64,000 bases of DNA from Saccharofermentans sp. (GTDB lineage: Bacteria; Bacillota; Clostridia; Saccharofermentanales; Saccharofermentanaceae), in contig JAKSRI010000001.1 in NCBI GenBank assembly GCA_024403695.1, positions 124,001 to 188,000 of the forward strand. Direction: 5' to 3'. Positions within the stretch are counted from its first letter, which is position 1; every line of letters begins with the position of its first letter. A program made the translations under genes and the position numbers. The notes under the pieces were generated by a model. It did not search any database. It was not told the origin of the DNA and saw only the letters and a program-made list of their open reading frames with translations. Shown piece by piece: positions 1 through 64,000 of this stretch.

Positions 1-1249
1 TGTCAGAATACTGACGGAACTCGTCGAGAGTAAGGTCGTTAAGGGACTTACCGTTCTCGATACAGTAGTGAACGAGCTTACCTGAGATCTCGTGTGTGCT
101 TCTAAATGGAATACCCTTCTTAACGAGGTAGTCAGCGAGGTCAGTAGCGTTTGTGAATCCGCCAAGAGCTGCAGCTTCCATCTTATCTACACGAATTGTC
201 ATTGTCTTCATCATGCCGATGAATGGAACAAGAGCACCCTTAATAGTATCTACAACATCAAAGAGAGCTTCCTGAACTTCTTGCATATCCTTGTTATATG
301 CAAGTGGGAGACCCTTCATAACAACGAGAAGTGTCATGAGGTCACCGTAAACACGACCTGTCTTACCACGTGTAAGCTCAGCAACGTCTGGATTCTTCTT
401 CTGTGGCATCATGGAAGAGCCTGTAGAATAAGCATCGTCGAGCTCGTAGAATTTAAATTCCTGTGATGCATAGAGGATAATCTCCTCAGACATACGGGAG
501 AGGTGCATCATGAGAATAGACATACAGGATGCGAACTCGATAGCCCAGTCACGATCAGATACGCCATCAAGTGAGTTGTAAGTAACATCCTTCATACCGA
601 GCTGATCTGCAACAAACTTACGATCAAGTGGGTAAGTAGTACCTGCAAGTGCACCGGAACCAAGAGGAGAGATGTTTGTTCTCTCGATAGCCTGGTTAAG
701 ACGGTCAATATCACGTGAGAACATCTCGATATACGCACCAAGATAGTGAGCATAAGTAATTGGCTGTGCTCTCTGGAGGTGTGTGTAACCTGGCATGTAA
801 GTGGATGTGTGCTGCTTAGCCATGTCGATAAGTGTTGTCTTCAACTCATCGAGTAACTCTGAAATCTCCATAGCCTCGTCAACGCAGTAAAGTCTCTGGT
901 CGAGAGCTACCTGGTCATTACGTGAACGACCTGTGTGGAGACGCTTTCCCGCATCGCCAATACGATTAGTAAGTTCTTCCTCGATAAACATGTGGATGTC
1001 TTCCGCGTCGCTGTCGAAAGTGAGCACGCCGCTTTCGATGTCTGCCTTGATGGAGAGAAGTCCCTCTCGGATGTCATCAGCATCTTTCTGAGAAATGATG
1101 CCCTGCTTAGCAAGCATTGCTGAGTGTGCGATAGATCCTTCGATATCCTGAGAATACATTCTGCAGTCAAAAGGAAGGGAAGAGTTATAGTCATTTACTG
1201 CCTTATCGGTTGCTTTCTCGAAGCGACCAGCCCACATTTTCTTAGCCAT
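1..1249 (-). CDS. argH: Argininosuccinate lyase, C-terminus beyond window
   Basis: Last step of arginine synthesis: argininosuccinate to arginine plus fumarate, in the cytoplasm. The frame read leftwards from ATG at 1249 begins MAKKMWAGRFE and holds the superfamily signature GSSMMPQKKNPD plus the family segments GRSRNDQ and LPLAYNKDMQE. About 416 residues are present; the family is usually 450-470, so the C-terminus lies left of base 1. The start is set by AAGGAG seven bases upstream. It follows the GNAT acetyltransferase gene by 12 bases, so both are probably one transcript from the ArgR-box promoter near 1765-1791. I am sure of the family. Confidence 0.96.
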   Translation of the reverse strand, partial: MAKKMWAGRFEKATDKAVNDYNSSLPFDCRMYSQDIEGSIAHSAMLAKQGIISQKDADDIREGLLSIKADIESGVLTFDSDAEDIHMFIEEELTNRIGDAGKRLHTGRSRNDQVALDQRLYCVDEAMEISELLDELKTTLIDMAKQHTSTYMPGYTHLQRAQPITYAHYLGAYIEMFSRDIDRLNQAIERTNISPLGSGALAGTTYPLDRKFVADQLGMKDVTYNSLDGVSDRDWAIEFASCMSILMMHLSRMSEEIILYASQEFKFYELDDAYSTGSSMMPQKKNPDVAELTRGKTGRVYGDLMTLLVVMKGLPLAYNKDMQEVQEALFDVVDTIKGALVPFIGMMKTMTIRVDKMEAAALGGFTNATDLADYLVKKGIPFRSTHEISGKLVHYCIENGKSLNDLTLDEFRQYSD

Positions 1250-1261
1250 TATTAGGTCTCC

Positions 1262-1714
1262 TTATGTATCAATTCTTATTAAATCAATTAAAGCACGATT
1301 TCTGTAATTAATATCTTCTCTTACAGTAAAACCCTGTTTCTCCCAGAAAGCATTAGCACCCTCGTTACGTTTGAAAGTGAGGAGTAACACTTTACTGATT
1401 TTCTCGGCTTTAAGTGCTTCTAGTGCATGTTCAACTAACTTCTCACCAATACCTTGATGACGATAGTCAGGGTGGACACAAGTATGGTGGATAATCCCAC
1501 GTCTTCCATCGTGCCCACACATTATTGCACCAGTAATTATTTTACCACAATCGGACTCAGTTTCAGCGATAAATGATGTATTAGGATTACGCTTAAGATA
1601 ACTTGCGATTCCTTCTATGGAATCATCTACATCGTTAAATCCCATGCCTTTGCATGACATCCACATATTGTATAATTCGTCGTAATCTTCAATTGTCATT
1701 ACCCTGTAATTCAT
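1262..1714 (-). CDS. GNAT-family N-acetyltransferase in an argH operon
   Basis: A 150-residue single-domain acetyltransferase. The acetyl-CoA pyrophosphate-binding motif is visible in HPDYRHQGIGEKL (Q/R-x-x-G-x-G/A), followed by the FWEKQGF segment typical of motif B. An in-frame TTG-type extension to 1741 exists, but ATG 1714 has GGAGG five bases upstream and is the better start. The substrate cannot be read from the sequence. Sitting directly upstream of argH behind tandem ArgR boxes suggests a role in arginine metabolism; a short N-acetylglutamate synthase is one possibility (inference). Ribosomal-protein or small-molecule acetylation is equally compatible with the fold. Confidence 0.88.
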   Translation of the reverse strand: MNYRVMTIEDYDELYNMWMSCKGMGFNDVDDSIEGIASYLKRNPNTSFIAETESDCGKIITGAIMCGHDGRRGIIHHTCVHPDYRHQGIGEKLVEHALEALKAEKISKVLLLTFKRNEGANAFWEKQGFTVREDINYRNRALIDLIRIDT

Positions 1715-1724
1715 ATAACCTCCG

Positions 1725-1762
1725 AATGAATAAATATACATATAGTTGTATAAATATCCGAT
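1725..1762 (-). promoter_or_regulatory. Tandem ArgR (ARG) boxes
   Basis: Two 18-bp sites on the minus strand. The first, 1742 to 1725, fits WNTGNATWWWWATNCANW at every defined position. The second, 1762 to 1745, fits with one mismatch (CG for CA). Their centres are 20 bp apart, with a two-base gap, the classic spacing for one ArgR hexamer. They run from just downstream of the -10 box to just before the GGAGG of the acetyltransferase gene, so bound ArgR would block transcription of the GNAT-argH unit. Confidence 0.7.
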
Positions 1763-1764
1763 AT

Positions 1765-1791
1765 ATTATACCTTACACATACAAGCGTCAA
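1765..1791 (-). promoter_or_regulatory. Promoter of the GNAT-argH unit
   Basis: On the minus strand TTGACG (1791-1786) is followed after 15 bp by TATAAT (1770-1765). The spacer is short; reading the -10 as the overlapping TAATAT gives 17 bp. The ArgR boxes start immediately downstream. Confidence 0.5.
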
Positions 1792-1833
1792 TATTATAAT
1801 AAATAAATGATTTAAGCTTTAAGTTAATTGAGT

Positions 1834-1839
1834 TATAAT
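1834..1839 (+). promoter_or_regulatory. Probable -10 of the aminotransferase-htpG operon
   Basis: TATAAT at 1834-1839 with a poor -35 (TTTAAG, 1811-1816) 17 bp upstream. It lies 36 bases ahead of the aminotransferase start and is divergent from the GNAT-argH promoter. Confidence 0.4.
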
Positions 1840-1874
1840 TATTCCTATTGATTAAAGAATTATGGAGAATATAT

Positions 1875-2750
1875 ATGGCGTATCCAATGCTCGAAAGTCC
1901 ACTCGGAAATAAGTATTTTTATGATGGCAAATTGATTGACTGTGATTCCCAGGAAGCTAGAGACCTGGCTGTTCCTACAGAGGAAGTTACATATTATGAG
2001 ACTATCAGAATCAAAGATGGTGTAATGCTTTATTCTGAGGATCATTTGGCAAGACTTTATAAGTCAGTTATGGGTATTGAAGCTTTTGAGGTTGATGTAA
2101 ATAAGATTGGAGACGACTGCAGAAGCTTTCTTAAGGATATCGGCTACAATGTAGATTATAGCGGTAATCTTCGTATCGTATTAACTAAAACACACTTGCT
2201 TATCCATATTTGTGAAGCCAATATTCCTACTCAGGATAAGTTCGATAATGGTATTAATTCTCTTACATTGCAGTGGGAGAGAGTAGCACCTAACATTAAG
2301 GTTTTCCGTGGTGATTATAAGCAGGCGGTTGCTGACACTTTCGCACGCGAGAACTCTGATGGACACCCTTATGAGATTGTGCTTTGTGATAATGAGGGCA
2401 AGTACTATGAGGGTAGCAAGTCTAACCTTTTCGTAATCGTTGATAACAAGGTTTATTCCGCACCTGATGAGAAGATTCTTCTCGGAATCACACGTAACCG
2501 TGTTATGAGTTCACTTGCTAATAGTGGCGCAGAGCTTGTTATAGGTACTTTTACTATGGATGAGATGGTGGCACTTAAGGAGCAGGGCCATGATGTGGCG
2601 CTCTTTGTAAGTAGCACACCTTTTGATATTTTGCCTATTAAGCGCATTGATGATGTGGTATTTGATTCTGCTTCTAATCCACTTCTTAAGAAGATTTCAG
2701 CGGATTATGTGGCTGCTGCAGACAAGTACATTCGCGATCACAGATTTTAA
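1875..2750 (+). CDS. Class IV PLP aminotransferase (BCAT / aminodeoxychorismate lyase-like)
   Basis: A 291-residue fold-type IV PLP enzyme. The pattern FRGDYKQ carries the likely Schiff-base lysine, and YEGSKSNLFVI is the conserved E-G-S-x-S-N-L/V-F cofactor segment. Family members transaminate branched-chain or D-amino acids, or cleave aminodeoxychorismate; sequence alone does not decide. ATG 1875 is chosen over an upstream in-frame start at 1848 because GGAG sits seven bases ahead of it. It is followed by htpG after 18 bases and is probably co-transcribed with it. Confidence 0.85.
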   Translation: MAYPMLESPLGNKYFYDGKLIDCDSQEARDLAVPTEEVTYYETIRIKDGVMLYSEDHLARLYKSVMGIEAFEVDVNKIGDDCRSFLKDIGYNVDYSGNLRIVLTKTHLLIHICEANIPTQDKFDNGINSLTLQWERVAPNIKVFRGDYKQAVADTFARENSDGHPYEIVLCDNEGKYYEGSKSNLFVIVDNKVYSAPDEKILLGITRNRVMSSLANSGAELVIGTFTMDEMVALKEQGHDVALFVSSTPFDILPIKRIDDVVFDSASNPLLKKISADYVAAADKYIRDHRF

Positions 2751-2768
2751 TTTTGGAGGTTATATAAA

Positions 2769-4679
2769 ATGGATGTAAAAAACGGAAAGGTGTCGGTAAC
2801 TACTGAAAATATTTTTCCGATTATCAGACAGTGGCTTTATTCCGACCAGGATATCTTTGTAAGAGAGCTTGTTTCTAACTGTAGTGACGCTATCGCTAAG
2901 TATAAGCGCCTTGTAGAGCTTGGTAAGGCTGATGAGGGCGCTACTAATGACCAGGACTATAGAATTAACGTATTCTATGATGACGATGCAAAGACACTTG
3001 CATTTGAGGATAATGGAATCGGTATGACAGCTGAGGAGATTGATAAGTACATCAATCAGATTGCGTTCTCTGGTGCTTTGGACTTCGTAACTAAGTATCA
3101 GGAGCAGTCCACAGATAAGTCTGGTATTATCGGTCACTTCGGTCTTGGTTTCTACTCTGCATTTATGGTTGCTGATGAGGTTTCTATCGAGACTAAGAGC
3201 TTCGTAGAGGGCGAGTCAGCTGTTAAGTGGACTTCCGCTGATGGTATGGAGTACACAGTTGAGGGTTCTGACAAGGAGGGACGTGGTACTTTAATTACTA
3301 TCAAGCTCTCTGAGGAAGCACAGAAGATTTTCGACGCCGGCACACTTCGCATGACACTTAGAAAGTACTGCTCTTTTGTTCCTGCTGATCTTTACTTTAT
3401 TGATAAGAAGGCTGACAGACTTCACGCAGAGTCTGAGGAGAAGCGCCGTAAGGAAGCTGAGGAGAAGGGTGAAGAGTTTAAGCCTAATGATATAGCTTAT
3501 GCTCCAATTAATAACAAGTCACCACTTTGGGCAAAGGCTCCATCTGAGTGTACAGAAGAAGAATACAAGCAGTTCTATCACTCTGTATTTAACGATGGCC
3601 GTGATCCTCTTTTCTGGATTCACCTTAACATGGATTACCCATTTACTTTGCAGGGTATTTTGTATTTCCCTAAGACAGATAATGTATATCAGTCACTTGA
3701 GGGCAGAATCAAGATTTATAACCATCAGGTATTCGTAGCAGATAACATCGAGGAAATTATTCCTGATTTCTTGTTCTTGCTTCAGGGTTGCCTTGACTGT
3801 TCTGATCTCCCACTTAACGTTTCACGTTCTGCACTCCAGCAGGATGAGTATGTTAAGAAGCTCTCTGCTCATATCATTAAGAAGGTTTCTGATAAGGTTA
3901 ACAGCCTCTTTAAGAATGACCGCGAGACTTATGAGAAGTACTGGTCTGACATCTCCGTATTTGTTAAGTACGGCATGATGAAAGAAGAGAAGTTCTGCGA
4001 CAAGGTTAAGAGTGCACTTCTTTTCAAGACTGTTGATGATAAGAAGTTAACTATCGAAGAGCTTACAAAGGATAAGAAGACAGTTAAGTATTCTACTGAT
4101 CCTAAGACACAGGCTGCTTATGTTTCCATGGCTGCTAAGGAAGGCTATGACGTTGTAGTTCTCGACGAGGAAATCGACAACAACTTCATCTCGTTCCTCG
4201 AGTACAAGTTCCAGGATTACAAGTTCCAGAGCGTTGATGCAGAGCTTTCCGGTTCCGATTCTGACGAGGAGACAAAGAATAAGCTCCAGGCTTTCTTCCG
4301 TAAGGCAGTAAATGACGAGAAGCTTGTTGTGTCTGCGAAAGCAATGGGTGCGGATAACATGCCTGCGTTCATCGTAGAGCCAGAGCTTAACCGCCGTATG
4401 CAGGAAATGAAGCGTCAGTATGAGATGATGAACATCCCACTTCCTGATAATGATATGTATGACCTTAAGCTTAACCTCGTAGTTAATACAGATTCTGATC
4501 TTATAACAAAGCTTTCTGCACTTGACTCCATGGGTACTAAGGAAGAGGAGACAAACCGTCTTGCACAGCATATCTACGATCAGGCTATGCTTGCTCATGG
4601 TTCTCTTGATTCTGAGGGGCTTCAGAGATTCCTCGCATATAACTCAGAACTTTTGTCCAAGAATATGGATAATATCTAA
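2769..4679 (+). CDS. htpG: Molecular chaperone HtpG (Hsp90)
   Basis: ATP-dependent cytoplasmic chaperone, 636 residues, full family length. The N-terminal GHKL ATPase motifs are intact: ELVSNCSDA (Asn-box), DNGIGM, and GHFGLGFYSAF (ATP lid). The charged linker is short and the C-terminal dimerisation region is present, without the eukaryotic MEEVD tail, as expected in bacteria. GGAGG precedes the ATG by about eight bases. It lies between a PLP aminotransferase and a GH13 enzyme with gaps of 18 and 21 bases. No CIRCE or CtsR site is visible in the short upstream gap. Confidence 0.97.
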   Translation: MDVKNGKVSVTTENIFPIIRQWLYSDQDIFVRELVSNCSDAIAKYKRLVELGKADEGATNDQDYRINVFYDDDAKTLAFEDNGIGMTAEEIDKYINQIAFSGALDFVTKYQEQSTDKSGIIGHFGLGFYSAFMVADEVSIETKSFVEGESAVKWTSADGMEYTVEGSDKEGRGTLITIKLSEEAQKIFDAGTLRMTLRKYCSFVPADLYFIDKKADRLHAESEEKRRKEAEEKGEEFKPNDIAYAPINNKSPLWAKAPSECTEEEYKQFYHSVFNDGRDPLFWIHLNMDYPFTLQGILYFPKTDNVYQSLEGRIKIYNHQVFVADNIEEIIPDFLFLLQGCLDCSDLPLNVSRSALQQDEYVKKLSAHIIKKVSDKVNSLFKNDRETYEKYWSDISVFVKYGMMKEEKFCDKVKSALLFKTVDDKKLTIEELTKDKKTVKYSTDPKTQAAYVSMAAKEGYDVVVLDEEIDNNFISFLEYKFQDYKFQSVDAELSGSDSDEETKNKLQAFFRKAVNDEKLVVSAKAMGADNMPAFIVEPELNRRMQEMKRQYEMMNIPLPDNDMYDLKLNLVVNTDSDLITKLSALDSMGTKEEETNRLAQHIYDQAMLAHGSLDSEGLQRFLAYNSELLSKNMDNI

Positions 4680-4700
4680 TAGTAAGGAAATAGTTATAAT

Positions 4701-6011
4701 ATGTGGCATGAAGAAGCAGTTTTTTATCAGATTTATCCGCTCGGTTTTTGTGGAGCGCCTTTCGAGAACGATGGTAAATTAGAGCATCGTATCCTTAAGG
4801 TGATTGACTGGATTCCTCATCTTGTTAAGCTCAATATCAATGCGGTTTATTTCTCACCTGTATTCGAGTCTGACACTCACGGCTATAACACTCGTGATTA
4901 TTCTAAGATTGATTGTCGTCTCGGAACTAATGAGGACTTTAAAAAGGTTGTAGAAGAGCTTCACAAGAATAATATCAAGGTTGTGCTTGATGGTGTGTTT
5001 AACCATGTTGGACGTGGTTTCTGGGCTTTCCAGGACGTGCGCGAGAAGAGATGGGATTCTCCTTATAAGGATTGGTTCCATATCTCATTTGACGGTAACT
5101 CCAACTATAACGATGGTCTCTGGTATGAGGGTTGGGAAGGTAACTTTGACCTGGTAAAGCTTAATCTTCGTAATCAGCAGGTTATTGATCATCTGTTCGA
5201 GAATATGGTTAAGTGGGTTAAGGAATTCGATATTGATGGACTTCGCCTTGATGTAGCTTACTGCCTTGATCGCGATTTCCTGCATTATCTTAGAAACTTT
5301 GCTAACGATATTAAGCCTGAGTTCGCGCTTATTGGTGAGCTTCTTCACGGTGATTACAAGCAGTGGGTTAATGACGGAATGCTTCATTCCTGTACTAACT
5401 ACGCAGCATATAAGGGCCTTTTCAGTTCCTTTAACTGCATGAATATGTTCGAGATTGTTAACACTCTGATTCAGCAGTTTGGCCCTGAGAACTGGAGTTG
5501 GTTCCGTGGTCTGCACCTTATGTCTTTCGTAGATAACCATGACGTAACACGTGTTGCTTCCGTTCTGCAGAACCCTAACCATCTGCCGCTGATTTATACC
5601 ATGGCCTTTGGTATGCCTGGTTTCCCATGCGTTTACTACGGTTCTGAGTGGGGCACCCAGGCACGAAAGGAAGACGGTGACCCAGCACTTCGCGTTTCTT
5701 TTGAGAAGCCAGAGTGGAACGGCCTGACTGACCACATTGCTAAGCTTGCTGAGATTAAGCATAACTCTAAGGCGCTGTGTCATGGTCACTTTGTTAAGAA
5801 AGTGCTTACTAATCACCAGTGCATTTTTGAGCGTATGGTGGATGGTGAGAGAATTCTGGTATGCATTAATGCTGGTGATTATGAGTACACTGCGCACTTT
5901 GATGCTGGATGCGGATGTGCAGTTGATTTGCTTACAGGTAATAACTTCGATTTTGGTGGTGGTACTAAGCTTCCTCCATATAGTAGCTTCATTCTTAAGT
6001 GTGAACGCTAA
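4701..6011 (+). CDS. GH13 alpha-amylase-family glycosidase, cytoplasmic
   Basis: A 436-residue retaining glycosidase of the alpha-amylase clan. The four conserved regions are visible: DGVFNHVG (region I), GLRLDVAYC with nucleophile D184, LIGELLHG with acid/base E213, and FVDNHDVTR with D281. There is no signal peptide and no N-terminal carbohydrate-binding domain, so it probably acts on imported or stored maltodextrins inside the cell. It could be a cyclomaltodextrinase, maltogenic amylase or alpha-glucosidase; the exact specificity is not readable. It ends its operon at the hairpin 6037-6080. Confidence 0.9.
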   Translation: MWHEEAVFYQIYPLGFCGAPFENDGKLEHRILKVIDWIPHLVKLNINAVYFSPVFESDTHGYNTRDYSKIDCRLGTNEDFKKVVEELHKNNIKVVLDGVFNHVGRGFWAFQDVREKRWDSPYKDWFHISFDGNSNYNDGLWYEGWEGNFDLVKLNLRNQQVIDHLFENMVKWVKEFDIDGLRLDVAYCLDRDFLHYLRNFANDIKPEFALIGELLHGDYKQWVNDGMLHSCTNYAAYKGLFSSFNCMNMFEIVNTLIQQFGPENWSWFRGLHLMSFVDNHDVTRVASVLQNPNHLPLIYTMAFGMPGFPCVYYGSEWGTQARKEDGDPALRVSFEKPEWNGLTDHIAKLAEIKHNSKALCHGHFVKKVLTNHQCIFERMVDGERILVCINAGDYEYTAHFDAGCGCAVDLLTGNNFDFGGGTKLPPYSSFILKCER

Positions 6012-6036
6012 TAAGTACTATTAAAAGGACAGTAAT

Positions 6037-6087
6037 CCTCCTGGTTAGTGATACAATAAGTTGTGTTACTAATCGGGAGGTTTTTAT
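6037..6087 (+). terminator. 20-bp hairpin terminator carrying the next gene's Shine-Dalgarno
   Basis: Bases 6037-6056 pair without interruption with 6061-6080 (20 pairs, four of them G-U) around the tetraloop 6057-6060, followed by TTTTTATTT. This is a canonical intrinsic terminator for the upstream operon. The last six bases of the 3' arm (GGGAGG, 6075-6080) are also the only ribosome binding site for the TTG-started gene at 6088, so the folded arm would hide it. Confidence 0.85.
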
Positions 6088-6603
6088 TTGAACGGTCAGA
6101 AATATGAGAAGAGGGTAGCTTCATATCTTAGAGGTAAAGGGTATAAGAAGGTTGCTATTACTAAGACTTCAGGCGACTATGGCGTGGACATAGTTGCTAA
6201 TAAGATGTTCCATAAATATGCTGTTCAGTGTAAATATTATGCCAAGCCGGTTGGTATTAGTGCAGTTCAGCAGGTTGTAGCGGGAATGGCCTATTATGAA
6301 TGTGATCGCGCCATGGTAGTTACTAATTCTACGTTTACCAGACAGGCAAAGCAGCTTGCTGAGCATAACGGGGTAGTGCTGTTGGAGAAGGTTAATCCTA
6401 GAAGTACTTTGCTTACAATATTCCTGCTACGTGTTATGGCTATTTTGTCGTTGTATATCCTGTACATAATGGGGTATAGAGCTACTGTGTATTGTATTAT
6501 TGCTGTTGCGGTTTTATTACTATGGCTTGGTTTGTATCTTAAGTATCTGGTTTATAAGGAGCGTAAGGAAATTGTTCCGGAAGAAGATATGGAAGAGTTA
6601 TAA
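6088..6603 (+). CDS. Mrr-like restriction-endonuclease-fold membrane protein
   Basis: 171 residues. The first 100 match the Mrr-type PD-(D/E)XK domain: a G-x-x-Y-E-x-x-V-A opening, SGDYGVDI with catalytic D34, and VQCKYY giving Q47-x-K49 as the QxK variant of the metal-binding motif. Two hydrophobic helices follow (about 107-126 and 133-155), so the nuclease domain would be membrane-anchored on the cytoplasmic side. The start is TTG with GGGAGG seven bases upstream; no in-frame ATG would keep the domain whole. Family members cleave modified DNA or process DNA; no methylase is nearby, so a classical restriction role is unsupported. Confidence 0.85.
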   Translation: MNGQKYEKRVASYLRGKGYKKVAITKTSGDYGVDIVANKMFHKYAVQCKYYAKPVGISAVQQVVAGMAYYECDRAMVVTNSTFTRQAKQLAEHNGVVLLEKVNPRSTLLTIFLLRVMAILSLYILYIMGYRATVYCIIAVAVLLLWLGLYLKYLVYKERKEIVPEEDMEEL

Positions 6604-6618
6604 TAAATCATACTTTTT

Positions 6619-6627
6619 TGATATAAT
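6619..6627 (+). promoter_or_regulatory. Extended -10 promoter of the first acidic lipoprotein
   Basis: TGATATAAT (TGN plus TATAAT) 30 bases ahead of the ATG at 6658. The same nine bases stand before the paralogue at 7773, which supports both. Confidence 0.65.
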
Positions 6628-6657
6628 TTATCTAGTTTTCGAATTGGAGGAATAGAT

Positions 6658-7650
6658 ATGAAGACAAGAAAAATTGTTGCACTTGTACTTTGCGCATCTA
6701 TGATGATGGGTGTATTTGCAGGTTGTAGTAAGGTTAACAAAGTAAATAACAAGAAGATGGAAAAGGCTGCTAATAAGCTTGATATCGATGTTATTGATGA
6801 TGTTGATGATATGGATGATGTTGATCCTGAAGATGGCGTTCTTTTAACTCTTGATAAGGATGCACTTGAAGATCTTCTTGAGGATGTTGATTCTGATGAT
6901 ATTGATGAAGTTATCGATGTTCTTAATGATTATCTCGATACTGATATGGAATTCGATATTGATGAGATTGAAGAGGTCTCTTTGTTCGCTTATGGTGACG
7001 GTGAAGAGAATATGGCTATTGTTGCTTATATCGATATCGGTAATGACGAATTAGCTGGTCAGTTATTTAATGGAATCGTTGATATGCAGGATGATGTAAA
7101 CGACTTTATTGAAGATGTAGCTGATGAGTATGATGTTGATGCTTTGGAAGATTTTGAGTTTAACCTTAAGAAGTTTTCTAAGGATGAGTATTATTTCAAT
7201 GGTAAGAATAAGGGTTATCTGAAGTTTGGTACAAATAAGGATGATTTGATTGAAACTATGGAAGAGTTTCTTGATGAGTATGGTTCTGACCTCGGTGCTT
7301 CCAAGTCTGATATAAAGGATGCAAAGAAGAGTCTTAAAAAAGAGATTAAGTTTGAAACTGCTGGTTTTGGAATCTATTTTAATGGTTCTTCAATTGTTGT
7401 AACATTCATTTTTGCTGAAGATGATGATTTCATTAATGATTATGAGACATTTATGAAGACAATAGGTCTTGATTCTGTTACTAAGCAGAAGTTATCTGAT
7501 TACAGTAAAGAGCTTATACTTCCAGTAGGTTTGGTTTCTTTTGCTAATATTGCTTCTTATATAGCAAAAGCTCAGTATGCTGCATCTCAGGTAGAGGCTC
7601 ATAACAGTGAAATTGATAAAGTTGTAGCTGAAATAGAGGCAAATTCATAA
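6658..7650 (+). CDS. Acidic lipoprotein of unknown function, copy 1
   Basis: 330 residues. The signal peptide MKTRKIVALVLC... ends in a lipobox with lipidated C23 (GVFAGCSK), so the protein is anchored on the outer face of the membrane. The next 70 residues are strikingly rich in Asp and Glu (runs such as IDDVDDMDDVD). A segment FNLKKFSKDEYYFNGKNKGYLKFG is conserved with the downstream paralogue, as are VYFNGSSIVVTF-like and YETFMKTIGL-like segments. I do not recognise a described family. It has its own promoter and terminator. The acidity would allow cation binding, but nothing proves it. Confidence 0.85.
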   Translation: MKTRKIVALVLCASMMMGVFAGCSKVNKVNNKKMEKAANKLDIDVIDDVDDMDDVDPEDGVLLTLDKDALEDLLEDVDSDDIDEVIDVLNDYLDTDMEFDIDEIEEVSLFAYGDGEENMAIVAYIDIGNDELAGQLFNGIVDMQDDVNDFIEDVADEYDVDALEDFEFNLKKFSKDEYYFNGKNKGYLKFGTNKDDLIETMEEFLDEYGSDLGASKSDIKDAKKSLKKEIKFETAGFGIYFNGSSIVVTFIFAEDDDFINDYETFMKTIGLDSVTKQKLSDYSKELILPVGLVSFANIASYIAKAQYAASQVEAHNSEIDKVVAEIEANS

Positions 7651-7679
7651 ATAACGTTCACTATTTAACTATTTATAAG

Positions 7680-7718
7680 CACCGAAAGTGGTAAGTTTAT
7701 CATTTTCGGTGTTTTTTT
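7680..7718 (+). terminator. Intrinsic terminator between the lipoprotein genes
   Basis: CACCGAAAGTG (7680-7690) pairs with CATTTTCGGTG (7701-7711, one G-U), followed by seven T. Confidence 0.9.
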
Positions 7719-7730
7719 ATATAGATAATT

Positions 7731-7739
7731 TGATATAAT
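7731..7739 (+). promoter_or_regulatory. Extended -10 promoter of the second acidic lipoprotein
   Basis: TGATATAAT, identical to the element before the first copy, 33 bases upstream of the ATG at 7773 and just after the terminator. Confidence 0.65.
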
Positions 7740-7772
7740 TCGTTTGTATCTTACTAATGGAGGTTACTATTA

Positions 7773-8738
7773 ATGAAGACTAAGAAGATAGTTGCTTTGC
7801 TTCTTTCTACTACAATGCTTCTCGGTTGCGTTGCAGGTTGTAGCAAGGTTAAGAAGGTTGACGAGAAGTCAATGGAGAAGGCTGCTGATAAGGTAGAGGT
7901 TGATGTAGAAGAGATTTCTGATATTGATGACCTCGAGGACTTTGATTCAGATGATCTCGAGGATGGTATTCTTTTTACAATCGATCCAGACATGATTGAA
8001 GATGTTATGGAAGAAGAGCACATGGATGAGGATGATATCGAAGAAGCTATCGATATGATTAACGACATGATGGATGCAGAGATCGAGTTCGAGATTGATG
8101 ATATCGAAGAGATTTCTGTTTACGCTCAGGTAGATGGTGATAACGTAGCAGTTGTTTACTATATTAACCTTGGCGATTCTAACCTCGCTTCTGAGGCTTT
8201 CCGTATTATGGCAGATAGCACAGAGGATATTAACGATGAGCTCGAGGATCTTGCTGATGATGCAGATTATGATCTTGATGGTTATGAGTTTAATCTTAAG
8301 AAGCTCAGCGGTAAGGAGTACTACAATGGTAAGAACTCCGGTTATATCAAGCTTTGCCTCACACCTGATGATATTCAGGACATCATCGAGAATGAGTTCG
8401 CTGATGCTGTAGAGAAGGCTGATTTGGATATTGATGAGGATGATATTGATGATATGGCTGATGAGATCATTGATGAGATTCCTTACGATGTAATGGCTGG
8501 TGGTGTTTACTACAATGGTGGATCCCTCGTAGTTACATTTATCGCTTCTGATGATGATGATATGATTGATCAGTATGACAAGTTCATGAAGTCTATCGGT
8601 CTTGCTTCACCAACAGATGTTAAACCAAGTAAGTACTTCAAGCAGACAATTGCTAATGGTATCGTAATGTACGCTTCCATGATGATGAACAGCTACAGCA
8701 AGTACGCTGACATCGATTACAACGATTTCGATTTCTAA
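7773..8738 (+). CDS. Acidic lipoprotein of unknown function, copy 2
   Basis: 321 residues, paralogue of the gene at 6658. It has the same layout: signal peptide with lipobox CVAGCSK (C23), a KVKKVDEKSMEKAADK segment matching KVNKVNNKKMEKAANK in copy 1, a long Asp/Glu-rich stretch, then the conserved YEFNLKKLSGKEYYNGKNSGYIK and GGVYYNGGSLVVTF segments. GGAGG precedes the ATG. The copies are clearly diverged, so the duplication is not recent. Function unknown; it is probably a surface protein expressed as its own single-gene unit. Confidence 0.85.
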   Translation: MKTKKIVALLLSTTMLLGCVAGCSKVKKVDEKSMEKAADKVEVDVEEISDIDDLEDFDSDDLEDGILFTIDPDMIEDVMEEEHMDEDDIEEAIDMINDMMDAEIEFEIDDIEEISVYAQVDGDNVAVVYYINLGDSNLASEAFRIMADSTEDINDELEDLADDADYDLDGYEFNLKKLSGKEYYNGKNSGYIKLCLTPDDIQDIIENEFADAVEKADLDIDEDDIDDMADEIIDEIPYDVMAGGVYYNGGSLVVTFIASDDDDMIDQYDKFMKSIGLASPTDVKPSKYFKQTIANGIVMYASMMMNSYSKYADIDYNDFDF

Positions 8739-8768
8739 TAACAGATTGTTAATTGAAATTATTAATTG

Positions 8769-8799
8769 AAAGACTCCTGTGCACACAGGAGTCTTTTTT
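8769..8799 (+). terminator. Intrinsic terminator after lipoprotein copy 2
   Basis: AAAGACTCCTGT (8769-8780) pairs perfectly with ACAGGAGTCTTT (8785-8796) around GCAC, followed by T residues. Confidence 0.92.
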
Positions 8800-8821
8800 A
8801 TATGTGGTAATTGTAGGAAAC

Positions 8822-8849
8822 AAAAAGCTGCCTCGAATGAGACAGCTTT
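8822..8849 (-). terminator. Intrinsic terminator after the PRPP synthetase operon
   Basis: Read on the minus strand, AAAGCTGTCTC pairs with GAGGCAGCTTT (one G-U), followed by a T run (A 8822-8826 on the plus strand). It lies back to back with the convergent lipoprotein terminator. Confidence 0.88.
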
Positions 8850-8875
8850 AATATATTTTGAATAGTAATTAATAA

Positions 8876-10081
8876 TTACATGTCGCCCTTTTCCTTAAGA
8901 AGCTTCTTAATCTTCTCAGTAGGATTAATAAGGTTAGAAAGGGAAGCATCGTGGTTAATAGCATCGATGAGGAGAGCTACGAACTTAGCCATGTTACAAT
9001 CTGCATACCATGGAGCCTCGAGAAGCTCTGGACGACGGTAAATACAGTTAGTAGCGAATACCTTATCGAATACGCCCTCTTCGTAAGCCTTGTTGAAGTG
9101 TTCGATACCCTCTGTGAAGAGACCAAATGTAACTGCACAGTATACCTTACGTGCTCCACGCTCCTTCATAGCCTTAGCGATGTCGAGCATAGAATCACCA
9201 GAAGAAATCATATCATCTACAATGAGGATATCCATACCTTCTACAGAATCACCAAGGAACTCGTGAGCAACGATTGGGTTACGTCCGTTAACAATAGTTG
9301 TGTAATCTCTTCTCTTGTAGAATGTTCCGAGAGGTACACCAAGAATAGATGCGAAATACATAGCTCTGGAGATACCACCCTCATCAGGAGATACTACCAT
9401 GAACTTACCCTTAGAGAAGGAAAGGTCAGGGATCTGACGGTACATTTCCTTAATAATTTGATAAGTAGGTGGGAGGGACTCAAAACCAGAAAGTGGAATA
9501 GCATTAGCAACTCTCTCATCATGTGCATCGAAAGTGATAATGTTAGCTACACCAAGGTTGTAGAGCTCTTCGAGAGCGAAAGCACAGTCAAGGGACTCAC
9601 GGGAAGTTCTCTTGTGCTGACGGCTCTCATAAAGGAATGGCATGATTACGTTGATACGACGTGCCTTACCAGAACAAGCGAGGATAACTCTCTTAAGATC
9701 CTGGTAGTGATCGTCTGGACTCATTCTGTTCATGGAACCGTACATCTTATACTCGATGGATGGGTTCATAACATCAGAAATGATGAAGAGGTCATGACCA
9801 CGTACTGTATTCTTTACTACAGCTTTACCTTCACCAGATGAAAATCTTGGATTATCAACTTCGATACGATAATCGTTTCTAAGGAAGCCTGGGTGCTTTG
9901 TTACAAATGCCTCCTGGCTGTACTCAGAACGTCTAGCGTTAAGGTAATAGTTAACTTTCTCAGTAAAATCTACGCTGCCTGCGAGCTGGATAAGACCAAT
10001 AGGACCTACAGGTGCCATAGGATTCTCCCCATACTGGTTGTAACGTGAATAGGATTTCTCGTCTTGTGGTACTGAAGTCAT
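8876..10081 (-). CDS. prs: Ribose-phosphate pyrophosphokinase, copy A
   Basis: Makes PRPP from ribose 5-phosphate and ATP, feeding purine, pyrimidine, histidine and NAD synthesis. 401 residues against about 315 for the usual enzyme; the extra length is mostly N-terminal. The PRPP-binding loop ILIVDDMISSGDSM is intact, and MPFLYESRQHKR and FDAHDERVANAIP match the ATP and substrate regions. It follows a second synthetase (10118-11314) in the same direction with 36 bases between, so they are likely co-transcribed. The long clostridial form is known, but regulation by ADP cannot be judged. Confidence 0.93.
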   Translation of the reverse strand: MTSVPQDEKSYSRYNQYGENPMAPVGPIGLIQLAGSVDFTEKVNYYLNARRSEYSQEAFVTKHPGFLRNDYRIEVDNPRFSSGEGKAVVKNTVRGHDLFIISDVMNPSIEYKMYGSMNRMSPDDHYQDLKRVILACSGKARRINVIMPFLYESRQHKRTSRESLDCAFALEELYNLGVANIITFDAHDERVANAIPLSGFESLPPTYQIIKEMYRQIPDLSFSKGKFMVVSPDEGGISRAMYFASILGVPLGTFYKRRDYTTIVNGRNPIVAHEFLGDSVEGMDILIVDDMISSGDSMLDIAKAMKERGARKVYCAVTFGLFTEGIEHFNKAYEEGVFDKVFATNCIYRRPELLEAPWYADCNMAKFVALLIDAINHDASLSNLINPTEKIKKLLKEKGDM

Positions 10082-10117
10082 GTTGTTGCCAAACCTTTCT
10101 TTATTTAAAATTGCTTT

Positions 10118-11314
10118 TTATTTCTTCTGTATATCGCCGAATTCATCAATAAGTTCTCCCATGCGAACCTGGCTTAACAGGTCGGAGATTCTTGTAGTTG
10201 AATTTACGAGATCATAAATAGATTCATCAACGTTAAGGGAATCGATAATCTTTGCTACATAAGGACCCATCTTAACGTCTGTGTACCATTCCTTAGCAAG
10301 AAGTTCAGGAGATCTGTAGATAAGGTTTGTACAGATTATTCCCTTAATTAAGCCTTCGGAATATGCCTTATCAATTTCTTCGAATCCATTAGTGAAGAGA
10401 CCGAAGGAAGATAAGCAGTAAATATCTTTAGCTCCTTTTTCTTTAAGCTTACGTGAAGTACGAAGCATAGTGGAACCGGAGTTAATCATATCGTCGATAA
10501 TAATAATATCTTTACCATTAACGTCATCTCCAAGGAACTTGTAGTCCTTTACTGGATGCTCACCATTAATCTTCTGAGTGTAATCTCTGTCTCTATAGAA
10601 AATACCAAGAGGGAGATTCATCATGGAAGAGTAGAAGATACCACGGTTAACGCCTGATTCATCAGGGCTTACAACCATTGTTTTATTCTTATCAATAGCA
10701 ACAGAATCATAAGTGTTAAGCAAAGTAGAGATAATCTTAAAAGCACACTTAGGGAAGTCCATACCCATAAGCGGTACAGCATTCGCAATTCTGTCATCAT
10801 GTGGATCAAAGATAATAATATTTGTTACACCAAGCTCATAGAGCTGCTGAAGCATAGCGGCACAATCAAGAGACTCTGAAGAAGAGTTACGCTTCTCTGT
10901 GCGGCCTTCATAAACAAAAGGCATAATTACAGATACTCGTCTTGCTTTGCCGGAGATTGTGGAAATAATTCTGAGAAGATCTCTATAATGGTCATCAGGA
11001 GAATATATTCTATCAAGACCAGATACGTTCATTGTGAGGTTATTAGCAGTAATGTCTGTGATAACAAAGATATCATGGCCTCTGACGCTCTCGCCCAACT
11101 GAAATTTACCCTCGCCAGTCTGAAAACGAACAAGGGAAGAGTCAATCATATAATTTCTTCTGAGATAACCTGGATTATTTACATAAGGATTGGCCTTAGT
11201 ATCGAAGCGCTTCTGACGCTTCTCATAAAGGATGTTATTAACAGACTCTGCAAATTCTTCATTTGCAGTGTGAGCAATTATACCGATAGGACCAAATGGT
11301 TCAAGTTCAGGCAT
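10118..11314 (-). CDS. prs: Ribose-phosphate pyrophosphokinase, copy B
   Basis: 398 residues, same long form as the neighbour at 8876-10081 and alignable throughout (for example MPFVYEGRTEKR against MPFLYESRQHKR). PRPP loop IIIIDDMINSGSTM and FDPHDDRIANAVP are intact, so both copies look active. GGAG precedes the ATG by eight bases. Why the genome keeps two diverged synthetases side by side is not evident; they may form a hetero-oligomer or respond to different effectors (inference). Confidence 0.93.
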   Translation of the reverse strand: MPELEPFGPIGIIAHTANEEFAESVNNILYEKRQKRFDTKANPYVNNPGYLRRNYMIDSSLVRFQTGEGKFQLGESVRGHDIFVITDITANNLTMNVSGLDRIYSPDDHYRDLLRIISTISGKARRVSVIMPFVYEGRTEKRNSSSESLDCAAMLQQLYELGVTNIIIFDPHDDRIANAVPLMGMDFPKCAFKIISTLLNTYDSVAIDKNKTMVVSPDESGVNRGIFYSSMMNLPLGIFYRDRDYTQKINGEHPVKDYKFLGDDVNGKDIIIIDDMINSGSTMLRTSRKLKEKGAKDIYCLSSFGLFTNGFEEIDKAYSEGLIKGIICTNLIYRSPELLAKEWYTDVKMGPYVAKIIDSLNVDESIYDLVNSTTRISDLLSQVRMGELIDEFGDIQKK

Positions 11315-11466
11315 ATGATTCTCTCCAAATCCTCATAATCTACTTTAAAGTATCTTTCAAATTGGATAAAAATACAATTATTGTCTGTTGTATTTTTTGA
11401 CTAAAAAAAGAATGAAAAACTTTACATAGTTTGTTGTTAGTTTTTACAAAAGGCTATTGCCAATAA

Positions 11467-12078
11467 TTATAAAGATAACTCTTCTGCGATAGCGGCAGTC
11501 AAATCGCTAATTCCAGCCTTTGTTTGTGAAGAAATAGTGAAGATTTTGGCGCTTTCGTCAAATTTATACTCCTGATCTAACTCTTGAATTCTCTTATTTA
11601 GCTGAGCTCTGCTATATTTATCGCACTTAGTAAAAACTACAAAGTAAGGTGTGTTTGTAGAATTAAGATATTCGAGCATGCCAATATCTTCTTTACTTGG
11701 CTCGTGTCTGATGTCAATTAAGTTAAGCACCAGGCTGATATTACGTCCGCAAGTGAAATAATCGTCGGCTAACTTAGAAAAAGATTCCTTTGCTTCTCTG
11801 GATACGCGTGCATAACCATAACCAGGAAGATCCGCAATGAGCATCTTCTTATCACAGTTAAAATAGATAACAGCACGTGTTTTACCAGGAGTTCCTGATA
11901 CTCTAGCCAGCTTCTTGTTATCTGACATAGCATTGATAAGAGAAGATTTACCAACATTAGACTTACCTGACATAACAATTTCAGGAAGTGGATTGCCGTT
12001 ATCATCTGTCAAATTAGGGCACTGGTCAATTTTTGCAGCCAGTGCGATGAATCTTGTATTTCTAAAATTAATTGCCAT
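11467..12078 (-). CDS. engB: Ribosome biogenesis GTPase EngB/YsxC
   Basis: TRAFAC-class GTPase needed for large ribosomal subunit assembly. 203 residues, normal length. G1 GKSNVGKSSL, G3 DLPGYG, G4 TKCDK and a G5-like ISSQTK are all present. It follows the helicase gene (stop at 12114) by 35 bases and precedes the PRPP synthetases; a 152-base gap with only a weak hairpin (GGC AATA GCC near 11455) separates it from them. Confidence 0.95.
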   Translation of the reverse strand: MAINFRNTRFIALAAKIDQCPNLTDDNGNPLPEIVMSGKSNVGKSSLINAMSDNKKLARVSGTPGKTRAVIYFNCDKKMLIADLPGYGYARVSREAKESFSKLADDYFTCGRNISLVLNLIDIRHEPSKEDIGMLEYLNSTNTPYFVVFTKCDKYSRAQLNKRIQELDQEYKFDESAKIFTISSQTKAGISDLTAAIAEELSL

Positions 12079-12113
12079 ATATTTTCACCTCGATATCTAT
12101 TATACAGAAAAAA

Positions 12114-14489
12114 TTAGATTTTCCAGTTGTCAGGATATAATGATAAATATTCTGGTTTGTCTAGACGTTCATCAATAAGTAGAGCAAAACCAGTATCTTC
12201 TTCGGTTCTGATAACACGACCGACAGCCTGTAATACTTTCTCCCAACCAGGGAACCTGTATGCGAAAGCAAATCCATCCCCAAACTTTTCTGAGTAATAA
12301 TTACTAAGAATTTGTCTCTCAGGGGTTAGCTTAGGAAGTCCAACACCGACAATTACTACGCCAGATAGTCTGTCACCAACAAGGTCAATACCTTCTCCGA
12401 AATGCCCTCCCAATACAGCGGCTCCTATAAGACAGTCTTCCGAAGCCTCAGAGAAAGCGTTAAGGAATTCTTCTTTCTCAGTATTTGTCATGGATGGTTT
12501 TTGTTCTATTAATATGTGCTTAACATGAATATCTTTACTGAATATCTCTTTAAGACGTGAGCAGGTCTTGTTCATATATTCAAAAGACGGGAAGAAAATC
12601 ATGTAATTTCCGTGTCTGTTACCAAGTTCCTTTACTATCTTATCGCACAGCAGTGGAAGAGTTGCGTCTCTGTTGGCATAGGTAGTGCTGATATCTGAAT
12701 CTATAATCACTTCTAAGTTCTCTGCAGGAAATGGCGATGGCAGTTCAAGACTTCTGCAGTAATCAGCATTCTTGCCAATCAGTACATTACGGTAGTACTC
12801 GTAAGGTGACATAGTAGCTGAGAAGAAGATTACTGGCATCTTATCCTTAATCTGAGCATCAAGTTTCTCGGAAGAATCTAAGCAGGAAAGACGCATAACA
12901 ATATCATCTTGTTCTCTATAACAACAACAGATATAGGATTCATTGAATTCCTGTTCAAATACGGTTAAAAAGAATCTTGATTCAAAGAAGAACTGCATGG
13001 CAATCTCACGCGTCTCTCCCTTAGGAATGTCATCTAATTCCATAGAAAGTAAACGAATACACTTCCACAGTAGTGTATAGAATTCCTTTGGCATGAGGCG
13101 CATGCCTTCCCAGTCTTTTGTTTTAAGTAGCTTTTTCTCGTCGGTATGCTCTAACTCCTTAAAAACAGAAGTCCCTGATATGAAATTGCTGTCTGCAGTG
13201 GTGTAGTAGTTATTTAATCTCGCGAGAAAAGACTCTACACGTGGACTTTTGCCCTTGTAAACACGCATCATGTCCTTAAGAAGTGAGTGACGTAATTCAG
13301 CACTGTACATCTCTCTGGCTCTGTCTACAAGGTTATGTGCCTCATCAATAAGAACTGCATTACGACAGTCTGCTTCTTCGCTAAAGCATCTAATAAGGCT
13401 TACGCGTGGGTCGAAAGCGTGGTTATAGTCTCCGATTACCACGTTGCAGTAATTAAGTGTGTCTAGCATGAATTCATGAGGACAGATAGTGTATTTAGTT
13501 GCAATAGAGAAACAAAGCTCAGGAGTAATGTCGTCATGGGTAAGAATCTCGCTAAGTGCTGGCTTAACTCTTCCGTAATAGCCTTCAGAATACTTGCATC
13601 CCTTGGAGTCGCATTTCTTGTGGAAAGGGCACATCTGTTCCTTGGACTGCAATAAAATAGAACGGATTATTAATCCCTGGGCTCTCATGTCATTGATTGC
13701 CTTGCACGCCACGGTTCTTGTCGCTGTTTTCGCAGTAAGGTAGAAAATCTTATCATACTGGCCCTTAAGAAGCCCCTTGATGGCAGGGTAAAGGGTCGAA
13801 ATTGTTTTACCTGTACCAGTTGGTGCCAGCGCAAACAAAGCCTCTTTGCAGCAAAGTGAGTTAAGAGCCTGCTTCATGAATTCAGATTGACCTGGTCTGA
13901 TGTTAGGGTAAGGGAAGCGCATATTCTTAATGGAGTTAACCATACTATTGTCATAGTTAATTAACTCTTCGATAAATTCAATATATGCTTCACAGTGCTC
14001 TTCGTATATCTTAAGAGCTTCGTCTCTCTTGATGCTGTCGGTATCTTCAAATGCTTCAAGGGAAGTAATTGAGACATATCTTAAGGTGATATCAATGCAA
14101 TCAATTTCAGGATTGTTGAGGAAGTAGAGTGCCGCGTATAACTGAAGCTGAGCCATGTGCTCAGGTCTTAATAGTCTATCAAAGCTGTTCTTGGCAGAAT
14201 TAAAGGATTTGATCTCGATAATATGAGGGATATCAGCGTCTTCCATCAAGATAGCATCGCTTCTTCCAGATACTTCTAGTTCAATATCTTCGCCATATGT
14301 ATAAGTGGATTTGAGGGAAGTCTCTGTGGTGATAAGGTCACCGTACTGTTCTTTAAGATCTTTAAAAATTCTCTGGTGAAGACGAGTTCCTTCGATTCCT
14401 GACACAGAACCATAAGACCCAGATGCGATATTACCTGAGCGTGAAACAAATTCTGATAATGAAGTTACTGATATCTGTATTGAATGCAT
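12114..14489 (-). CDS. PD-(D/E)XK nuclease fused to XPD/DinG-type Fe-S helicase
   Basis: 791 residues. Residues 30-130 form a RecB/Cas4-like nuclease domain: D78 (GRSDAI), E92-I-K94 (IIEIKS) and the Q114-x-x-x-Y118 motif. Residues 195 onward are a superfamily 2 helicase: Walker A APTGTGKT (K228), DEAH box at 382-385, and four cysteines C287, C293, C298, C336 placed as the XPD/Rad3 Fe-S cluster. The C-terminal motifs (GEGIDL, QAVGRVIRTEED) are intact. A 5'-3' helicase role in repair or in resolving unusual DNA is expected; the N-terminal domain differs from the DEDDh exonuclease in Bacillus DinG. Confidence 0.9.
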   Translation of the reverse strand: MHSIQISVTSLSEFVSRSGNIASGSYGSVSGIEGTRLHQRIFKDLKEQYGDLITTETSLKSTYTYGEDIELEVSGRSDAILMEDADIPHIIEIKSFNSAKNSFDRLLRPEHMAQLQLYAALYFLNNPEIDCIDITLRYVSITSLEAFEDTDSIKRDEALKIYEEHCEAYIEFIEELINYDNSMVNSIKNMRFPYPNIRPGQSEFMKQALNSLCCKEALFALAPTGTGKTISTLYPAIKGLLKGQYDKIFYLTAKTATRTVACKAINDMRAQGLIIRSILLQSKEQMCPFHKKCDSKGCKYSEGYYGRVKPALSEILTHDDITPELCFSIATKYTICPHEFMLDTLNYCNVVIGDYNHAFDPRVSLIRCFSEEADCRNAVLIDEAHNLVDRAREMYSAELRHSLLKDMMRVYKGKSPRVESFLARLNNYYTTADSNFISGTSVFKELEHTDEKKLLKTKDWEGMRLMPKEFYTLLWKCIRLLSMELDDIPKGETREIAMQFFFESRFFLTVFEQEFNESYICCCYREQDDIVMRLSCLDSSEKLDAQIKDKMPVIFFSATMSPYEYYRNVLIGKNADYCRSLELPSPFPAENLEVIIDSDISTTYANRDATLPLLCDKIVKELGNRHGNYMIFFPSFEYMNKTCSRLKEIFSKDIHVKHILIEQKPSMTNTEKEEFLNAFSEASEDCLIGAAVLGGHFGEGIDLVGDRLSGVVIVGVGLPKLTPERQILSNYYSEKFGDGFAFAYRFPGWEKVLQAVGRVIRTEEDTGFALLIDERLDKPEYLSLYPDNWKI

Positions 14490-14531
14490 GTCAAAATTAT
14501 AACATTAACAGAGTACCTTTTATGGGACTTA

Positions 14532-14560
14532 TTGATTTATAAATTAGATTAGTTTATTAT
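14532..14560 (+). promoter_or_regulatory. Promoter of tRNA-Leu(CAG)
   Basis: TTGATT (14532-14537), 17 bp, TATTAT (14555-14560), ending 13 bases before the mature tRNA 5' end. Confidence 0.65.
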
Positions 14561-14573
14561 TATCTAGCAATTT

Positions 14574-14660
14574 GCGGATATGGCGGAATTGGTAGACGCG
14601 CCAGCTTCAGGTGCTGGTGACTTCACGGTCGTGCAGGTTCGAGTCCTGTTATCCGCACCA
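14574..14660 (+). tRNA. tRNA-Leu (anticodon CAG)
   Basis: An 87-nt class II tRNA. Acceptor GCGGATA pairs with TATCCGC, the CCA end is encoded, and the anticodon stem CCAGC/GCTGG encloses TTCAGGT with CAG at 34-36. The long variable arm and GGTTCGAGTCC T-arm are typical of leucine tRNAs. It stands alone between the helicase and bioY. Confidence 0.97.
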
Positions 14661-14665
14661 AACTC

Positions 14666-14740
14666 ATAAAGCGTCTTTCTTAGCTACGAACAGTCCTCGA
14701 GGATATTGTCCTCTGCGGAACTAGCAGAAAGATGCTTTAT
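14666..14740 (+). other. Extended 75-nt hairpin downstream of tRNA-Leu
   Basis: Bases 14666-14680 pair with 14726-14740 (15 pairs, one G-U). A two-base bulge leads to GCTA/TAGC, and a GAGGA/TCCTC hairpin (14699-14713) forms the tip. Only a poor T-rich tail follows, and a proper terminator comes 30 bases later. It may be a 3' processing or stability element of the tRNA precursor or a small structured RNA. Together with the tRNA and the terminator it accounts for the 330-base stretch without protein genes. Confidence 0.5.
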
Positions 14741-14769
14741 TCATTTTAAGTGTTCTATTGATATATACA

Positions 14770-14802
14770 AAAAAGTCCCAGTGATATTCACTGGGACTTT
14801 TT
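14770..14802. terminator. Bidirectional terminator between tRNA-Leu and bioY
   Basis: AAAAAGTCCCAGTG (14770-14783) pairs perfectly with CACTGGGACTTTTT (14789-14802) around ATATT. The A and T runs make it work for the plus-strand tRNA transcript and the minus-strand bioY transcript. Confidence 0.93.
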
Positions 14803-14820
14803 CTGTTCAAGAGGCAACTT

Positions 14821-15438
14821 TTACTTGTTTTTACCAAGTATAGGTTTTAATGTTGTTCCTACGATGATAGCGAATACTATCTTTACGAGATCAGGAATAA
14901 TGAATGGAATAAGACACCACTTAAGTGCATTCATAAATATTCCTTCGCTTCCGTTAGCTGCTGAATATACCTTGATGAACCATGCCAGTCCGAATACATA
15001 CATAACAACGTCACAAATGAGAATAAGGATTGCATAATAGATGTACTTTGCTTTCTTTGTTGAGAGCTTCTTTCTTAAAAGAGCAAGAAGGAAGTCGAGC
15101 AAAATAAATGCAAGTGATGCAACAAGGAAACCAATTAAGAAACCGCCTGTAGGTCCAAGAAGGGAATCGATACCACCTTTAAAGCCTGCGAAAACAGGGG
15201 CACCGATAGCGCCGATTAAGAGGTAAACGCCAACACCAATAGAAGTTCTTTTACCACCAAGTGCAATCATCATTGTAAATAACATGAATGTCTGCAAAGT
15301 AAATGGTACAGGACCGATTGGAAGCGAAATCTGTGCGCCTACGAACATGAGTGCGGCAACCATAGCGCAAATAACTATATCTAAAGTTGATAAAATATTA
15401 CTATTCTTTTTGTTGGATTTTTCTGATAAAGTAGTCAT
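14821..15438 (-). CDS. bioY: Biotin transporter BioY (ECF S-component)
   Basis: Membrane substrate-binding subunit for biotin uptake, 205 residues with about six hydrophobic helices. The family segments GPVPFTLQTF, LGGKRTSIGVGVYLLIG and GPTGGFLIGF are present. The energising module (EcfA/A'/T) is not in the window and is presumably shared from elsewhere. AAAGGAAA precedes the ATG. The gene stands alone behind a BirA operator. No biotin synthesis genes are adjacent, consistent with reliance on uptake (inference). Confidence 0.95.
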   Translation of the reverse strand: MTTLSEKSNKKNSNILSTLDIVICAMVAALMFVGAQISLPIGPVPFTLQTFMLFTMMIALGGKRTSIGVGVYLLIGAIGAPVFAGFKGGIDSLLGPTGGFLIGFLVASLAFILLDFLLALLRKKLSTKKAKYIYYAILILICDVVMYVFGLAWFIKVYSAANGSEGIFMNALKWCLIPFIIPDLVKIVFAIIVGTTLKPILGKNK

Positions 15439-15456
15439 GTTTAAATTTCCTTTTAA

Positions 15457-15499
15457 AATGTATTGTAAACGTATTCAAATTATATGTTTACAATACATT
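15457..15499 (-). promoter_or_regulatory. BirA operator of bioY
   Basis: Perfect inverted repeat: AATGTATTGTAAAC (15457-15470), 15-base spacer, GTTTACAATACATT (15486-15499). The TTGTAAAC-N15-GTTTACAA core is the Firmicute biotin-operator form. It covers the bioY -10 box and spacer, so biotinyl-BirA would block initiation. The right arm lies 24 bases from the start of the divergent AEC transporter gene. Confidence 0.9.
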
Positions 15500-15507
15500 G
15501 TTGTAAA
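15479..15507 (-). promoter_or_regulatory. Promoter of bioY
   Basis: On the minus strand TTTACA (15507-15502), 17 bp, TATAAT (15484-15479). The -10 box lies inside the BirA operator. Confidence 0.85.
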
Positions 15508-15522
15508 GCGTTTTTTGTAGTT

Positions 15523-16449
15523 ATGGGCTTTAAAATTGTATTTTTTACATTGCTGACTATGCTTGTTTATATGGCTTTAGGCTTCTTGCTTGTTAAAGGC
15601 AAGAAGGCTGAGTCATCCCATGCGAAGTCTGTTTCAGGCCTTCTTATCTATGTTTTGGGTCCTTGCATGATAATAAATGCATTCCAGAAAATGGATTATT
15701 CTATTAGTAATCTAAAGAGTTCATTGTTATTTTTTGTGACTACATTAATTATTCAGGCTGTTTTCTTTGTAATGTTGTATTTTATTTATAAGAAAAAGCT
15801 TGAGAATCCTATTTATAGAATTCTATGTTGTGGTGGATTATTTGGTAATGTTGGATTTTTTGGAATGCCTATTATTGCTTCGTTATTTCCTGATAATCCC
15901 TTAGTGTCTTGCTATAGTGTTTTCTATACAACTAGTATGAACATTCTAGCTTTTACTATAGGTGTTTATCTTATTACGCAGAATCGTAAATATATGAGTA
16001 TTAAGGAAGCTATTATAAACCCTACAGGAATTGCAGTTTTTTTTGCCATTGTATTGTATCTTGCTAAGATTCAGTTGCCATCAGGTATTATAGTAATAGT
16101 AGAGTTGTTAGGTAAAATGGCCGCTCCAGTATGTATGATTATCCTAGGAATGCGACTTGCGTCTATGGATCTTAAAAAGGTTTTCTTTCAGCCTTTTGCA
16201 TATGGTGTTGGACTTCTTAAACTTCTCATTTTCCCATTATTTGCATATGTGATTGTATTACTTATGCCTTGGACAGATTATCCATTCCGAATATCAATAC
16301 TTGTATTAAGTTCTGCTCCTACTGCGGCTGTTATATTGTCTTTTGCAGAGCTTCACGAATGTGAGCAGGAGAGAACTGCTAATGCGATTTTGATTTCTAC
16401 TATTTTTTGTGTTTTGACAATGCCTTTGTTGGTGTTGTTATTTTCGTAA
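15523..16449 (+). CDS. AEC-family transporter (auxin efflux carrier type)
   Basis: 308 residues, about ten transmembrane helices in two five-helix halves, with GGLFGNVGFFGMP and SSAPTAAVILSFAELHE, which are typical of the family. Bacterial members export small organic anions such as malate, malonate or other dicarboxylates; the substrate is not readable here. An open frame extends to 15484, but those codons lie inside the BirA operator, so ATG 15523 is preferred although its ribosome binding site is weak. It is divergent from bioY and ends at the terminator 16482-16517. Confidence 0.87.
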   Translation: MGFKIVFFTLLTMLVYMALGFLLVKGKKAESSHAKSVSGLLIYVLGPCMIINAFQKMDYSISNLKSSLLFFVTTLIIQAVFFVMLYFIYKKKLENPIYRILCCGGLFGNVGFFGMPIIASLFPDNPLVSCYSVFYTTSMNILAFTIGVYLITQNRKYMSIKEAIINPTGIAVFFAIVLYLAKIQLPSGIIVIVELLGKMAAPVCMIILGMRLASMDLKKVFFQPFAYGVGLLKLLIFPLFAYVIVLLMPWTDYPFRISILVLSSAPTAAVILSFAELHECEQERTANAILISTIFCVLTMPLLVLLFS

Positions 16450-16481
16450 TTATCGTTTTTATAAATTCATCGGCTATATTG

Positions 16482-16517
16482 ATAATGTGTTCTATTAATA
16501 GGACACATTATTTTATT
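16482..16517 (+). terminator. Terminator of the AEC transporter gene
   Basis: Bases 16482-16494 pair with 16499-16511 (13 pairs, one G-U) around TTAA, followed by TTTATT. Confidence 0.8.
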
Positions 16518-16525
16518 GTGTAGGG

Positions 16526-16531
16526 TATAAT
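16526..16531 (+). promoter_or_regulatory. Probable -10 box of the DUF2130 gene
   Basis: TATAAT 30 bases before the ATG at 16561, directly after the preceding terminator. No good -35 is visible at 17 bp. Confidence 0.4.
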
Positions 16532-16560
16532 TAGATTAATAAATAGTTGTGGAGGGAATT

Positions 16561-17781
16561 ATGAACGAGATTAGATGTCCTAAGTGTAATGAAGTATTTC
16601 AGGTTAATGAGTCAGATTTTGAACAGATATTACGACAGGTAAGAGACGAAGAATTTGAGAAAGAATTGAAGCGTCGCCAGGAAGAGATGGAGAAGAATAG
16701 AGCAGCTGAGCTTCAGATAGAGAGACTTCAGAATCAGCAGAAGCTTGCTGAAGAGATTGCCAAGAAGAATTCTGAGATTGATAAGAAGAATGCAGAGATT
16801 GCAAATTATAAGTCAATGCTTGATAAGGTGGAGACTGAGAAGCAGTTAGCAATTATGACTGCTTTGCAGGATAAGGATAAGGAATTATCTGAGAAGAATA
16901 CCAAGATTACAGAGCTTAATGGTAAGCTGGACAGTAAGGATACTGAACACAAGCTTAGAGAACAGACTATGAAGGAAAAGTATGAGAATGAGCTTAAGGC
17001 TAAGGATGAGCTTATTGATCAGTATAAGGACTTCAAGGCACGTCTTTCTACTAAGATGGTTGGAGAGAGTCTCGAACAGCATTGTCATAATGAGTTCAAC
17101 AAGGTGCGTAATACTGCATATCCAAATGCGTATTTTGAGAAGGATAATGATGCCAAGAATGGTTCTAAGGGTGACTTCATTTTCAGAGATTATGATAATG
17201 GACTTGAATATATTTCTATTATGTTTGAGATGAAGAATGAGAATGATGAGACAGCTACCAAGCATAAGAATGAAGACTTCTTTGATAAGCTTGATAAAGA
17301 TAGAAGAGAGAAGAAGTGTGAGTATGCAGTTCTTGTATCTATGCTGGAAATGAATAATGAATACTATAACGAAGGTATTGTTGATGTGTCATATAGATAT
17401 CCTAAGATGTTTGTAATCAGACCACAGTTCTTTATTATTCTCATTAACTTACTAGCTAATGCAGCCAAGAATTCTATTACTTATCAGAGACAGTTGGTTG
17501 AATATAGAAATCAGCAGATTGATATTACTAATTTTGAGTCTAATATGAATGACTTTAAGGATAAGTTTTCTAAGAATTTTGAAACTGCAGCTAATCATTT
17601 CCAGAAGGTAATTGAAGATATAGATAAATCAATAGCCGCTCTTAATAAAACTAAGGATGAACTTCTCACAACAGGTAGACAGCTTAGACTTGCTAATGAT
17701 AAAGCACAGGATCTTACAATTAAGAAACTTACTAAGAATGCACCTTCTGTCAAAGCGATGTTCGATGACCTTAAGAATTAA
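16561..17781 (+). CDS. DUF2130 protein: zinc-knuckle, coiled coil, nuclease-like domain
   Basis: 406 residues. The N-terminus has CPKC (C6-C9), a single Cys pair. Residues 25-155 are a charged coiled coil. The DUF2130 core follows at about 160-330 with LEQHCHNEF, GDFIFRD (D205) and FEMKNE (E223-x-K225), which look like a PD-(D/E)XK metal site (my inference). A second coiled coil forms the C-terminus (about 345-385). GGAGGG four bases before ATG 16561 sets the start. The biological role of this family is not established; DNA binding or cleavage is plausible. It converges on ilvD with a 4-base overlap. Confidence 0.85.
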   Translation: MNEIRCPKCNEVFQVNESDFEQILRQVRDEEFEKELKRRQEEMEKNRAAELQIERLQNQQKLAEEIAKKNSEIDKKNAEIANYKSMLDKVETEKQLAIMTALQDKDKELSEKNTKITELNGKLDSKDTEHKLREQTMKEKYENELKAKDELIDQYKDFKARLSTKMVGESLEQHCHNEFNKVRNTAYPNAYFEKDNDAKNGSKGDFIFRDYDNGLEYISIMFEMKNENDETATKHKNEDFFDKLDKDRREKKCEYAVLVSMLEMNNEYYNEGIVDVSYRYPKMFVIRPQFFIILINLLANAAKNSITYQRQLVEYRNQQIDITNFESNMNDFKDKFSKNFETAANHFQKVIEDIDKSIAALNKTKDELLTTGRQLRLANDKAQDLTIKKLTKNAPSVKAMFDDLKN

Positions 17782-19523
17782 TTATACTTAAGGTAAGCGC
17801 CTTTCATAGGTGAAGCTGCTAATTCTGAGAATAGTCTAAGTGTTCCACGTGTATACTTAGATGGCTTTGGAGACCAATTCCTAGAACGCTCTACAAGAAT
17901 CTCTTCGATTTCTTCTGGTGTTTTTCTTATACCATTTACACCGACGATATTAAGCTTTCTTGCTTCAATATCAAGTTCTATAAGATCGCCAGCTTCTACA
18001 AGTGCGATTGGTCCACCGGCCTGAGCCTCTGGAGAACAATGACCTATAACAGGTCCAGTTGAGGCACCAGAGAATCTACCATCTGTAATTAACGCGATGG
18101 ATTTGCCTAGTTCTTTATCTGAAGAAATAGCTTCAGAAGTATAGAACATTTCAGGCATACCTGATCCCTTAGGGCCTTCGTATCTGATGAATACTGCATC
18201 TCCTGGCTTTACTTTATGATGAAGGATAGCATCGATACATTCTTCTTCGTTGTCAAATGGTCTGGCATTTAAAGTTGCTTTGAACATTTCTTTAGGACAA
18301 GCAGTATGCTTGATTACAGCACCTTCTGGCGCGAGATTTCCTCTAAGTATGGCAATAGAACCATCGGTACCGATAGCTTTGTCATATGGTCTAATGATGT
18401 CTTCCTTTGTTAATTTGAGGTTATATCGTGAATTTGCATCATCAAGTAACTTCTGACAACGGTCGTAGAAACCATTGTTTTTCAATTCTTCGAGGTTATC
18501 TCCGAGTGTTTTACCTGTTACAGTCATAACATCGAGATGGAGATATTCTTTAATCTCTTCCATTATTGCAGGGACGCCACCGGCATAGTAGAAGAATTCT
18601 GCTGGCCATTTGCCAGTAGGTCTGATATCGAGTATGAAGTGAGCATTACGATGAATTCTGTCAAATGTATCACCATCTATTTCGATTCCTAATTCATAGG
18701 CGATAGCAGGTAAGTGTAAAAGAGTATTAGTCGAACCAGATATTGCAGCATGAACAAGGATGGCATTTTCAAAACTCTTTAATGTAATGATTTCTGATGG
18801 TTTAAGATTATCGTTCTGTGCCATTTTTACTGACATAAATCCAGCTTTATAAGCATAGTCGATAAGATCTGGGGAAGTAGCAGGCAGTAGCGCACTGCCT
18901 GGCAAAGATAGCCCAAGTGCTTCAGCCATAATTTGCATTGTTGAAGCTGTACCGATAAAGGAGCAGGCACCACAGCTTGGGCACGCATTGCATTTAGCCC
19001 AATTAAGTTCGTCCTCATTAATCTCGCCACCTTCAAAACGAGCTGAGTATATTCCCAATTGTTCTAGAGTAAGCATATTAGGACCTGCTGCCATTGTACC
19101 GCCTGTTACCACGATGGAAGGGATGTTTACACGGCAAAGACCCATAAGGTGGCCTGGAAGACCTTTGTCACAGGATGCGATATAAATACCTGCATCAAAA
19201 GGAGTTGCATTTGCCTGGATTTCAATCATATTAGCGATCATTTCGCGGCTTACAAGAGAGTAGTTAATTCCGTCAGTGCCTTGGCTCTCGCCATCACACA
19301 TGTCTGTGTTAAAGTAGCGTGCTCCATAACCGCCAGCATCTTTGATACCCTGACGAGCTGCTTCTACAAGCTTGTCAAGATGTCCAGAACCTGGGTGGGA
19401 GTCACCGAAAGTGCTGGAAATATAAATTTGAGGCTTGCTCAAGTCTTCTTGAGACCAGCCTGTTCCGATTCTCAATGGATCTAATTCTGGAGAAATGTTT
19501 CTGTGTATTTGACTTCTTAACAT
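17778..19523 (-). CDS. ilvD: IlvD/Edd-family dehydratase (dihydroxy-acid dehydratase-like)
   Basis: 581-residue Fe-S dehydratase. Family motifs SCDKGLPGHL and CNACPSCGAC (cluster cysteines), GPKGSGMPEM and TDGRFSGAS are intact. Branched-chain amino acid synthesis is the standard role. However, the N-terminus (DPLRIGTGWSQEDL, SSTFGDSHPGSGHL) differs from textbook IlvD and recalls family members annotated as sugar-acid dehydratases, so the substrate is uncertain. No other ilv or sugar-acid gene adjoins. It lies 32 bases downstream of the tRNA-Leu terminator. Its stop codon overlaps that of the convergent DUF2130 gene. Confidence 0.85.
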   Translation of the reverse strand: MLRSQIHRNISPELDPLRIGTGWSQEDLSKPQIYISSTFGDSHPGSGHLDKLVEAARQGIKDAGGYGARYFNTDMCDGESQGTDGINYSLVSREMIANMIEIQANATPFDAGIYIASCDKGLPGHLMGLCRVNIPSIVVTGGTMAAGPNMLTLEQLGIYSARFEGGEINEDELNWAKCNACPSCGACSFIGTASTMQIMAEALGLSLPGSALLPATSPDLIDYAYKAGFMSVKMAQNDNLKPSEIITLKSFENAILVHAAISGSTNTLLHLPAIAYELGIEIDGDTFDRIHRNAHFILDIRPTGKWPAEFFYYAGGVPAIMEEIKEYLHLDVMTVTGKTLGDNLEELKNNGFYDRCQKLLDDANSRYNLKLTKEDIIRPYDKAIGTDGSIAILRGNLAPEGAVIKHTACPKEMFKATLNARPFDNEEECIDAILHHKVKPGDAVFIRYEGPKGSGMPEMFYTSEAISSDKELGKSIALITDGRFSGASTGPVIGHCSPEAQAGGPIALVEAGDLIELDIEARKLNIVGVNGIRKTPEEIEEILVERSRNWSPKPSKYTRGTLRLFSELAASPMKGAYLKYN

Positions 19524-19555
19524 AATTAATACCCTCCGAATTAATTATATATAAA

Positions 19556-19587
19556 AAAGCCTCTGCAAGAAATCTTACAGAGACTTT
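19556..19587 (-). terminator. Terminator of tRNA-Leu(CAA)
   Basis: On the minus strand AAAGTCTCTGTAAG pairs with CTTGCAGAGGCTTT (G-U pairs only as exceptions), followed by TTTT. The hairpin begins at the last A of the tRNA CCA end. Confidence 0.85.
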
Positions 19588-19671
19588 GGTGCGGGTGATG
19601 GGACTCGAACCCATATGATTTATGGTCGGCAGATTTTGAGTCTGCTGCGTCTACCATTTCGCCACACCCGC
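19587..19671 (-). tRNA. tRNA-Leu (anticodon CAA)
   Basis: An 85-nt class II tRNA. Acceptor GCGGGTG pairs with CACCCGC, the CCA end is encoded, and the anticodon stem GCAGA/TCTGC encloses CTCAAAA with CAA at 34-36. It has a long variable arm and GGTTCGAGTCC T-arm. It is the second leucine tRNA in the window, transcribed towards ilvD. Confidence 0.97.
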
Positions 19672-19684
19672 GAGCGACTTTCAA

Positions 19685-19713
19685 ATTATAGTAAAGTGTG
19701 TTTGTTTTGTCAA
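19685..19713 (-). promoter_or_regulatory. Consensus sigma-A promoter of tRNA-Leu(CAA)
   Basis: On the minus strand TTGACA (19713-19708), exactly 17 bp, TATAAT (19690-19685): both hexamers match consensus. The -35 overlaps the stop codon of the upstream CmpB-like gene. The -10 ends 13 bases before the tRNA. Confidence 0.92.
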
Positions 19714-20570
19714 TTTTGTTTATCGTTATGTATTCTTGCTTTTAATTCGTTGAAGAATTCAGAATGCTGATTGTGGGTAGCATTAGGGAAGACGTTAATA
19801 AGTCGGCCAGAACCGAAGTGTTTATTTGATGTAATCTTTCTTTTGATCTCATTTGATCTTTTAAGAAGTTGGTTACGAACTTCGAGCTCAGACTCTTCAA
19901 TATCTTGTTTCAGCTCTGCTTTTGCAAGAGAATATTTAATTTGTGCAGTTTGTATTTTCTGTGCAGCATTAATTGAACCTTCTCCAATATCCTGAGTAAG
20001 CTTGTCTGAGACGACGTGTAGTCTTTTACTAATATTATCAAGCTCATTAAGCTGTTTATTGAGTCCAATAAGAGTAAGTGCTGTTACTACTGTATCTACA
20101 ATAAATGTAATAATAAGAAATGCTAGTATAGGCCAGCCGATACGTGGTTTGATTAGTTTAATTGTAAAAGCATAAAGGGTAGGGTTAAACAGCTTAAGTA
20201 CGAATGCTACAGCTACACCCCAGATTATGCTGAATCTAAGACAGATATATCCATTAAGATTAAGAGGCACGTTCGAATAGTTCCACCATCTAGCGTGGAA
20301 TGCTTTATCGAGAATGAAGCCAGCAAGAAGTTCTATTGAAGTAGTTAATATAATGCCTTCTATAAATATAACTACAATGTTATCGATGCCAATAGAATTA
20401 TAAACTGATAGAACAGCCACCATTCCGAATCCATAAACAGGGCAGACAGGACCGTTAAGAAAGCCACGGTTCATGATTTTGCCTAGTTTTACAGCATGAA
20501 AAACAACCTCTATGATCCAGCCGATAAATGAATAAAGTATAAAATACCAACAAATATCGTATAGGGTCAT
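19710..20570 (-). CDS. CmpB-like (putative ABC transporter type IV) membrane protein
   Basis: 286 residues. The opening YDICWYFILYSFIGWIIEVVFHAVKLGKIMNRGFLNGP and later ELLAGFILDK and WNYSNVPLNLNGYICLRFSIIWG match the family annotated as putative ABC-transporter permease CmpB. About five to six helices fill the first 185 residues. The C-terminal 100 residues are charged, probably helical, and cytoplasmic. No ATPase partner is adjacent, so a transport function is unproven. It lies 38 bases after the glutamine synthetase gene in the same direction. Confidence 0.8.
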   Translation of the reverse strand: MTLYDICWYFILYSFIGWIIEVVFHAVKLGKIMNRGFLNGPVCPVYGFGMVAVLSVYNSIGIDNIVVIFIEGIILTTSIELLAGFILDKAFHARWWNYSNVPLNLNGYICLRFSIIWGVAVAFVLKLFNPTLYAFTIKLIKPRIGWPILAFLIITFIVDTVVTALTLIGLNKQLNELDNISKRLHVVSDKLTQDIGEGSINAAQKIQTAQIKYSLAKAELKQDIEESELEVRNQLLKRSNEIKRKITSNKHFGSGRLINVFPNATHNQHSEFFNELKARIHNDKQN

Positions 20571-20608
20571 AGAGGATGCCTCGTTTTTGTTTAATTATAT
20601 AGATTTAA

Positions 20609-22519
20609 TTAGATCTGATTGTCACTATATTCCTTATAAATAGTAGCAAGTTCCTTCATATTCTGGCTCATTCTAATCTGAAGTCTGGAGATATCCTTAA
20701 GGTTCTTAGCGTTAATAGCATTTTTAATGCTTGTAAAAATACAAGTGGATTCGCCGCTGTTCTTTGCCAATGTATTCTTAAGTGTATCGATATCATTCCA
20801 AAGATCATCATCTACTGTGTTAGGTGTAGTATGGAGCTTTGTATATGTTCTAATCTTAGTGTGGTTAGATGGAATAAGTCTCTCGAGAAGCTCATACTGC
20901 CACATATCGAGCATAGCACGTGAGTAAGATGTAAGAATCTTCTCATTAAATACGTTACCAGCACAGAGGATATCTGTAGCAGAATCATCAGAGATGAAGT
21001 TCTTAAGAGAGTCATAAACTGTTGCAGGTGGAATACCAAAGAGTGTATCTCTCTGCTCTTCGTTCATTGTCTCGAAGATGTCTTCCTCACAACGATAGAG
21101 CTTATTTGTCTCGAGGTAATCGCCAGCCTCACCATAAGGCTTGATGAACTCATTCTCGAGCTCTTTCTTTGTCTTGCCGGAATCAAGTGCATAAGCGATA
21201 CCATCCAACATGCACTGGTAAATAGCGGAAAGGCAGAGGTAAGTATTTGTGTGTGGGTTTGGAGCACGAAGCTCGAAACGTGTAGCGTACTTATTGTCTT
21301 CGCTTCTAACAAGACCAAGGAGTACAGAACGGTTACGAGAAGGAGTAAGAACATCTTTACCGATGGAAGCAACTGCATGTGTAGGTGCCTCAAAACCTGG
21401 CTGCAATCTATTAAATGCGTCTGTTGTTGCAGAAACAAATGGGTTAATAAGGTCATAATGCTTCATGATACCCATGAGGGAACCCCAACCGAGACGGGAG
21501 AGGTAATCTTCCTTAAGATTCTCAGGTGCGAAGAGGTTAATCTTCTTACCATTCTTAAGGAAAGCAACTACGTTAACGTGTGTGTGTTCACCGGATCCGG
21601 CAACACCAGGAATAGGCTTAGCCATGAAGCTAACTTCAAGACCATGCATACGGAAGATTTCCTTGATAAGAATTCTTGCCTGAAGCTCATAGTCAGCACC
21701 CTGAAGTGCATCGGAATACTTCCAGTCAACCTCGAGCTGCTCCATGATGGAGTGGAAGTCACCTGTAGAAGTAACTGCAGCCTTTACGCCACCAACTTCC
21801 TTATGACCCATCTCTGGGTTAAAACCATACTGGTCAAGTACAAGAATAACCTGCTCGAGTGCAGTTCTAACTACGCCTTTAGTACGCTTCCAGTAAGACT
21901 CCTTAAGAACCTGTGAGATAGAGAGGCTCTCTGTAGAAATCTTCTCATCTGGGGAATTAACCCAGAACTCAAGCTCAGTAGCCATGATAAGAGTGATCTT
22001 TGAAAGATCTGATGGCTCGAATCCATATTCTTCACAAAGCTTAGCGTCAGTGCTGAATCTCTCTGTGAGAACCTTCTCGAAATACTGTGCGCTCTTCTTA
22101 AGAACAGAACGTGAGCAAACAGGCTCATCATTATGGAGAAGGAAAGAAGGGATACGAAGTGTTCCGATAGGAAGTCCAGTCTTCGCATCAATATGCTCAT
22201 AGTTATAGTCGATGTACCAAACTACTTCGATATCTGGTACAAGATCTACCTTACCATCATTCAGTGTAGCAATTCCCGGTAGTACAACTGAAGAACCGTC
22301 TGTCTGGACTGCATGTCCATTAAGGTAGTTTTCAAGGTTATCGTGGAAATCCTGAATAGGAATTTTCTCGTCTGTGTCATTTCCTGCAAGATCAACACCC
22401 ATTAAAGATACAAACTTAATCTCTGGATGTGCATCAAGAATAGCAACAATGTCTTCTGCCTTATGCTTATCTGGTGGGATAATACCGATAAGGTCAGGAT
22501 TAACTTTAAAGTCAGTCAT
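20609..22519 (-). CDS. glnA: Glutamine synthetase, long form
   Basis: Condenses glutamate, ammonia and ATP to glutamine. 636 residues against about 440-470 for the usual type I enzyme. Catalytic-region motifs are present: ATELEFWV, HKEVGGVKAA, GSGEHTHVNV, RNRSVLLGLV and TRFELRAPNPHTNTYLCLSA. There is an extension of some 150 residues after the catalytic domain. It is not the GSIII (GlnN) type, since the active-site signatures differ. No adenylylation-site tyrosine motif is evident. Its product feeds PurL in the same window. No clear nitrogen-regulatory site was found in the 95-base upstream gap. Confidence 0.9.
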   Translation of the reverse strand: MTDFKVNPDLIGIIPPDKHKAEDIVAILDAHPEIKFVSLMGVDLAGNDTDEKIPIQDFHDNLENYLNGHAVQTDGSSVVLPGIATLNDGKVDLVPDIEVVWYIDYNYEHIDAKTGLPIGTLRIPSFLLHNDEPVCSRSVLKKSAQYFEKVLTERFSTDAKLCEEYGFEPSDLSKITLIMATELEFWVNSPDEKISTESLSISQVLKESYWKRTKGVVRTALEQVILVLDQYGFNPEMGHKEVGGVKAAVTSTGDFHSIMEQLEVDWKYSDALQGADYELQARILIKEIFRMHGLEVSFMAKPIPGVAGSGEHTHVNVVAFLKNGKKINLFAPENLKEDYLSRLGWGSLMGIMKHYDLINPFVSATTDAFNRLQPGFEAPTHAVASIGKDVLTPSRNRSVLLGLVRSEDNKYATRFELRAPNPHTNTYLCLSAIYQCMLDGIAYALDSGKTKKELENEFIKPYGEAGDYLETNKLYRCEEDIFETMNEEQRDTLFGIPPATVYDSLKNFISDDSATDILCAGNVFNEKILTSYSRAMLDMWQYELLERLIPSNHTKIRTYTKLHTTPNTVDDDLWNDIDTLKNTLAKNSGESTCIFTSIKNAINAKNLKDISRLQIRMSQNMKELATIYKEYSDNQI

Positions 22520-22632
22520 ATGGCTTTACCATCCTCTATATAATCATACAGAGCATATTCTACCACATATATATTTAATAATACCGCAAAATCATCTTGA
22601 TTTTTATTGGCTAATTGTTGCACAATTTGCAC

Positions 22633-23442
22633 ATGAGTAATTCAATTTTTGAGATGTTTAAGATAGATAAGTTAGGTAAGCGCATTTTTGTGCGTTTTCT
22701 TTTTGTTTTACTTGTAGCTGCAAATTTGTTTATTATTTTCCATCCGATTGGTGATTCTAATTTTGATGCTTATATCGCATTTATGAATAAGCTTTCTCAG
22801 AATCCTGAGATGATTGAATCTATTAATTACAATGATATACCGCTTACTAGTGGAAATATTAAGTTTATTGCATCTGCTTTGATTGTTTTTCTTGCAGAAT
22901 TAGGTTCTAGCTGGCTCTATACTGGTTTATTTATCAGAGAGTATAGAATTAGAAAAGGTCTTACTAACGCGATTTCTATTCCTAAATTAATATTCAGACT
23001 TATTGTTCTTACTATAACTTTCGTGTTTTTGATAACAATCTTTTCTGTTTTTGTGTTGTATTTAGGATTGATTTTTATTATTATTTTCCCGTACTTGGCG
23101 ATGTTCCCAGCTTGCTACTTATCAGGTGATAAGAATTTGATAGGAAGTTTTAAGGGTATGATTCAGGTATCCAGAGGCTATTACATGATTAACAGCCGTA
23201 ATATTTCTATTATCGTTTGCTGTTATTTGTTATGCGATTTGGTCCTTATGATACTTGGTAATATCAATCCTGCAGCTAGAGCATCTATGGTTCCTATTGT
23301 AAATGTATTTATTCTTATGTCGCTGGGAAGATATATTGGAATGATTTACCCAAGGATGCTTAGATATCCTGGTGGAATACGAATTATAGTGACACAACAG
23401 ATTGATAATGATGTTTCTGATTCCGATGAGGAGCAGAACTGA
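22633..23442 (+). CDS. Multi-pass membrane protein of unknown function
   Basis: About 269 residues with five or six hydrophobic stretches (near 17-38, 72-92, 118-160, 193-211, 220-238). Nothing identifies a catalytic or transport motif. The segment CYLSGDKNLIGSFKGMIQVSRGYYMINSRNI resembles glycerophosphoryl-permease-like or DUF975-like integral membrane proteins, but I cannot assign it. The start is uncertain: ATG 22633 is the first ATG and lacks a good ribosome binding site, a TTG at 22615 precedes it and another ATG lies at 22654. It is followed by malic enzyme after 31 bases. Confidence 0.65.
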   Translation: MSNSIFEMFKIDKLGKRIFVRFLFVLLVAANLFIIFHPIGDSNFDAYIAFMNKLSQNPEMIESINYNDIPLTSGNIKFIASALIVFLAELGSSWLYTGLFIREYRIRKGLTNAISIPKLIFRLIVLTITFVFLITIFSVFVLYLGLIFIIIFPYLAMFPACYLSGDKNLIGSFKGMIQVSRGYYMINSRNISIIVCCYLLCDLVLMILGNINPAARASMVPIVNVFILMSLGRYIGMIYPRMLRYPGGIRIIVTQQIDNDVSDSDEEQN

Positions 23443-23473
23443 TTTATATATGTAATATACGGAGGAATTTAAA

Positions 23474-24655
23474 ATGGATAACAATGAGATTGCAATTCAG
23501 AAGCATACTGAATGGCAGGGTAAGATTGAAGTAATCGCTAGAGCACCAGTTGATTCTAAGGAAGCTCTTTCTATCGCATATACACCAGGTGTTGCTGCTC
23601 CTTGTCTTGAGATTTCTGATAATGTTGATCTTTCATATAAGTACACAAGAAGATCTAACCTCGTTGCAGTAGTTACTGACGGTACAGCAGTTCTTGGTCT
23701 TGGTGATATCGGACCTGAGGCTGGTATGCCAGTTATGGAAGGTAAGTGCGCACTCTTTAAGGCTTTCGGTGATGTTGATGCATTCCCACTTTGCGTACGT
23801 TCTAAGGATGTTGACGATATCGTAAAGACTGTTAAGCTTCTTGCAGGTTCCTTCGGTGGCGTTAACCTTGAGGACATTTCTGCTCCACGTTGCTTCGAGA
23901 TTGAGAAGAGACTTAAGGAAGATCCAGAAGTTGATATCCCTATCTTCCACGATGACCAGCATGGTACAGCTGTTATCACTCTCGCTGGTATGATTAATGC
24001 TCTTAAGCTCACAGGCAAGGATATTAACAACATTTCTGTAGTTGTTAACGGTGCTGGTGCAGCTGCTACAGCTATTACAAAGCTTCTTATTTCTCGTGGT
24101 CTTCAGGATGTAGTTCTCTGTGACCGTGCTGGTGCTATCTATGCTGGCAGACCTAACAACATGAACCCAGCTAAGGAAGAGATTGCTGCTATTACTAACC
24201 AGAAGGGTAAGAAGGGTACACTCGCAGAGGTTCTCGTTGGTGCTGATGTATTTATCGGTGTATCTGCTCCTGGAACACTTACAGCTGAGATGGTAGCTAC
24301 TATGGCTAAGGATCCAATCGTATTTGCTTGTGCTAACCCAACACCAGAGATTATGCCAGATGAGGCTAAGAAGGCTGGTGTAGCAGTTATGGCAACAGGT
24401 CGTTCTGATTTCCCTAATCAGGTTAACAACGTTCTCGCATTCCCAGGTATCTTCCGTGGTGCTCTTGATGTTAGAGCTTCTGATATCAACGATGCTATGA
24501 AGATTGCAGCTTCTGAGGCTATCGCTTCTATCGTTTCTGACGAGGAGCTTAACCCAGACTACATTCTCCCAGATGCTTTCGATCCACGTGTAGGTAAGGC
24601 AGTTGCTGCTGCAGTAGCTCAGGCTGCTAAGGACACTGGTGTTGCTAGACTCTAA
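23474..24655 (+). CDS. Malic enzyme (malate dehydrogenase, oxaloacetate-decarboxylating)
   Basis: Converts malate to pyruvate and CO2 with NAD(P)+. 393 residues, the short bacterial form without a phosphotransacetylase domain. Motifs are YTPGVAAPCLEI, LGLGDIGPEAGMPVMEGK, FHDDQHGTA and the Rossmann loop VVNGAGAAA. Cofactor choice is not readable. GGAGG precedes the ATG by eight bases, and a strong bidirectional terminator follows. The codons are highly biased (GCT, GGT), suggesting strong expression. Confidence 0.95.
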   Translation: MDNNEIAIQKHTEWQGKIEVIARAPVDSKEALSIAYTPGVAAPCLEISDNVDLSYKYTRRSNLVAVVTDGTAVLGLGDIGPEAGMPVMEGKCALFKAFGDVDAFPLCVRSKDVDDIVKTVKLLAGSFGGVNLEDISAPRCFEIEKRLKEDPEVDIPIFHDDQHGTAVITLAGMINALKLTGKDINNISVVVNGAGAAATAITKLLISRGLQDVVLCDRAGAIYAGRPNNMNPAKEEIAAITNQKGKKGTLAEVLVGADVFIGVSAPGTLTAEMVATMAKDPIVFACANPTPEIMPDEAKKAGVAVMATGRSDFPNQVNNVLAFPGIFRGALDVRASDINDAMKIAASEAIASIVSDEELNPDYILPDAFDPRVGKAVAAAVAQAAKDTGVARL

Positions 24656-24677
24656 TAATCAATAATTAAGCTAAAAT

Positions 24678-24712
24678 AAATGACCTGGAACTTATTGTTC
24701 CGGGTCATTTTT
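24678..24712. terminator. Bidirectional terminator after malic enzyme
   Basis: AAATGACCTGGAAC (24678-24691) pairs with GTTCCGGGTCATTT (24697-24710, one G-U) around TTATT and is followed by TT. The stop codon of the opposite-strand gene (24692) lies in the loop, so the right arm also encodes that protein's last residues. Confidence 0.88.
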
Positions 24713-25330
24713 ATGTGGTTTAAATACCTGATTCATATCAACTAGATCGATGTCTTCATCGTATATAGATTTCTTTTTAAATAGATTTGAGTTGTCTATT
24801 GGTGGAGCATAGCCGTTATGCGCATCTACCGAAGCTGTTAAATCAGGATTGGTATATATGAATGATTCTTCTTTGGATTTACTTAATCTGTTATTAGAAC
24901 AGTACTCATTATATTTGAGTTTCGCTTTGTTTTCTGCAGAAATAAGAATCGTTAAAGAAATAAATATCCATATAGCAATAAGTATAGTAATGAAGTCTTT
25001 GTTAAATACAGAAACGACAGCAAGAGAAATAAGAATGAACTTTAATAATGAATATTCTTTCTTAAAAAATGCAGGGAACATACAAACAATACAATCGAAT
25101 TCAATTAATAGAATTATGAAAGGAATTGAGAAAGAAAACTCAGCAAAAGGATCGTCAAGTTTTATACCTGATAATATCAGCATAATAGCAGAATATGCAA
25201 AGGAGAGTATAAGAAGAATACTTGCTATTAACCCCGATCTTTTTGTTAGTCTGAAGAACGGAGTTATTAGTTTGGTTTCTCTATCTATATAGTCTGATAA
25301 ATCAGCTTTTGTATGATAATTTTTATCCAT
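24692..25330 (-). CDS. Four-helix membrane protein of unknown function
   Basis: 212 residues. Four hydrophobic helices (about 33-55, 65-88, 95-108, 113-131) sit between a charged N-terminus and an 80-residue soluble tail ending VFKPHKNDPEQ. No motif is recognised. It stands alone between malic enzyme and yraN, convergent with the former and divergent from the latter. Its 3' end is embedded in the terminator at 24678-24712. Confidence 0.7.
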   Translation of the reverse strand: MDKNYHTKADLSDYIDRETKLITPFFRLTKRSGLIASILLILSFAYSAIMLILSGIKLDDPFAEFSFSIPFIILLIEFDCIVCMFPAFFKKEYSLLKFILISLAVVSVFNKDFITILIAIWIFISLTILISAENKAKLKYNEYCSNNRLSKSKEESFIYTNPDLTASVDAHNGYAPPIDNSNLFKKKSIYDEDIDLVDMNQVFKPHKNDPEQ

Positions 25331-25359
25331 ATTTTTAGTATATCTTTTAATTCCATTTA

Positions 25360-25388
25360 TTCACAATATTAATTCTTAATGTTATAAT
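25360..25388 (+). promoter_or_regulatory. Promoter of yraN
   Basis: TTCACA (25360-25365), 17 bp, TATAAT (25383-25388): near consensus. It is followed directly by the LexA-like palindrome. Confidence 0.8.
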
Positions 25389-25389
25389 A

Positions 25390-25401
25390 GAACAAATGTT
25401 C
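25390..25401 (+). promoter_or_regulatory. Putative LexA (SOS) box before yraN
   Basis: GAACAAATGTTC fits GAAC-N4-GTTC, the Firmicute LexA/DinR operator, and sits in a 14-bp perfect palindrome (25389-25402). It covers the expected transcription start just downstream of the -10 box, a position suited to repression. Confidence 0.6.
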
Positions 25402-25417
25402 TGTAAGAGAGGTTTAT

Positions 25418-25810
25418 ATGGAAATTATCAGATACAAAGGCGACGATAAGAGAACTTACGATAAGGTTATAGGTGATAATGCTGAAGATGCGGTTGTGTC
25501 TCAGATGCTAAGGGACGGGTACAGGTTATTAGCCAGAAACTATGCGGTTCATAACGTGGGAGAACTAGATTCCGTCTTCGAAAGGGATGGCGACGTCTAC
25601 GTGGTTGAAGTTAAGGCAAGAATAGAAGGGAACGATTACGCAGCTCCGGAAGAATCAATCTCTGCAAATAAATACAGAAAGCTTGTAAAAACAGCTCAGA
25701 TATTTGTTCATAGGAAAAGGTTATATGATTCAAATATTATCTTTTTGATAGGAGCAGTGACCCATAACAGAGATGGTTTGATACAAAATGTCAAAATTAT
25801 TCCTTTTTAA
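25418..25810 (+). CDS. yraN: YraN/UPF0102 family nuclease-like protein
   Basis: 130 residues, slightly longer than the usual 115-120. It has a G-x-x-AE-x-x-V opening (GDNAEDAVV), NYAVHNVGELD with D51, and VYVVEVKAR with E64-x-K66, the PD-(D/E)XK-like core of the family. A role in DNA repair or recombination is assumed for the family but not established. The upstream promoter carries a LexA-like box. It stands as a single gene between a divergent membrane protein gene and the aminotransferase promoter. Confidence 0.9.
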   Translation: MEIIRYKGDDKRTYDKVIGDNAEDAVVSQMLRDGYRLLARNYAVHNVGELDSVFERDGDVYVVEVKARIEGNDYAAPEESISANKYRKLVKTAQIFVHRKRLYDSNIIFLIGAVTHNRDGLIQNVKIIPF

Positions 25811-25820
25811 TGAATAATCA

Positions 25821-25849
25821 TTGCGTCATACTTGCAAATTCATTATAAT
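25821..25849 (+). promoter_or_regulatory. Promoter of the aminotransferase-purB unit
   Basis: TTGCGT (25821-25826), 17 bp, TATAAT (25844-25849), giving a 5' leader of about 90 bases. Confidence 0.7.
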
Positions 25850-25946
25850 CATTTTGGCTTTTGAGGATAACTATGTGTAATTTTATCTTCAAAATGCAAT
25901 ATGATATATGGAAAATTTCAAAAATATACATCTGGAGGCAGTTAGC

Positions 25947-27230
25947 ATGAAGTCCTACAAGGAAATGACAGCAGAAGAACTTAAGCTTGAGCGTGAGGCT
26001 CTCAGCAAGAGAATTGAACAGTTTAAGACAATGAATCTTAAGCTTGATATGACTAGAGGTAAGCCATGTCCTGAGCAGCTTTCTCTTAGCAATAACATGT
26101 ATGTTGGTATGGAGGACTCTGATTTTAAGTCAGCTTCTGGTGACGTTCGTAACTATGGTATCCCAACAGGTATCGTTGAGCTCAGAGAAGTATTTGCTGA
26201 GTGGCTTAACGTTGATAAGGATCTTATCTATATTGGTAATGGTTCATCTCTTAACCTTATGTTCGATACACTCATGAGAGCAGTAGTATTCGGTGAGCAT
26301 GATTCCGAGAAGCCATGGGGTCAGATCGAGGGAAGAAAGTGGCTCTGCCCAGTTCCTGGTTATGACAGACACTTCAAGGTAACAGAGACATTAGGTTTCG
26401 AGCTTATCCCAGTACCACTTAATGAGAATGGTCCTGATATGGATATGGTTGAAGAACTCGTTAAGGATCCTAAGGTTCTTGGTATGTGGTCTGTTCCTTG
26501 CTATACAAACCCAGATGGATTTGTTTACTCTGAGGAGACATGCAGAAGACTTGCTTCTATGAAGACTGCAGCAAAGGACTTCAGAATCTATTGGGATAAC
26601 GCTTATAGCGTACACCACCTCTATGCTGATGAGTCTAAGCAGGGTAAGCTCCCAGAGATGCTTTCTCTTTGTGCTGAGTACGGTAATGCTTCTCGTGTAT
26701 ATGAGTTCGCTTCTACATCTAAGATTACACATGCTTCTTCTGGTGTAGCTGCATTCACAGCTAATAAGGAGAACTTTGATGCTGCTAAGAAGATTCTTAG
26801 TGTACAGACAATTGGTGCTAATAAGATTTCTCAGTATGCACACGCTAGATTCCTTCCAAATCTTGATGCTATTAAGGCTCACATGATGAAGCATGCTGAT
26901 ATTCTTCGTCCTAAGTTCGAGCTTACACTTGATATTCTTGATAAGGAGCTCACAGGTACAGATGCTGCTAACTGGAATAAGCCTCTTGGTGGTTACTTTA
27001 TTTCTGTAAATACATTCCCAGGAACAGCTAAGAAGGTTATCGCTATGTGTAACGAACTTGGTGTTGCTTTCACACCAGCTGGTGCTACTTTCCCATATGG
27101 AAAGGATCCTCAGGATTCTAATATTCGTATCGCTCCAAGCTTCCCATCCATCTCAGATATTGAGAAGGCAGTAGAAGTATTCTCTGTTTGTGTTAAACTT
27201 ACTGCAGTAGAAAAAATCTTGGAGGCTTAA
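25947..27230 (+). CDS. Aspartate aminotransferase, subgroup Ic (MocR-like fold)
   Basis: PLP-dependent interconversion of aspartate/2-oxoglutarate and oxaloacetate/glutamate is the expected activity. 427 residues from ATG 25947, chosen because GGAGG lies nine bases upstream; the open frame itself starts at 25908. Features are LDMTRGKPCPEQL, YGIPTGIVELREVF, the cofactor aspartate in YWDNAYSVHH and the Schiff-base lysine in STSKITHASSG. It precedes purB by six bases and could supply aspartate for PurB's upstream step and for PyrB (inference). Confidence 0.88.
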   Translation: MKSYKEMTAEELKLEREALSKRIEQFKTMNLKLDMTRGKPCPEQLSLSNNMYVGMEDSDFKSASGDVRNYGIPTGIVELREVFAEWLNVDKDLIYIGNGSSLNLMFDTLMRAVVFGEHDSEKPWGQIEGRKWLCPVPGYDRHFKVTETLGFELIPVPLNENGPDMDMVEELVKDPKVLGMWSVPCYTNPDGFVYSEETCRRLASMKTAAKDFRIYWDNAYSVHHLYADESKQGKLPEMLSLCAEYGNASRVYEFASTSKITHASSGVAAFTANKENFDAAKKILSVQTIGANKISQYAHARFLPNLDAIKAHMMKHADILRPKFELTLDILDKELTGTDAANWNKPLGGYFISVNTFPGTAKKVIAMCNELGVAFTPAGATFPYGKDPQDSNIRIAPSFPSISDIEKAVEVFSVCVKLTAVEKILEA

Positions 27231-27236
27231 TTAATC

Positions 27237-28682
27237 ATGGCTGATATGAAGAAATCATCCTATGAGAGTCCACTTAACTCTCGTTATGCTAGTAAGGAGA
27301 TGCAGTATATCTTTTCTCCTGATAAGAAGTTCACAACATGGCGTAAGCTTTGGATCGCACTTGCAGAATCTGAGCAGGAGCTTGGTCTTCCTATTACAGA
27401 TGAGCAGATTGCAGAGCTTAAGGAGCACATCTACGATATCGATTACGAGATGGCTGCAGCTGAGGAGAAGATTGTTAGACATGATGTAATGGCTCATGTT
27501 CATACATATGGTAAAGCTTGTCCTAAGGCAGCTGGTATCATCCACCTTGGTGCTACATCTTGCTATGTTGGTGATAATACAGATATTATTATTATGCGTG
27601 AAGCTCTCGAGCTCATTCGTAAGAGACTTGTTGTTACTATCAGCAAAGTTGCTGCTTTTGCAGATCAGTACAAGGATATGCCAACACTTGGTTTTACACA
27701 CTTCCAGCCAGCTCAGCTCGTTACAGTAGGTAAGAGAGCATCTCTCTGGCTTCAGGATCTTATGATGGATCTCGAGGAAGTTGAGGCAGTTGCTTCTTCA
27801 CTTAAGATGCTTGGCTGTAAGGGTACAACAGGTACACAGGCTTCATTTATGAAGCTCTTTGAGGGTGATCACGAGAAGTGCGTTGCTCTTGATCAGAAGA
27901 TTGCTAATAAGATGGGCTTTGCTTCTTCTTACTATGTATCTGGTCAGACATATACACGTAAGGTTGATTCCAGAGTTCTTAATGCTCTTTCATCTATCGC
28001 ACAGTCTGCTCATAAGTTCTCTAACGATATCAGACTTCTCCAGCACCTTAAGGAGGTAGAGGAGCCATTTGAGAAGACTCAGATTGGTTCATCTGCTATG
28101 GCTTATAAGCGTAATCCTATGAGATCCGAGAGAATTGCTTCTCTTGCAAGATATGTAATGGCTGATGCTATTAACCCAGCTATGACAGCTGCTGAGCAGT
28201 GGTTCGAGAGAACACTTGATGACTCTGCTAATAAGAGAATCTCCGTACCAGAGGCATTCCTTGCAGTTGATGCTATTCTTGGTATTTATACAAATATTGC
28301 ATCTGGTCTCGTTGTATACGAGAAGCAGATTCATCAGCACATCATGAATGAGCTTCCATTCATGGCTACAGAGAACATTATGATGGAGGCAACTAAGCGT
28401 GGTGGTGACCGTCAGGAGCTTCACGAGAAGATTCGTGTTCTTTCTATGGAGGCAGGTGCTGTTGTTAAGATGGAAGGTAAGCCAAATGACCTTCTCGACA
28501 GAATCGTAAAGGATCCTGCATTTGGTCTTACAAAGGAAGACCTCGATGCACTTCTTGATCCTAAGCTCTATATCGGCCGTTGCCCAGAGCAGGTTACTAC
28601 ATTCCTTGATGAGGCAATAAAGCCAATTCTCGAGTCTCATAAGGCAGATCTCGAAGTTGAGGATGTTGAGCTTAAGGTTTAA
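27237..28682 (+). CDS. purB: Adenylosuccinate lyase
   Basis: Two steps of purine synthesis: SAICAR to AICAR and adenylosuccinate to AMP, each releasing fumarate. 481 residues. The superfamily signature [16 protein letters not shown] is intact, with the active-site H-containing segments VMAHVHTYG and [10 protein letters not shown]. It follows the aminotransferase by six bases and ends at a strong terminator, so those two form a unit separate from the pyr operon. Confidence 0.97.
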
Positions 28683-28709
28683 TTCATAATCTATTTCAAA
28701 GCTACTTAG

Positions 28710-28742
28710 AAGCTGTGAGGAATATTCTTCACAGCTTTTTTT
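28710..28742 (+). terminator. Terminator after purB
   Basis: Bases 28710-28721 pair with 28726-28737 (12 pairs, one G-U) around ATAT, followed by a T tract to 28742. Confidence 0.92.
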
Positions 28743-28747
28743 GTAAC

Positions 28748-28776
28748 TTGATTTATGACCATCAAAAGACTATTCT
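28748..28776 (+). promoter_or_regulatory. Promoter of the pyr operon
   Basis: TTGATT (28748-28753), 17 bp, TATTCT (28771-28776), placed between the purB terminator and the PyrR attenuator. Confidence 0.55.
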
Positions 28777-28788
28777 AATACTAGTAAA

Positions 28789-28904
28789 TCTTTAAACAGT
28801 CCGGCGAGGCTGAAAGACATACATTTACATAAATTTATACTCTTTTATACAGTTAGCCGGACTATATGAATTCGATGGAATTTATATGCCGGATTTTTTA
28901 TTTT
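28789..28904 (+). promoter_or_regulatory. PyrR-controlled transcription attenuator
   Basis: Three competing structures can be drawn. (1) Anti-antiterminator: TCTTT (28789-28793) with AAAGA (28813-28817) and CAG with CTG, enclosing the loop TCCGGCGAGG, which matches the PyrR-binding consensus. (2) Antiterminator: AGTCCGGC (28798-28805) pairs perfectly with GCCGGACT (28856-28863). (3) Terminator: CCGG (28857-28860) and ATATGAATTC pair with GAATTTATAT and CCGG (28889-28892), followed by TTTTTT. UMP-bound PyrR would stabilise (1), freeing (3). Only one attenuator is present, before pyrR. Confidence 0.93.
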
Positions 28905-28920
28905 CGAAAGGAGAATTGTA

Positions 28921-29463
28921 ATGAAAGAAGCAGCCGTTCTTATGGATGAAGCAGCAGTTAAGCGTGCAGTCACCAGAATTTCTCATGAGATTATTGAGAA
29001 GAATGAAGGACTCGAGAACATTGCTATTATTGGTATCCAGCGTCGTGGCGTATCAATGGCAAAGATGATTAGAGAGAATCTCGAGCAGATCGAGGGAATT
29101 AAAGTTCCTCTTGGTATTCTTGATATTACATTCTACAGAGATGATTTATCCAAGCTTTCTGCTCACCCTGTAGTAAATGGTACACATATTCCTTTTGATG
29201 TTAATAACACTAAGATTATTCTTGTAGACGATGTTCTTTTCACAGGAAGAACTATCAGATCTGCAATCGATAATATTTTTGATATGGGCAGACCTGCTTG
29301 TATCCAGTTAGCAATCCTTATTGATCGTGGTCATAGACAGCTTCCATTCAGAGCTGATTATGTTGGTAAGAACGTTCCAACATCTATTCACGAGTCTATT
29401 AAGGTTGCTTTCGACGATGTTGATGGAAAAACAAATGTAGTTCTTAATAAGGAGGCTGAGTAA
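28921..29463 (+). CDS. pyrR: Pyr operon RNA-binding attenuation protein / uracil phosphoribosyltransferase
   Basis: Binds pyr leader RNA in response to UMP and can also make UMP from uracil and PRPP. 180 residues, normal length. PRPP loop IILVDDVLFTGRTIRSA is intact, and GIQRRGVSMA and LGILDITFYRDDLS are typical. AAAGGAG lies seven bases before the ATG. The TAATG overlap with pyrB indicates translational coupling. It acts on the leader immediately upstream, giving autoregulation of the whole operon. Confidence 0.97.
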   Translation: MKEAAVLMDEAAVKRAVTRISHEIIEKNEGLENIAIIGIQRRGVSMAKMIRENLEQIEGIKVPLGILDITFYRDDLSKLSAHPVVNGTHIPFDVNNTKIILVDDVLFTGRTIRSAIDNIFDMGRPACIQLAILIDRGHRQLPFRADYVGKNVPTSIHESIKVAFDDVDGKTNVVLNKEAE

Positions 29464-30392
29464 TGGCACTTAAAAGCAAAGACCTTCTTGGCATGAAGCA
29501 GCTTACATGCGACGAGATCATGGAGATTCTCGATACTGCCAAGACAATGAAGATGGTAATTTCTTCTGGTAATAAGAAGACAAGCCATTTGCAGGGAAAG
29601 GCTGTAATTACACTTTTCTATGAGAACAGTACTAGAACAAGAACATCCTTCGAGATGGCTTCTAAGTACATGGGTTCTTCTTCTGCAAATATTAGTTCAA
29701 GCGGATCTTCCGTAGCAAAGGGTGAGTCACTCCTTGATACAGTTAGAACACTCGATGCAATGGGTACAGATATCATTATCATGAGACATAACCAGTCTGG
29801 TGCACCTCATTCTATCGCTAACAAGATTAACGCTTCAGTAGTAAATGCTGGTGATGGTATGAATGAGCACCCAACACAGGCTCTTCTCGATATGCTCACA
29901 ATGTATGAGAGATTCGATACATTTGAGGGTAAGAAGATTGCTATCTGCGGTGACTGCTACCATAGCCGTGTAGTTAGATCAAATGCTATCGGTCTTGCTA
30001 AGCTTGGTGCAGAAGTAAGCGTTTATGGTCCAAGAACAATGATGCCAATCGGTATCGAGCAGATGGGCGTACGTGTAGCAGACAGTGTTGCTGACTGCGT
30101 TAAGGATGCAGATGCTGTTATGGGTCTTCGTGTTCAGCTCGAGAGACAGAACAGTGCACTTTTCCCATCTGTAGCAGAGTATTCCAAGTTCTATGCTATT
30201 ACACCAGAAATGCTCCAGCTTGCTAAGCCAGATGCATTCCTTATGCACCCAGGTCCATGTAACCACGGTGTTGAGCTTCCTACAGCAGTTTATGACTGTG
30301 ATCAGTCTGTTATTAATGAGCAGGTTACAAACGGTGTTGCTGTAAGAATGGCTGTTCTTTATTTACTTATGGCAAGGAGGAATAATCTGTGA
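29463..30392 (+). CDS. pyrB: Aspartate carbamoyltransferase catalytic subunit
   Basis: Carbamoyl phosphate plus aspartate to carbamoylaspartate. 309 residues. Carbamoyl-phosphate motif STRTRTSFE and HPTQALLD are intact. No pyrI regulatory subunit follows, as in Bacillus-type operons, so control is presumably through PyrR. It starts one base into the pyrR stop and ends in a GTGA overlap with pyrC. Confidence 0.97.
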   Translation: MALKSKDLLGMKQLTCDEIMEILDTAKTMKMVISSGNKKTSHLQGKAVITLFYENSTRTRTSFEMASKYMGSSSANISSSGSSVAKGESLLDTVRTLDAMGTDIIIMRHNQSGAPHSIANKINASVVNAGDGMNEHPTQALLDMLTMYERFDTFEGKKIAICGDCYHSRVVRSNAIGLAKLGAEVSVYGPRTMMPIGIEQMGVRVADSVADCVKDADAVMGLRVQLERQNSALFPSVAEYSKFYAITPEMLQLAKPDAFLMHPGPCNHGVELPTAVYDCDQSVINEQVTNGVAVRMAVLYLLMARRNNL

Positions 30393-31642
30393 AAACAATA
30401 ATTAAGAATTGTAAGGTTTTTAATTCTGATAAGACAGAACTTTATATTGATGGCGAGAAGTTCTCTGAGGCTTTCGCTGAGAATGAGGCTGACGAGGTAA
30501 TTGACCTCGGTGGCAAGATGGTTTTCCCAGGTCTCGTAGACATGCACGTTCACCTTCGTGAGCCAGGTTACGAGTACAGAGAGACAATCGCTACAGGTTG
30601 TGCAGCAGCTGCAAGAGGTGGTTTCACAGCAGTTTGCTCCATGCCTAATACTTTCCCAGTTTGTGATAACGCTGCAGTTGTTAGCGGTATTCTTAAGAAG
30701 GCTGAGGGCGCTAAATGCCGTGTGTACCCAATCGGCGCTGCTAACAAGGGCCTTGGTGCTAAGGAGATTGCAGAGATTGGTCTCATGAAGGAGGCAGGTA
30801 TTGTAGCTGTTTCTAACGATGGTAAGCCAATTGCTAATGCAGGCATCATGCGTAAGGTGCTCGAGTATGCTTCTGACTTTGACATGCCAGTGCTTAATCA
30901 CTGTGAGGACGATGACCTCTCTGAGGGTGCTATGAATGAGGGTCCAGTATCCACATCCATCGGTATCAGAGGTATTCCTACAGCAGCTGAGGACATCATG
31001 ATTAGCAGAGATCTTATCCTTGCTGAGTACCTTGATGTTCCAGTACATATCTGTCACGTATCCACTAAGGGTGGTGTTCGCATGATAAGAGACGCTAAGG
31101 CAAGAGGAGTAAAGGTAACAGCAGAGACTTGCCCACATTACTTCACACTTACTGACGCTGCTTGCGAGAACTATGACACTAACTTCAAGATGCATCCACC
31201 TCTTAGAACACAGGAGCACGTTGATGCTATTATCGAGGGCCTTAAGGACGGCACAATTGACTGTATCGTTACTGACCACGCACCTCATCATCAGGATGAG
31301 AAGGAGCTCGAGTTCTCACTTGCTAACAACGGTATCGTTGGCCTTGAAAGTTCTTTCGCACTCAGCTACACATACCTTGTTAAGAAGGGCATCATCTCCA
31401 TGGGGAGACTTATGGACCTTATGTGCTATAACCCATCTAATATCCTTAGACTTGGTAGAGGTGGCATGAACGTAGGTGATGACGCTGATCTTACAGTATT
31501 TGATCTTGATAACGAGTTCACTTTCGAGAAGGAAAAGATGCTCTCCAAGGGACGTAATACTCCATTTGATGGATGGAAGCTTTATGGTGAGACAGTTCTT
31601 ACAATGATGGGAGGAAAGAAGACATATGAGAAACTTTGCTGA
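30389..31642 (+). CDS. pyrC: Dihydroorotase
   Basis: Cyclises carbamoylaspartate to dihydroorotate; zinc amidohydrolase, class I, 417 residues. Metal-binding DMHVHLREPG (HxH), later histidines in NHCEDD and HICHVSTKGG, and the aspartate in IVTDHAPHH are present. It uses a GTG start overlapping the pyrB stop by four bases, with AAGGAGG nine bases upstream. Its 3' end overlaps pyrF by 17 bases. Confidence 0.97.
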   Translation: MKTIIKNCKVFNSDKTELYIDGEKFSEAFAENEADEVIDLGGKMVFPGLVDMHVHLREPGYEYRETIATGCAAAARGGFTAVCSMPNTFPVCDNAAVVSGILKKAEGAKCRVYPIGAANKGLGAKEIAEIGLMKEAGIVAVSNDGKPIANAGIMRKVLEYASDFDMPVLNHCEDDDLSEGAMNEGPVSTSIGIRGIPTAAEDIMISRDLILAEYLDVPVHICHVSTKGGVRMIRDAKARGVKVTAETCPHYFTLTDAACENYDTNFKMHPPLRTQEHVDAIIEGLKDGTIDCIVTDHAPHHQDEKELEFSLANNGIVGLESSFALSYTYLVKKGIISMGRLMDLMCYNPSNILRLGRGGMNVGDDADLTVFDLDNEFTFEKEKMLSKGRNTPFDGWKLYGETVLTMMGGKKTYEKLC

Positions 31643-32573
31643 TCAGTTAACAGATAAGATAGCTGAGCTTAATAACCCAACAGTAATGGGTCTTGATCCT
31701 AAGCTCGAGTACATTCCACAGTATATTAGAGACAAGCACATAGCTGCTAACCCAGGTGATGCTGAGCAGGCTGCTGCAGATGCTATCTATGAGTTCAACA
31801 CATCACTTATCGATGCAGTTTGCGACATCGTTCCAGCTATTAAGCCTCAGTTCGCATATTATGAGATGTATGGCGTAAAGGCTATCGAAGTTCTTAAGAA
31901 GACTATCGAGTACGCACAGTCCAAGGGAATGCTTGTTATTGCTGATGCTAAGCGTAATGATATCGGAACAACAGCTACAGCTTATTCTGAGGGAATCATC
32001 GGTTCTACAGACGTTGAGGGTCAGAAGATTTCTATGTTCGGTGCTGACTGCGTTACTGTTAACGGTTACCTTGGTGTTGATGGTATCAAGCCATTCACAG
32101 ACGTTTGTGCTCGTGACGGCAAGGGTATCTTCGCACTCGTAAGAACATCTAACCCATCTGCTGGTGATCTTCAGGATCTCAAGCTCGAGGATGGCAGAAC
32201 AGTTTATGAGGCAATGGCAGATAAGGTTGCTGAGTGGGGTGCTGACCTCGTTGGCGAGAATGGCTTCTCATCTGTTGGTGCTGTAGTTGGTGCTACATGG
32301 CCTGAGCAGGCTGTCGAAATCCGTAAGAGAATGCCAACAAACCTCATCCTCGTTCCTGGTTACGGTGCGCAGGGTGCAGGCCCAGACGCTGCAGTTGCTT
32401 CTTTTACAGCTGAGGGCAAGGGTTCTATCGTTAACGCTTCCAGAAGCCTTATGTGCGCATGGAAGAAGAGAGAAGACCTCGCACCAGAAGAGTTCGCGAA
32501 AGCAACACGTGACGAGGCAATCGACATGAGAGAAAAGCTTAACGCAGCACTTAAGGACAGAAAGTACGTATGA
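31626..32573 (+). CDS. pyrF: Orotidine 5'-phosphate decarboxylase (type 2)
   Basis: OMP to UMP. 315 residues, longer than the 240-residue type and fitting the type 2 branch. The catalytic segment ADAKRNDIG (K-D-x-K-x-x-D array) is intact and RTSNPSAGD and LVPGYGAQG are typical. It starts inside the end of pyrC (17-base overlap, GGGAGG upstream) and ends in an ATGA overlap with pyrK. Confidence 0.96.
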   Translation: MRNFADQLTDKIAELNNPTVMGLDPKLEYIPQYIRDKHIAANPGDAEQAAADAIYEFNTSLIDAVCDIVPAIKPQFAYYEMYGVKAIEVLKKTIEYAQSKGMLVIADAKRNDIGTTATAYSEGIIGSTDVEGQKISMFGADCVTVNGYLGVDGIKPFTDVCARDGKGIFALVRTSNPSAGDLQDLKLEDGRTVYEAMADKVAEWGADLVGENGFSSVGAVVGATWPEQAVEIRKRMPTNLILVPGYGAQGAGPDAAVASFTAEGKGSIVNASRSLMCAWKKREDLAPEEFAKATRDEAIDMREKLNAALKDRKYV

Positions 32574-33334
32574 GACAGGAATATAACGTAAAAATCGTAT
32601 CCAAGGACATGATTAGTCCTGATACTGCTTACATTACAATTCATTGCCCAGCTATTGCTAATAATGCAAAGCCAGGTCAGTTTGTGAATGTTTCTTGCAG
32701 CAAATTCTTGAAGAGACCTTTTGGAATCGCTTCCGTTAATCCACAGGATGGTACGTTCTGTATTGGTGTTAAGGTTGTAGGTAAGGGTACAACTGAGATT
32801 GCTGCTTTCGAGGACGGAAAAGAAGTTACTGTTCTTGGTCCTCTTGGTAATGGTTTTGACTTTAATTTTGATGGCAAGTACATCCTGGTTAGTGGTGGTA
32901 CTGGTGTGTTCCCGATTAATTTCGCGCACGAGTTCCTTACACAGAATAATGTAAAGCACATTGTTTGCCAGGGTTTCAGAGATAAGAGTCAGATTCTTAT
33001 GAATGATCCATCTTTTATTCTTACTACAGATGCTGGTGATGCAGGTATTAAGGGTAACTGTTGTGATGGACTTAATACTATTTCAGATGAAGACCTTAAG
33101 GATTCCACAGTTGTTTGTGTAGGACCACTTCCAATGATGAAAGCAGTTGGTAACTGGGCAACATCTAATGGTCTTAAGTGTTATGTATCAATGGAACAGA
33201 GAATGGCATGCGGTATTGGTATTTGCCTCGTATGCATCTGTAAGGTTAAGGCTGAGGCTGAAGGTCAGGAGTTTAATCATGTAAGATGCTGCAAGGAAGG
33301 TCCTGTATTCCCATTCGAGGAGGTGATTTGGTGA
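32570..33334 (+). CDS. pyrK: Dihydroorotate dehydrogenase electron transfer subunit
   Basis: FAD and [2Fe-2S] subunit that passes electrons from PyrD to NAD+. 254 residues. FAD region KRPFGIASVN, NAD region SGGTGVFPI, and cluster cysteines in CGIGICLVCICK plus the RCCKEGPVF segment near the C-terminus are visible. ATGA overlap with pyrF and GTGA overlap with pyrD show strict coupling. Confidence 0.95.
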   Translation: MRQEYNVKIVSKDMISPDTAYITIHCPAIANNAKPGQFVNVSCSKFLKRPFGIASVNPQDGTFCIGVKVVGKGTTEIAAFEDGKEVTVLGPLGNGFDFNFDGKYILVSGGTGVFPINFAHEFLTQNNVKHIVCQGFRDKSQILMNDPSFILTTDAGDAGIKGNCCDGLNTISDEDLKDSTVVCVGPLPMMKAVGNWATSNGLKCYVSMEQRMACGIGICLVCICKVKAEAEGQEFNHVRCCKEGPVFPFEEVIW

Positions 33335-34302
33335 AACCTTTAAACGTAGTTAAGGATAATCAGGCAATGGACCTTCTTAAGGCTATTGATTCAAATATTG
33401 CTGTTAAGGTTGGAGATGTTGAGCTTAAGAGCCCAATTATTCTTGCATCAGGTACATGTAACTTTGGTCATGAGCTTTCTGAGTATTATGATCTTTCCAT
33501 CCTTGGTGGTTTGTCATCCAAGGGGTTAACAATCAAGCCACGTGTTGGTAATGAAGGTGTACGTGTTGCTGAGACTGCAGCAGGAATGCTTAATTCCGTA
33601 GGACTTCAGAACCCAGGTGTTGATTACTTTATCGAGCATGATCTCGACTATATGAATACTCTTGGAACAGGCGTTATCGTTAACGTTGCAGGACATTCAT
33701 TTGATGACTACATTGCTATGATCGAGAAGCTTGATCCATATAAGGATAAGATTGATGCGCTTGAGGTTAATCTCTCATGTCCTAATGTTAAGGCAGGATG
33801 TATGTCTATTGGTTCTGACCCAGTTCAGGTTAAGACTATTGTTTCTGAACTTCGTAAGAGAACTACACTTCCACTCTGGATTAAGCTCACACCAAATGTA
33901 ACTGATATTAAGTCAGTTGCTCTAGCGGCTCAGGAGGGTGGAGCAGATGCAGTTGTTATGATTAACACACTTCTTGGAATGGCAATTGATATCAGAACAA
34001 GAAGACCTATTCTTCGTAATAACACTGGTGGATATTCCGGACCTGCAGTTAAGCCTGTAGCACTTCGTATGGTTTCTGAGTGCGCTCAGGTTCTTAACAT
34101 TCCTATTATTGGATGTGGTGGAATCTCTACTTATGAGGATGTACTCGAGTTCATTATTGCTGGTGCTAGTGCTGTCGAGATTGGTACAGCATCCCTCGTA
34201 CATCCTACATGTCCAGTAGATATTACTAAGGATCTCAAGAAGTGGTGTGCGGATAACAACACATCTCTTACAGAATTAACTGGAACATTACAGCTTTGGT
34301 AA
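33331..34302 (+). CDS. pyrD: Dihydroorotate dehydrogenase, class 1B catalytic subunit
   Basis: Oxidises dihydroorotate to orotate with FMN, in complex with PyrK. 323 residues from GTG 33331, which overlaps the pyrK stop and has GAGGAGG upstream; an open frame reaching back to 33286 lies inside pyrK and is not used. Motifs are LASGTCNFG, NLSCPNVKAG, WIKLTPNVTDI and GCGGISTYEDVLEFI. The pyrK neighbour fixes the class. Confidence 0.96.
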   Translation: MKPLNVVKDNQAMDLLKAIDSNIAVKVGDVELKSPIILASGTCNFGHELSEYYDLSILGGLSSKGLTIKPRVGNEGVRVAETAAGMLNSVGLQNPGVDYFIEHDLDYMNTLGTGVIVNVAGHSFDDYIAMIEKLDPYKDKIDALEVNLSCPNVKAGCMSIGSDPVQVKTIVSELRKRTTLPLWIKLTPNVTDIKSVALAAQEGGADAVVMINTLLGMAIDIRTRRPILRNNTGGYSGPAVKPVALRMVSECAQVLNIPIIGCGGISTYEDVLEFIIAGASAVEIGTASLVHPTCPVDITKDLKKWCADNNTSLTELTGTLQLW

Positions 34303-34327
34303 TTGATAACAAATAAGGAGAATGAAA

Positions 34328-35182
34328 ATGGCAAACACAGTTTCTAATGATTTATTCAAAACAAATGCAGTTCGTGTAGCTCCAGCTGATACACCATTCT
34401 GGTATACATCTGGTAAGCTTGGACCTTTCTATATCAACACACACTTCCTCGTTAAGAGTGAGAATGAAGCAAATCGTATGCTCAAGGTTATTGAGGATGC
34501 TATTGCTAACGATAAGATGACAGCTCCTGCAGTTATCTTTGGTGAGTTTAAGAAGCTTTATGAGACATCTGAGACATTTAAGAACGTTACTGATGCACTT
34601 GTAGAGGCAGCTAAGAAATATGATTTTGACTTTATTTCTGGTGGTGAGAGAAGAGATTTCTTCTTCTCCATGATGCCTGCATACCTTCTTAAGAAGCCAC
34701 ATCTCCTTATCTGCAAGGATTTGTCTGCTGTATACACAGATGAGAACTTTGAGAATCCAGTAGTTGCTTCTGAGGCACCTATCAAGGGTAAGAAGGCTCT
34801 GCATATTGCTGACCTTATTACAGAAGCATCTTCTTATGAGAGAGCATGGGTTCCATGTCTTCGTGATCTCGGTGCTGAGATTACAGATACAATTGCTGTA
34901 GTAGACCGTCATCAGAATGGCCGTGCTGTTCTTACAGGTCTCGGAGTAAATATGGAGACTCTTACAGGTATTAACAAGGAACTCTTTGATGAGGCACTTT
35001 CTCTTAATGCTATTAACCAGGAGCAGTACGATCTCGTAATGAAGTTCCTTACTTCACCTGATGATTATATGGCTGACTTCCTTAAGGCTAATCCTACATT
35101 TATCCAGGATCAGATTAATCTTGGTGGTAAGGCAGAGCAGAGAGCACGTCTCGCTATAGAAAAGGGTTTTGCTACTCTTTAA
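34328..35182 (+). CDS. pyrE: Orotate phosphoribosyltransferase-like protein, divergent
   Basis: 284 residues from ATG 34328 (GGAG seven bases upstream; the ATG at 34322 is too close). It is the only candidate for the missing step in this operon. TPFWYTSGKLGPFYI and ISGGERRDFFFSMMP correspond to substrate regions of the enzyme. The PRPP loop is degenerate: ALHIADLITEASSY stands where V-x-D-D-V-I-T-T-G is expected. It is also about 80 residues longer than usual, with a C-terminal extension (about 205-284). The call rests largely on operon position and partial motif similarity. Confidence 0.8.
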   Translation: MANTVSNDLFKTNAVRVAPADTPFWYTSGKLGPFYINTHFLVKSENEANRMLKVIEDAIANDKMTAPAVIFGEFKKLYETSETFKNVTDALVEAAKKYDFDFISGGERRDFFFSMMPAYLLKKPHLLICKDLSAVYTDENFENPVVASEAPIKGKKALHIADLITEASSYERAWVPCLRDLGAEITDTIAVVDRHQNGRAVLTGLGVNMETLTGINKELFDEALSLNAINQEQYDLVMKFLTSPDDYMADFLKANPTFIQDQINLGGKAEQRARLAIEKGFATL

Positions 35183-35222
35183 TCTGTGAATATTCACTAT
35201 AAGATTAAGACGAAAATTAATG

Positions 35223-35228
35223 TATAAT
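35223..35228 (+). promoter_or_regulatory. Probable -10 box of purL
   Basis: TATAAT about 50 bases before the purL ATG; the -35 at 17 bp (TAAGAT) is poor. A perfect palindrome GTGAATATTCAC (35186-35197) lies just upstream without a T run, so it is not an obvious terminator. Confidence 0.4.
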
Positions 35229-35279
35229 AAAGTGTCATCCTTCTATGAGGATAGAATAACTATAATTTTGAGGTAAATC

Positions 35280-38200
35280 ATGTCAGTAAGAAGAGTTTTA
35301 TCTGAGAAAAAGACTAACTTTGCCGTAGAAGCACAGGGCGTGCTCCACGATGTAAAGGCAGACCTTGGCATTAGCACTTTGACTAATGTAAGAATTATCA
35401 ATAGATACGATATTTCCGGTATCACAGATGAGGAGTATGAGCAGGCTAAGACTGTTGTTTTCTCTGAGCCACCTGTAGATGACGTTTATGACGAGACAGT
35501 TGACCTTAGCGACAGCTGCTACGTACTTATTATCGAGGCGCTTCCTGGTCAGTACGATCAGAGAGCAGATTCCGCTGCACAGTGTGTACAGTTCCTTACA
35601 CAGAAGGAGAGACCACTTGTTAAGACAGCTAAGATTGTTGCTTTCTATGGTTCTGTAGAAGAGGCTGATAAGGAGAGAATCAAGAATTACCTTATTAACC
35701 CTGTAGAGTGCCGTGAAGCTTCCGCTGAGAAGCCAGAAACACTTGAGGATAAGTATGATATCCCTACAACAGTTGAGACAATCGATGGTTTCATCGATAT
35801 GGATGAGGATGGTCTTAAGGCTCTCCGTGCTTCCATGGGTCTTGCAATGAGTGATGCTGATATCATCTTCACACAGGATTTCTTCAAGTCTCAGAAGCGT
35901 AACCCAACAGTTACTGAGATCAGAGTTCTTGATACTTACTGGTCTGATCACTGCCGTCACACAACATTCCTTACTGAACTTACTGACATTACTTTTAATG
36001 GTGACGACGAGCTTACAGCTGAGATTAAGAATACTTATGCTGATTACCTCTCATCCAGAGAGACACTTTATGGCGATAGAATTTCCCAGAAGCATATCTG
36101 CCTCATGGATCTCGCTACACTTGCTATGAAGAAGCTTAAGAAGGATGGAATGCTTGCAGATCTCGACGAGTCTGAAGAGATTAACGCTTGCTCTATCAAG
36201 ATTAAGATTCAGGTAGATGGTGAAGATAAGGATTATATCTTCATGTTCAAGAATGAGACACATAACCACCCAACAGAGATCGAGCCATTCGGTGGCGCTG
36301 CAACATGTCTTGGTGGTGCTATCAGAGATCCACTTTCTGGTAGATCTTATGTATATCAGGCTATGCGTGTTACAGGTGCTGGTGACCCAACAGTTCCAGT
36401 TTCTATGACACTTAAGGGTAAGCTTTCTCAGAAGAAGATCGTTCGTACTGCAGCTGCTGGTTATTCTTCTTATGGTAACCAGATTGGTCTTGCTACAGGT
36501 CTTGTAGATGAGATTTATCACCCAGGTTATGTTGCAAAGCGTATGGAGATTGGTGCTGTTGTAGGTGCTGCTCCTGCAGAGAATATCGTACGTGAGAGAC
36601 CACAGGCTGGTGATATCGTAGTTCTCCTCGGTGGTAGAACAGGTCGTGACGGTATTGGTGGTGCTACAGGTTCTTCCAAGGCTCACGATACAAATTCCGT
36701 ACTTACATGTGGAGCTGAGGTTCAGAAGGGTAATCCTCCTACAGAGCGTAAGCTTCAGAGACTTTTCAGAAATCCAGATGTTACAAAGCTCATTATCAGA
36801 TGTAATGACTTCGGTGCAGGCGGTGTTTCCGTTGCTATCGGTGAGCTTGCTGATGGTCTCAGAATTAATCTTGATATGGTACCTAAGAAGTACGAGGGTC
36901 TTGATGGAACAGAAATCGCTATTTCTGAGTCCCAGGAGAGAATGGCTGTTGTAGTTCATCCAGCTGACCTTGATACTTTCCTTGCTCATGCTGCAAAGGA
37001 GAACCTCGAAGCTGTAGTTGTTGCTGAGGTTACAGAGGAGCCAGTAATGAGAATGGTATGGAATGGCAACACAATCGTTGACCTTCCAAGAAGCTTCATC
37101 GATACAAACGGTGCTAAGCAGTACGCTTCAGTAGAGGTTGAGGCACCTGACTTTGAGAATCAGTACCTTGATTCCGCTATCGATGCTTATGTAGAGAATG
37201 ATTTTGCTAAGTCCCTTAACGGTGCTCTTAATTCCCTTGAGGGATGTTCTAGAAAGGGTCTCTCACAGAGATTCGACTCCACAATCGGTGCAGGTACAGT
37301 ACTTATGCCTTATGGTGGTTCTTACCAGAACTCACCTGAGGAAGGTATGGTTGCTAAGATTCCTCTTGATCACGGTCTTACAAAGGACTGCTCTGTAATG
37401 GCTTATGGTTTCGATCCATACTTCACAGAGTGGAACCCATATGCAGGTTCTTACCATGCAGTTGTTGAGTCTCTCTTGAGACTTATGTGTCTTGGTGTTG
37501 ATCCTACTAAGGCTAGACTTACATTCCAGGAGTACTTCGAGAGAATGGCTTCCAAGCAGGCTTGGGGTAAGCCACTTCAGGCTCACCTTGGTGCTTACCA
37601 GGCACAGCTCGACTTTGGTACAGCTTCTATCGGTGGTAAGGACTCCATGTCTGGTTCCTTCAATGACATTCACGTTCCACCAACACTCGTATCTTTCGCA
37701 GTCGGTATGACAACATCCGATAAGGTTATTTCTTCAACACTTAACGGCAAGGACATTAAGCTTTACGTTATCAAGGCGGCTCGAAATGGTAAGGGCTTCT
37801 ACAAGAAGGACCACGTTAAGAGAATCTTCAAGGCAGTTAAGGAGCTTCAGGACAGAGGTCTTCTTAAGAATGCTGCTGTAGTAAGAAGTGCTGGTATCGC
37901 TGCAAGAGTTGCTCAGATGTGTTTTGGTAACAGCCTCGGATTCGAGTTCAATACTGAGATTCCTATGAAGGAACTCTTCGAGAAGAGCCTCGGTACAGTT
38001 ATCCTCGCTATCTCTGATGACAGCAATGCTGTTGATAAGGTAGAGATGGTAGGTGGTAGATACCTCGGTAAGACAACACTTGGTGACTTCTTCGTATATG
38101 GTGATCAGAAGATTGCTGCAGGTGCTGCATGCATCAGCTTTACATCTAAGCTCGAGAAGATTTTCCCAACAGCTGCAACTCCATCTAACATGCCATTTGA

Positions 38201-39059
38201 GCTTGGTCTTTGTGAGGCAGAGGAAGAGTTTAAGGCTGCTCCTGGTGTTCTTAAGGGTGTTAAGCCTAAGATCATTATCCCTGTATTCCCAGGTACAAAC
38301 TGTGAGATTGATACAGCACGTGCCTTCGAGAGAGCAGGTGGTGATCCTGAGATCTTCGTAATCTGCAACAGAAATCAGCAGGATATCACAGATTCCCTTA
38401 AGAATCTTTCTAAGAAGATTTCTGAGAGTAACATCGTAATGCTCCCAGGTGGATTCTCCGCTGGTGATGAGCCAGAGGGATCTGGTAAGTTCTTCGCTGC
38501 TGCTTTCCGTAACCAGTATGTTACTGAGTCTGTAAGAGATCTCCTCTTCAACAGAGACGGCCTTATGCTCGGTATCTGTAATGGTTTCCAGCCTCTTGTA
38601 CAGCTCGGACTTCTCCCATACGGTGATATAAAGGAGCTTTCCTCCGAGAGCCCAACTCTTACATTTAATAACATCGGTCGCCACCAGAGTGGTTATGTAG
38701 CTACGAAGATTATGTCTACTAACAGCCCATGGCTTTCCAAGGTAATCCCTGGTACTATCTACCACATTCCTGTATCTCATGGTGAGGGTAGATTCGTAGC
38801 ATCTCCTGAGGTATTGAGAAACCTCGCACTTAATAAGCAGATCGCTACATGCTATGTAAACGATGATGGTATCGCTGCTACAACAACAGACTTTAACCCT
38901 AACGGTTCTGATTGTGCTATCGAGGGTATCCTTTCTCCAGACGGTCACGTATTTGGTAAGATGGGTCACTCTGAGAGATTTGATCCAGACCTCGGTAAGA
39001 ACATCCCAGGTATCAAGGATCAGAAGATCTTCGAGTCTGGTGTAGCTTACTTCCTCTAA
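35280..39059 (+). CDS. purL: Phosphoribosylformylglycinamidine synthase, single chain
   Basis: FGAR plus glutamine and ATP to FGAM. 1259 residues, combining the domains that are separate PurS/PurL/PurQ in many Firmicutes. Synthetase motifs DTYWSDHCRHTTF, FKNETHNHPTEIEPFGGAATCLGG and NDFGAGGVSVAIGELADG are present. The C-terminal glutaminase has the nucleophile C1100 (LGICNGFQ) and H1230/E1232 (GHSER). Codons are strongly biased to a few GCT/GGT/CTC forms, suggesting high expression. It is placed between pyrE and ksgA with its own probable promoter. Confidence 0.97.
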   Translation: MSVRRVLSEKKTNFAVEAQGVLHDVKADLGISTLTNVRIINRYDISGITDEEYEQAKTVVFSEPPVDDVYDETVDLSDSCYVLIIEALPGQYDQRADSAAQCVQFLTQKERPLVKTAKIVAFYGSVEEADKERIKNYLINPVECREASAEKPETLEDKYDIPTTVETIDGFIDMDEDGLKALRASMGLAMSDADIIFTQDFFKSQKRNPTVTEIRVLDTYWSDHCRHTTFLTELTDITFNGDDELTAEIKNTYADYLSSRETLYGDRISQKHICLMDLATLAMKKLKKDGMLADLDESEEINACSIKIKIQVDGEDKDYIFMFKNETHNHPTEIEPFGGAATCLGGAIRDPLSGRSYVYQAMRVTGAGDPTVPVSMTLKGKLSQKKIVRTAAAGYSSYGNQIGLATGLVDEIYHPGYVAKRMEIGAVVGAAPAENIVRERPQAGDIVVLLGGRTGRDGIGGATGSSKAHDTNSVLTCGAEVQKGNPPTERKLQRLFRNPDVTKLIIRCNDFGAGGVSVAIGELADGLRINLDMVPKKYEGLDGTEIAISESQERMAVVVHPADLDTFLAHAAKENLEAVVVAEVTEEPVMRMVWNGNTIVDLPRSFIDTNGAKQYASVEVEAPDFENQYLDSAIDAYVENDFAKSLNGALNSLEGCSRKGLSQRFDSTIGAGTVLMPYGGSYQNSPEEGMVAKIPLDHGLTKDCSVMAYGFDPYFTEWNPYAGSYHAVVESLLRLMCLGVDPTKARLTFQEYFERMASKQAWGKPLQAHLGAYQAQLDFGTASIGGKDSMSGSFNDIHVPPTLVSFAVGMTTSDKVISSTLNGKDIKLYVIKAARNGKGFYKKDHVKRIFKAVKELQDRGLLKNAAVVRSAGIAARVAQMCFGNSLGFEFNTEIPMKELFEKSLGTVILAISDDSNAVDKVEMVGGRYLGKTTLGDFFVYGDQKIAAGAACISFTSKLEKIFPTAATPSNMPFELGLCEAEEEFKAAPGVLKGVKPKIIIPVFPGTNCEIDTARAFERAGGDPEIFVICNRNQQDITDSLKNLSKKISESNIVMLPGGFSAGDEPEGSGKFFAAAFRNQYVTESVRDLLFNRDGLMLGICNGFQPLVQLGLLPYGDIKELSSESPTLTFNNIGRHQSGYVATKIMSTNSPWLSKVIPGTIYHIPVSHGEGRFVASPEVLRNLALNKQIATCYVNDDGIAATTTDFNPNGSDCAIEGILSPDGHVFGKMGHSERFDPDLGKNIPGIKDQKIFESGVAYFL

Positions 39060-39075
39060 TTTCTAGGATTTCTGG

Positions 39076-39861
39076 ATGAATAGGGAAGAGACTATTTCTT
39101 ATATGAATAATCACGGAATTCTGCCTGAATCTAAGTTCGGGCAGAATTTTCTGTGTGATGAAGAAATTATTGAAGCTATTGTGGAACTTTGTTCTGCTAC
39201 TGTAGATGACAAAGTTCTGGAGATTGGTCCTGGTATCGGAGCATTGACTAGAGAATTCAGAGCAAATGATATCGACATTACTGCTGTAGAGATTGATAAG
39301 AGACTTGCTCAGTATTTATCTGAAGAAGGATTTAATATCGTTGTTAGCGATTATACCAAGCTTAAGGCTGAGGATTATGAGCCTTCTAAGTACACTGTAG
39401 CTGTTAGTAACATTCCATACTATGTAATGACACCAATCATGATGAAAATGATGTCTGACCTTACTAATTGTCGTAAGATGACTTTCATGGTAGAGGATGC
39501 AGCAATTGACAGAATTGATGCCAAACCTGGTTCTAAGCAGTATGGTCCACTGGCGGTTATGTGTAGTAGTTATGGTGATTTCGAGCGCGAATTCACGGTG
39601 CCTTCTGGATGCTTTGTTCCAGCACCACACACCACATCCGCAGTGATAACGCTTACTAGAAGAGCGGGTGACACTTTCGTGCCAGATAGTGCTTACGCAC
39701 AGTTTCTTACAAGATGCTTTGCTAATAGACGTAAGAAGCTGACTAATGGAGTTCCAGAAGCAAAGGAAGCACTTGGCAAACTGGATATCGATTCTAACAT
39801 CAGGGCAGAACAGCTGACACCAGAACAGTTTAAGGCCCTTTATGCTATAATTAATTCCTAA
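39076..39861 (+). CDS. ksgA: 16S rRNA adenine dimethyltransferase
   Basis: Dimethylates two adenines near the 3' end of 16S rRNA. 261 residues. SAM motif VLEIGPGIGALT and catalytic NIPYYVMTP (NLPY variant) are present, with a C-terminal RNA-binding region (FANRRKKLTNG). It starts 16 bases after purL. A plain KsgA rather than an Erm resistance methylase is indicated by the KFGQNFLCDEEI opening and C-terminal domain. Confidence 0.93.
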   Translation: MNREETISYMNNHGILPESKFGQNFLCDEEIIEAIVELCSATVDDKVLEIGPGIGALTREFRANDIDITAVEIDKRLAQYLSEEGFNIVVSDYTKLKAEDYEPSKYTVAVSNIPYYVMTPIMMKMMSDLTNCRKMTFMVEDAAIDRIDAKPGSKQYGPLAVMCSSYGDFEREFTVPSGCFVPAPHTTSAVITLTRRAGDTFVPDSAYAQFLTRCFANRRKKLTNGVPEAKEALGKLDIDSNIRAEQLTPEQFKALYAIINS

Positions 39862-39878
39862 CTTAGGAGGATTGACTT

Positions 39879-40445
39879 ATGAAGAAAAGTTCGCAGAGTT
39901 TGATGAGTAAATATTCAGATGGAAGCATCAAAAAGAAGAAGGCTTCAAATAAGGATTATCCTCTTATGACTACTTATGAGCAGAGATATAAGGGTTCTCT
40001 GGCTAAGGAAGTGACTGTAGAGAAGAAGCTTACTCTTGATGAGAAAATCGAGAAGCGTGAAGCTCAGTTACATCCAGAAGTTAACCCTAATGATGATCTT
40101 ATTCCTAACAGAGTATCTGTAGAGATTGCAGGCGTTCGTTATCTTATGGGATGTACAGAAGAAATGAGTGCTTCCAGAATTAAGAGAATTGCTGCTCAGG
40201 TTAACGATATCTTAAGTGAAGCTAAGAATGATAATCCTGGACTTACAAACTCCAGAGTTACAACACTTGCTCTTATTGATGCATGCGACAAGCTCGTTGC
40301 AGCTCAGGATGAGCTTTCTAATATGAAGACAGAGCTTATGTATTTACAGCAGAAGGTAAATCTTGGTAAGCCAGCGGAAGCACCAGCAGAGCCAACTCCT
40401 ATGGAACAGCTCGCTATGGGCACAACTGATTTGGAGAAGAAATAA
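39879..40445 (+). CDS. zapA: ZapA-like cell division protein with N-terminal extension
   Basis: 188 residues. Residues 77-160 match ZapA: NRVSVEIAGVRYLMGCTEE, then a helical SRVTTLALIDACDKLVAAQDEL and a coiled-coil stretch. ZapA cross-links FtsZ filaments. The first 75 residues are Lys-rich, low-complexity and not part of the normal 90-residue protein. A Pro/Ala-rich tail follows. The TAATG overlap with the U32 peptidase gene matches the common clostridial zapA-U32 neighbourhood. Confidence 0.82.
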   Translation: MKKSSQSLMSKYSDGSIKKKKASNKDYPLMTTYEQRYKGSLAKEVTVEKKLTLDEKIEKREAQLHPEVNPNDDLIPNRVSVEIAGVRYLMGCTEEMSASRIKRIAAQVNDILSEAKNDNPGLTNSRVTTLALIDACDKLVAAQDELSNMKTELMYLQQKVNLGKPAEAPAEPTPMEQLAMGTTDLEKK

Positions 40446-42793
40446 TGGAAATGATTGAATTACTGGCACCAGCTGGTTCCCTTAGCATTTTGAAAGCTGC
40501 TGTTGATGCAGGTGCTGATGCAGTTTATTGTGGTGTTAATGTTTTTAACGCACGTATGAATGCTGGTAATCTCAGCATGGAAGAACTTGCTGAAGGATGC
40601 ATTTATGCTCACAGACGTTCCAGCAAGGTTTATCTTACTTTGAATACTCTTATCACTGATGATGAGATGGATTCAGCTTGTGACTTGGCCTTAGATGCTT
40701 ATAACAGCGGTGTTGATGGCATTCTTGTTCAGGACTTAGGTCTTGCTATTAATATCAAGAAGAAGTATAGCGAGATTCCGCTTCATGCCAGCACACAGAT
40801 GAATGTATATTCTGATACTGATTTTAAGAAGTTAAGCGAAATGGGTATTACACGAGTAGTACTTCCACGTGAGCTTTCTTTGCAGGAGATTAAGCACAGA
40901 ACAAAGATTGCCAAGAGATATGGTATCGAGACTGAGGTGTTTGCACACGGTGCAATTTGTGTTTGTACATCTGGTCTTTGTCTTTTCAGTTCTATGAATA
41001 AAAGTGGTACAAGATCTGGTAACAGAGGACTTTGTGCTCAGCCTTGTCGTCAGGAGTATTCATTAAGAGGATCAGACGGCACTTATGAGTATAAGAAAGG
41101 TCATCTCATTTCTCCTAAGGACAGAAGTGTTATTCCTTATCTTGGTGAGCTTATCGAGACTGGTACAGCATCACTTAAGATTGAAGGACGTATGAGAGAT
41201 GAGAACTATGTTCGCTCTACAGTTGCAGCATACAGAACTCTCATTGATTATTACTATGAGGGTGAACTTACTAAGGATATGAAGGAGCTCGTAACTAACG
41301 ATCTTCTTGTTAACTTTAACCGTGGTGGTGCGTTTACTACACAGTATCTTAATGGTCATAAGCCTGAGAACTTCCTTTCTGGCAGTTACGTAGGTAAATT
41401 TGGCCTCAGAATAGGCGGAATTGCTTCCACAGATAGCAAGAAGGGAACAATTGTTATCAGACTTAAGGATGGCGTTACAGAGCCTTCTAGAGGCGATTAT
41501 GTTTCCATTAGAGATAAGAACGAAGAGATTTGCTCTTTCCCAATTGGTAAGATTCATGAGGCACCAGGTTCTATAACTGTTAAGGGACTTCATCCAGATC
41601 AGATTAGCAAGCTTCATTCAGGTATGTCTGTGTATCTTATGAACCATGACTTCCTTGGCAATGATTATCCAGACCGTAAGACAGTTATTAATATTTCTAT
41701 TGATACTTCTGACAGCACTACTATTACAGCTAATGCTGTAGTTAATGGCGGTATGCTTGATCAGTGTTTTGCTGAAGAGACTATCGATCTTGATCCATCT
41801 TTTGAGGGTCGTTCACTTCCACTGGATAGAATCGAGCAGCAGTTCCGTAAGACTGGTAATACACCATTTATCGTCGATGAGGTATATTTCACATCAGAGA
41901 ATGAACCAGCTTGTCCTGTATCTATGATCAATGACCTCAGAAGAACTCTTATGGATAGCCTTATGTCTGAGATTGATTACTCAACATCACATAATACATC
42001 TGCTATGTTTGATATGTTTGGGGATGCAGAAGAGACTAGTAATGAAGAGGTTACACCTGGCACAAGCAAGGTTCTCTATATCTTCGAAGCAGTTAACAGT
42101 GTTCACGGCTCATTAAGAAGAGATGCTGATATCTATGGATTTACTTTGTATGATCTCTTAAGCAAGAAGATTCGTAACAGAATCGTAGACTTTGTTAAGG
42201 AAAGCGGCTGCGAGATGGCAGCTATCCTTCCTGACTTTATGCACGACGAGCTTAAGAAGCGCGCTGAGGAAATGCTTAAGGAGATGAAAGAGATTCTTGG
42301 CGACAGCTTTACCATGGTGGTGGACTCTGACGTCTTGGGCGAAAGTTATATCTACGAGAGTCTTAACCTTAAGCACATCATTTCTGCCGGTGGTAACTGC
42401 TTTAATAAGGCGTCTTTACGAAATGCATTAGACACTTGTGATGGTGCGCAAATTTCTTATGAGGTAGAGACTTCTGGTGCTTACGAGATGCTTTCGAGCA
42501 TCAGTGGCACAAAGAGCAAGACTGTTATGCTTCACTGTGGTGGCCCTATCCCATGGATGCAGTCTGATTTCTGTCCTTTGGGCGGCGGACGCGAGAAGTG
42601 CAGAACATGTCTCGAAGACGATCACTTCTATCTTAAGCAGGGTGAAGGCGAGAAGGAGTGCTTTGTTGTTCCTCATATTACTGACTGTTCATCAACAATT
42701 TTTGGGGTATCCAAGAACGTATATAATGAAGATATTTCAGAGTCTATTCAGGACCTTGGTTACGATGTGATCATGGTTTACACAGAGATTTAA
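40445..42793 (+). CDS. U32-family peptidase / RlhA-like protein
   Basis: 782 residues. The opening ELLAPAGSLSILKAAVDAGADAVYCGVNVFNARMNAGN and the cysteine-bearing GLCAQPCRQEYSLRG block are the U32 core (about 1-330). A long C-terminal region with further cysteines (FCPLGGGREKCRTC, HITDCSSTIFG) follows, as in the full-length YdcP/RlhA branch. Some members hydroxylate 23S rRNA C2501 and depend on iron; older literature calls them collagenases. Which applies here is not decidable. It overlaps zapA by one base and precedes dut by ten. Confidence 0.9.
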   Translation: MEMIELLAPAGSLSILKAAVDAGADAVYCGVNVFNARMNAGNLSMEELAEGCIYAHRRSSKVYLTLNTLITDDEMDSACDLALDAYNSGVDGILVQDLGLAINIKKKYSEIPLHASTQMNVYSDTDFKKLSEMGITRVVLPRELSLQEIKHRTKIAKRYGIETEVFAHGAICVCTSGLCLFSSMNKSGTRSGNRGLCAQPCRQEYSLRGSDGTYEYKKGHLISPKDRSVIPYLGELIETGTASLKIEGRMRDENYVRSTVAAYRTLIDYYYEGELTKDMKELVTNDLLVNFNRGGAFTTQYLNGHKPENFLSGSYVGKFGLRIGGIASTDSKKGTIVIRLKDGVTEPSRGDYVSIRDKNEEICSFPIGKIHEAPGSITVKGLHPDQISKLHSGMSVYLMNHDFLGNDYPDRKTVINISIDTSDSTTITANAVVNGGMLDQCFAEETIDLDPSFEGRSLPLDRIEQQFRKTGNTPFIVDEVYFTSENEPACPVSMINDLRRTLMDSLMSEIDYSTSHNTSAMFDMFGDAEETSNEEVTPGTSKVLYIFEAVNSVHGSLRRDADIYGFTLYDLLSKKIRNRIVDFVKESGCEMAAILPDFMHDELKKRAEEMLKEMKEILGDSFTMVVDSDVLGESYIYESLNLKHIISAGGNCFNKASLRNALDTCDGAQISYEVETSGAYEMLSSISGTKSKTVMLHCGGPIPWMQSDFCPLGGGREKCRTCLEDDHFYLKQGEGEKECFVVPHITDCSSTIFGVSKNVYNEDISESIQDLGYDVIMVYTEI

Positions 42794-42803
42794 GGAGGAT
42801 TTT

Positions 42804-43292
42804 ATGGAACTTATTATGGAAAAGTGCAGGGAAGAAGCAGTTCTCCCAACATATGCTAACGATGGCGATGCAGGAATGGATCTTTACAGCTGTGCAGATA
42901 TTCTTGTTCATCCTGGACAGACAGTATTAGTTCCTACTGGTCTTAAGATGGCTATCCCTTATGGATATGAAGTTCAGATTAGACCTAGAAGCGGTGTATC
43001 CCTTAAGACCGCACTTCGTATTCCAAATGCTCCTGGAACAATTGACTGTGGATATAGAGATGAAGTTAATGTTATCGTTTATAACGCTTCCATCCGTGAG
43101 GATGCTTCTGATGAGGAACCATTCACTCTTGGTGTTAAGGGTTGTCCTCATGGTACATATCTCATTAAGAAGGGCGACAGAATTGCTCAGATGGTATATG
43201 CGAAGGTTGAATATGCAACAATTAAGGAAGTAGATTCTGTAGCTGAAATTGGCTCCAACAGAGGTGGTGGATTCGGCTCTTCAGGCGTGTAA
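42804..43292 (+). CDS. dut: dUTP diphosphatase
   Basis: dUTP to dUMP plus PPi, keeping uracil out of DNA and supplying dTMP synthesis. 162 residues with all five trimeric-dUTPase motifs: DAGMDLYS, RPRSGVSLK, GTIDCGYRDEV, KKGDRIAQMV and the C-terminal RGGGFGSSG. A roughly 14-residue insertion (SIREDASDEEPFTLGV) separates motifs 3 and 4. GGAGG precedes the ATG. Confidence 0.95.
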   Translation: MELIMEKCREEAVLPTYANDGDAGMDLYSCADILVHPGQTVLVPTGLKMAIPYGYEVQIRPRSGVSLKTALRIPNAPGTIDCGYRDEVNVIVYNASIREDASDEEPFTLGVKGCPHGTYLIKKGDRIAQMVYAKVEYATIKEVDSVAEIGSNRGGGFGSSGV

Positions 43293-43386
43293 TTGCTACA
43301 AATTTGACCCGCTTTAACAACTAGTATTATTGAACCTCTTTTGATAAAATAGTATGGTTACTAATTTTGTCGAAAGGGGTTTTATT

Positions 43387-44379
43387 ATGCTCGAGATTTA
43401 CAAATCAGAAGAAATTAATAAGAACTCTGCGGCAAAGGGTGCAGTGAAGAAAATTCACAAGGTAGTTCCAATAGAAGAAATTACAGATGACTGCTGGATT
43501 AATCTTTACTCTCCAACAGAGTCTGAGATTGCCAGAGTAGAGAATGCACTTGGCATTCCACAGGAATTCTTAAGATATCCTCTCGATGAAGAAGAGAGAC
43601 CTCGTATCGACGTTGATGATGATACAGATATCCACCTTATTATCGTGGATATTCCATATTCACAGAGAGAAAATGACATTATTAGTTATGATACAACTCC
43701 ACTTGGTATTATTATTACTGAGCGTAATATTGTAACTGTATCTCTTAAGGAAACTCCAATTCTTGATCATCTTATCGAGAACAGAATTAAGGACTTGTTT
43801 ATTCCTTTTAGAACAAGATTTACAATTCAGATTCTTCTTGGTGTTGCTCGTGAATACTTGAGACTCTTAAGATTCATCGACAAGACATTAGAGGCATCCG
43901 AAGTTAAACTTGCTAAGGAGATTAGTAACAAGGAATTATATAAGCTCCTCGAGCTTTCTAAGTCTCTCGTTTACTTCACATCTTCTCTTAAATCTAACGA
44001 AGCCGTGCTCGAGAAGTTGATGCGTGGAAGAACAATTAAGCTTTATGACGAAGATGAAGATCTTCTTGAAGATGTAGTAATCGAGTATAAGCAGGCTCAT
44101 GAGATGGCTGATATTTATGCTAATATCGTTAGCTCTACTACAGATGCGTATGCTTCCATCATTAACAATAACGTTAATGACATAATGAAGATTATGACTG
44201 CTGCTACAATTTGTCTTACTATCCCAGATCTGATTGGTAGTTTCTTTGGTCAGAACTGTCCAATGCCATGGGATGATTCTTTTGCAGCAAATCCGATGCC
44301 ATTTATCGGACTCACTCTTGCTTGTGTTTGTAGTTTCTTTATTGCAGCTATAATCCTGAGAAAGAATAAGATGTTATGA
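43387..44379 (+). CDS. CorA-family divalent cation transporter
   Basis: 330 residues. A cytoplasmic alpha/beta and long helical domain is followed by two C-terminal helices. The pore signature is GQNCPMP (G-x-N, in place of the textbook GMN), after the first helix. Magnesium, cobalt or zinc could be carried. ATG 43387 with GGGG eight bases upstream is preferred over an open frame from 43354. No M-box riboswitch fits in the 94-base gap before it. It ends in an ATGA overlap with the hydrolase gene. Confidence 0.88.
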   Translation: MLEIYKSEEINKNSAAKGAVKKIHKVVPIEEITDDCWINLYSPTESEIARVENALGIPQEFLRYPLDEEERPRIDVDDDTDIHLIIVDIPYSQRENDIISYDTTPLGIIITERNIVTVSLKETPILDHLIENRIKDLFIPFRTRFTIQILLGVAREYLRLLRFIDKTLEASEVKLAKEISNKELYKLLELSKSLVYFTSSLKSNEAVLEKLMRGRTIKLYDEDEDLLEDVVIEYKQAHEMADIYANIVSSTTDAYASIINNNVNDIMKIMTAATICLTIPDLIGSFFGQNCPMPWDDSFAANPMPFIGLTLACVCSFFIAAIILRKNKML

Positions 44380-45428
44380 GTTCCAATCGTGGTTTTACAC
44401 AGATAAATTTTGACGAGAATAAAGGTAAGAAATTCAGAAGAAGTAGTAGCTCTATGATTATGAGAGTTGCTCTTGTTCTTAGTATTATTGCAGTTTTCTT
44501 TGTTGGAATGATTGTTCTTACTATTACCAGTTCTAATAACCTTATGAATATTGATAAGAATCAGATGTCTAACGTGCCATCTAATATTCTTCCTTCTTAT
44601 TCATCCTGTAGTTTCTCATCCTTTGATAATCAAACTAACTTATCAGGCTGGTTTTTTAAGTGTGATAATCCGATAACAACTATCATTGTAGTACATGATT
44701 CTGGTTCTAATAGACTCCCATTTGGCGTTAATATGATCGATATGATCGAGCAGTGGCTAGATAACAACTATAATGTATTTCTTTTTGACCTGCGTAACTC
44801 AGGTGAATCAGGCGGAGATATTACTACTTATGGATATCTCGAGTGGATGGATGTTATTGGAGCCATTTCTCAGGTAAGACAGATATCAGTTACTACAGAT
44901 GTTGTTTTGTATGGTATTGGATCAGGAAACACAGCATGTCTAATGGCATACGATAAGTTACCACCTAAGGATATTAAAGAGCATGAACTGGATTCCTATG
45001 ATCCTGAGATTCTTAATCTCGGCTATGATCAGTCCTATATTATCGGTATGATATTTGATTCACCAGCAAAAAATTCTGATGACTATATTAAGACTAAGGT
45101 TAAACAAACTCAGTTCCTAGGTATGCTTACTCAGAACTTTGTTCCTTATGCGATTAGAATCTCAGCAGGTGAGGGAGATTCAGTTAATATGATTGCAGAG
45201 ATTAGCAGACTTCCTATTCCTGTATGTATTTTATATGGTGGACATGATATGTATATCGGAGCTGATAAAATAGATCAGGTAGTTAATGAGCGTAACAGGC
45301 TTAACTCCACCATTACCGCATCGCAGATGATACCAGGTGCTGGATATCTGGAATCTTTCTCTTCCGGTAAAGAACTATATATGAAGACAGTATTAAACTT
45401 CTTACAATCTTACTTTATTAAGAGCTGA
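44376..45428 (+). CDS. Membrane-anchored alpha/beta hydrolase-fold protein
   Basis: 350 residues. One N-terminal helix (about 29-51) anchors it, with the hydrolase domain outside. IIVVHDSGSNR is the oxyanion-region strand turn, NVFLFDLRNSGESGG is typical of the fold, the nucleophile elbow is GIGSG with S183, and the acid is probably D291 (YGGHDMY). The position where the catalytic histidine is expected reads GAGYLES (Y324), so the triad may be incomplete. Substrate unknown. It is overlapped by corA upstream and tsaD downstream. Confidence 0.82.
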   Translation: MSSNRGFTQINFDENKGKKFRRSSSSMIMRVALVLSIIAVFFVGMIVLTITSSNNLMNIDKNQMSNVPSNILPSYSSCSFSSFDNQTNLSGWFFKCDNPITTIIVVHDSGSNRLPFGVNMIDMIEQWLDNNYNVFLFDLRNSGESGGDITTYGYLEWMDVIGAISQVRQISVTTDVVLYGIGSGNTACLMAYDKLPPKDIKEHELDSYDPEILNLGYDQSYIIGMIFDSPAKNSDDYIKTKVKQTQFLGMLTQNFVPYAIRISAGEGDSVNMIAEISRLPIPVCILYGGHDMYIGADKIDQVVNERNRLNSTITASQMIPGAGYLESFSSGKELYMKTVLNFLQSYFIKS

Positions 45429-46465
45429 TGATTATGGAAAAAGACGTTTATATTTTGGGAATTGAATCTTCCTGCGATGAGACAGCATGTTCTGTCGTTA
45501 AGAACGGAAGAGAAATAATTAGTAATGTTATAGCATCACAGGCTGACTTTCACGAGCAGTATGGTGGTGTTGTTCCTGAGCTGGCTTCAAGAATGCACGT
45601 GGATGCTGTTTATCCTACTATTAAGCAGGCACTTGCTGATGCTAACCTGGAATTGGGCCAAATTGACGCTGTAGCCGTTACCTATGGTCCAGGCCTTGTT
45701 GGTGCCTTATTAGTTGGTTTAAGCGCGGCGAAAGGCCTCTGTGCGGCTTCTGGCGTGCCTCTTGTAGGTGTAAATCACCTTATGGGTCATATCTGTGCTA
45801 ATTATCTTTGTTTTGAAGAACTGGAGCCACCATTTTTGTGCCTTTGCGTAAGCGGTGGTAATACTCAGATTGTTCATGTTAAAGACTATTCTGACCTTGA
45901 GATTCTTGGTCGCACACGTGATGATGCTGCTGGTGAAGCTATTGATAAAATTGCACGTGTAATTGGTCTGGGATATCCTGGTGGTCCTAAGATGGATAAA
46001 GCAGGTCAGGGAGGAGACGTAACCCGTTACGCTTTCGCCAAGACTCACATGGGTGATACACTAGATTTCTCATTCAGTGGTATTAAGACATCGGCTCTTA
46101 ACACTATAAATATCAGCAGACAAAAGGGTGAAGAGATAGATGTTAAAGATTTCTGCGCATCTTATCAGCATCACCTGGCAGAAATTCTTGTTAAAAACAC
46201 TATTAAAGCGGTAAAACAAACTGGAGTAAAAAAGGTAGCACTTGCTGGTGGTGTAAGCGCTAATTCTTTCCTTAGAGAGGCTTTTGATAAAGCTGCTAAG
46301 AACCACAAATTAGAGCTTTATTATCCTAAGCTTGGACTTTGTACTGATAATGGTGCTATGATAGCTTCAGCGGGATACTACGAATATATTAGAGGTGTCC
46401 GTCATGGATTAGATCTTAATGCGGCACCATCACTTAAACTTGGAGTAAATAATGCCAATACATAA
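45428..46465 (+). CDS. tsaD: tRNA N6-adenosine threonylcarbamoyltransferase
   Basis: Transfers threonylcarbamoyl to A37 of ANN-decoding tRNAs with TsaB and TsaE, which are not in this window. 345 residues. ESSCDETACSVV opening, metal-binding NHLMGHI (HxxxH) and SGGNTQIV, GGPKMDKAG and GGVSANSFLR ATPase segments are intact. ATG 45428 overlaps the hydrolase stop; ATG 45434 is an alternative start. The 3' end overlaps smpB by 14 bases. Confidence 0.96.
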   Translation: MIMEKDVYILGIESSCDETACSVVKNGREIISNVIASQADFHEQYGGVVPELASRMHVDAVYPTIKQALADANLELGQIDAVAVTYGPGLVGALLVGLSAAKGLCAASGVPLVGVNHLMGHICANYLCFEELEPPFLCLCVSGGNTQIVHVKDYSDLEILGRTRDDAAGEAIDKIARVIGLGYPGGPKMDKAGQGGDVTRYAFAKTHMGDTLDFSFSGIKTSALNTINISRQKGEEIDVKDFCASYQHHLAEILVKNTIKAVKQTGVKKVALAGGVSANSFLREAFDKAAKNHKLELYYPKLGLCTDNGAMIASAGYYEYIRGVRHGLDLNAAPSLKLGVNNANT

Positions 46466-46928
46466 GGGAATTAAGATAATTGCAGAGAACAGAAAAGCAT
46501 TTCATGACTACTTCATTGAAGATAAGTATGAGTGCGGAATTTGTTTGTCTGGAACAGAAGTAAAGAGCCTTCGTGCTGGTAAGGTTAATATGAAGGATAG
46601 TTATGTAACAATTAAGGAGGGAGAAGCGTTCCTCGTTGGTGTTCACATTAGTCCGTACGAAATGGGTAACAGATTTAACCTCGACCCAGAAAGAAGCCGT
46701 AAATTACTGCTTCATAAGAAGGAAATTATTAGATTATTTTCAACAATTAAGCAGGATGGACTTACTTTGGTGCCAACTAAATGTTATTTTAAAGATGGCC
46801 GTGTAGAGTTCGTGATTGTTCTCGCAAGAGGGAGGAAAAACTACGTTGAACGTGATACTGAGGCCAAGAAGCAGGCTCAGAGAGATATTGACAGAGCTAT
46901 GAAGGGGAATCTGAAGGGTAATCGTTAA
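46452..46928 (+). CDS. smpB: SsrA-binding protein
   Basis: Partner of tmRNA in rescuing stalled ribosomes. 158 residues: AENRKAFHDYFIEDKYECGI, LSGTEVKSLRAGKVNMKDSY and the basic C-terminal tail. GGAG lies six bases before the ATG, inside the end of tsaD. No tmRNA gene was seen nearby. The TAATG overlap with the VanZ-like gene indicates coupling. Confidence 0.96.
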   Translation: MPIHKGIKIIAENRKAFHDYFIEDKYECGICLSGTEVKSLRAGKVNMKDSYVTIKEGEAFLVGVHISPYEMGNRFNLDPERSRKLLLHKKEIIRLFSTIKQDGLTLVPTKCYFKDGRVEFVIVLARGRKNYVERDTEAKKQAQRDIDRAMKGNLKGNR

Positions 46929-47467
46929 TGAGACTTAAGGATACAGATAGAGATATATCTTATATAGCAATAGCTTTAGCTGCTATTTTCTGGATATTAT
47001 CCATTGCATGGATGATTACTATTTTTGTGTATTCTTCAGAGTCTGGTATCGAGTCAACCACTAGAAGTTTTTCTATATTACAGTTTTTAAAGAATCTTGG
47101 AATTGATTTTATCAATGAGACCGTAGTCAGAAAGGGAGCACATGTAGGGGAGTTCGCCCTACTCGCTTTCCTATCATTTATGGCAATAAGATATACTAAC
47201 ATGGTTTCCCCATCCACATCTTATTCACAGACGCCTGTTAAAATCATTAAATCTGATAACGAGATGTATATTGTTATATCATTTTGGATTTGTGCCGTTT
47301 ATGCAGCAATTGATGAATATCATCAGTTGTTTGTTACTGGCCGTAACGGATCTATTTATGATTTCTTAATTGATATGTGTGGTAGCATAATTGTACTTTT
47401 GATAATACGTGTTTGCTTTTCTATTAATTTAAGAAGACACGGTCTCAGTGAATTGAGATACGATTAA
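46928..47467 (+). CDS. VanZ-family membrane protein
   Basis: 179 residues with four hydrophobic helices. The family motifs KGAHVGEFALLAF and DEYHQLFVTGRNGSIYDFLIDMCG are complete. VanZ homologues are linked to teicoplanin and lipoglycopeptide tolerance, but most chromosomal copies have no demonstrated role. It is the last gene of the corA-hydrolase-tsaD-smpB run. No convincing terminator follows. Confidence 0.88.
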   Translation: MRLKDTDRDISYIAIALAAIFWILSIAWMITIFVYSSESGIESTTRSFSILQFLKNLGIDFINETVVRKGAHVGEFALLAFLSFMAIRYTNMVSPSTSYSQTPVKIIKSDNEMYIVISFWICAVYAAIDEYHQLFVTGRNGSIYDFLIDMCGSIIVLLIIRVCFSINLRRHGLSELRYD

Positions 47468-47613
47468 AATAATTTCTTTGAAAATATAGAAGGCCTTTTG
47501 TTTTGTAATTTCTTATATATCTAATTCGGTATAATTATTGTTTTGGTGAATTGGGAAGATATAGTTTTTGGGAAAATGATTCATTATATATTGTAAATAT
47601 TATTATTTAATGG

Positions 47614-47637
47614 TATTCGTAACGAATATGATATAAT
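47614..47637 (+). promoter_or_regulatory. Promoter with overlapping palindromic operator of the AbrB/HipA-like module
   Basis: Extended -10 TGATATAAT at 47629-47637. Directly upstream lies the palindrome TATTCGT-A-ACGAATA (47614-47628), filling the spacer and -35 region. That is the expected place for an autorepressor operator. The leader to the ATG at 47667 is about 25 bases. Confidence 0.6.
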
Positions 47638-47666
47638 TTCTATAATCAATATTAAGGAATTATATT

Positions 47667-48194
47667 ATGGAAACGCGTATTACAAAATTAATTGTTAATA
47701 AGCCTGGTGGAACGGCTTCATCTAATTCTAAGTCTTATAAGATTTCAATTCCGACTTCATGGGTTAATAATCTTAAGTTGAATTCATCTGATGATTCTAA
47801 AGTAATTATTTCATTTGATGGTAAATCTATAATCATTAAACCAATACAATCTATTGATGAAATTAAATCCAATAATCCTGATCATGATTTTATTACACTT
47901 AAATTCTATGATTCAGATTATCTGTGTTCATTAATTCTGGCTGACAAAACTTCAAAGAACGTTTACGTCGAGAATTATACTGACAATATTATTAAGACCG
48001 CTTTTGGTGTTAACACTAATCCGCAGTGGTCTGATTTTCTTGAATTCCTTGAAGATCGATGTATTCCTAGGACACGTGCTGGATTACAGTATTACTTTGA
48101 ATATCAAAGTATTTCTGAATATGATCCATTTGAAATAATCAGTAAAACTCAGGGTCGAATGGCGGAGGATCAGCAATGGCTGGAAATTATATGA
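47667..48194 (+). CDS. AbrB-like DNA-binding protein, putative antitoxin of HipA-like kinase
   Basis: 175 residues. Residues 20-58 (SKSYKISIPTSWVNNLKLNSSD... KSIIIKP) fit a SpoVT/AbrB swapped-hairpin DNA-binding domain. The middle (70-115) is unassigned. The C-terminal 50 residues have a compact conserved-looking pattern: FLEDRCIPRTRAG, EYDPFEIISKTQGRMAEDQQW. It overlaps the kinase-like gene by 19 bases. By analogy with HipBA, it is probably a cognate regulator or antitoxin, with an AbrB fold in place of the usual helix-turn-helix HipB. That role is inference. Confidence 0.7.
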   Translation: METRITKLIVNKPGGTASSNSKSYKISIPTSWVNNLKLNSSDDSKVIISFDGKSIIIKPIQSIDEIKSNNPDHDFITLKFYDSDYLCSLILADKTSKNVYVENYTDNIIKTAFGVNTNPQWSDFLEFLEDRCIPRTRAGLQYYFEYQSISEYDPFEIISKTQGRMAEDQQWLEII

Positions 48195-48994
48195 AAATCG
48201 AACTAATTTCAAATGATATAATTGCCGAAACATCATCAAAAGGCAATCAGGAGAAATGGTTTAATAAGGATATTAATAAATGGTATAAAATTGACCAATT
48301 TGGGTATGAAGCATTATCTGAAGTGATGACCTCTACCCTCTTAAATCTGAGCAATATAAAACTAGATACACCGTTTTCATTTGTTACATATGATATAGGA
48401 AAGTTTAACGTTCATAATAAAGAATTAACTGGTTGTTTTAGTAACAATTTCCTTCAAGAAGGATATTCAATTATCACATTAAGCACACTATATAAAAAGA
48501 TGTTAAAAACACCCTTAAGTGCTTTATTATCAAGGCTTTCCAGTGATATTAAACGTATAGAATATTTAGCAGAAACAACTGCTGAATTAACTGGTCTTAC
48601 TATGTTTCCACAGTACTTAACTTTGCTTTTTGAAGTAGATTCTATGGTTCTTAATGATGACCGCCATCTTAATAATATTGCTGTTCTAGAGCATGACGGA
48701 AAATATGATTATTGTCCTATTTTTGATAATGGAGCTGGATTTATGTCAAATGTGATGTTATCTCCTATGGATATTAATCCTAAAGCATTAATTAAAGATT
48801 TAAAAGCACGCCCTTTTAATACTACATTTAATAGACAAGTTAATGCTGCACATAAGCTCTATGGACCTCAGCTTTCGATGCCTAGATTATCAAATACCGC
48901 TATCGCTGATATGGTAGAACCATTACTTGAGTATTATCCAGAGCGAGATAGAAGTTATATAAAAGAACGTGTTCTGGCTACTTTACGCAGGTAA
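48176..48994 (+). CDS. Minimal HipA-like protein kinase, putative toxin
   Basis: 272 residues. Catalytic loop LNDDRHLNN (D162, H164, N167) and metal-binding FDNGAG (D184) match the HipA/CtkA kinase fold; WYKID (K38) and E46/E49 are candidates for the ATP-site lysine and its partner. It lacks the separate HipA N-terminal subdomain (full HipA is about 440 residues). ATG 48176 has GGAGG seven bases upstream, inside the previous gene. HipA kinases phosphorylate aminoacyl-tRNA synthetases, CtkA-type ones other proteins; the target here is unknown. AT-rich codon use suggests acquisition by transfer. Confidence 0.8.
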   Translation: MAGNYMKIELISNDIIAETSSKGNQEKWFNKDINKWYKIDQFGYEALSEVMTSTLLNLSNIKLDTPFSFVTYDIGKFNVHNKELTGCFSNNFLQEGYSIITLSTLYKKMLKTPLSALLSRLSSDIKRIEYLAETTAELTGLTMFPQYLTLLFEVDSMVLNDDRHLNNIAVLEHDGKYDYCPIFDNGAGFMSNVMLSPMDINPKALIKDLKARPFNTTFNRQVNAAHKLYGPQLSMPRLSNTAIADMVEPLLEYYPERDRSYIKERVLATLRR

Positions 48995-49100
48995 AAAAAT
49001 TTTTTTAAATTTTTTCAAAATCAATGAACCTGGAACAAACTTACTCCGTCTTATGGGTATAAAAGCAAAAACAAAAGCTTTAAACAAAGGAGATTTAATT

Positions 49101-49799
49101 ATGAAAAAGTCACTTATTCCAGTAGTTCTTATTTCAGCTATGATGCTTGCAGGTTGTTCTGTTACAGATATTAATACTAATGAATCTATATCAGAATCAA
49201 AAACAAATTCTGACACAGAATATTCTGAAGTTATTACTAACAATAATATTAGTACTGAAACAAATGTTATTCCTGTTATTAATGCTAGCAATGATAGTAA
49301 TGATGGTAATGATGGTATTGAAAGTATTGGTAATATTGATAATAACGACGAGACTACATCAGAATCTAATGATTATCCAGAATCAACTTCTAATTCATCA
49401 AAAGGTATTATTCTTGAAAGTATGACATTCCTTAATACAGACGATGGTGATGTTTACTGCTTTGACGGAGGCGATAACAGATGGGATGTTGATAATAAAG
49501 ATGGTTCCTGCTATCCATTTAAGTACTTTACTCCTACCTACACAGATGCATCCAGAATCGATATTCAGATAAATCTTGCAGATAACTCACGTACAGATTT
49601 ATTCTATTATGGAATCCTTGATAATAATGGTGATTATCTATATGTAAGTTCTTTTGGTGAGACTACAGTTACAATTAACGAGGACAGAATTCCTTCTATA
49701 TATTCTGATGGAAAGCTTATAAATGGTCAGTACTCTGTAGAACTCTACTTTAATGAAGATATTATCTTTACGGGTATTACACTATATGTAAATAATTAA
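49101..49799 (+). CDS. Lipoprotein sharing the ectodomain of the adjacent sigma factor
   Basis: 232 residues from ATG 49101 (AAAGGAG eight bases upstream; the longer open frame from 48969 runs back into the kinase gene). Lipobox MMLAGCS gives lipidated C19. Residues 20-103 are a Ser/Asn/Asp-rich linker. Residues 104-232 form a domain with DVYCFDGGDNRW, KDGSCYPFKYFTPTYTD, RTDLFYYGILD and GETTVTINE. The same domain is residues 313-441 of the next protein, 91 of 129 positions identical by hand alignment. The paired cysteines C120 and C137 could form a disulphide. I do not recognise the domain. Confidence 0.85.
   Translation: MKKSLIPVVLISAMMLAGCSVTDINTNESISESKTNSDTEYSEVITNNNISTETNVIPVINASNDSNDGNDGIESIGNIDNNDETTSESNDYPESTSNSSKGIILESMTFLNTDDGDVYCFDGGDNRWDVDNKDGSCYPFKYFTPTYTDASRIDIQINLADNSRTDLFYYGILDNNGDYLYVSSFGETTVTINEDRIPSIYSDGKLINGQYSVELYFNEDIIFTGITLYVNN
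49410..49796 (+). repeat. Duplicated domain, copy 1 (other copy 50835-51221)
   Basis: Codes for residues 104-232 of the lipoprotein and matches residues 313-441 of the sigma-factor fusion at about 70% amino-acid identity, without gaps. This is direct evidence of a domain duplication between neighbouring genes. Confidence 0.9.
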
Positions 49800-49832
49800 A
49801 ATGATTCTATATATTTGGACTCCAACTACTTC

Positions 49833-49860
49833 TTATGCTTTACCATTCGCATAAATTTTT
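49833..49860 (+). terminator. Weak possible terminator after the lipoprotein gene
   Basis: TTATGC (49833-49838) can pair with GCATAA (49849-49854), followed by ATTTTT. The stem is only six A/T-rich pairs with a ten-base loop. Confidence 0.35.
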
Positions 49861-49898
49861 GATAAACTGTAAATGATTATTTTTCGGGGTGGGAGATT

Positions 49899-51827
49899 AT
49901 GGATCAGGATACTATAAATTATCTAGTTGAATGTGCGAAACAAGGCAGCGACGATGCTTTTGCTCAACTTTATGATGCAGCCTATGGCATGGTGTATCAT
50001 GTTTGTCTTGGTTATCTTAATAATCATGAAGATGCAGAAGATACTACACAGGAAGTTTTTATAAAAATCTATAATAGCCTTAATACACTTACAGATAATC
50101 GAACATTCTTTGGATGGGCTCAGACAACAGCTATTCATAAAAGTATTGATAAACTTAGATCTCGTAAAGTGGATATTTCATTCGAAGAAAGCGTAGGCAT
50201 CGAGGACGCTTTGTTCGGTGATGATCGTATGGAGTTCCTTCCAGATACATATGTTATGCAGGAAGAACAGCGCAGAATCATGGAAAACATTCTGGTTCAG
50301 GAACTTACAGATGTTCAGTATCAGACTGTATATATGTTCTACTATAATAATCTTCCTGTAGAACAGATTGCTCAGGTTATGGCTGTACCAGTTGGTACTG
50401 TTAAGACTCGTCTTATGAATTCTAGAATTAAAATCAAAGAAGGAGTTCAAAAATATGAGAATGCAACTAATGATAAGATTACGGTTGCTGGTGCGTTCCC
50501 TTCTATTGGTATGGTTCTTGCAGGAGCTATTGCAAATACACCAATAAACTATGTACCATTTGCTGGGGGGGCAGCGATGGCTATTGGTACAACAGCTGGT
50601 GTAGGTATTACCTCTGCCCTTCTTACCAAAATTATTATCGGTGTATCCGCCGTAGGTATTCTCGGTATTGGTACAGCTGTAGCAGTAAATCACAACAATA
50701 AAAAAGCAGAAAACGAAGCGAATACAAATGTAACTACAGTTATGGAATCAGATGTATTAGCAATTAATACAGATAATGTTGTGCCTGTAATTAATACTGA
50801 TGAGTCAGATTTTGCCCCTGTTACAAGTAAATCATATACTCTTCAGAGCTTTACATTTCATGGCACTGATGAAGGCGATGTATATTGCTTTGATGGTGGT
50901 GATAATAAATGGAACGTTGATAACAAAGATGGTTCCTGCTATCCATTAAAGTACTTCACCCCTACATATACAGATACATCTAGAATTGATATTTCATTTG
51001 ATTTTTCAGCTGATTCTCGTACAGATTTGTTCTATTATGGAATTCTTGATAGCAGTGATGAATATCTTTATGTAAGTGACTATGGTGAGACAACAGTTAC
51101 TATTAATGAATCTAGAATTCCTTCCATATATTCTGACGGTAAGATTAAAGCTGGTCAGTACGTATTAGAATTATATTATGGTGAAGATATTATCTGGAAA
51201 AATATCGTAATCAACGTAAAAAATGGTAATTCCATTCCTGTAGGCGAGCTTAATCTCTCTCCAGAATATCGTGAACTTGTTAATTGTATTAAGAATCAGG
51301 CAACGACTGGTAATTATACTGATTTGGGATATGAGCATCCAGGAATCAATTATTTCCTTAATAATCATCCTGGCAAGGCAGATAGCATTAAGGTAGCTGC
51401 ATTAGATATTACTGGTAATGGCGTTCCTGAGCTGTTCTTTATGTATGAGACAGAAGATGGTGTTCCATATATTCTTGAAATGTATGAGATGAAAAATGGA
51501 AAGCCAACTATTTTCTGCAGTTCATTGAATCTTGTATATTACTATCTCCCTGGCAATACTATTCTCATGACTGACGGAACAATAAATTCACTATATTCTT
51601 ACTGGACAGGAAATGCTTCTGGTGAAGGTTTCTATGAGAAGTATGCTGTATGGGGATCCACAGATAAACTCCCATGTGCTACAGAAGATGCAGATTACTA
51701 TTGGTATTCAGCAACTAATTTGTATAGTAATGATGCAATATATCAGGGCACAGAAAGACCAACTAGTATGATTGCTTGGGATCCAGCCTGGGTTCCAGCA
51801 CAATTAGTTTCATTACCAAACGCATAA
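49899..51827 (+). CDS. ECF sigma factor fused to transmembrane helix and large ectodomain
   Basis: 642 residues. Residues 10-90 are sigma region 2 (LYDAAYGMVYHVCLGYLNNHEDAEDTTQEVF) and 130-185 region 4 (PVEQIAQVMAVPVGTVKTRL). A Gly/Ala-rich stretch (195-237) leads to one helix (241-263). Outside lie a Thr/Asn linker, the 129-residue domain shared with the lipoprotein (313-441), and a C-terminal region (450-642) with an FG-GAP-like strand pair (AALDITGNGVPELFFMYE) and a Trp/Tyr-rich end. It is thus a sigma factor tethered to the membrane with a likely sensor outside. No separate anti-sigma gene adjoins. GGGAG precedes the ATG. Confidence 0.85.
   Translation: MDQDTINYLVECAKQGSDDAFAQLYDAAYGMVYHVCLGYLNNHEDAEDTTQEVFIKIYNSLNTLTDNRTFFGWAQTTAIHKSIDKLRSRKVDISFEESVGIEDALFGDDRMEFLPDTYVMQEEQRRIMENILVQELTDVQYQTVYMFYYNNLPVEQIAQVMAVPVGTVKTRLMNSRIKIKEGVQKYENATNDKITVAGAFPSIGMVLAGAIANTPINYVPFAGGAAMAIGTTAGVGITSALLTKIIIGVSAVGILGIGTAVAVNHNNKKAENEANTNVTTVMESDVLAINTDNVVPVINTDESDFAPVTSKSYTLQSFTFHGTDEGDVYCFDGGDNKWNVDNKDGSCYPLKYFTPTYTDTSRIDISFDFSADSRTDLFYYGILDSSDEYLYVSDYGETTVTINESRIPSIYSDGKIKAGQYVLELYYGEDIIWKNIVINVKNGNSIPVGELNLSPEYRELVNCIKNQATTGNYTDLGYEHPGINYFLNNHPGKADSIKVAALDITGNGVPELFFMYETEDGVPYILEMYEMKNGKPTIFCSSLNLVYYYLPGNTILMTDGTINSLYSYWTGNASGEGFYEKYAVWGSTDKLPCATEDADYYWYSATNLYSNDAIYQGTERPTSMIAWDPAWVPAQLVSLPNA
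50835..51221 (+). repeat. Duplicated domain, copy 2
   Basis: Encodes residues 313-441 of the sigma-factor fusion, homologous to 49410-49796. Confidence 0.9.
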
Positions 51828-51855
51828 GATTTTCATAAAATTAAAACATAATAAT

Positions 51856-51883
51856 AGAGCAGCCTCTAATCTGAGACTGCTCT
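51856..51883. terminator. Terminator between the sigma fusion and metY (convergent genes)
   Basis: AGAGCAGCCTC (51856-51866) faces GAGACTGCTCT (51873-51883). The stem is complete with one G-U on the minus strand and has one C-A mismatch on the plus strand. The T tracts are short on both sides. Confidence 0.65.
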
Positions 51884-51907
51884 TCACTTTTATGCGTTAA
51901 TATTAAA

Positions 51908-53182
51908 TTAGATCTGATCCAATGCCTGCTTAATATCTGCAATGAGATCATCAGCGTCCTCGATACCAACTGAGAAACGAATGAGATCTGGCTTAACGCC
52001 AGCCTCAACAAGCTGTTCATCACTGAGCTGACGATGTGTGTGTGATGCTGGGTGCAATACACAGGACTTAGCATCTGCAACGTGTGTAACGATGGAAATA
52101 AGCTTGAGGCTATCCATGAACTTAACAGTTGTAGCACGATCACCCTTAATACCGAAGCACATTACACCACAAGTTCCCTTTGGCATATATTTCTTAGCTC
52201 TCTCATAGGAACTATTAGACTCGAGACCTGGATAATTAACCCATGCAACTCTCTCATCAGACTCGAGGAACTTAGCAAGCTTAAGAGCATTCTCACAGTG
52301 ACGTGCCATACGTACATGAAGTGACTCGATACCAAGGTGCAAATAATATGCGTTCTGTGGAGCCTGGATAGATCCAAGGTCTCTCATAAGCTGTACTGTA
52401 GCCTTTGTAATATATGCGCCTTTACCGAATTTCTCAGCATATGTGATACCGTGGTAAGACTCATCAGGTGTGCAAAGTCCTGGGAACTTATCAGCATACT
52501 CCATCCAGTCGAAGTTACCAGAATCAATAATAGCACCACCAACACCTGATGCATGACCATCAAGGTACTTTGTAGTGGAATGTGTAACAATATCAGCACC
52601 ATGCTCGATAGGACGGCAGTTTACTGGTGTAGCAAATGTGTTATCAACGATAAATGGAATACCATTATCGTGTGCAACCTTTGCAAACTTCTCGAAGTCG
52701 AGAACTGCACATACAGGGTTAGAGATTGTCTCACCGAAGATAAGCTTAGTATTAGGGCGAATCTCCTTAGCGATATCCTCATAAGAAGCTTCAGGATCAA
52801 CGAATGTGCACTCGATACCCATTTTCTTCATTGTTACACCGAACAGGTTAAATGTACCACCATAGATAGATGATGATGAAATAAAGTGATCTCCTGCCTC
52901 ACAGATATTAAATACTGCAAAGAAGTTGGCAGCCTGACCAGAAGATGTAAGCATTCCTGCAATACCACCCTCGAGCTCTGTAAGCTGAGCTGCAACGAGA
53001 TCATTTGTAGGGTTCTGAAGTCTTGTATAGAAATATCCAGAAGCCTCGAGATCGAACAAAGCTCCCATTGCATCAGAAGAATCATACTTAAATGTTGTGC
53101 TCTGATAGATTGGAATCTGTCTAGGCTCTCCGTTCTTAGGTGTGTATCCGCCGTGGACGCACTTACTGTCAATACCGTTCAT
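51908..53182 (-). CDS. metY: O-acetylhomoserine aminocarboxypropyltransferase / sulfhydrylase
   Basis: Uses O-acetylhomoserine and sulfide (or methanethiol) to make homocysteine (or methionine), with PLP. 424 residues. SGYFYTRLQNPTND, the PLP lysine in HSTTKYLDGHASGVGG, and GTFNLFGVTMKKMGIE are typical of the MetY branch. ATG 53182 has GGAGG eight bases upstream; the frame opens at a TTG at 53197. It follows pmbA by 27 bases and may be part of the tldD-pmbA transcript. No S-box or other riboswitch is visible before it. Confidence 0.93.
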   Translation of the reverse strand: MNGIDSKCVHGGYTPKNGEPRQIPIYQSTTFKYDSSDAMGALFDLEASGYFYTRLQNPTNDLVAAQLTELEGGIAGMLTSSGQAANFFAVFNICEAGDHFISSSSIYGGTFNLFGVTMKKMGIECTFVDPEASYEDIAKEIRPNTKLIFGETISNPVCAVLDFEKFAKVAHDNGIPFIVDNTFATPVNCRPIEHGADIVTHSTTKYLDGHASGVGGAIIDSGNFDWMEYADKFPGLCTPDESYHGITYAEKFGKGAYITKATVQLMRDLGSIQAPQNAYYLHLGIESLHVRMARHCENALKLAKFLESDERVAWVNYPGLESNSSYERAKKYMPKGTCGVMCFGIKGDRATTVKFMDSLKLISIVTHVADAKSCVLHPASHTHRQLSDEQLVEAGVKPDLIRFSVGIEDADDLIADIKQALDQI

Positions 53183-53209
53183 TAATATATCCTCCAATAA
53201 TTAAAATAC

Positions 53210-54583
53210 TTATTCCTCAGCATCTCCTGCGACACTGATATCTTTAATAATAACTGATGGACAGAAGAATTCTCCTTCACCATGAGGTTCAGCAATTAAA
53301 TCATTACCTACTTCAGAAATCTTCTTAAGAACACTATAGAAATTATCTGAAATAGTAATCTGTTCAACAGCATTACTTATTTTACCACCTTTTATGCGAT
53401 ATCCCTCACAGAAAAGTGAAAAATCACCACTAATTGCATTAACACCAGCGTGAAGACCATTAAGTTCTGTGATGTAAACGCCATCATCAACGGTTTCACA
53501 AAGTTGCTCGAAATTCTTAGTACCCGGTTCTACTACAAGGTTAGTAAAACTTGCGCTAACGTTAGCTTTGTAACCGCTCTTGAAGCCATTTCCTGTGGAT
53601 TCCTTTCCTGCCATGGCTGCGGATCTTAAGTTGTACATAGCTGTCTTAAAAACACCTTTATCGATAAAGGCTTTTGCACGTGTGGTAACGCCCTCGGAAT
53701 CAAATGGTACCTTATAAATTGCTTTCTCATAGAAAGGGTCTTCCTTGAGGGTAAAGCATGAAGCAGCTATTGTCTCCCCTTCCTTGCCAGCAAGAAGTGA
53801 GATGCCCTTCATCATGGAGTAACCAGAAAAGTTACCAAAGAAAGTCATAATCATGGAGATAAATGCCTCGTTTCCGAGTACGATGTCGTAGCTTCCAGAA
53901 GGCATTGATCGCGCACCAAACTTGCCCATAAGGCGCTTTTCCAACTCTTTCGTAAACGTTTCCGCATTAAACTCGTCGATATCTGTGCCGTACCAGTAGT
54001 AGCCGCCACTTTTTACTACGCCGTCTTTCTCAGCGTGAGCACCAGCATAAATAGAAACGGAATCATCGTCTCTGTATGCGTGAAGGCCCTTGGAGTTTAT
54101 GATAATCTGAGGTCCAGTACCACAGCTGATACTAAGGTAATCTACGCCTTTAACTGCTGGGTCGATAGCAAGAATGCGTTTCTCGAGGTCCAGTCCAATC
54201 TCAGCGAATCTGTTATATGTATTCTTAACATAATTAGGACTAAGAGCCTCATAACGAAGATTACTGTTATTAGGATCACAGTAGATAAAGTGCTCATCCT
54301 CATCGTTAAGAACACCGATGTTTTCTAGCGCACTGCTAAGCAAGAAATCAAGAGCATCATCATCAAATTCTGTTGTAGCAGCTGTACCCATCTGACCATT
54401 GATCTTACCTCTGAAAGATACACCCTGATCAGAAGAACGCTCATATGAAGATACTTCTCCATTAAGGATATCAACACTCATAGAACTGCTGTTCATAAAG
54501 GATGCTTCAGCTTCTTCAAAACCATATTCAGAGGATTTCTCGATTAATTTGAGCATAAACTGCTCTGCAAGTTTTACGTCCAT
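53210..54583 (-). CDS. pmbA: TldD/PmbA family protein, PmbA (TldE) subunit
   Basis: 457 residues. Non-catalytic partner of TldD in the heterodimeric metalloprotease that trims modified peptides such as microcins and degrades unfolded small proteins. It aligns with TldD-family features (SSYERSSDQGVSFRG, GSYDIVLGNEAF, NAISGDFSLFCEGYRIKGG) but lacks a HExxxH zinc motif, as expected for this subunit. GGGGAGGAG precedes the ATG, two bases after the tldD stop. No peptide precursor gene is seen next to it. Confidence 0.92.
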   Translation of the reverse strand: MDVKLAEQFMLKLIEKSSEYGFEEAEASFMNSSSMSVDILNGEVSSYERSSDQGVSFRGKINGQMGTAATTEFDDDALDFLLSSALENIGVLNDEDEHFIYCDPNNSNLRYEALSPNYVKNTYNRFAEIGLDLEKRILAIDPAVKGVDYLSISCGTGPQIIINSKGLHAYRDDDSVSIYAGAHAEKDGVVKSGGYYWYGTDIDEFNAETFTKELEKRLMGKFGARSMPSGSYDIVLGNEAFISMIMTFFGNFSGYSMMKGISLLAGKEGETIAASCFTLKEDPFYEKAIYKVPFDSEGVTTRAKAFIDKGVFKTAMYNLRSAAMAGKESTGNGFKSGYKANVSASFTNLVVEPGTKNFEQLCETVDDGVYITELNGLHAGVNAISGDFSLFCEGYRIKGGKISNAVEQITISDNFYSVLKKISEVGNDLIAEPHGEGEFFCPSVIIKDISVAGDAEE

Positions 54584-54585
54584 AA

Positions 54586-55980
54586 TTACTCCTCCCCTGC
54601 TTCTCTTCCACCAACTAACATGGAAGATACTCTGATTGTTGGCTGACCTACTGTTACTGGTACACTACCTGAGATAGAACCACAAACACCAGCTGAAAGC
54701 TCCAGGTCGTTACCTACTCTATCAATGTCCATAAGAACTTCCTGTCCCTTACCGATTAAAGTAGCGCCACGAACAGGCTCACAGATCTTTCCGTTACGAA
54801 TCATGAAGGCTTCATTTGATGCAAAGTTAAATTCGCCTGTAGCAGTGTCTACAGAGCCACCGCCGAGCTTTGTACAATACAGACCATATTCTGTATCTGC
54901 GATGATGCTCTCAGGGCTCTCAGAGCCATTAGCGATGAATGTGTTACTCATACGAGATGTAGGTGCATAAGAATAATTGCTTCTTCTGGAACAACCAGTA
55001 GCAGGCATATTCATACGACGAGAACCAAGCTCGTCAATAAGATAGTTAGTTAAGATACCATCTTTGATAAGCTGGAGATTAGATGATTCATTACCTTCGT
55101 CATCAATCATGTAAGATCCCCACTCACCTTCGATACGTGCATTATCCCATGCACTTACAACTGGTGAAGCAATCTGTGTATTAAGATTATCAGTAAAGCA
55201 AGAACTCTTAATTCCTACTGAAGTTGATTCGAGAGCGTGTCCGCATGCTTCATGGAAAATTACTCCACCAAAACCATTGCCGAGGATTACAGGCATCTTG
55301 CCAGATGGAGCATAACCAGCACCAGCCATACGAATAGCAGTATCACAGCATTCTTGTGTCTTCTCGATGATTGGATATTCATTAATAAACTCATAACCAC
55401 GCATAGAACCTGGTGCGATACGACCAGTCTGTTTCTCGTTACCCTTTGTGGCAATAACTTCAAAGGAAAGTCTAATACGACTCTGAGACTCTTCTTTATT
55501 AAGGCCACGTGAATTGCATACTCTAATAAGTCTATTACCAGTGCTAATAGAACCAGTTGTCTGTGTAATCATTTCATTATAAGAAGTTGCATAATCAGAA
55601 GCCTTCTTAATAAAATCAACCATATCAGACTTAGGAGTCTTCATAGGATCAATCATAATTCTATTAGGAGTAGACTTACAAAGAGCTTCAAGTGCCTTAA
55701 TCTCAGCTGGAGAACCACCCTTAAGAGCATCAGCTGCTTCTAAAGCAAGCTTAATAAGTGTGTCAGGATCTTTATCGCTGCTATATACATATACAACGTT
55801 AGTTCCAGCCATAAGTCTGATACCAACACCGGCATCATAATTAGTTCCTGCACCAGTTACTTTTCCATTAAGAAGAGCAATTCCTCTGGCTGAATTTTCC
55901 TCATAAAAAACTTCAGCAAAATCTGCTGTTTTACTCATGGCAGCTTCAAGTATTCTACTTATATTACTGTCAGAAAGCAT
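54586..55980 (-). CDS. tldD: TldD family metalloprotease, catalytic subunit
   Basis: 464 residues. Zinc-binding FHEACGHALE (HExxxH) is intact, with GNGFGGVIFHEACGH and TGCSRRSNYSYAPTSRMSN typical of the family. ATG 55980 is preferred over the frame opening at 55995. Its GAGG ribosome binding site lies in the 3' arm of the hairpin 55984-56021. It forms an operon with pmbA and probably metY. Confidence 0.93.
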   Translation of the reverse strand: MLSDSNISRILEAAMSKTADFAEVFYEENSARGIALLNGKVTGAGTNYDAGVGIRLMAGTNVVYVYSSDKDPDTLIKLALEAADALKGGSPAEIKALEALCKSTPNRIMIDPMKTPKSDMVDFIKKASDYATSYNEMITQTTGSISTGNRLIRVCNSRGLNKEESQSRIRLSFEVIATKGNEKQTGRIAPGSMRGYEFINEYPIIEKTQECCDTAIRMAGAGYAPSGKMPVILGNGFGGVIFHEACGHALESTSVGIKSSCFTDNLNTQIASPVVSAWDNARIEGEWGSYMIDDEGNESSNLQLIKDGILTNYLIDELGSRRMNMPATGCSRRSNYSYAPTSRMSNTFIANGSESPESIIADTEYGLYCTKLGGGSVDTATGEFNFASNEAFMIRNGKICEPVRGATLIGKGQEVLMDIDRVGNDLELSAGVCGSISGSVPVTVGQPTIRVSSMLVGGREAGEE

Positions 55981-55983
55981 AAA

Positions 55984-56021
55984 AATACCTCTCATTCCTA
56001 CACTAAGAAATAAGAGGTATT
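55984..56021 (-). terminator. Hairpin terminator carrying the tldD Shine-Dalgarno
   Basis: On the minus strand 56021-56007 pairs with 55998-55984 (15 pairs, two G-U) around an eight-base loop, followed by T residues leading into the tldD ATG. It would terminate the acyl-CoA synthetase transcript. Its 3' arm (AGAGGTATT) is also the tldD ribosome binding site, the same layout as at 6037-6080. Confidence 0.75.
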
Positions 56022-56042
56022 CGTATTAGCTGTAACTATATA

Positions 56043-57746
56043 TTAGTATCTCTTAATCTTCTTAGATGTATTTTTCTCGAATTCTTCGCTTCTATATACT
56101 GTCTTCTTAATTCTCTTGTAGTGAACTAACTTATCATTAGCACTGTCTACTGCAGTCTTAAGAAGAGGCATTATTTCGTCCTCAGAAGGATTTTCCTTGC
56201 CAAGCTTGGCTGCTACTTCCTCCATATTAGGGAAAATAGTAGCAACGATAAGGATGTCATCAGCTTTCTCATCATGTACGCCGGAAACTACGCTCTCAGC
56301 AACATATGGAGACAGAGAAAGAAGATATTCGATCTCCTCTGGGAAGACATTCTTACCATTCTTAGCAATTATAACATTCTTCTTACGACCTGTAATGATA
56401 CAGAATCCGTCCTTATCAATATAGCCGAGATCACCTGTATGGTAATAACCGTCACTATCAAGAGCTGCTGCAGTATTCTCTGGATCGTTATAGTAACCCA
56501 TGAAAATATTGTCACCCTTGGCAATAAACTCACCGATACCATCTTCGTCTGGATTAGCAACAATTACTTCTGTTCCAGCCAAAGGAAGTCCAGCAGATTG
56601 ATGCTTATGGTTATATTCCTGGTTAAGAGCGAGAATTGGTGAACACTCAGTAAGACCGTATCCCTGAAGAGTAAGGAATCCAATATCTTCGAAGAACTGC
56701 ATAATCTCAGGATTAATAGGCGCTCCACCAACGATAATAAGACGCATATTTCCACCAAATACAGCGTGAATATCCTTGAAGAGCTTACGTCTTACATCGA
56801 TACCAACCTTAAGAAGAATCTTAGAAAGCTTAAGGCCTGTATTAAACTTCTTAGCCTTTGCAGGATCAGAGTTAATGTTCTTCATAATTTTGTTATAGAA
56901 CATCTCAATCATGGCTGGAACCATAAGTACTGCTGTAGGCTTTGCTTCCTTAATTTCAGAAGTGATATAACGAAGTCCATCACACACAGCAATTGTAGTG
57001 CCTCTATAAACCTGACCTAAGAAACCACATGTACATTCATATGTATGATGCAATGGCAATACTGAGAAGAAAACGTCATTAGGGTCAATATACAAAGAAG
57101 AAAACATTGCCATAAGGTTAGAACAGATATTCTTCTGGGAAAGCATAACTGCCTTAGACTTAGATGTTGTACCTGATGTAAAAAGAAGGATAGTCATCTC
57201 TGTCTCATCAATTGGAGCTTCAAGGAATGTCTTATCGCCATCTTTGATAAGCTTCTCACCTTCTGCAATCAAATTATTAAAAGTAAGGAATCTCTCATCA
57301 TCAGTATCGTCCATTGATACATAGTACTTAATCGACTCAACTTTGCCGTAAATAGAATTAATCTCTTTCTGCTTAATATTAGAGAAAACTATTAAGTCAA
57401 TTTGAGCTCGTTCAAGCATATTCTGAATTTCATCAGAAGACAATTCCTTATCAATTGGAACAACGCATCCAGTTCCATTTGTTGTAGCAAGATAAGAAAC
57501 ATACCACTCATATCTTGTCTCACCAAGTACCGCAATTCTTGCACCCTTCTTTACTCGACTCATAAATGCTGTGCCGAGGCAGTCGATGTCATGATCGAAC
57601 TTCTCTGTGGAAACAGGTACATAATCACCAGTCTTCTTGATTTTATGAATGATTACAGGATTCTTAGGATACTCTCTAACCCTTGTCTTAACTACGTCAC
57701 GAAGATTGGTAATTTTAGGGACATCATATGGTGGAAGATTCTTCAT
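56043..57746 (-). CDS. AMP-dependent long-chain acyl-CoA synthetase
   Basis: 567 residues. The adenylate-forming signature TILLFTSGTTSKSKAVM is intact, with GYGLTECSP (A5) and GYYHTGDLGYIDKDGF (A7/A8) plus the C-terminal catalytic lysine region (SKKIKRY). It activates a carboxylic, probably fatty, acid to the acyl-CoA on the inner face of the membrane. ATG 57746 with GAGGAGG nine bases upstream is the start, not the frame opening at 57815, which lies in the preceding terminator. Chain-length preference is not readable. Confidence 0.9.
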   Translation of the reverse strand: MKNLPPYDVPKITNLRDVVKTRVREYPKNPVIIHKIKKTGDYVPVSTEKFDHDIDCLGTAFMSRVKKGARIAVLGETRYEWYVSYLATTNGTGCVVPIDKELSSDEIQNMLERAQIDLIVFSNIKQKEINSIYGKVESIKYYVSMDDTDDERFLTFNNLIAEGEKLIKDGDKTFLEAPIDETEMTILLFTSGTTSKSKAVMLSQKNICSNLMAMFSSLYIDPNDVFFSVLPLHHTYECTCGFLGQVYRGTTIAVCDGLRYITSEIKEAKPTAVLMVPAMIEMFYNKIMKNINSDPAKAKKFNTGLKLSKILLKVGIDVRRKLFKDIHAVFGGNMRLIIVGGAPINPEIMQFFEDIGFLTLQGYGLTECSPILALNQEYNHKHQSAGLPLAGTEVIVANPDEDGIGEFIAKGDNIFMGYYNDPENTAAALDSDGYYHTGDLGYIDKDGFCIITGRKKNVIIAKNGKNVFPEEIEYLLSLSPYVAESVVSGVHDEKADDILIVATIFPNMEEVAAKLGKENPSEDEIMPLLKTAVDSANDKLVHYKRIKKTVYRSEEFEKNTSKKIKRY

Positions 57747-57791
57747 AGCACTTGCCTCCTCAAATACATTTGATTTCAATATAACATAAAA

Positions 57792-57818
57792 AAAGTGCTC
57801 AGTCTGACTGAACACTTT
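57792..57818 (-). terminator. Terminator after the membrane-anchored protein gene
   Basis: On the minus strand AAAGTGTTCAGT pairs with ACTGAGCACTTT (one G-U) around a three-base loop, followed by a T run (A 57788-57794 region). Confidence 0.88.
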
Positions 57819-57846
57819 AAATTTATGTTTTGTTTATATTTATGAA

Positions 57847-58698
57847 TTAGTTCGCTTTCGCGCTATCTTCGTTAGCAGCCTTGGCGATGATTGTATCATC
57901 TTCACCAACATCTTCTGCATTAATGAACTCCATCTTTACATATAAATATGGGTCATTAGCAGTAGCACTAATCATAACAATTCTATAAGCGACATTGTTA
58001 TATACATAATATCCTGGATCCTGCATTGTACCCATAGCTTCTGTAACAAGTAAAACTGCGTCATTATCAGTTAACTCAGGATTAAGTGTCTGAAGCATAC
58101 ATGCATAGTACAAAGTGATGAGTGAGAAATCATCATCAGTAATGTTATTTGGATCAATTCTAGCTACTGCATTAAGCTGCTTAACCATGCCATTATTAAG
58201 TTCTCTTCCCTCGATAGCAAGTGCAACTGCAGTTCCAGGAATCTGAGTTGTATCAACTAATGCATTAAAGTACTTATAGTCATAAGAAACTTCCTCTACA
58301 TTGTCAGGAACCTCAGAATAAGTAACCTCAGGAATCTTCATGCTATAAGCACCAAAGGAACCACTATAGATGCTAGATGCCTCATACTTAAGCTGAATCT
58401 CGTTAGTCTTAAATCCAAGATTGCTACCCTGGTTCAACACTGATGGAAGAACAAAGTACAAAATAGCACCGATAATTACTACTGCAATACCAATGACGCA
58501 AGCAATAACGATAGGATCTTTCTTCTTAGGCTCGCCTTCTACTGCCTTCTTAGCTGCAGCCTTCTTCTTTTTTGCATCCTTAAGACGGGAACTCTTAGAA
58601 GAATTAAGGGCATCAAGTGCCTTCTGGTATTCTTCGTCGTTAAAGATTTCCTCTTCTGTATCCAAATCTTTCTCAATATCTTTCTCAATATCTGCCAT
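57847..58698 (-). CDS. Membrane-anchored protein of unknown function
   Basis: 283 residues. Residues 1-30 are acidic, 33-60 strongly Lys/Ala-rich (KDAKKKKAAAKKAV), then one helix at about 62-85 and an external domain of 200 residues containing IQLKYEASSIYSGSFGAYSMKIPEV and VALAIEGRELNNG. No cysteine, catalytic motif or known repeat is visible. The basic stretch before the helix predicts the C-terminal domain outside. It is a single-gene unit, divergent from the SDR gene. Confidence 0.75.
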   Translation of the reverse strand: MADIEKDIEKDLDTEEEIFNDEEYQKALDALNSSKSSRLKDAKKKKAAAKKAVEGEPKKKDPIVIACVIGIAVVIIGAILYFVLPSVLNQGSNLGFKTNEIQLKYEASSIYSGSFGAYSMKIPEVTYSEVPDNVEEVSYDYKYFNALVDTTQIPGTAVALAIEGRELNNGMVKQLNAVARIDPNNITDDDFSLITLYYACMLQTLNPELTDNDAVLLVTEAMGTMQDPGYYVYNNVAYRIVMISATANDPYLYVKMEFINAEDVGEDDTIIAKAANEDSAKAN

Positions 58699-58805
58699 AA
58701 ATTATTACCTTACTTTTTATTTTTTTAAGCTTATTCATTTTAATATTATTGATAAATATGCACAACTACTTTATTCTTTTAAAATAAAAGAAAGATGAGG
58801 CATTT

Positions 58806-59519
58806 ATGTACCAGGACAAATATCACGTTTTAGTAAGTGGCGGCTCACGTGGAATAGGCGCAGGAATAGTTAAATACTATTCTGAGCGCGGATATGCAGT
58901 TTCATATTTTTATAAGAACGCTCCTGGTCCTGTTGGTGACAACATCCTCCCTATTCAATGTGATGTTACTGATGAATCCATGGTTAATGACGCTTATGCT
59001 AAGGTTATCGACGCATTTGGTGCACCAGAATATCTTGTTTACTGTAGTGGCATCTCACTTACAGGCTTGTCTGACACTTTCGTTTACGATGACTACCGTC
59101 GTGTGATGGACACAAACTTCGGTGGCTTCTTCCTTCTTGCTAACAAAGTAATCCCTTCCATGGTGCATAACCATTTTGGCGGCATCGTTGCCATTTCGTC
59201 CATGTGGGGTCAGGTTGGTGCGTCTTGTGAGGCACTTTACTCGTCTTCGAAAGGCGCTATCGACGCTTACGTTAAGTCCCTCGCCAAGGAACTTGGTCCT
59301 TCTGGAATCCGCGTTAATGCTGTTTCCCCTGGTGTCATCGACACTGATATGATGAAAGAGTACTCCGATGAGGATAAAGCAGCCCTTATTGATGAGACCC
59401 CTCTTATGAGAATGGGCACTCCTGATGACGTGGCGGCTGCAGTTTATTATCTTACTTCTGGTAGCAGTTCCTTTATTACTGGCCAGATTCTTGGAGTTAA
59501 TGGCGGATTCCTAATCTGA
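58806..59519 (+). CDS. SDR-family oxidoreductase (FabG-like)
   Basis: 237 residues. NAD(P)-binding SGGSRGIGAG, CSG (NAG-like), active-site SSMWGQ serine and YSSSKGA (Y-x-x-x-K), and SPGVIDTDMM are all present. It is close to 3-oxoacyl-ACP reductase in pattern. No other fab genes are nearby, so it may be a different ketoreductase. GAGG lies before the ATG. Confidence 0.88.
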   Translation: MYQDKYHVLVSGGSRGIGAGIVKYYSERGYAVSYFYKNAPGPVGDNILPIQCDVTDESMVNDAYAKVIDAFGAPEYLVYCSGISLTGLSDTFVYDDYRRVMDTNFGGFFLLANKVIPSMVHNHFGGIVAISSMWGQVGASCEALYSSSKGAIDAYVKSLAKELGPSGIRVNAVSPGVIDTDMMKEYSDEDKAALIDETPLMRMGTPDDVAAAVYYLTSGSSSFITGQILGVNGGFLI

Positions 59520-59521
59520 AT

Positions 59522-59609
59522 ATTTTTTATGTTTGATTTTCTCGCCTCCGCACACGCGATTATAGAGCACGGAGGACAGTGAGAAAATCACTAACATAAA
59601 AAATTTTTT
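59522..59609 (+). terminator. Long three-segment hairpin after the SDR gene
   Basis: ATTTTTTATGTT (59522-59533) pairs with AACATAAAAAAT (59593-59604), then TGATTTTCTC with GAGAAAATCA, then CCTCCG with CGGAGG, separated by small bulges; T 59604-59609 follows. About 28 pairs over 83 bases is unusually long for a terminator, but the T run supports that use. Confidence 0.65.
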
Positions 59610-59660
59610 GCAACCAAGTTTGCTACCTTGCGTGTATATGTATGAAAGCGAGGTAGATAT

Positions 59661-60689
59661 ATGAAAAACTCATTAAGAAAAACATTAATTACACTTTTGG
59701 CTGTGACACTTCTCGTATCAGGATGTTCTTCAACTAAGTCATCTAAGAAATCCGACTCTTCTTCCCGTGATAAAAGTGATGTCAAAGAAACTTATGCTGC
59801 ATCTGAAGAGTTTGCTTATAATCAGGGCATGAGAGGCGATGAAGGCTTTTATGAGGCTACTATTGAAGATGATTCAGCAATGTACGATAAGCCAACATCC
59901 GGTACAAATGGAGATATGAAGCTCCCTACAGAACAGATGCTAATTCGTAACATCAATATTGTCGCAGATACAGCTGATTTCCCTACTTTAAGCGCAAATG
60001 TTGATGCCGCTGTTAAGGCAAATGGTGGTTACTATGAGTCAATGTCTGTTACAGGAACAGGTAAAGCTAAGGACTACAGAACAGGATATTTTGTAATTCG
60101 CGTTCCATCTGAGAATCTCGATAATCTTATTAATTCACTTGAAGGAAAGTTTACAGTTACCAGTCGTAATGAGTCTACTGAGGACGTTACACTTCAGTAT
60201 GTTGATGTAGAATCTCGTATTAAGTCCTTGGAAATCGAGCGTGATAATCTCTTGGAGATGCTTGAGCAGGCTACAGAGCTTGAGACTATCGTATATCTTC
60301 AGAGTGAACTTACAGATGTTCGCTATGAGCTCGAATCCTACGCGTCACAGGCTCGTGTTATGGAGAAAAATGTTTCTTACAGCACATTGAGACTTACACT
60401 TAATGAAGTTATCGAGGAAAAGCAGGAAGAACCAATCGAAGTTAAGCGTGAGAAAACACTTAAGGATGATGTAAAGAAAGAGTGGTCAGACACCATTGAT
60501 GATCTCAAAACAAATGGTAGAAACTTCCTTCTCTGGCTCGTAGGTAATGCAATCTACATCGTAGTTTTCATTGTTATTGCAGTAGTTGTTCTTATCATTG
60601 CTATAAACAAATATAAGAAAATTAAAAAAGACAGAAACAATAAAAAAGATAACGCTGATAAAGATGATACAGTAGCAGAAAATAAGTGA
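59661..60689 (+). CDS. DUF4349 lipoprotein with C-terminal membrane helix
   Basis: 342 residues. Signal peptide with lipobox LLVSGCSS (C22), a Ser/Lys linker, then the DUF4349 domain (about 95-290): MLIRNINIVADTADF, GYFVIRVPSENLDNLI, TLQYVDVESRIKSLEIERDNLLEML with a coiled coil, and YSTLRLTLNEV. One helix near 285-311 and a Lys-rich cytoplasmic tail end it, so it is anchored twice. Role unknown; the family is thought to be an envelope component. It lies in a one-gene unit between a long hairpin and a strong terminator. Confidence 0.88.
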   Translation: MKNSLRKTLITLLAVTLLVSGCSSTKSSKKSDSSSRDKSDVKETYAASEEFAYNQGMRGDEGFYEATIEDDSAMYDKPTSGTNGDMKLPTEQMLIRNINIVADTADFPTLSANVDAAVKANGGYYESMSVTGTGKAKDYRTGYFVIRVPSENLDNLINSLEGKFTVTSRNESTEDVTLQYVDVESRIKSLEIERDNLLEMLEQATELETIVYLQSELTDVRYELESYASQARVMEKNVSYSTLRLTLNEVIEEKQEEPIEVKREKTLKDDVKKEWSDTIDDLKTNGRNFLLWLVGNAIYIVVFIVIAVVVLIIAINKYKKIKKDRNNKKDNADKDDTVAENK

Positions 60690-60712
60690 TAGATATAGAA
60701 AGAAATAAGCTC

Positions 60713-60744
60713 CTCGATTGAGGAGCTTATTTTTAATTACTTCA
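60713..60744. terminator. Bidirectional terminator between DUF4349 gene and uppP
   Basis: AAATAAGCTCCTC (60713-60725) pairs perfectly with GAGGAGCTTATTT (60730-60742) around GATT, with flanking T/A runs. The uppP stop codon (60737) lies within it. Confidence 0.93.
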
Positions 60745-61606
60745 AAAGTCCTGCTACACCACAGATCAGAACTAGAACACCAAGAACGATTCTATAATAA
60801 CCAAACAGTTTAAAATCGTGCTTACGGATATATTTCATAAGACCCTTGATACAAACAAGTGATACCACAAAAGCTGTTACCATTCCTACAACGAGGAGCA
60901 TAATCTCGTTGCCGCTGCAGGAACCATCGAACTTCAATATCTTAAGAAGAGATGCTCCGAACATAACAGGAATAGCGAGATAGAAAGTAAACTTTGCTGC
61001 AGTCTCACGATTAATACCAATACCGATTGAACCAACAATAGTAGCACCAGAACGTGATGTACCTGGGAATATAGCAGCTACTAACTGGAAAGCACCAATT
61101 AAGAAACTCTGCTTAAATGATAGACTATCAACAGATGTTGTCTTGGGCTTTAAGTTCTTAATCATGTTCTCGACAACAATAAAAGCAATACCAAATACGA
61201 TAAGTGCAATTGCTACACAAACATAGTTATAAAAAAGTGCGTCAAAAACGTCGTCGAAAAGAACACCAACAACAGCCGCAGGGATACAAGCAACAAGGAT
61301 CTTAAACCACATAATGAATTTATCCTTCATTATATAACGGCCTATTCCCTCTTTCTTAAATGGATCTTTGTTTTTCTTAATACCAAATGGCCAGATATCG
61401 TTCCAGAAAATAAGAACTACCGCCAAAATAGCACCAAGCTGAATTACTACGAGGTAAAGATCTAGAAATTCTTCTGACACGTTCAATTTAAAAAATGGAA
61501 TAGAATTAAGAAGAATCATGTGACCTGTGGAACTAATAGGAAGCCATTCAGTAATTCCTTCCACAATTCCAAAGAATATAGCTCTAATAAAATCTAAAAT
61601 TGACAT
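60737..61606 (-). CDS. uppP: Undecaprenyl-diphosphatase
   Basis: Recycles undecaprenyl diphosphate to the carrier lipid for peptidoglycan; also gives basal bacitracin tolerance. 289 residues, about eight helices. The two catalytic signatures are complete: GIVEGITEWLPISSTGHM and FPGTSRSGATI. GGAG precedes the ATG. It follows recN by 24 bases and may be co-transcribed. Confidence 0.96.
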   Translation of the reverse strand: MSILDFIRAIFFGIVEGITEWLPISSTGHMILLNSIPFFKLNVSEEFLDLYLVVIQLGAILAVVLIFWNDIWPFGIKKNKDPFKKEGIGRYIMKDKFIMWFKILVACIPAAVVGVLFDDVFDALFYNYVCVAIALIVFGIAFIVVENMIKNLKPKTTSVDSLSFKQSFLIGAFQLVAAIFPGTSRSGATIVGSIGIGINRETAAKFTFYLAIPVMFGASLLKILKFDGSCSGNEIMLLVVGMVTAFVVSLVCIKGLMKYIRKHDFKLFGYYRIVLGVLVLICGVAGLLK

Positions 61607-61630
61607 ATTAATCTCCAGGTAAATAATTAA

Positions 61631-63322
61631 CTATTTAAATGTATCACAAAGTTGCTTAGCCAAATCTAACGATTTTGTCACATTAGTACCTGAAAGAAGA
61701 CGTGACACCTCATTTATCTTTGCTTCACTATCCAGACAACTTATAGAAGTTGATGTAACTCCATCAGTAACAGACTTGGAAATAAGATAATTGCTATTTG
61801 CTGCAGCTGCGAGCTGAGCTGTATGTGTAACACATAATACCTGATGTCTAGAAGATATGGACTTAAGCTTATGCGCTATAGCAATTGATGACTTACCAGA
61901 CACACCAGTATCGATCTCGTCAAAAACCAATGTAGGCACTGTATCACACTCGGAAAGAATATTCTTAATTGCCAGCATAATACGTGATGCTTCACCGCCA
62001 GATGCAGTCTCAGACAAGTTACGTGGTGGCTCTCCGATATTCGCAGAGAACATGAAGATTACATCATCTATACCATTTCCAGAGAAAAATCTCTCCTTAG
62101 GACGTGGTACAAAATCCACGTAGAAACTACAGTTAGGAATCTCGAGATCCTTTAGCTCACTGGCGATAGCTGAAGAAAGCTGCTCACCCTTGGCACGTCT
62201 AATATCTGTAAGTGCTTTACCCGCCTCCAGAAGTTCTTTCTCGATAACAACGCGTTCCTTCTTAAGCTCCACGAGACGTTCTTTACTGTCGGACAAGTTC
62301 TTAAGTTCATCCTCAGCCTTAAAGCTAAATGCGTTAATCTCGCTAATAGTATTTCCGTACTTATTCTTAAGATCCATAAGCACGCCAAGACGCTCATCTA
62401 CTCTTGCTGCTTCCTGAGGGTCGTATTCGCTGTTTCTAGCCGCATCCTCGATTTTACTAGCAACATCCTCGAAACTATCCAACAACGCCTCTAAGGTGCT
62501 ACTGAGACCCTCATAAGACTCATCAAGATCCTTAAGCTTACTCATTGTTCTAGAAGCATTGCTAATTCTGTCGGCAACATTCATACCAGTAGTATCTTCG
62601 CCGTTAATAAGTCCGTTGATATCTTTAAGGAGCTCCGCGTTTTTCTTGATCAACTTAAAGTGGCGGCGCTTATCATTAAGCTCCTCTTCTTCACCATCAT
62701 AGAACTTATAGTTATTAATTTCCTGAATCGCGTGCTCCAGGTATTCACGACGCTTTTCCATAGACTCTGGCATGGAATTAATACGACGAATCTCCAGAAC
62801 AATTTCCTTATATCTGGCGAGAAGTTCTGTGTAATGTTTCTTTGCATTAGTTATGTCATCACCACCAAAGCTATCCAGCATATCTACATGAGTGCTACTA
62901 TCAAAAATTTTCTGAGTGTCATGCTGACCATGGATATCAACAAGGTAAGAACTTATAGTTCTAAGGAGGGCGAGAACCACAGTCCTGCCGTTAATGCGCG
63001 CGATGCTTTTGCCGTCCTTGCTTATCTTGCGCGAAATAATTATGATGTCGTCCTCGTAGGTAATGCCACTATCATCAAGAAGACCCAGAAAGTCCTTTTC
63101 TTTGTGCTCCGAAATGTCAAAAACCGCCTCTACAAAAGCCTCGTCCTGGTCATTACGGATAAGGTTCTTAGATGCTTTCGCACCAAGGATAAGTCCTATA
63201 GCATCAATAAGCAGAGATTTACCCGCACCAGTCTCACCTGAAATGACATTAAATCCATTACCAGGTTCTAAAACGGTGTGCGAGATAACTGCGAAATTAT
63301 TGATCTCTAAGCGTTTAAGCAT
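61631..63322 (-). CDS. recN: DNA repair protein RecN
   Basis: SMC-like ATPase acting early at double-strand breaks. 563 residues. Walker A SGETGAGKSLLIDA, long coiled-coil arms (about 150-370), signature ETASGGEASRIMLA and Walker B TLVFDEIDTGVSG are intact. Its ATGCTTAA start overlaps the argR stop by eight bases. No LexA box precedes it directly; it depends on the nadK-argR transcript or an internal promoter. Confidence 0.97.
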   Translation of the reverse strand: MLKRLEINNFAVISHTVLEPGNGFNVISGETGAGKSLLIDAIGLILGAKASKNLIRNDQDEAFVEAVFDISEHKEKDFLGLLDDSGITYEDDIIIISRKISKDGKSIARINGRTVVLALLRTISSYLVDIHGQHDTQKIFDSSTHVDMLDSFGGDDITNAKKHYTELLARYKEIVLEIRRINSMPESMEKRREYLEHAIQEINNYKFYDGEEEELNDKRRHFKLIKKNAELLKDINGLINGEDTTGMNVADRISNASRTMSKLKDLDESYEGLSSTLEALLDSFEDVASKIEDAARNSEYDPQEAARVDERLGVLMDLKNKYGNTISEINAFSFKAEDELKNLSDSKERLVELKKERVVIEKELLEAGKALTDIRRAKGEQLSSAIASELKDLEIPNCSFYVDFVPRPKERFFSGNGIDDVIFMFSANIGEPPRNLSETASGGEASRIMLAIKNILSECDTVPTLVFDEIDTGVSGKSSIAIAHKLKSISSRHQVLCVTHTAQLAAAANSNYLISKSVTDGVTSTSISCLDSEAKINEVSRLLSGTNVTKSLDLAKQLCDTFK

Positions 63323-63797
63323 CTTCTGACTTCATCACTCCGGAAATCATATCATTAATAGTTGTTACGAGAGCTTCAGCCTCTTCGATACCTTCTGCTG
63401 CGAGGAAAACTGTGTCGTCACCAGCGATAGTACCAACAACAGATGGCAAATGCATGGAATCGAGTGCAGAAGCAGCAGCCTGTGCCATTCCTGGCAAAGT
63501 CTTAATAACAATAAGATTCATGGCGTTACGACATGAAATAAGTGAATTTGCAAATACAGCAAGAAGTCTTCCTGGAGCAGCATCTCCAGTTCTGTCGAGA
63601 ACTGCGTATTTCGTGCCCTTGTTAGGAAGTGTAACCTTGATAATTCCAAGCTCTTTAATATCTCTGCTACATGTAGCCTGTGTTACGTTAAAGCCGTTCT
63701 TCTTCATGAGAGCAGTTAATTCTTCCTGAGTGGAAATCTCATTCTCACGAACAAGTCGTAATAAAAATTCCTGTCTGTCATTCTTGGCTGTTCTCAT
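63315..63797 (-). CDS. argR: Arginine repressor
   Basis: Arginine-dependent hexameric regulator. 160 residues from ATG 63797 (AAGAGG upstream), inside the end of nadK. The N-terminal winged helix shows TQEELTALMKKNGFNVTQATCSRDIKELGIIKV, and the C-terminal arginine-binding GTIAGDDT is intact. Its likely targets include the tandem boxes at 1725-1762 in this window. Confidence 0.96.
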   Translation of the reverse strand: MRTAKNDRQEFLLRLVRENEISTQEELTALMKKNGFNVTQATCSRDIKELGIIKVTLPNKGTKYAVLDRTGDAAPGRLLAVFANSLISCRNAMNLIVIKTLPGMAQAAASALDSMHLPSVVGTIAGDDTVFLAAEGIEEAEALVTTINDMISGVMKSEDA

Positions 63798-64000
63798 AGA
63801 AGCTACCTCTTGCAACAATCTTACGTCTTACATTCTGGAAGAATCCAGTAATACCGAGATTAATAGTCTTAATTGAATCTTTATATGTTCTGATAACAAG
63901 CTTGTCATTAGGTTCCAAAGCTGCGAACTCTCGTCCATCCGGACAAATAATCGGTGTGGATTCAAAGTCTCCGACACTGATCTCGATATAACTGTCAGGA
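63778..64000 (-). CDS. nadK: NAD kinase, C-terminal part
   Basis: Frame entering from the right edge and ending at TGA 63780-63778, overlapping argR by 20 bases. The last 73 or so residues read ...ISVGDFESTPIICPDG, LEPNDKLVIRTYKDSIKTINLG, FFQNVRRKI, which fits the NAD kinase C-terminus. The order nadK-argR-recN, common in Firmicutes, supports the call. The catalytic GGDGT region lies outside the window. Confidence 0.8.
   Translation of the reverse strand, partial: PDSYIEISVGDFESTPIICPDGREFAALEPNDKLVIRTYKDSIKTINLGITGFFQNVRRKIVARGSFYENSQE

Follow-up and report, generated by a model that had tools for sequence, protein, structure and literature searches.

A putative autoregulated toxin–antitoxin module of Clostridia pairing a predicted AbrB–HipS fusion protein with a short HipA/CtkA-like kinase

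A HipA-like kinase that begins without the N-terminal subdomain of HipA raises the question of what holds it in check and what kind of system it belongs to. Such a kinase is encoded in a 64,000-nucleotide stretch of DNA from Saccharofermentans sp. (GCA_024403695.1, contig JAKSRI010000001.1, positions 124,001 to 188,000), which we call the window and to which all coordinates refer. An initial annotation, made from the letters of the sequence, had described it as the second gene of a two-gene toxin-antitoxin or signalling candidate, behind a gene with an AbrB-like N-terminus. We therefore analyzed both genes, their promoter, their relatives and their surroundings by computation. The two genes are as follows.

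47667-48194, plus strand: gene A, 175 aa, predicted AbrB/MazE-HipS fusion, putative antitoxin and autorepressor.
48176-48994, plus strand: gene B, 272 aa, short Ser/Thr kinase of the HipA/CtkA fold, putative toxin.

When the ORF coordinates and frames were rechecked, the two genes were found to overlap by 19 bases (48176-48194), as claimed, and every motif ascribed to them (PRTR, YDP and KTQGRMAED in gene A; DDRHLNN and FDNGAG in gene B) was present in the sequence. The ATG of gene B at 48176 has a GGAGG 7 nt upstream, within the AED codons of gene A. In many relatives the start is at the position of window Met6 (48191), and a start there would leave a 4-base ATGA overlap with gene A. The overlap of the genes suggests that A and B are co-transcribed. 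The GC content over A and B is 25–33%, compared with about 37–45% in the flanking housekeeping genes, and the AT-rich character reported for this stretch is thus real.

Analysis of gene B with PADLOC showed a match to PDC-M03A (1.1e-9), indicating that it is a kinase of the PDC-M03A family. Pfam HipA_C on gene B alone scored 13.9 bits, under the cut-off of 30.5, and an equally weak match was seen in 43 of 58 kinase relatives. The profile of the kinase family matched CtkA (1.4e-5) and Legionella HipT (0.022) in the PDB, where phmmer with the single sequence of B gave nothing useful. The AlphaFold2 single-chain model of B (mean pLDDT 89.5, pTM 0.87, first 23 residues uncertain) was nearest in fold to CtkA (Z 18.7, 246 residues), followed by HipT(Lp) (Z 15.0) and HipA (Z 14.4). 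The profile match to CtkA and these top folds confirmed the proposed HipA/CtkA-type kinase. Three motifs were located in it.

48230-48259, plus strand: Gly-rich loop T19-S-S-K-G-N-Q-E-K-W28, with S20, S21, G23, K27 and W28 invariant in 58 of 58 sequences.
48659-48676, plus strand: catalytic motif D162-R-H-L-N-N167, with D162, R163, H164, N166 and N167 invariant in 58 of 58.
48722-48733, plus strand: Mg-binding motif F183-D184-N-G186, with F183, D184 and G186 invariant in 58 of 58.

The TSSKGNQEKW loop, DRHLNN and FDNG as a whole are invariant or nearly so among the 58 kinase sequences, and the features homologous to the HipA kinase (Gly-rich loop, D-x4-N, Mg-binding D and the HipA/CtkA fold) are all present. 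The 272-residue chain starts at the Gly-rich loop, without N-subdomain 1, in agreement with the earlier description; HipT and the short Hip kinases start likewise. In a comparison with the loops of HipA (S150-VAGAQEKT) and HipT (S57-I-S59-GYQPK; sequences from PMC6581861), Ser20 of B aligned with HipA Ser150 and HipT Ser57, and phosphorylation of Ser20 within the loop would probably damp the kinase, as that of Ser150 does in HipA.

The AlphaFold2 single-chain model of A (pLDDT 91.1) consists of two domains.

47667-47855, plus strand: swapped-hairpin DNA-binding domain of the AbrB/MazE/SpoVT type, residues 1-63, assigned by fold and by Pfam in relatives.
47889-48191, plus strand: HipS-like domain corresponding to HipA N-subdomain 1, residues 75-175, containing PRTR, YDP and KTQGRMAED; predicted kinase-neutralising lid.

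Residues 1-63 aligned with AbrB, SpoVT, MazE and VapB in VIA-align 2 (Z 4–5 over 44–52 residues). Pfam MazE_antitoxin was detected in 44 of 62 relatives of A (best 4.2e-9), with a sub-threshold value of 0.0027 for the window copy. The fold matches and the Pfam matches in relatives support the suggestion that an AbrB-like domain takes the place of HipB. Residues 75-175 aligned with HipA (4pu4, Z 8.4), Legionella HipS (8ezr, Z 8.3, 97 residues of the 101-residue chain) and E. coli HipS (7ab3, Z 7.5). For this domain, Z values near 8 are no more than moderate; ranks 1–14 of the list were all HipA or HipS chains aligned over the whole domain, and the first unrelated row had a Z of 3.7. In PADLOC, PDC-M03B was matched by 60 of 67 gene A homologues (best 6.1e-7), and the match lies on its N-terminal, Couple_hipA half. 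Full-length PDC-M03B proteins (L114 and L115) are composed of Couple_hipA, the HipA N-terminal domain, and HIRAN, with a Hip kinase encoded just upstream. No direct Pfam match to Couple_hipA was found in the gene A family, and HIRAN gave no match in gene A, where AbrB is present in its stead. Foldseek E-values of A against HipA were weak (0.05), and phmmer of A and searches with partner profiles against the PDB yielded nothing useful. Because hhalign of the partner profiles against single HipN sequences gave low probabilities (14% and 5%), the HipS assignment is based on the comparison of folds and on the link to PDC-M03B.

As modelled, the C-terminal block of A has the HipS/HipA N-subdomain 1 fold and is not a new motif, and gene A is a fusion of AbrB/MazE with HipS, so that the lid missing from the kinase is predicted to reside in its partner. 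The initial annotation had correctly noted the kinase to be without this subdomain and had overlooked it in gene A. Its guess that the C-terminal block might be the kinase-neutralising part is strengthened by the HipS fold, HipS being the antitoxin of hipBST (PMC6581861). Single-chain HipA-like proteins of 378–390 aa are encoded at L002:757-1926 (own genome, contig C17) and in L008. Their N-terminal block resembles the C-terminal domain of the partner, and they may be natural lid-kinase fusions. In the L002 protein, which matches PDC-M03A at 4e-16, this block and a HipA_C kinase lie in one chain in the order of HipA, the alignment being only suggestive.

We then examined how widely the pair is kept. 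Single-sequence searches of viral and genome contigs with B found no relative; an alignment query did, and as a kinase profile over 84,980 species genomes it gave 551 kinase loci, of which the best 80 were retained. Nearly all of these best 80 were from Oscillospiraceae and other Clostridia. In 80 of 80, the C-terminal (HipS-like) block of A was encoded directly upstream of the kinase, and in most of them the full AbrB N-terminus was readable. The co-occurrence of the two genes in other genomes thus holds among the best 80 of the 551 loci, across many species. Elsewhere, the HipS-like block was accompanied by an XRE HTH (L005-L007, L009 and L107) or a resolvase-type HTH (L019 and L101), or had no DNA-binding domain (L018). 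These sequences suggest that the HipS-like domain and the kinase are the constant parts and that different DNA-binding domains (AbrB, XRE or resolvase-HTH) are swapped in, or none is present. A kinase tree of 40 rows placed the AbrB-type kinases in one clade (100/100), within which AbrB had been lost separately in four partners; the XRE-type kinases fell into a neighbouring clade (96/97) together with L018. The HipS-like domain co-varied with the kinase at r 0.63 (0.56 with only 60 columns), compared with r 0.32 for the AbrB domain to which it is fused, and the gap held with equal column numbers. Such co-variation is what direct contact would predict, and linked genes correlate anyway. On Bacillaceae plasmids (L010-L012 and L014), the kinase is followed by a solo HipS-like protein of roughly 130 aa, and in L010 and L012 this pair adjoins xerS. 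On Streptococcus plasmids (L013 and L015), a very divergent 147-aa partner is followed by a relative of the kinase, which is 231 aa long in L013; the surrounding genes are of conjugation type, for example one of the AcrIIA9 family, one with a PcfJ domain and one for a helicase.

The promoter region of the pair contains two elements, both found where the initial annotation had described a perfect palindrome adjoining an extended -10.

47614-47628, no strand: operator-like palindrome TATTCGTAACGAATA, perfect, 15 bp, with 7-bp arms and one central base.
47629-47637, plus strand: extended -10 TGATATAAT, directly after the palindrome.

The -35 position of the window (47609-47614, AATGGT) is poor; most relatives have TTGACT or TTGATT. 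The window contains a single copy of the 11-base core of the palindrome (0 expected), and the palindrome is single in the 2.43-Mb genome, at the promoter of the module itself. Exact ATTCGNNNCGAAT was present in 67 of 72 non-redundant AbrB-type operons, and in 3 more with one mismatch; the chance level was 18 in 36,000 Markov-shuffled upstreams. AbrB-type operons share a fixed register, in which the palindrome fills the 17-nt spacer between TTGACT/TTGATT and TATAAT. The palindrome was absent from XRE/HTH-type operons and lost in L054 and L065, whose partners have lost AbrB, while L027 keeps a decayed copy; the presence of the operator thus goes with the AbrB domain of the partner. Within the genus, the TAA/TTA-core site occurred once in each of the 4 genomes with an AbrB-type module and in 0 of 79 others. 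Since the site is single in its own genome and is found genus-wide only with AbrB-type modules, there is no sign of a regulon. In L083, the site lies 40 bases before its gene A and reads TATTGG-TAA-CCAATA, with both arms altered symmetrically, and the AbrB domain has unusual residues at 16, 17, 22 and 23, in the GGTA..KT loop. Judged from sequence, this one case is a hint of specificity co-evolution. L005-L007 share the repeats ATGAGGGTAAAA / TTACCCTCAAAATGAGGGTA ahead of their XRE-type operons, and the XRE-type partner may use these as its operator.

The surroundings of the module were also compared with those in sister species.

47468-51907, no strand: inserted low-GC segment between VanZ and metY, holding the module, a lipoprotein gene and an ECF-sigma fusion gene.

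The distance from VanZ to metY is about 4.4 kb here and about 0.2–0.7 kb in four sister genomes (L137, L139, L140 and L145). The insertion after a housekeeping operon that had been proposed is borne out by this nearly empty site. The modules of sister species sit at other genomic sites, and the distribution is patchy, with 4 AbrB-type modules in about 85 genomes of the genus. The neighbours of the best 80 of the 551 loci are diverse (serine recombinases in 7 of 139, integrases, Fic, few defence genes), and a fixed third gene was not found among the 139 neighbours. Phage cargo was considered on account of five 'Bacteriophage sp.' records with the kinase and was rejected: these are unannotated, unverified faecal scaffolds of 5–24 kb and are no evidence for phages. 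Within the inserted segment, the products of the lipoprotein gene (49104-49799) and of the ECF fusion gene (49899-51827) share a paralogous region (49% identity, 4e-65) that has no Pfam match; in the latter product, an ECF sigma factor with regions 2 and 4 is joined to a hydrophobic segment and a C-terminal domain. In L009 (Lachnospira eligens), as in the window, the module lies 3' of a metY-like gene (window 51908-53197), in differing orientations, which is possibly a common insertion preference and possibly chance.

As described above, the two domains of A, the fold and motifs of the kinase, the co-conservation of the genes, the link between operator and AbrB, and the insertion were computed here. 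In our judgement, the locus is likely to be a self-contained, horizontally spreading, autoregulated type II toxin-antitoxin module of the Hip kinase type. An adjacent, overlapping gene pair that is conserved together is a feature of type II systems, and gene B, by analogy, is probably a growth-stopping toxin. Going by its relatives as regards toxicity, target, neutralisation by the HipS domain and repression, the module would work in the following way. Free kinase B would phosphorylate an essential host protein, which in known relatives is an aminoacyl-tRNA synthetase, and growth would stop. The HipS-like domain of A would act as the missing lid, docking on B and keeping it inactive, and the AbrB domain would bind the palindrome between -35 and -10 and repress the operon, alone or as an A-B complex. 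Were A lost or titrated, the kinase would be freed and the operon derepressed.

The same kinase-lid pair could owe its selection to defence, as an anti-phage abortive-infection module, and we regard this as a serious possibility that falls somewhat short of an even chance. A phage that removed A or blocked its synthesis would free the kinase and the infection would abort, with the exchangeable N-terminal domain as the trigger. The PADLOC matches of kinase and partners are to the candidate defence families PDC-M03A and PDC-M03B, a HipA kinase with DUF3037 is a proven defence system (PMC12548924, PMC13092281), and the patchy distribution, the clean insertion site and the serine recombinases and occasional defence genes among the neighbours fit this role; however, PDC-M03 is itself only a candidate system, the adjacent genes are mostly ordinary, and no defence family occurs in more than 3 of 139 neighbours. 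A wider and distinctly more tentative reading is a modular kinase-immunity design, in which the lid-less kinase and the HipS-like lid would be constant and interchangeable modules (AbrB, XRE, resolvase-HTH, HIRAN or none, N- or C-terminal) would set the release trigger. If this were true, the trigger could be, for example, the take-over of operator or transcription by a phage, and a swap of the module would re-target the alarm.

Alternatively, the pair might be a signalling switch in which B phosphorylates A or another regulator and alters AbrB binding without growth arrest. A DNA-binding protein and a kinase do form an obligate pair here, and A has conserved Ser/Thr residues that could be phosphorylated, but the single operator at the module's own promoter leaves no regulon to control, the constant part of the partner has an inhibitory lid fold, and DNA-binding domains are lost or swapped while the gene pair persists; we consider this reading improbable. 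Very little weight is given to the idea that HipS is unrelated to the C-terminal block of A, which would then be a new domain with a convergent alpha/beta likeness to the HipA N-subdomain. The weak Foldseek and hhalign values and the lack of a Couple_hipA match would be in keeping with it, but the top VIA ranks are held by HipA and HipS over the whole domain, the HMM link to the Couple_hipA half of PDC-M03B is independent of them, the block adjoins a lid-less Hip kinase, and the single-chain L002 protein of the same genome has an alignable N-terminal block. A decayed or silent passenger without function, as the poor -35 of the window and the patchy distribution of single modules might suggest, is the least probable of all, given the open frames, invariant catalytic residues and perfect operator.

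Read as a toxin-antitoxin module, the locus is a new arrangement of known parts, AbrB-HipS within Hip kinase systems. None of the ten gene organisations surveyed by Gerdes et al. 2021 contains AbrB (PMC8262856), and our literature search found no paper joining AbrB with HipA or HipS. The missing lid of a large, unannotated Clostridia kinase family is hereby placed, by prediction, inside the partner protein, and hundreds of 'hypothetical protein' pairs become a testable, putative toxin-antitoxin family with a conserved operator. The results also suggest that the neutralising core conserved in such systems is the HipS lid and not the DNA-binding domain. The module occurs as a mobile unit in gut Clostridia and, owing to its conserved promoter switch, is open to direct test.

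Finally, we compared the module with known Hip and AbrB systems. In hipBA, HipA is full-length with N-subdomain 1 in the chain and HipB is an HTH protein, neither of which is found here. The MazE/AbrB antitoxins share the swapped-hairpin DNA-binding domain and autoregulation (putative here), whereas the C-terminal part of gene A is a predicted HipS-like lid and not a MazF-binding tail. CtkA of Helicobacter pylori, the closest solved kinase fold and the best profile match, is described as a pro-inflammatory kinase needing a type IV secretion system, and no AbrB-HipS partner for it is described in the literature found. The HipA kinase with DUF3037 (HipAD / DS-6 / PDC-M66), anti-phage and toxic without its partner (PMC12548924, PMC13092281), is likewise a two-gene Hip kinase system with a non-HipB partner, but that partner is of another family and no sequence link was found. 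hipJS, a short kinase with a solo HipS, shares kinase and HipS with the module, and the Bacillaceae plasmid loci look so arranged; the window partner differs in having a DNA-binding domain and lying upstream. hipIN consists of the HipI kinase and HipN (HipS-like + HIRAN; Gerdes et al. 2021, PMC8262856), and PDC-M03 corresponds to it, because L114 and L115 combine Couple_hipA and HIRAN with a Hip kinase just upstream. The short kinase of the window is related to PDC-M03A and its partner has the HipS-like domain of PDC-M03B; unlike in hipIN, where the partner is downstream and carries HIRAN, the partner lies upstream, here and in the best 80 of the 551 loci, and that of the window has an N-terminal AbrB and no HIRAN. 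hipBST (HipB + HipS + HipT; E. coli O127 and Legionella), whose kinase targets TrpS, resembles the module in its lid-less Hip kinase, in a HipS-like (here putative) neutraliser apart from the kinase chain and in an upstream DNA-binding partner, but the module has two genes instead of three, AbrB/MazE is fused to HipS in place of an HTH HipB, and the kinase fold is nearer to CtkA than to HipT. In hipBST, HipS is the antitoxin and neutralises HipT (PMC6581861, PMC10627512), and neutralisation here may differ in detail from the plugging of the HipT site by HipS Trp65. Because the defining features tested, three genes with an HTH for hipBST and HIRAN with a downstream partner for hipIN, are absent, we file the module under neither, and propose by analogy that it works like both.
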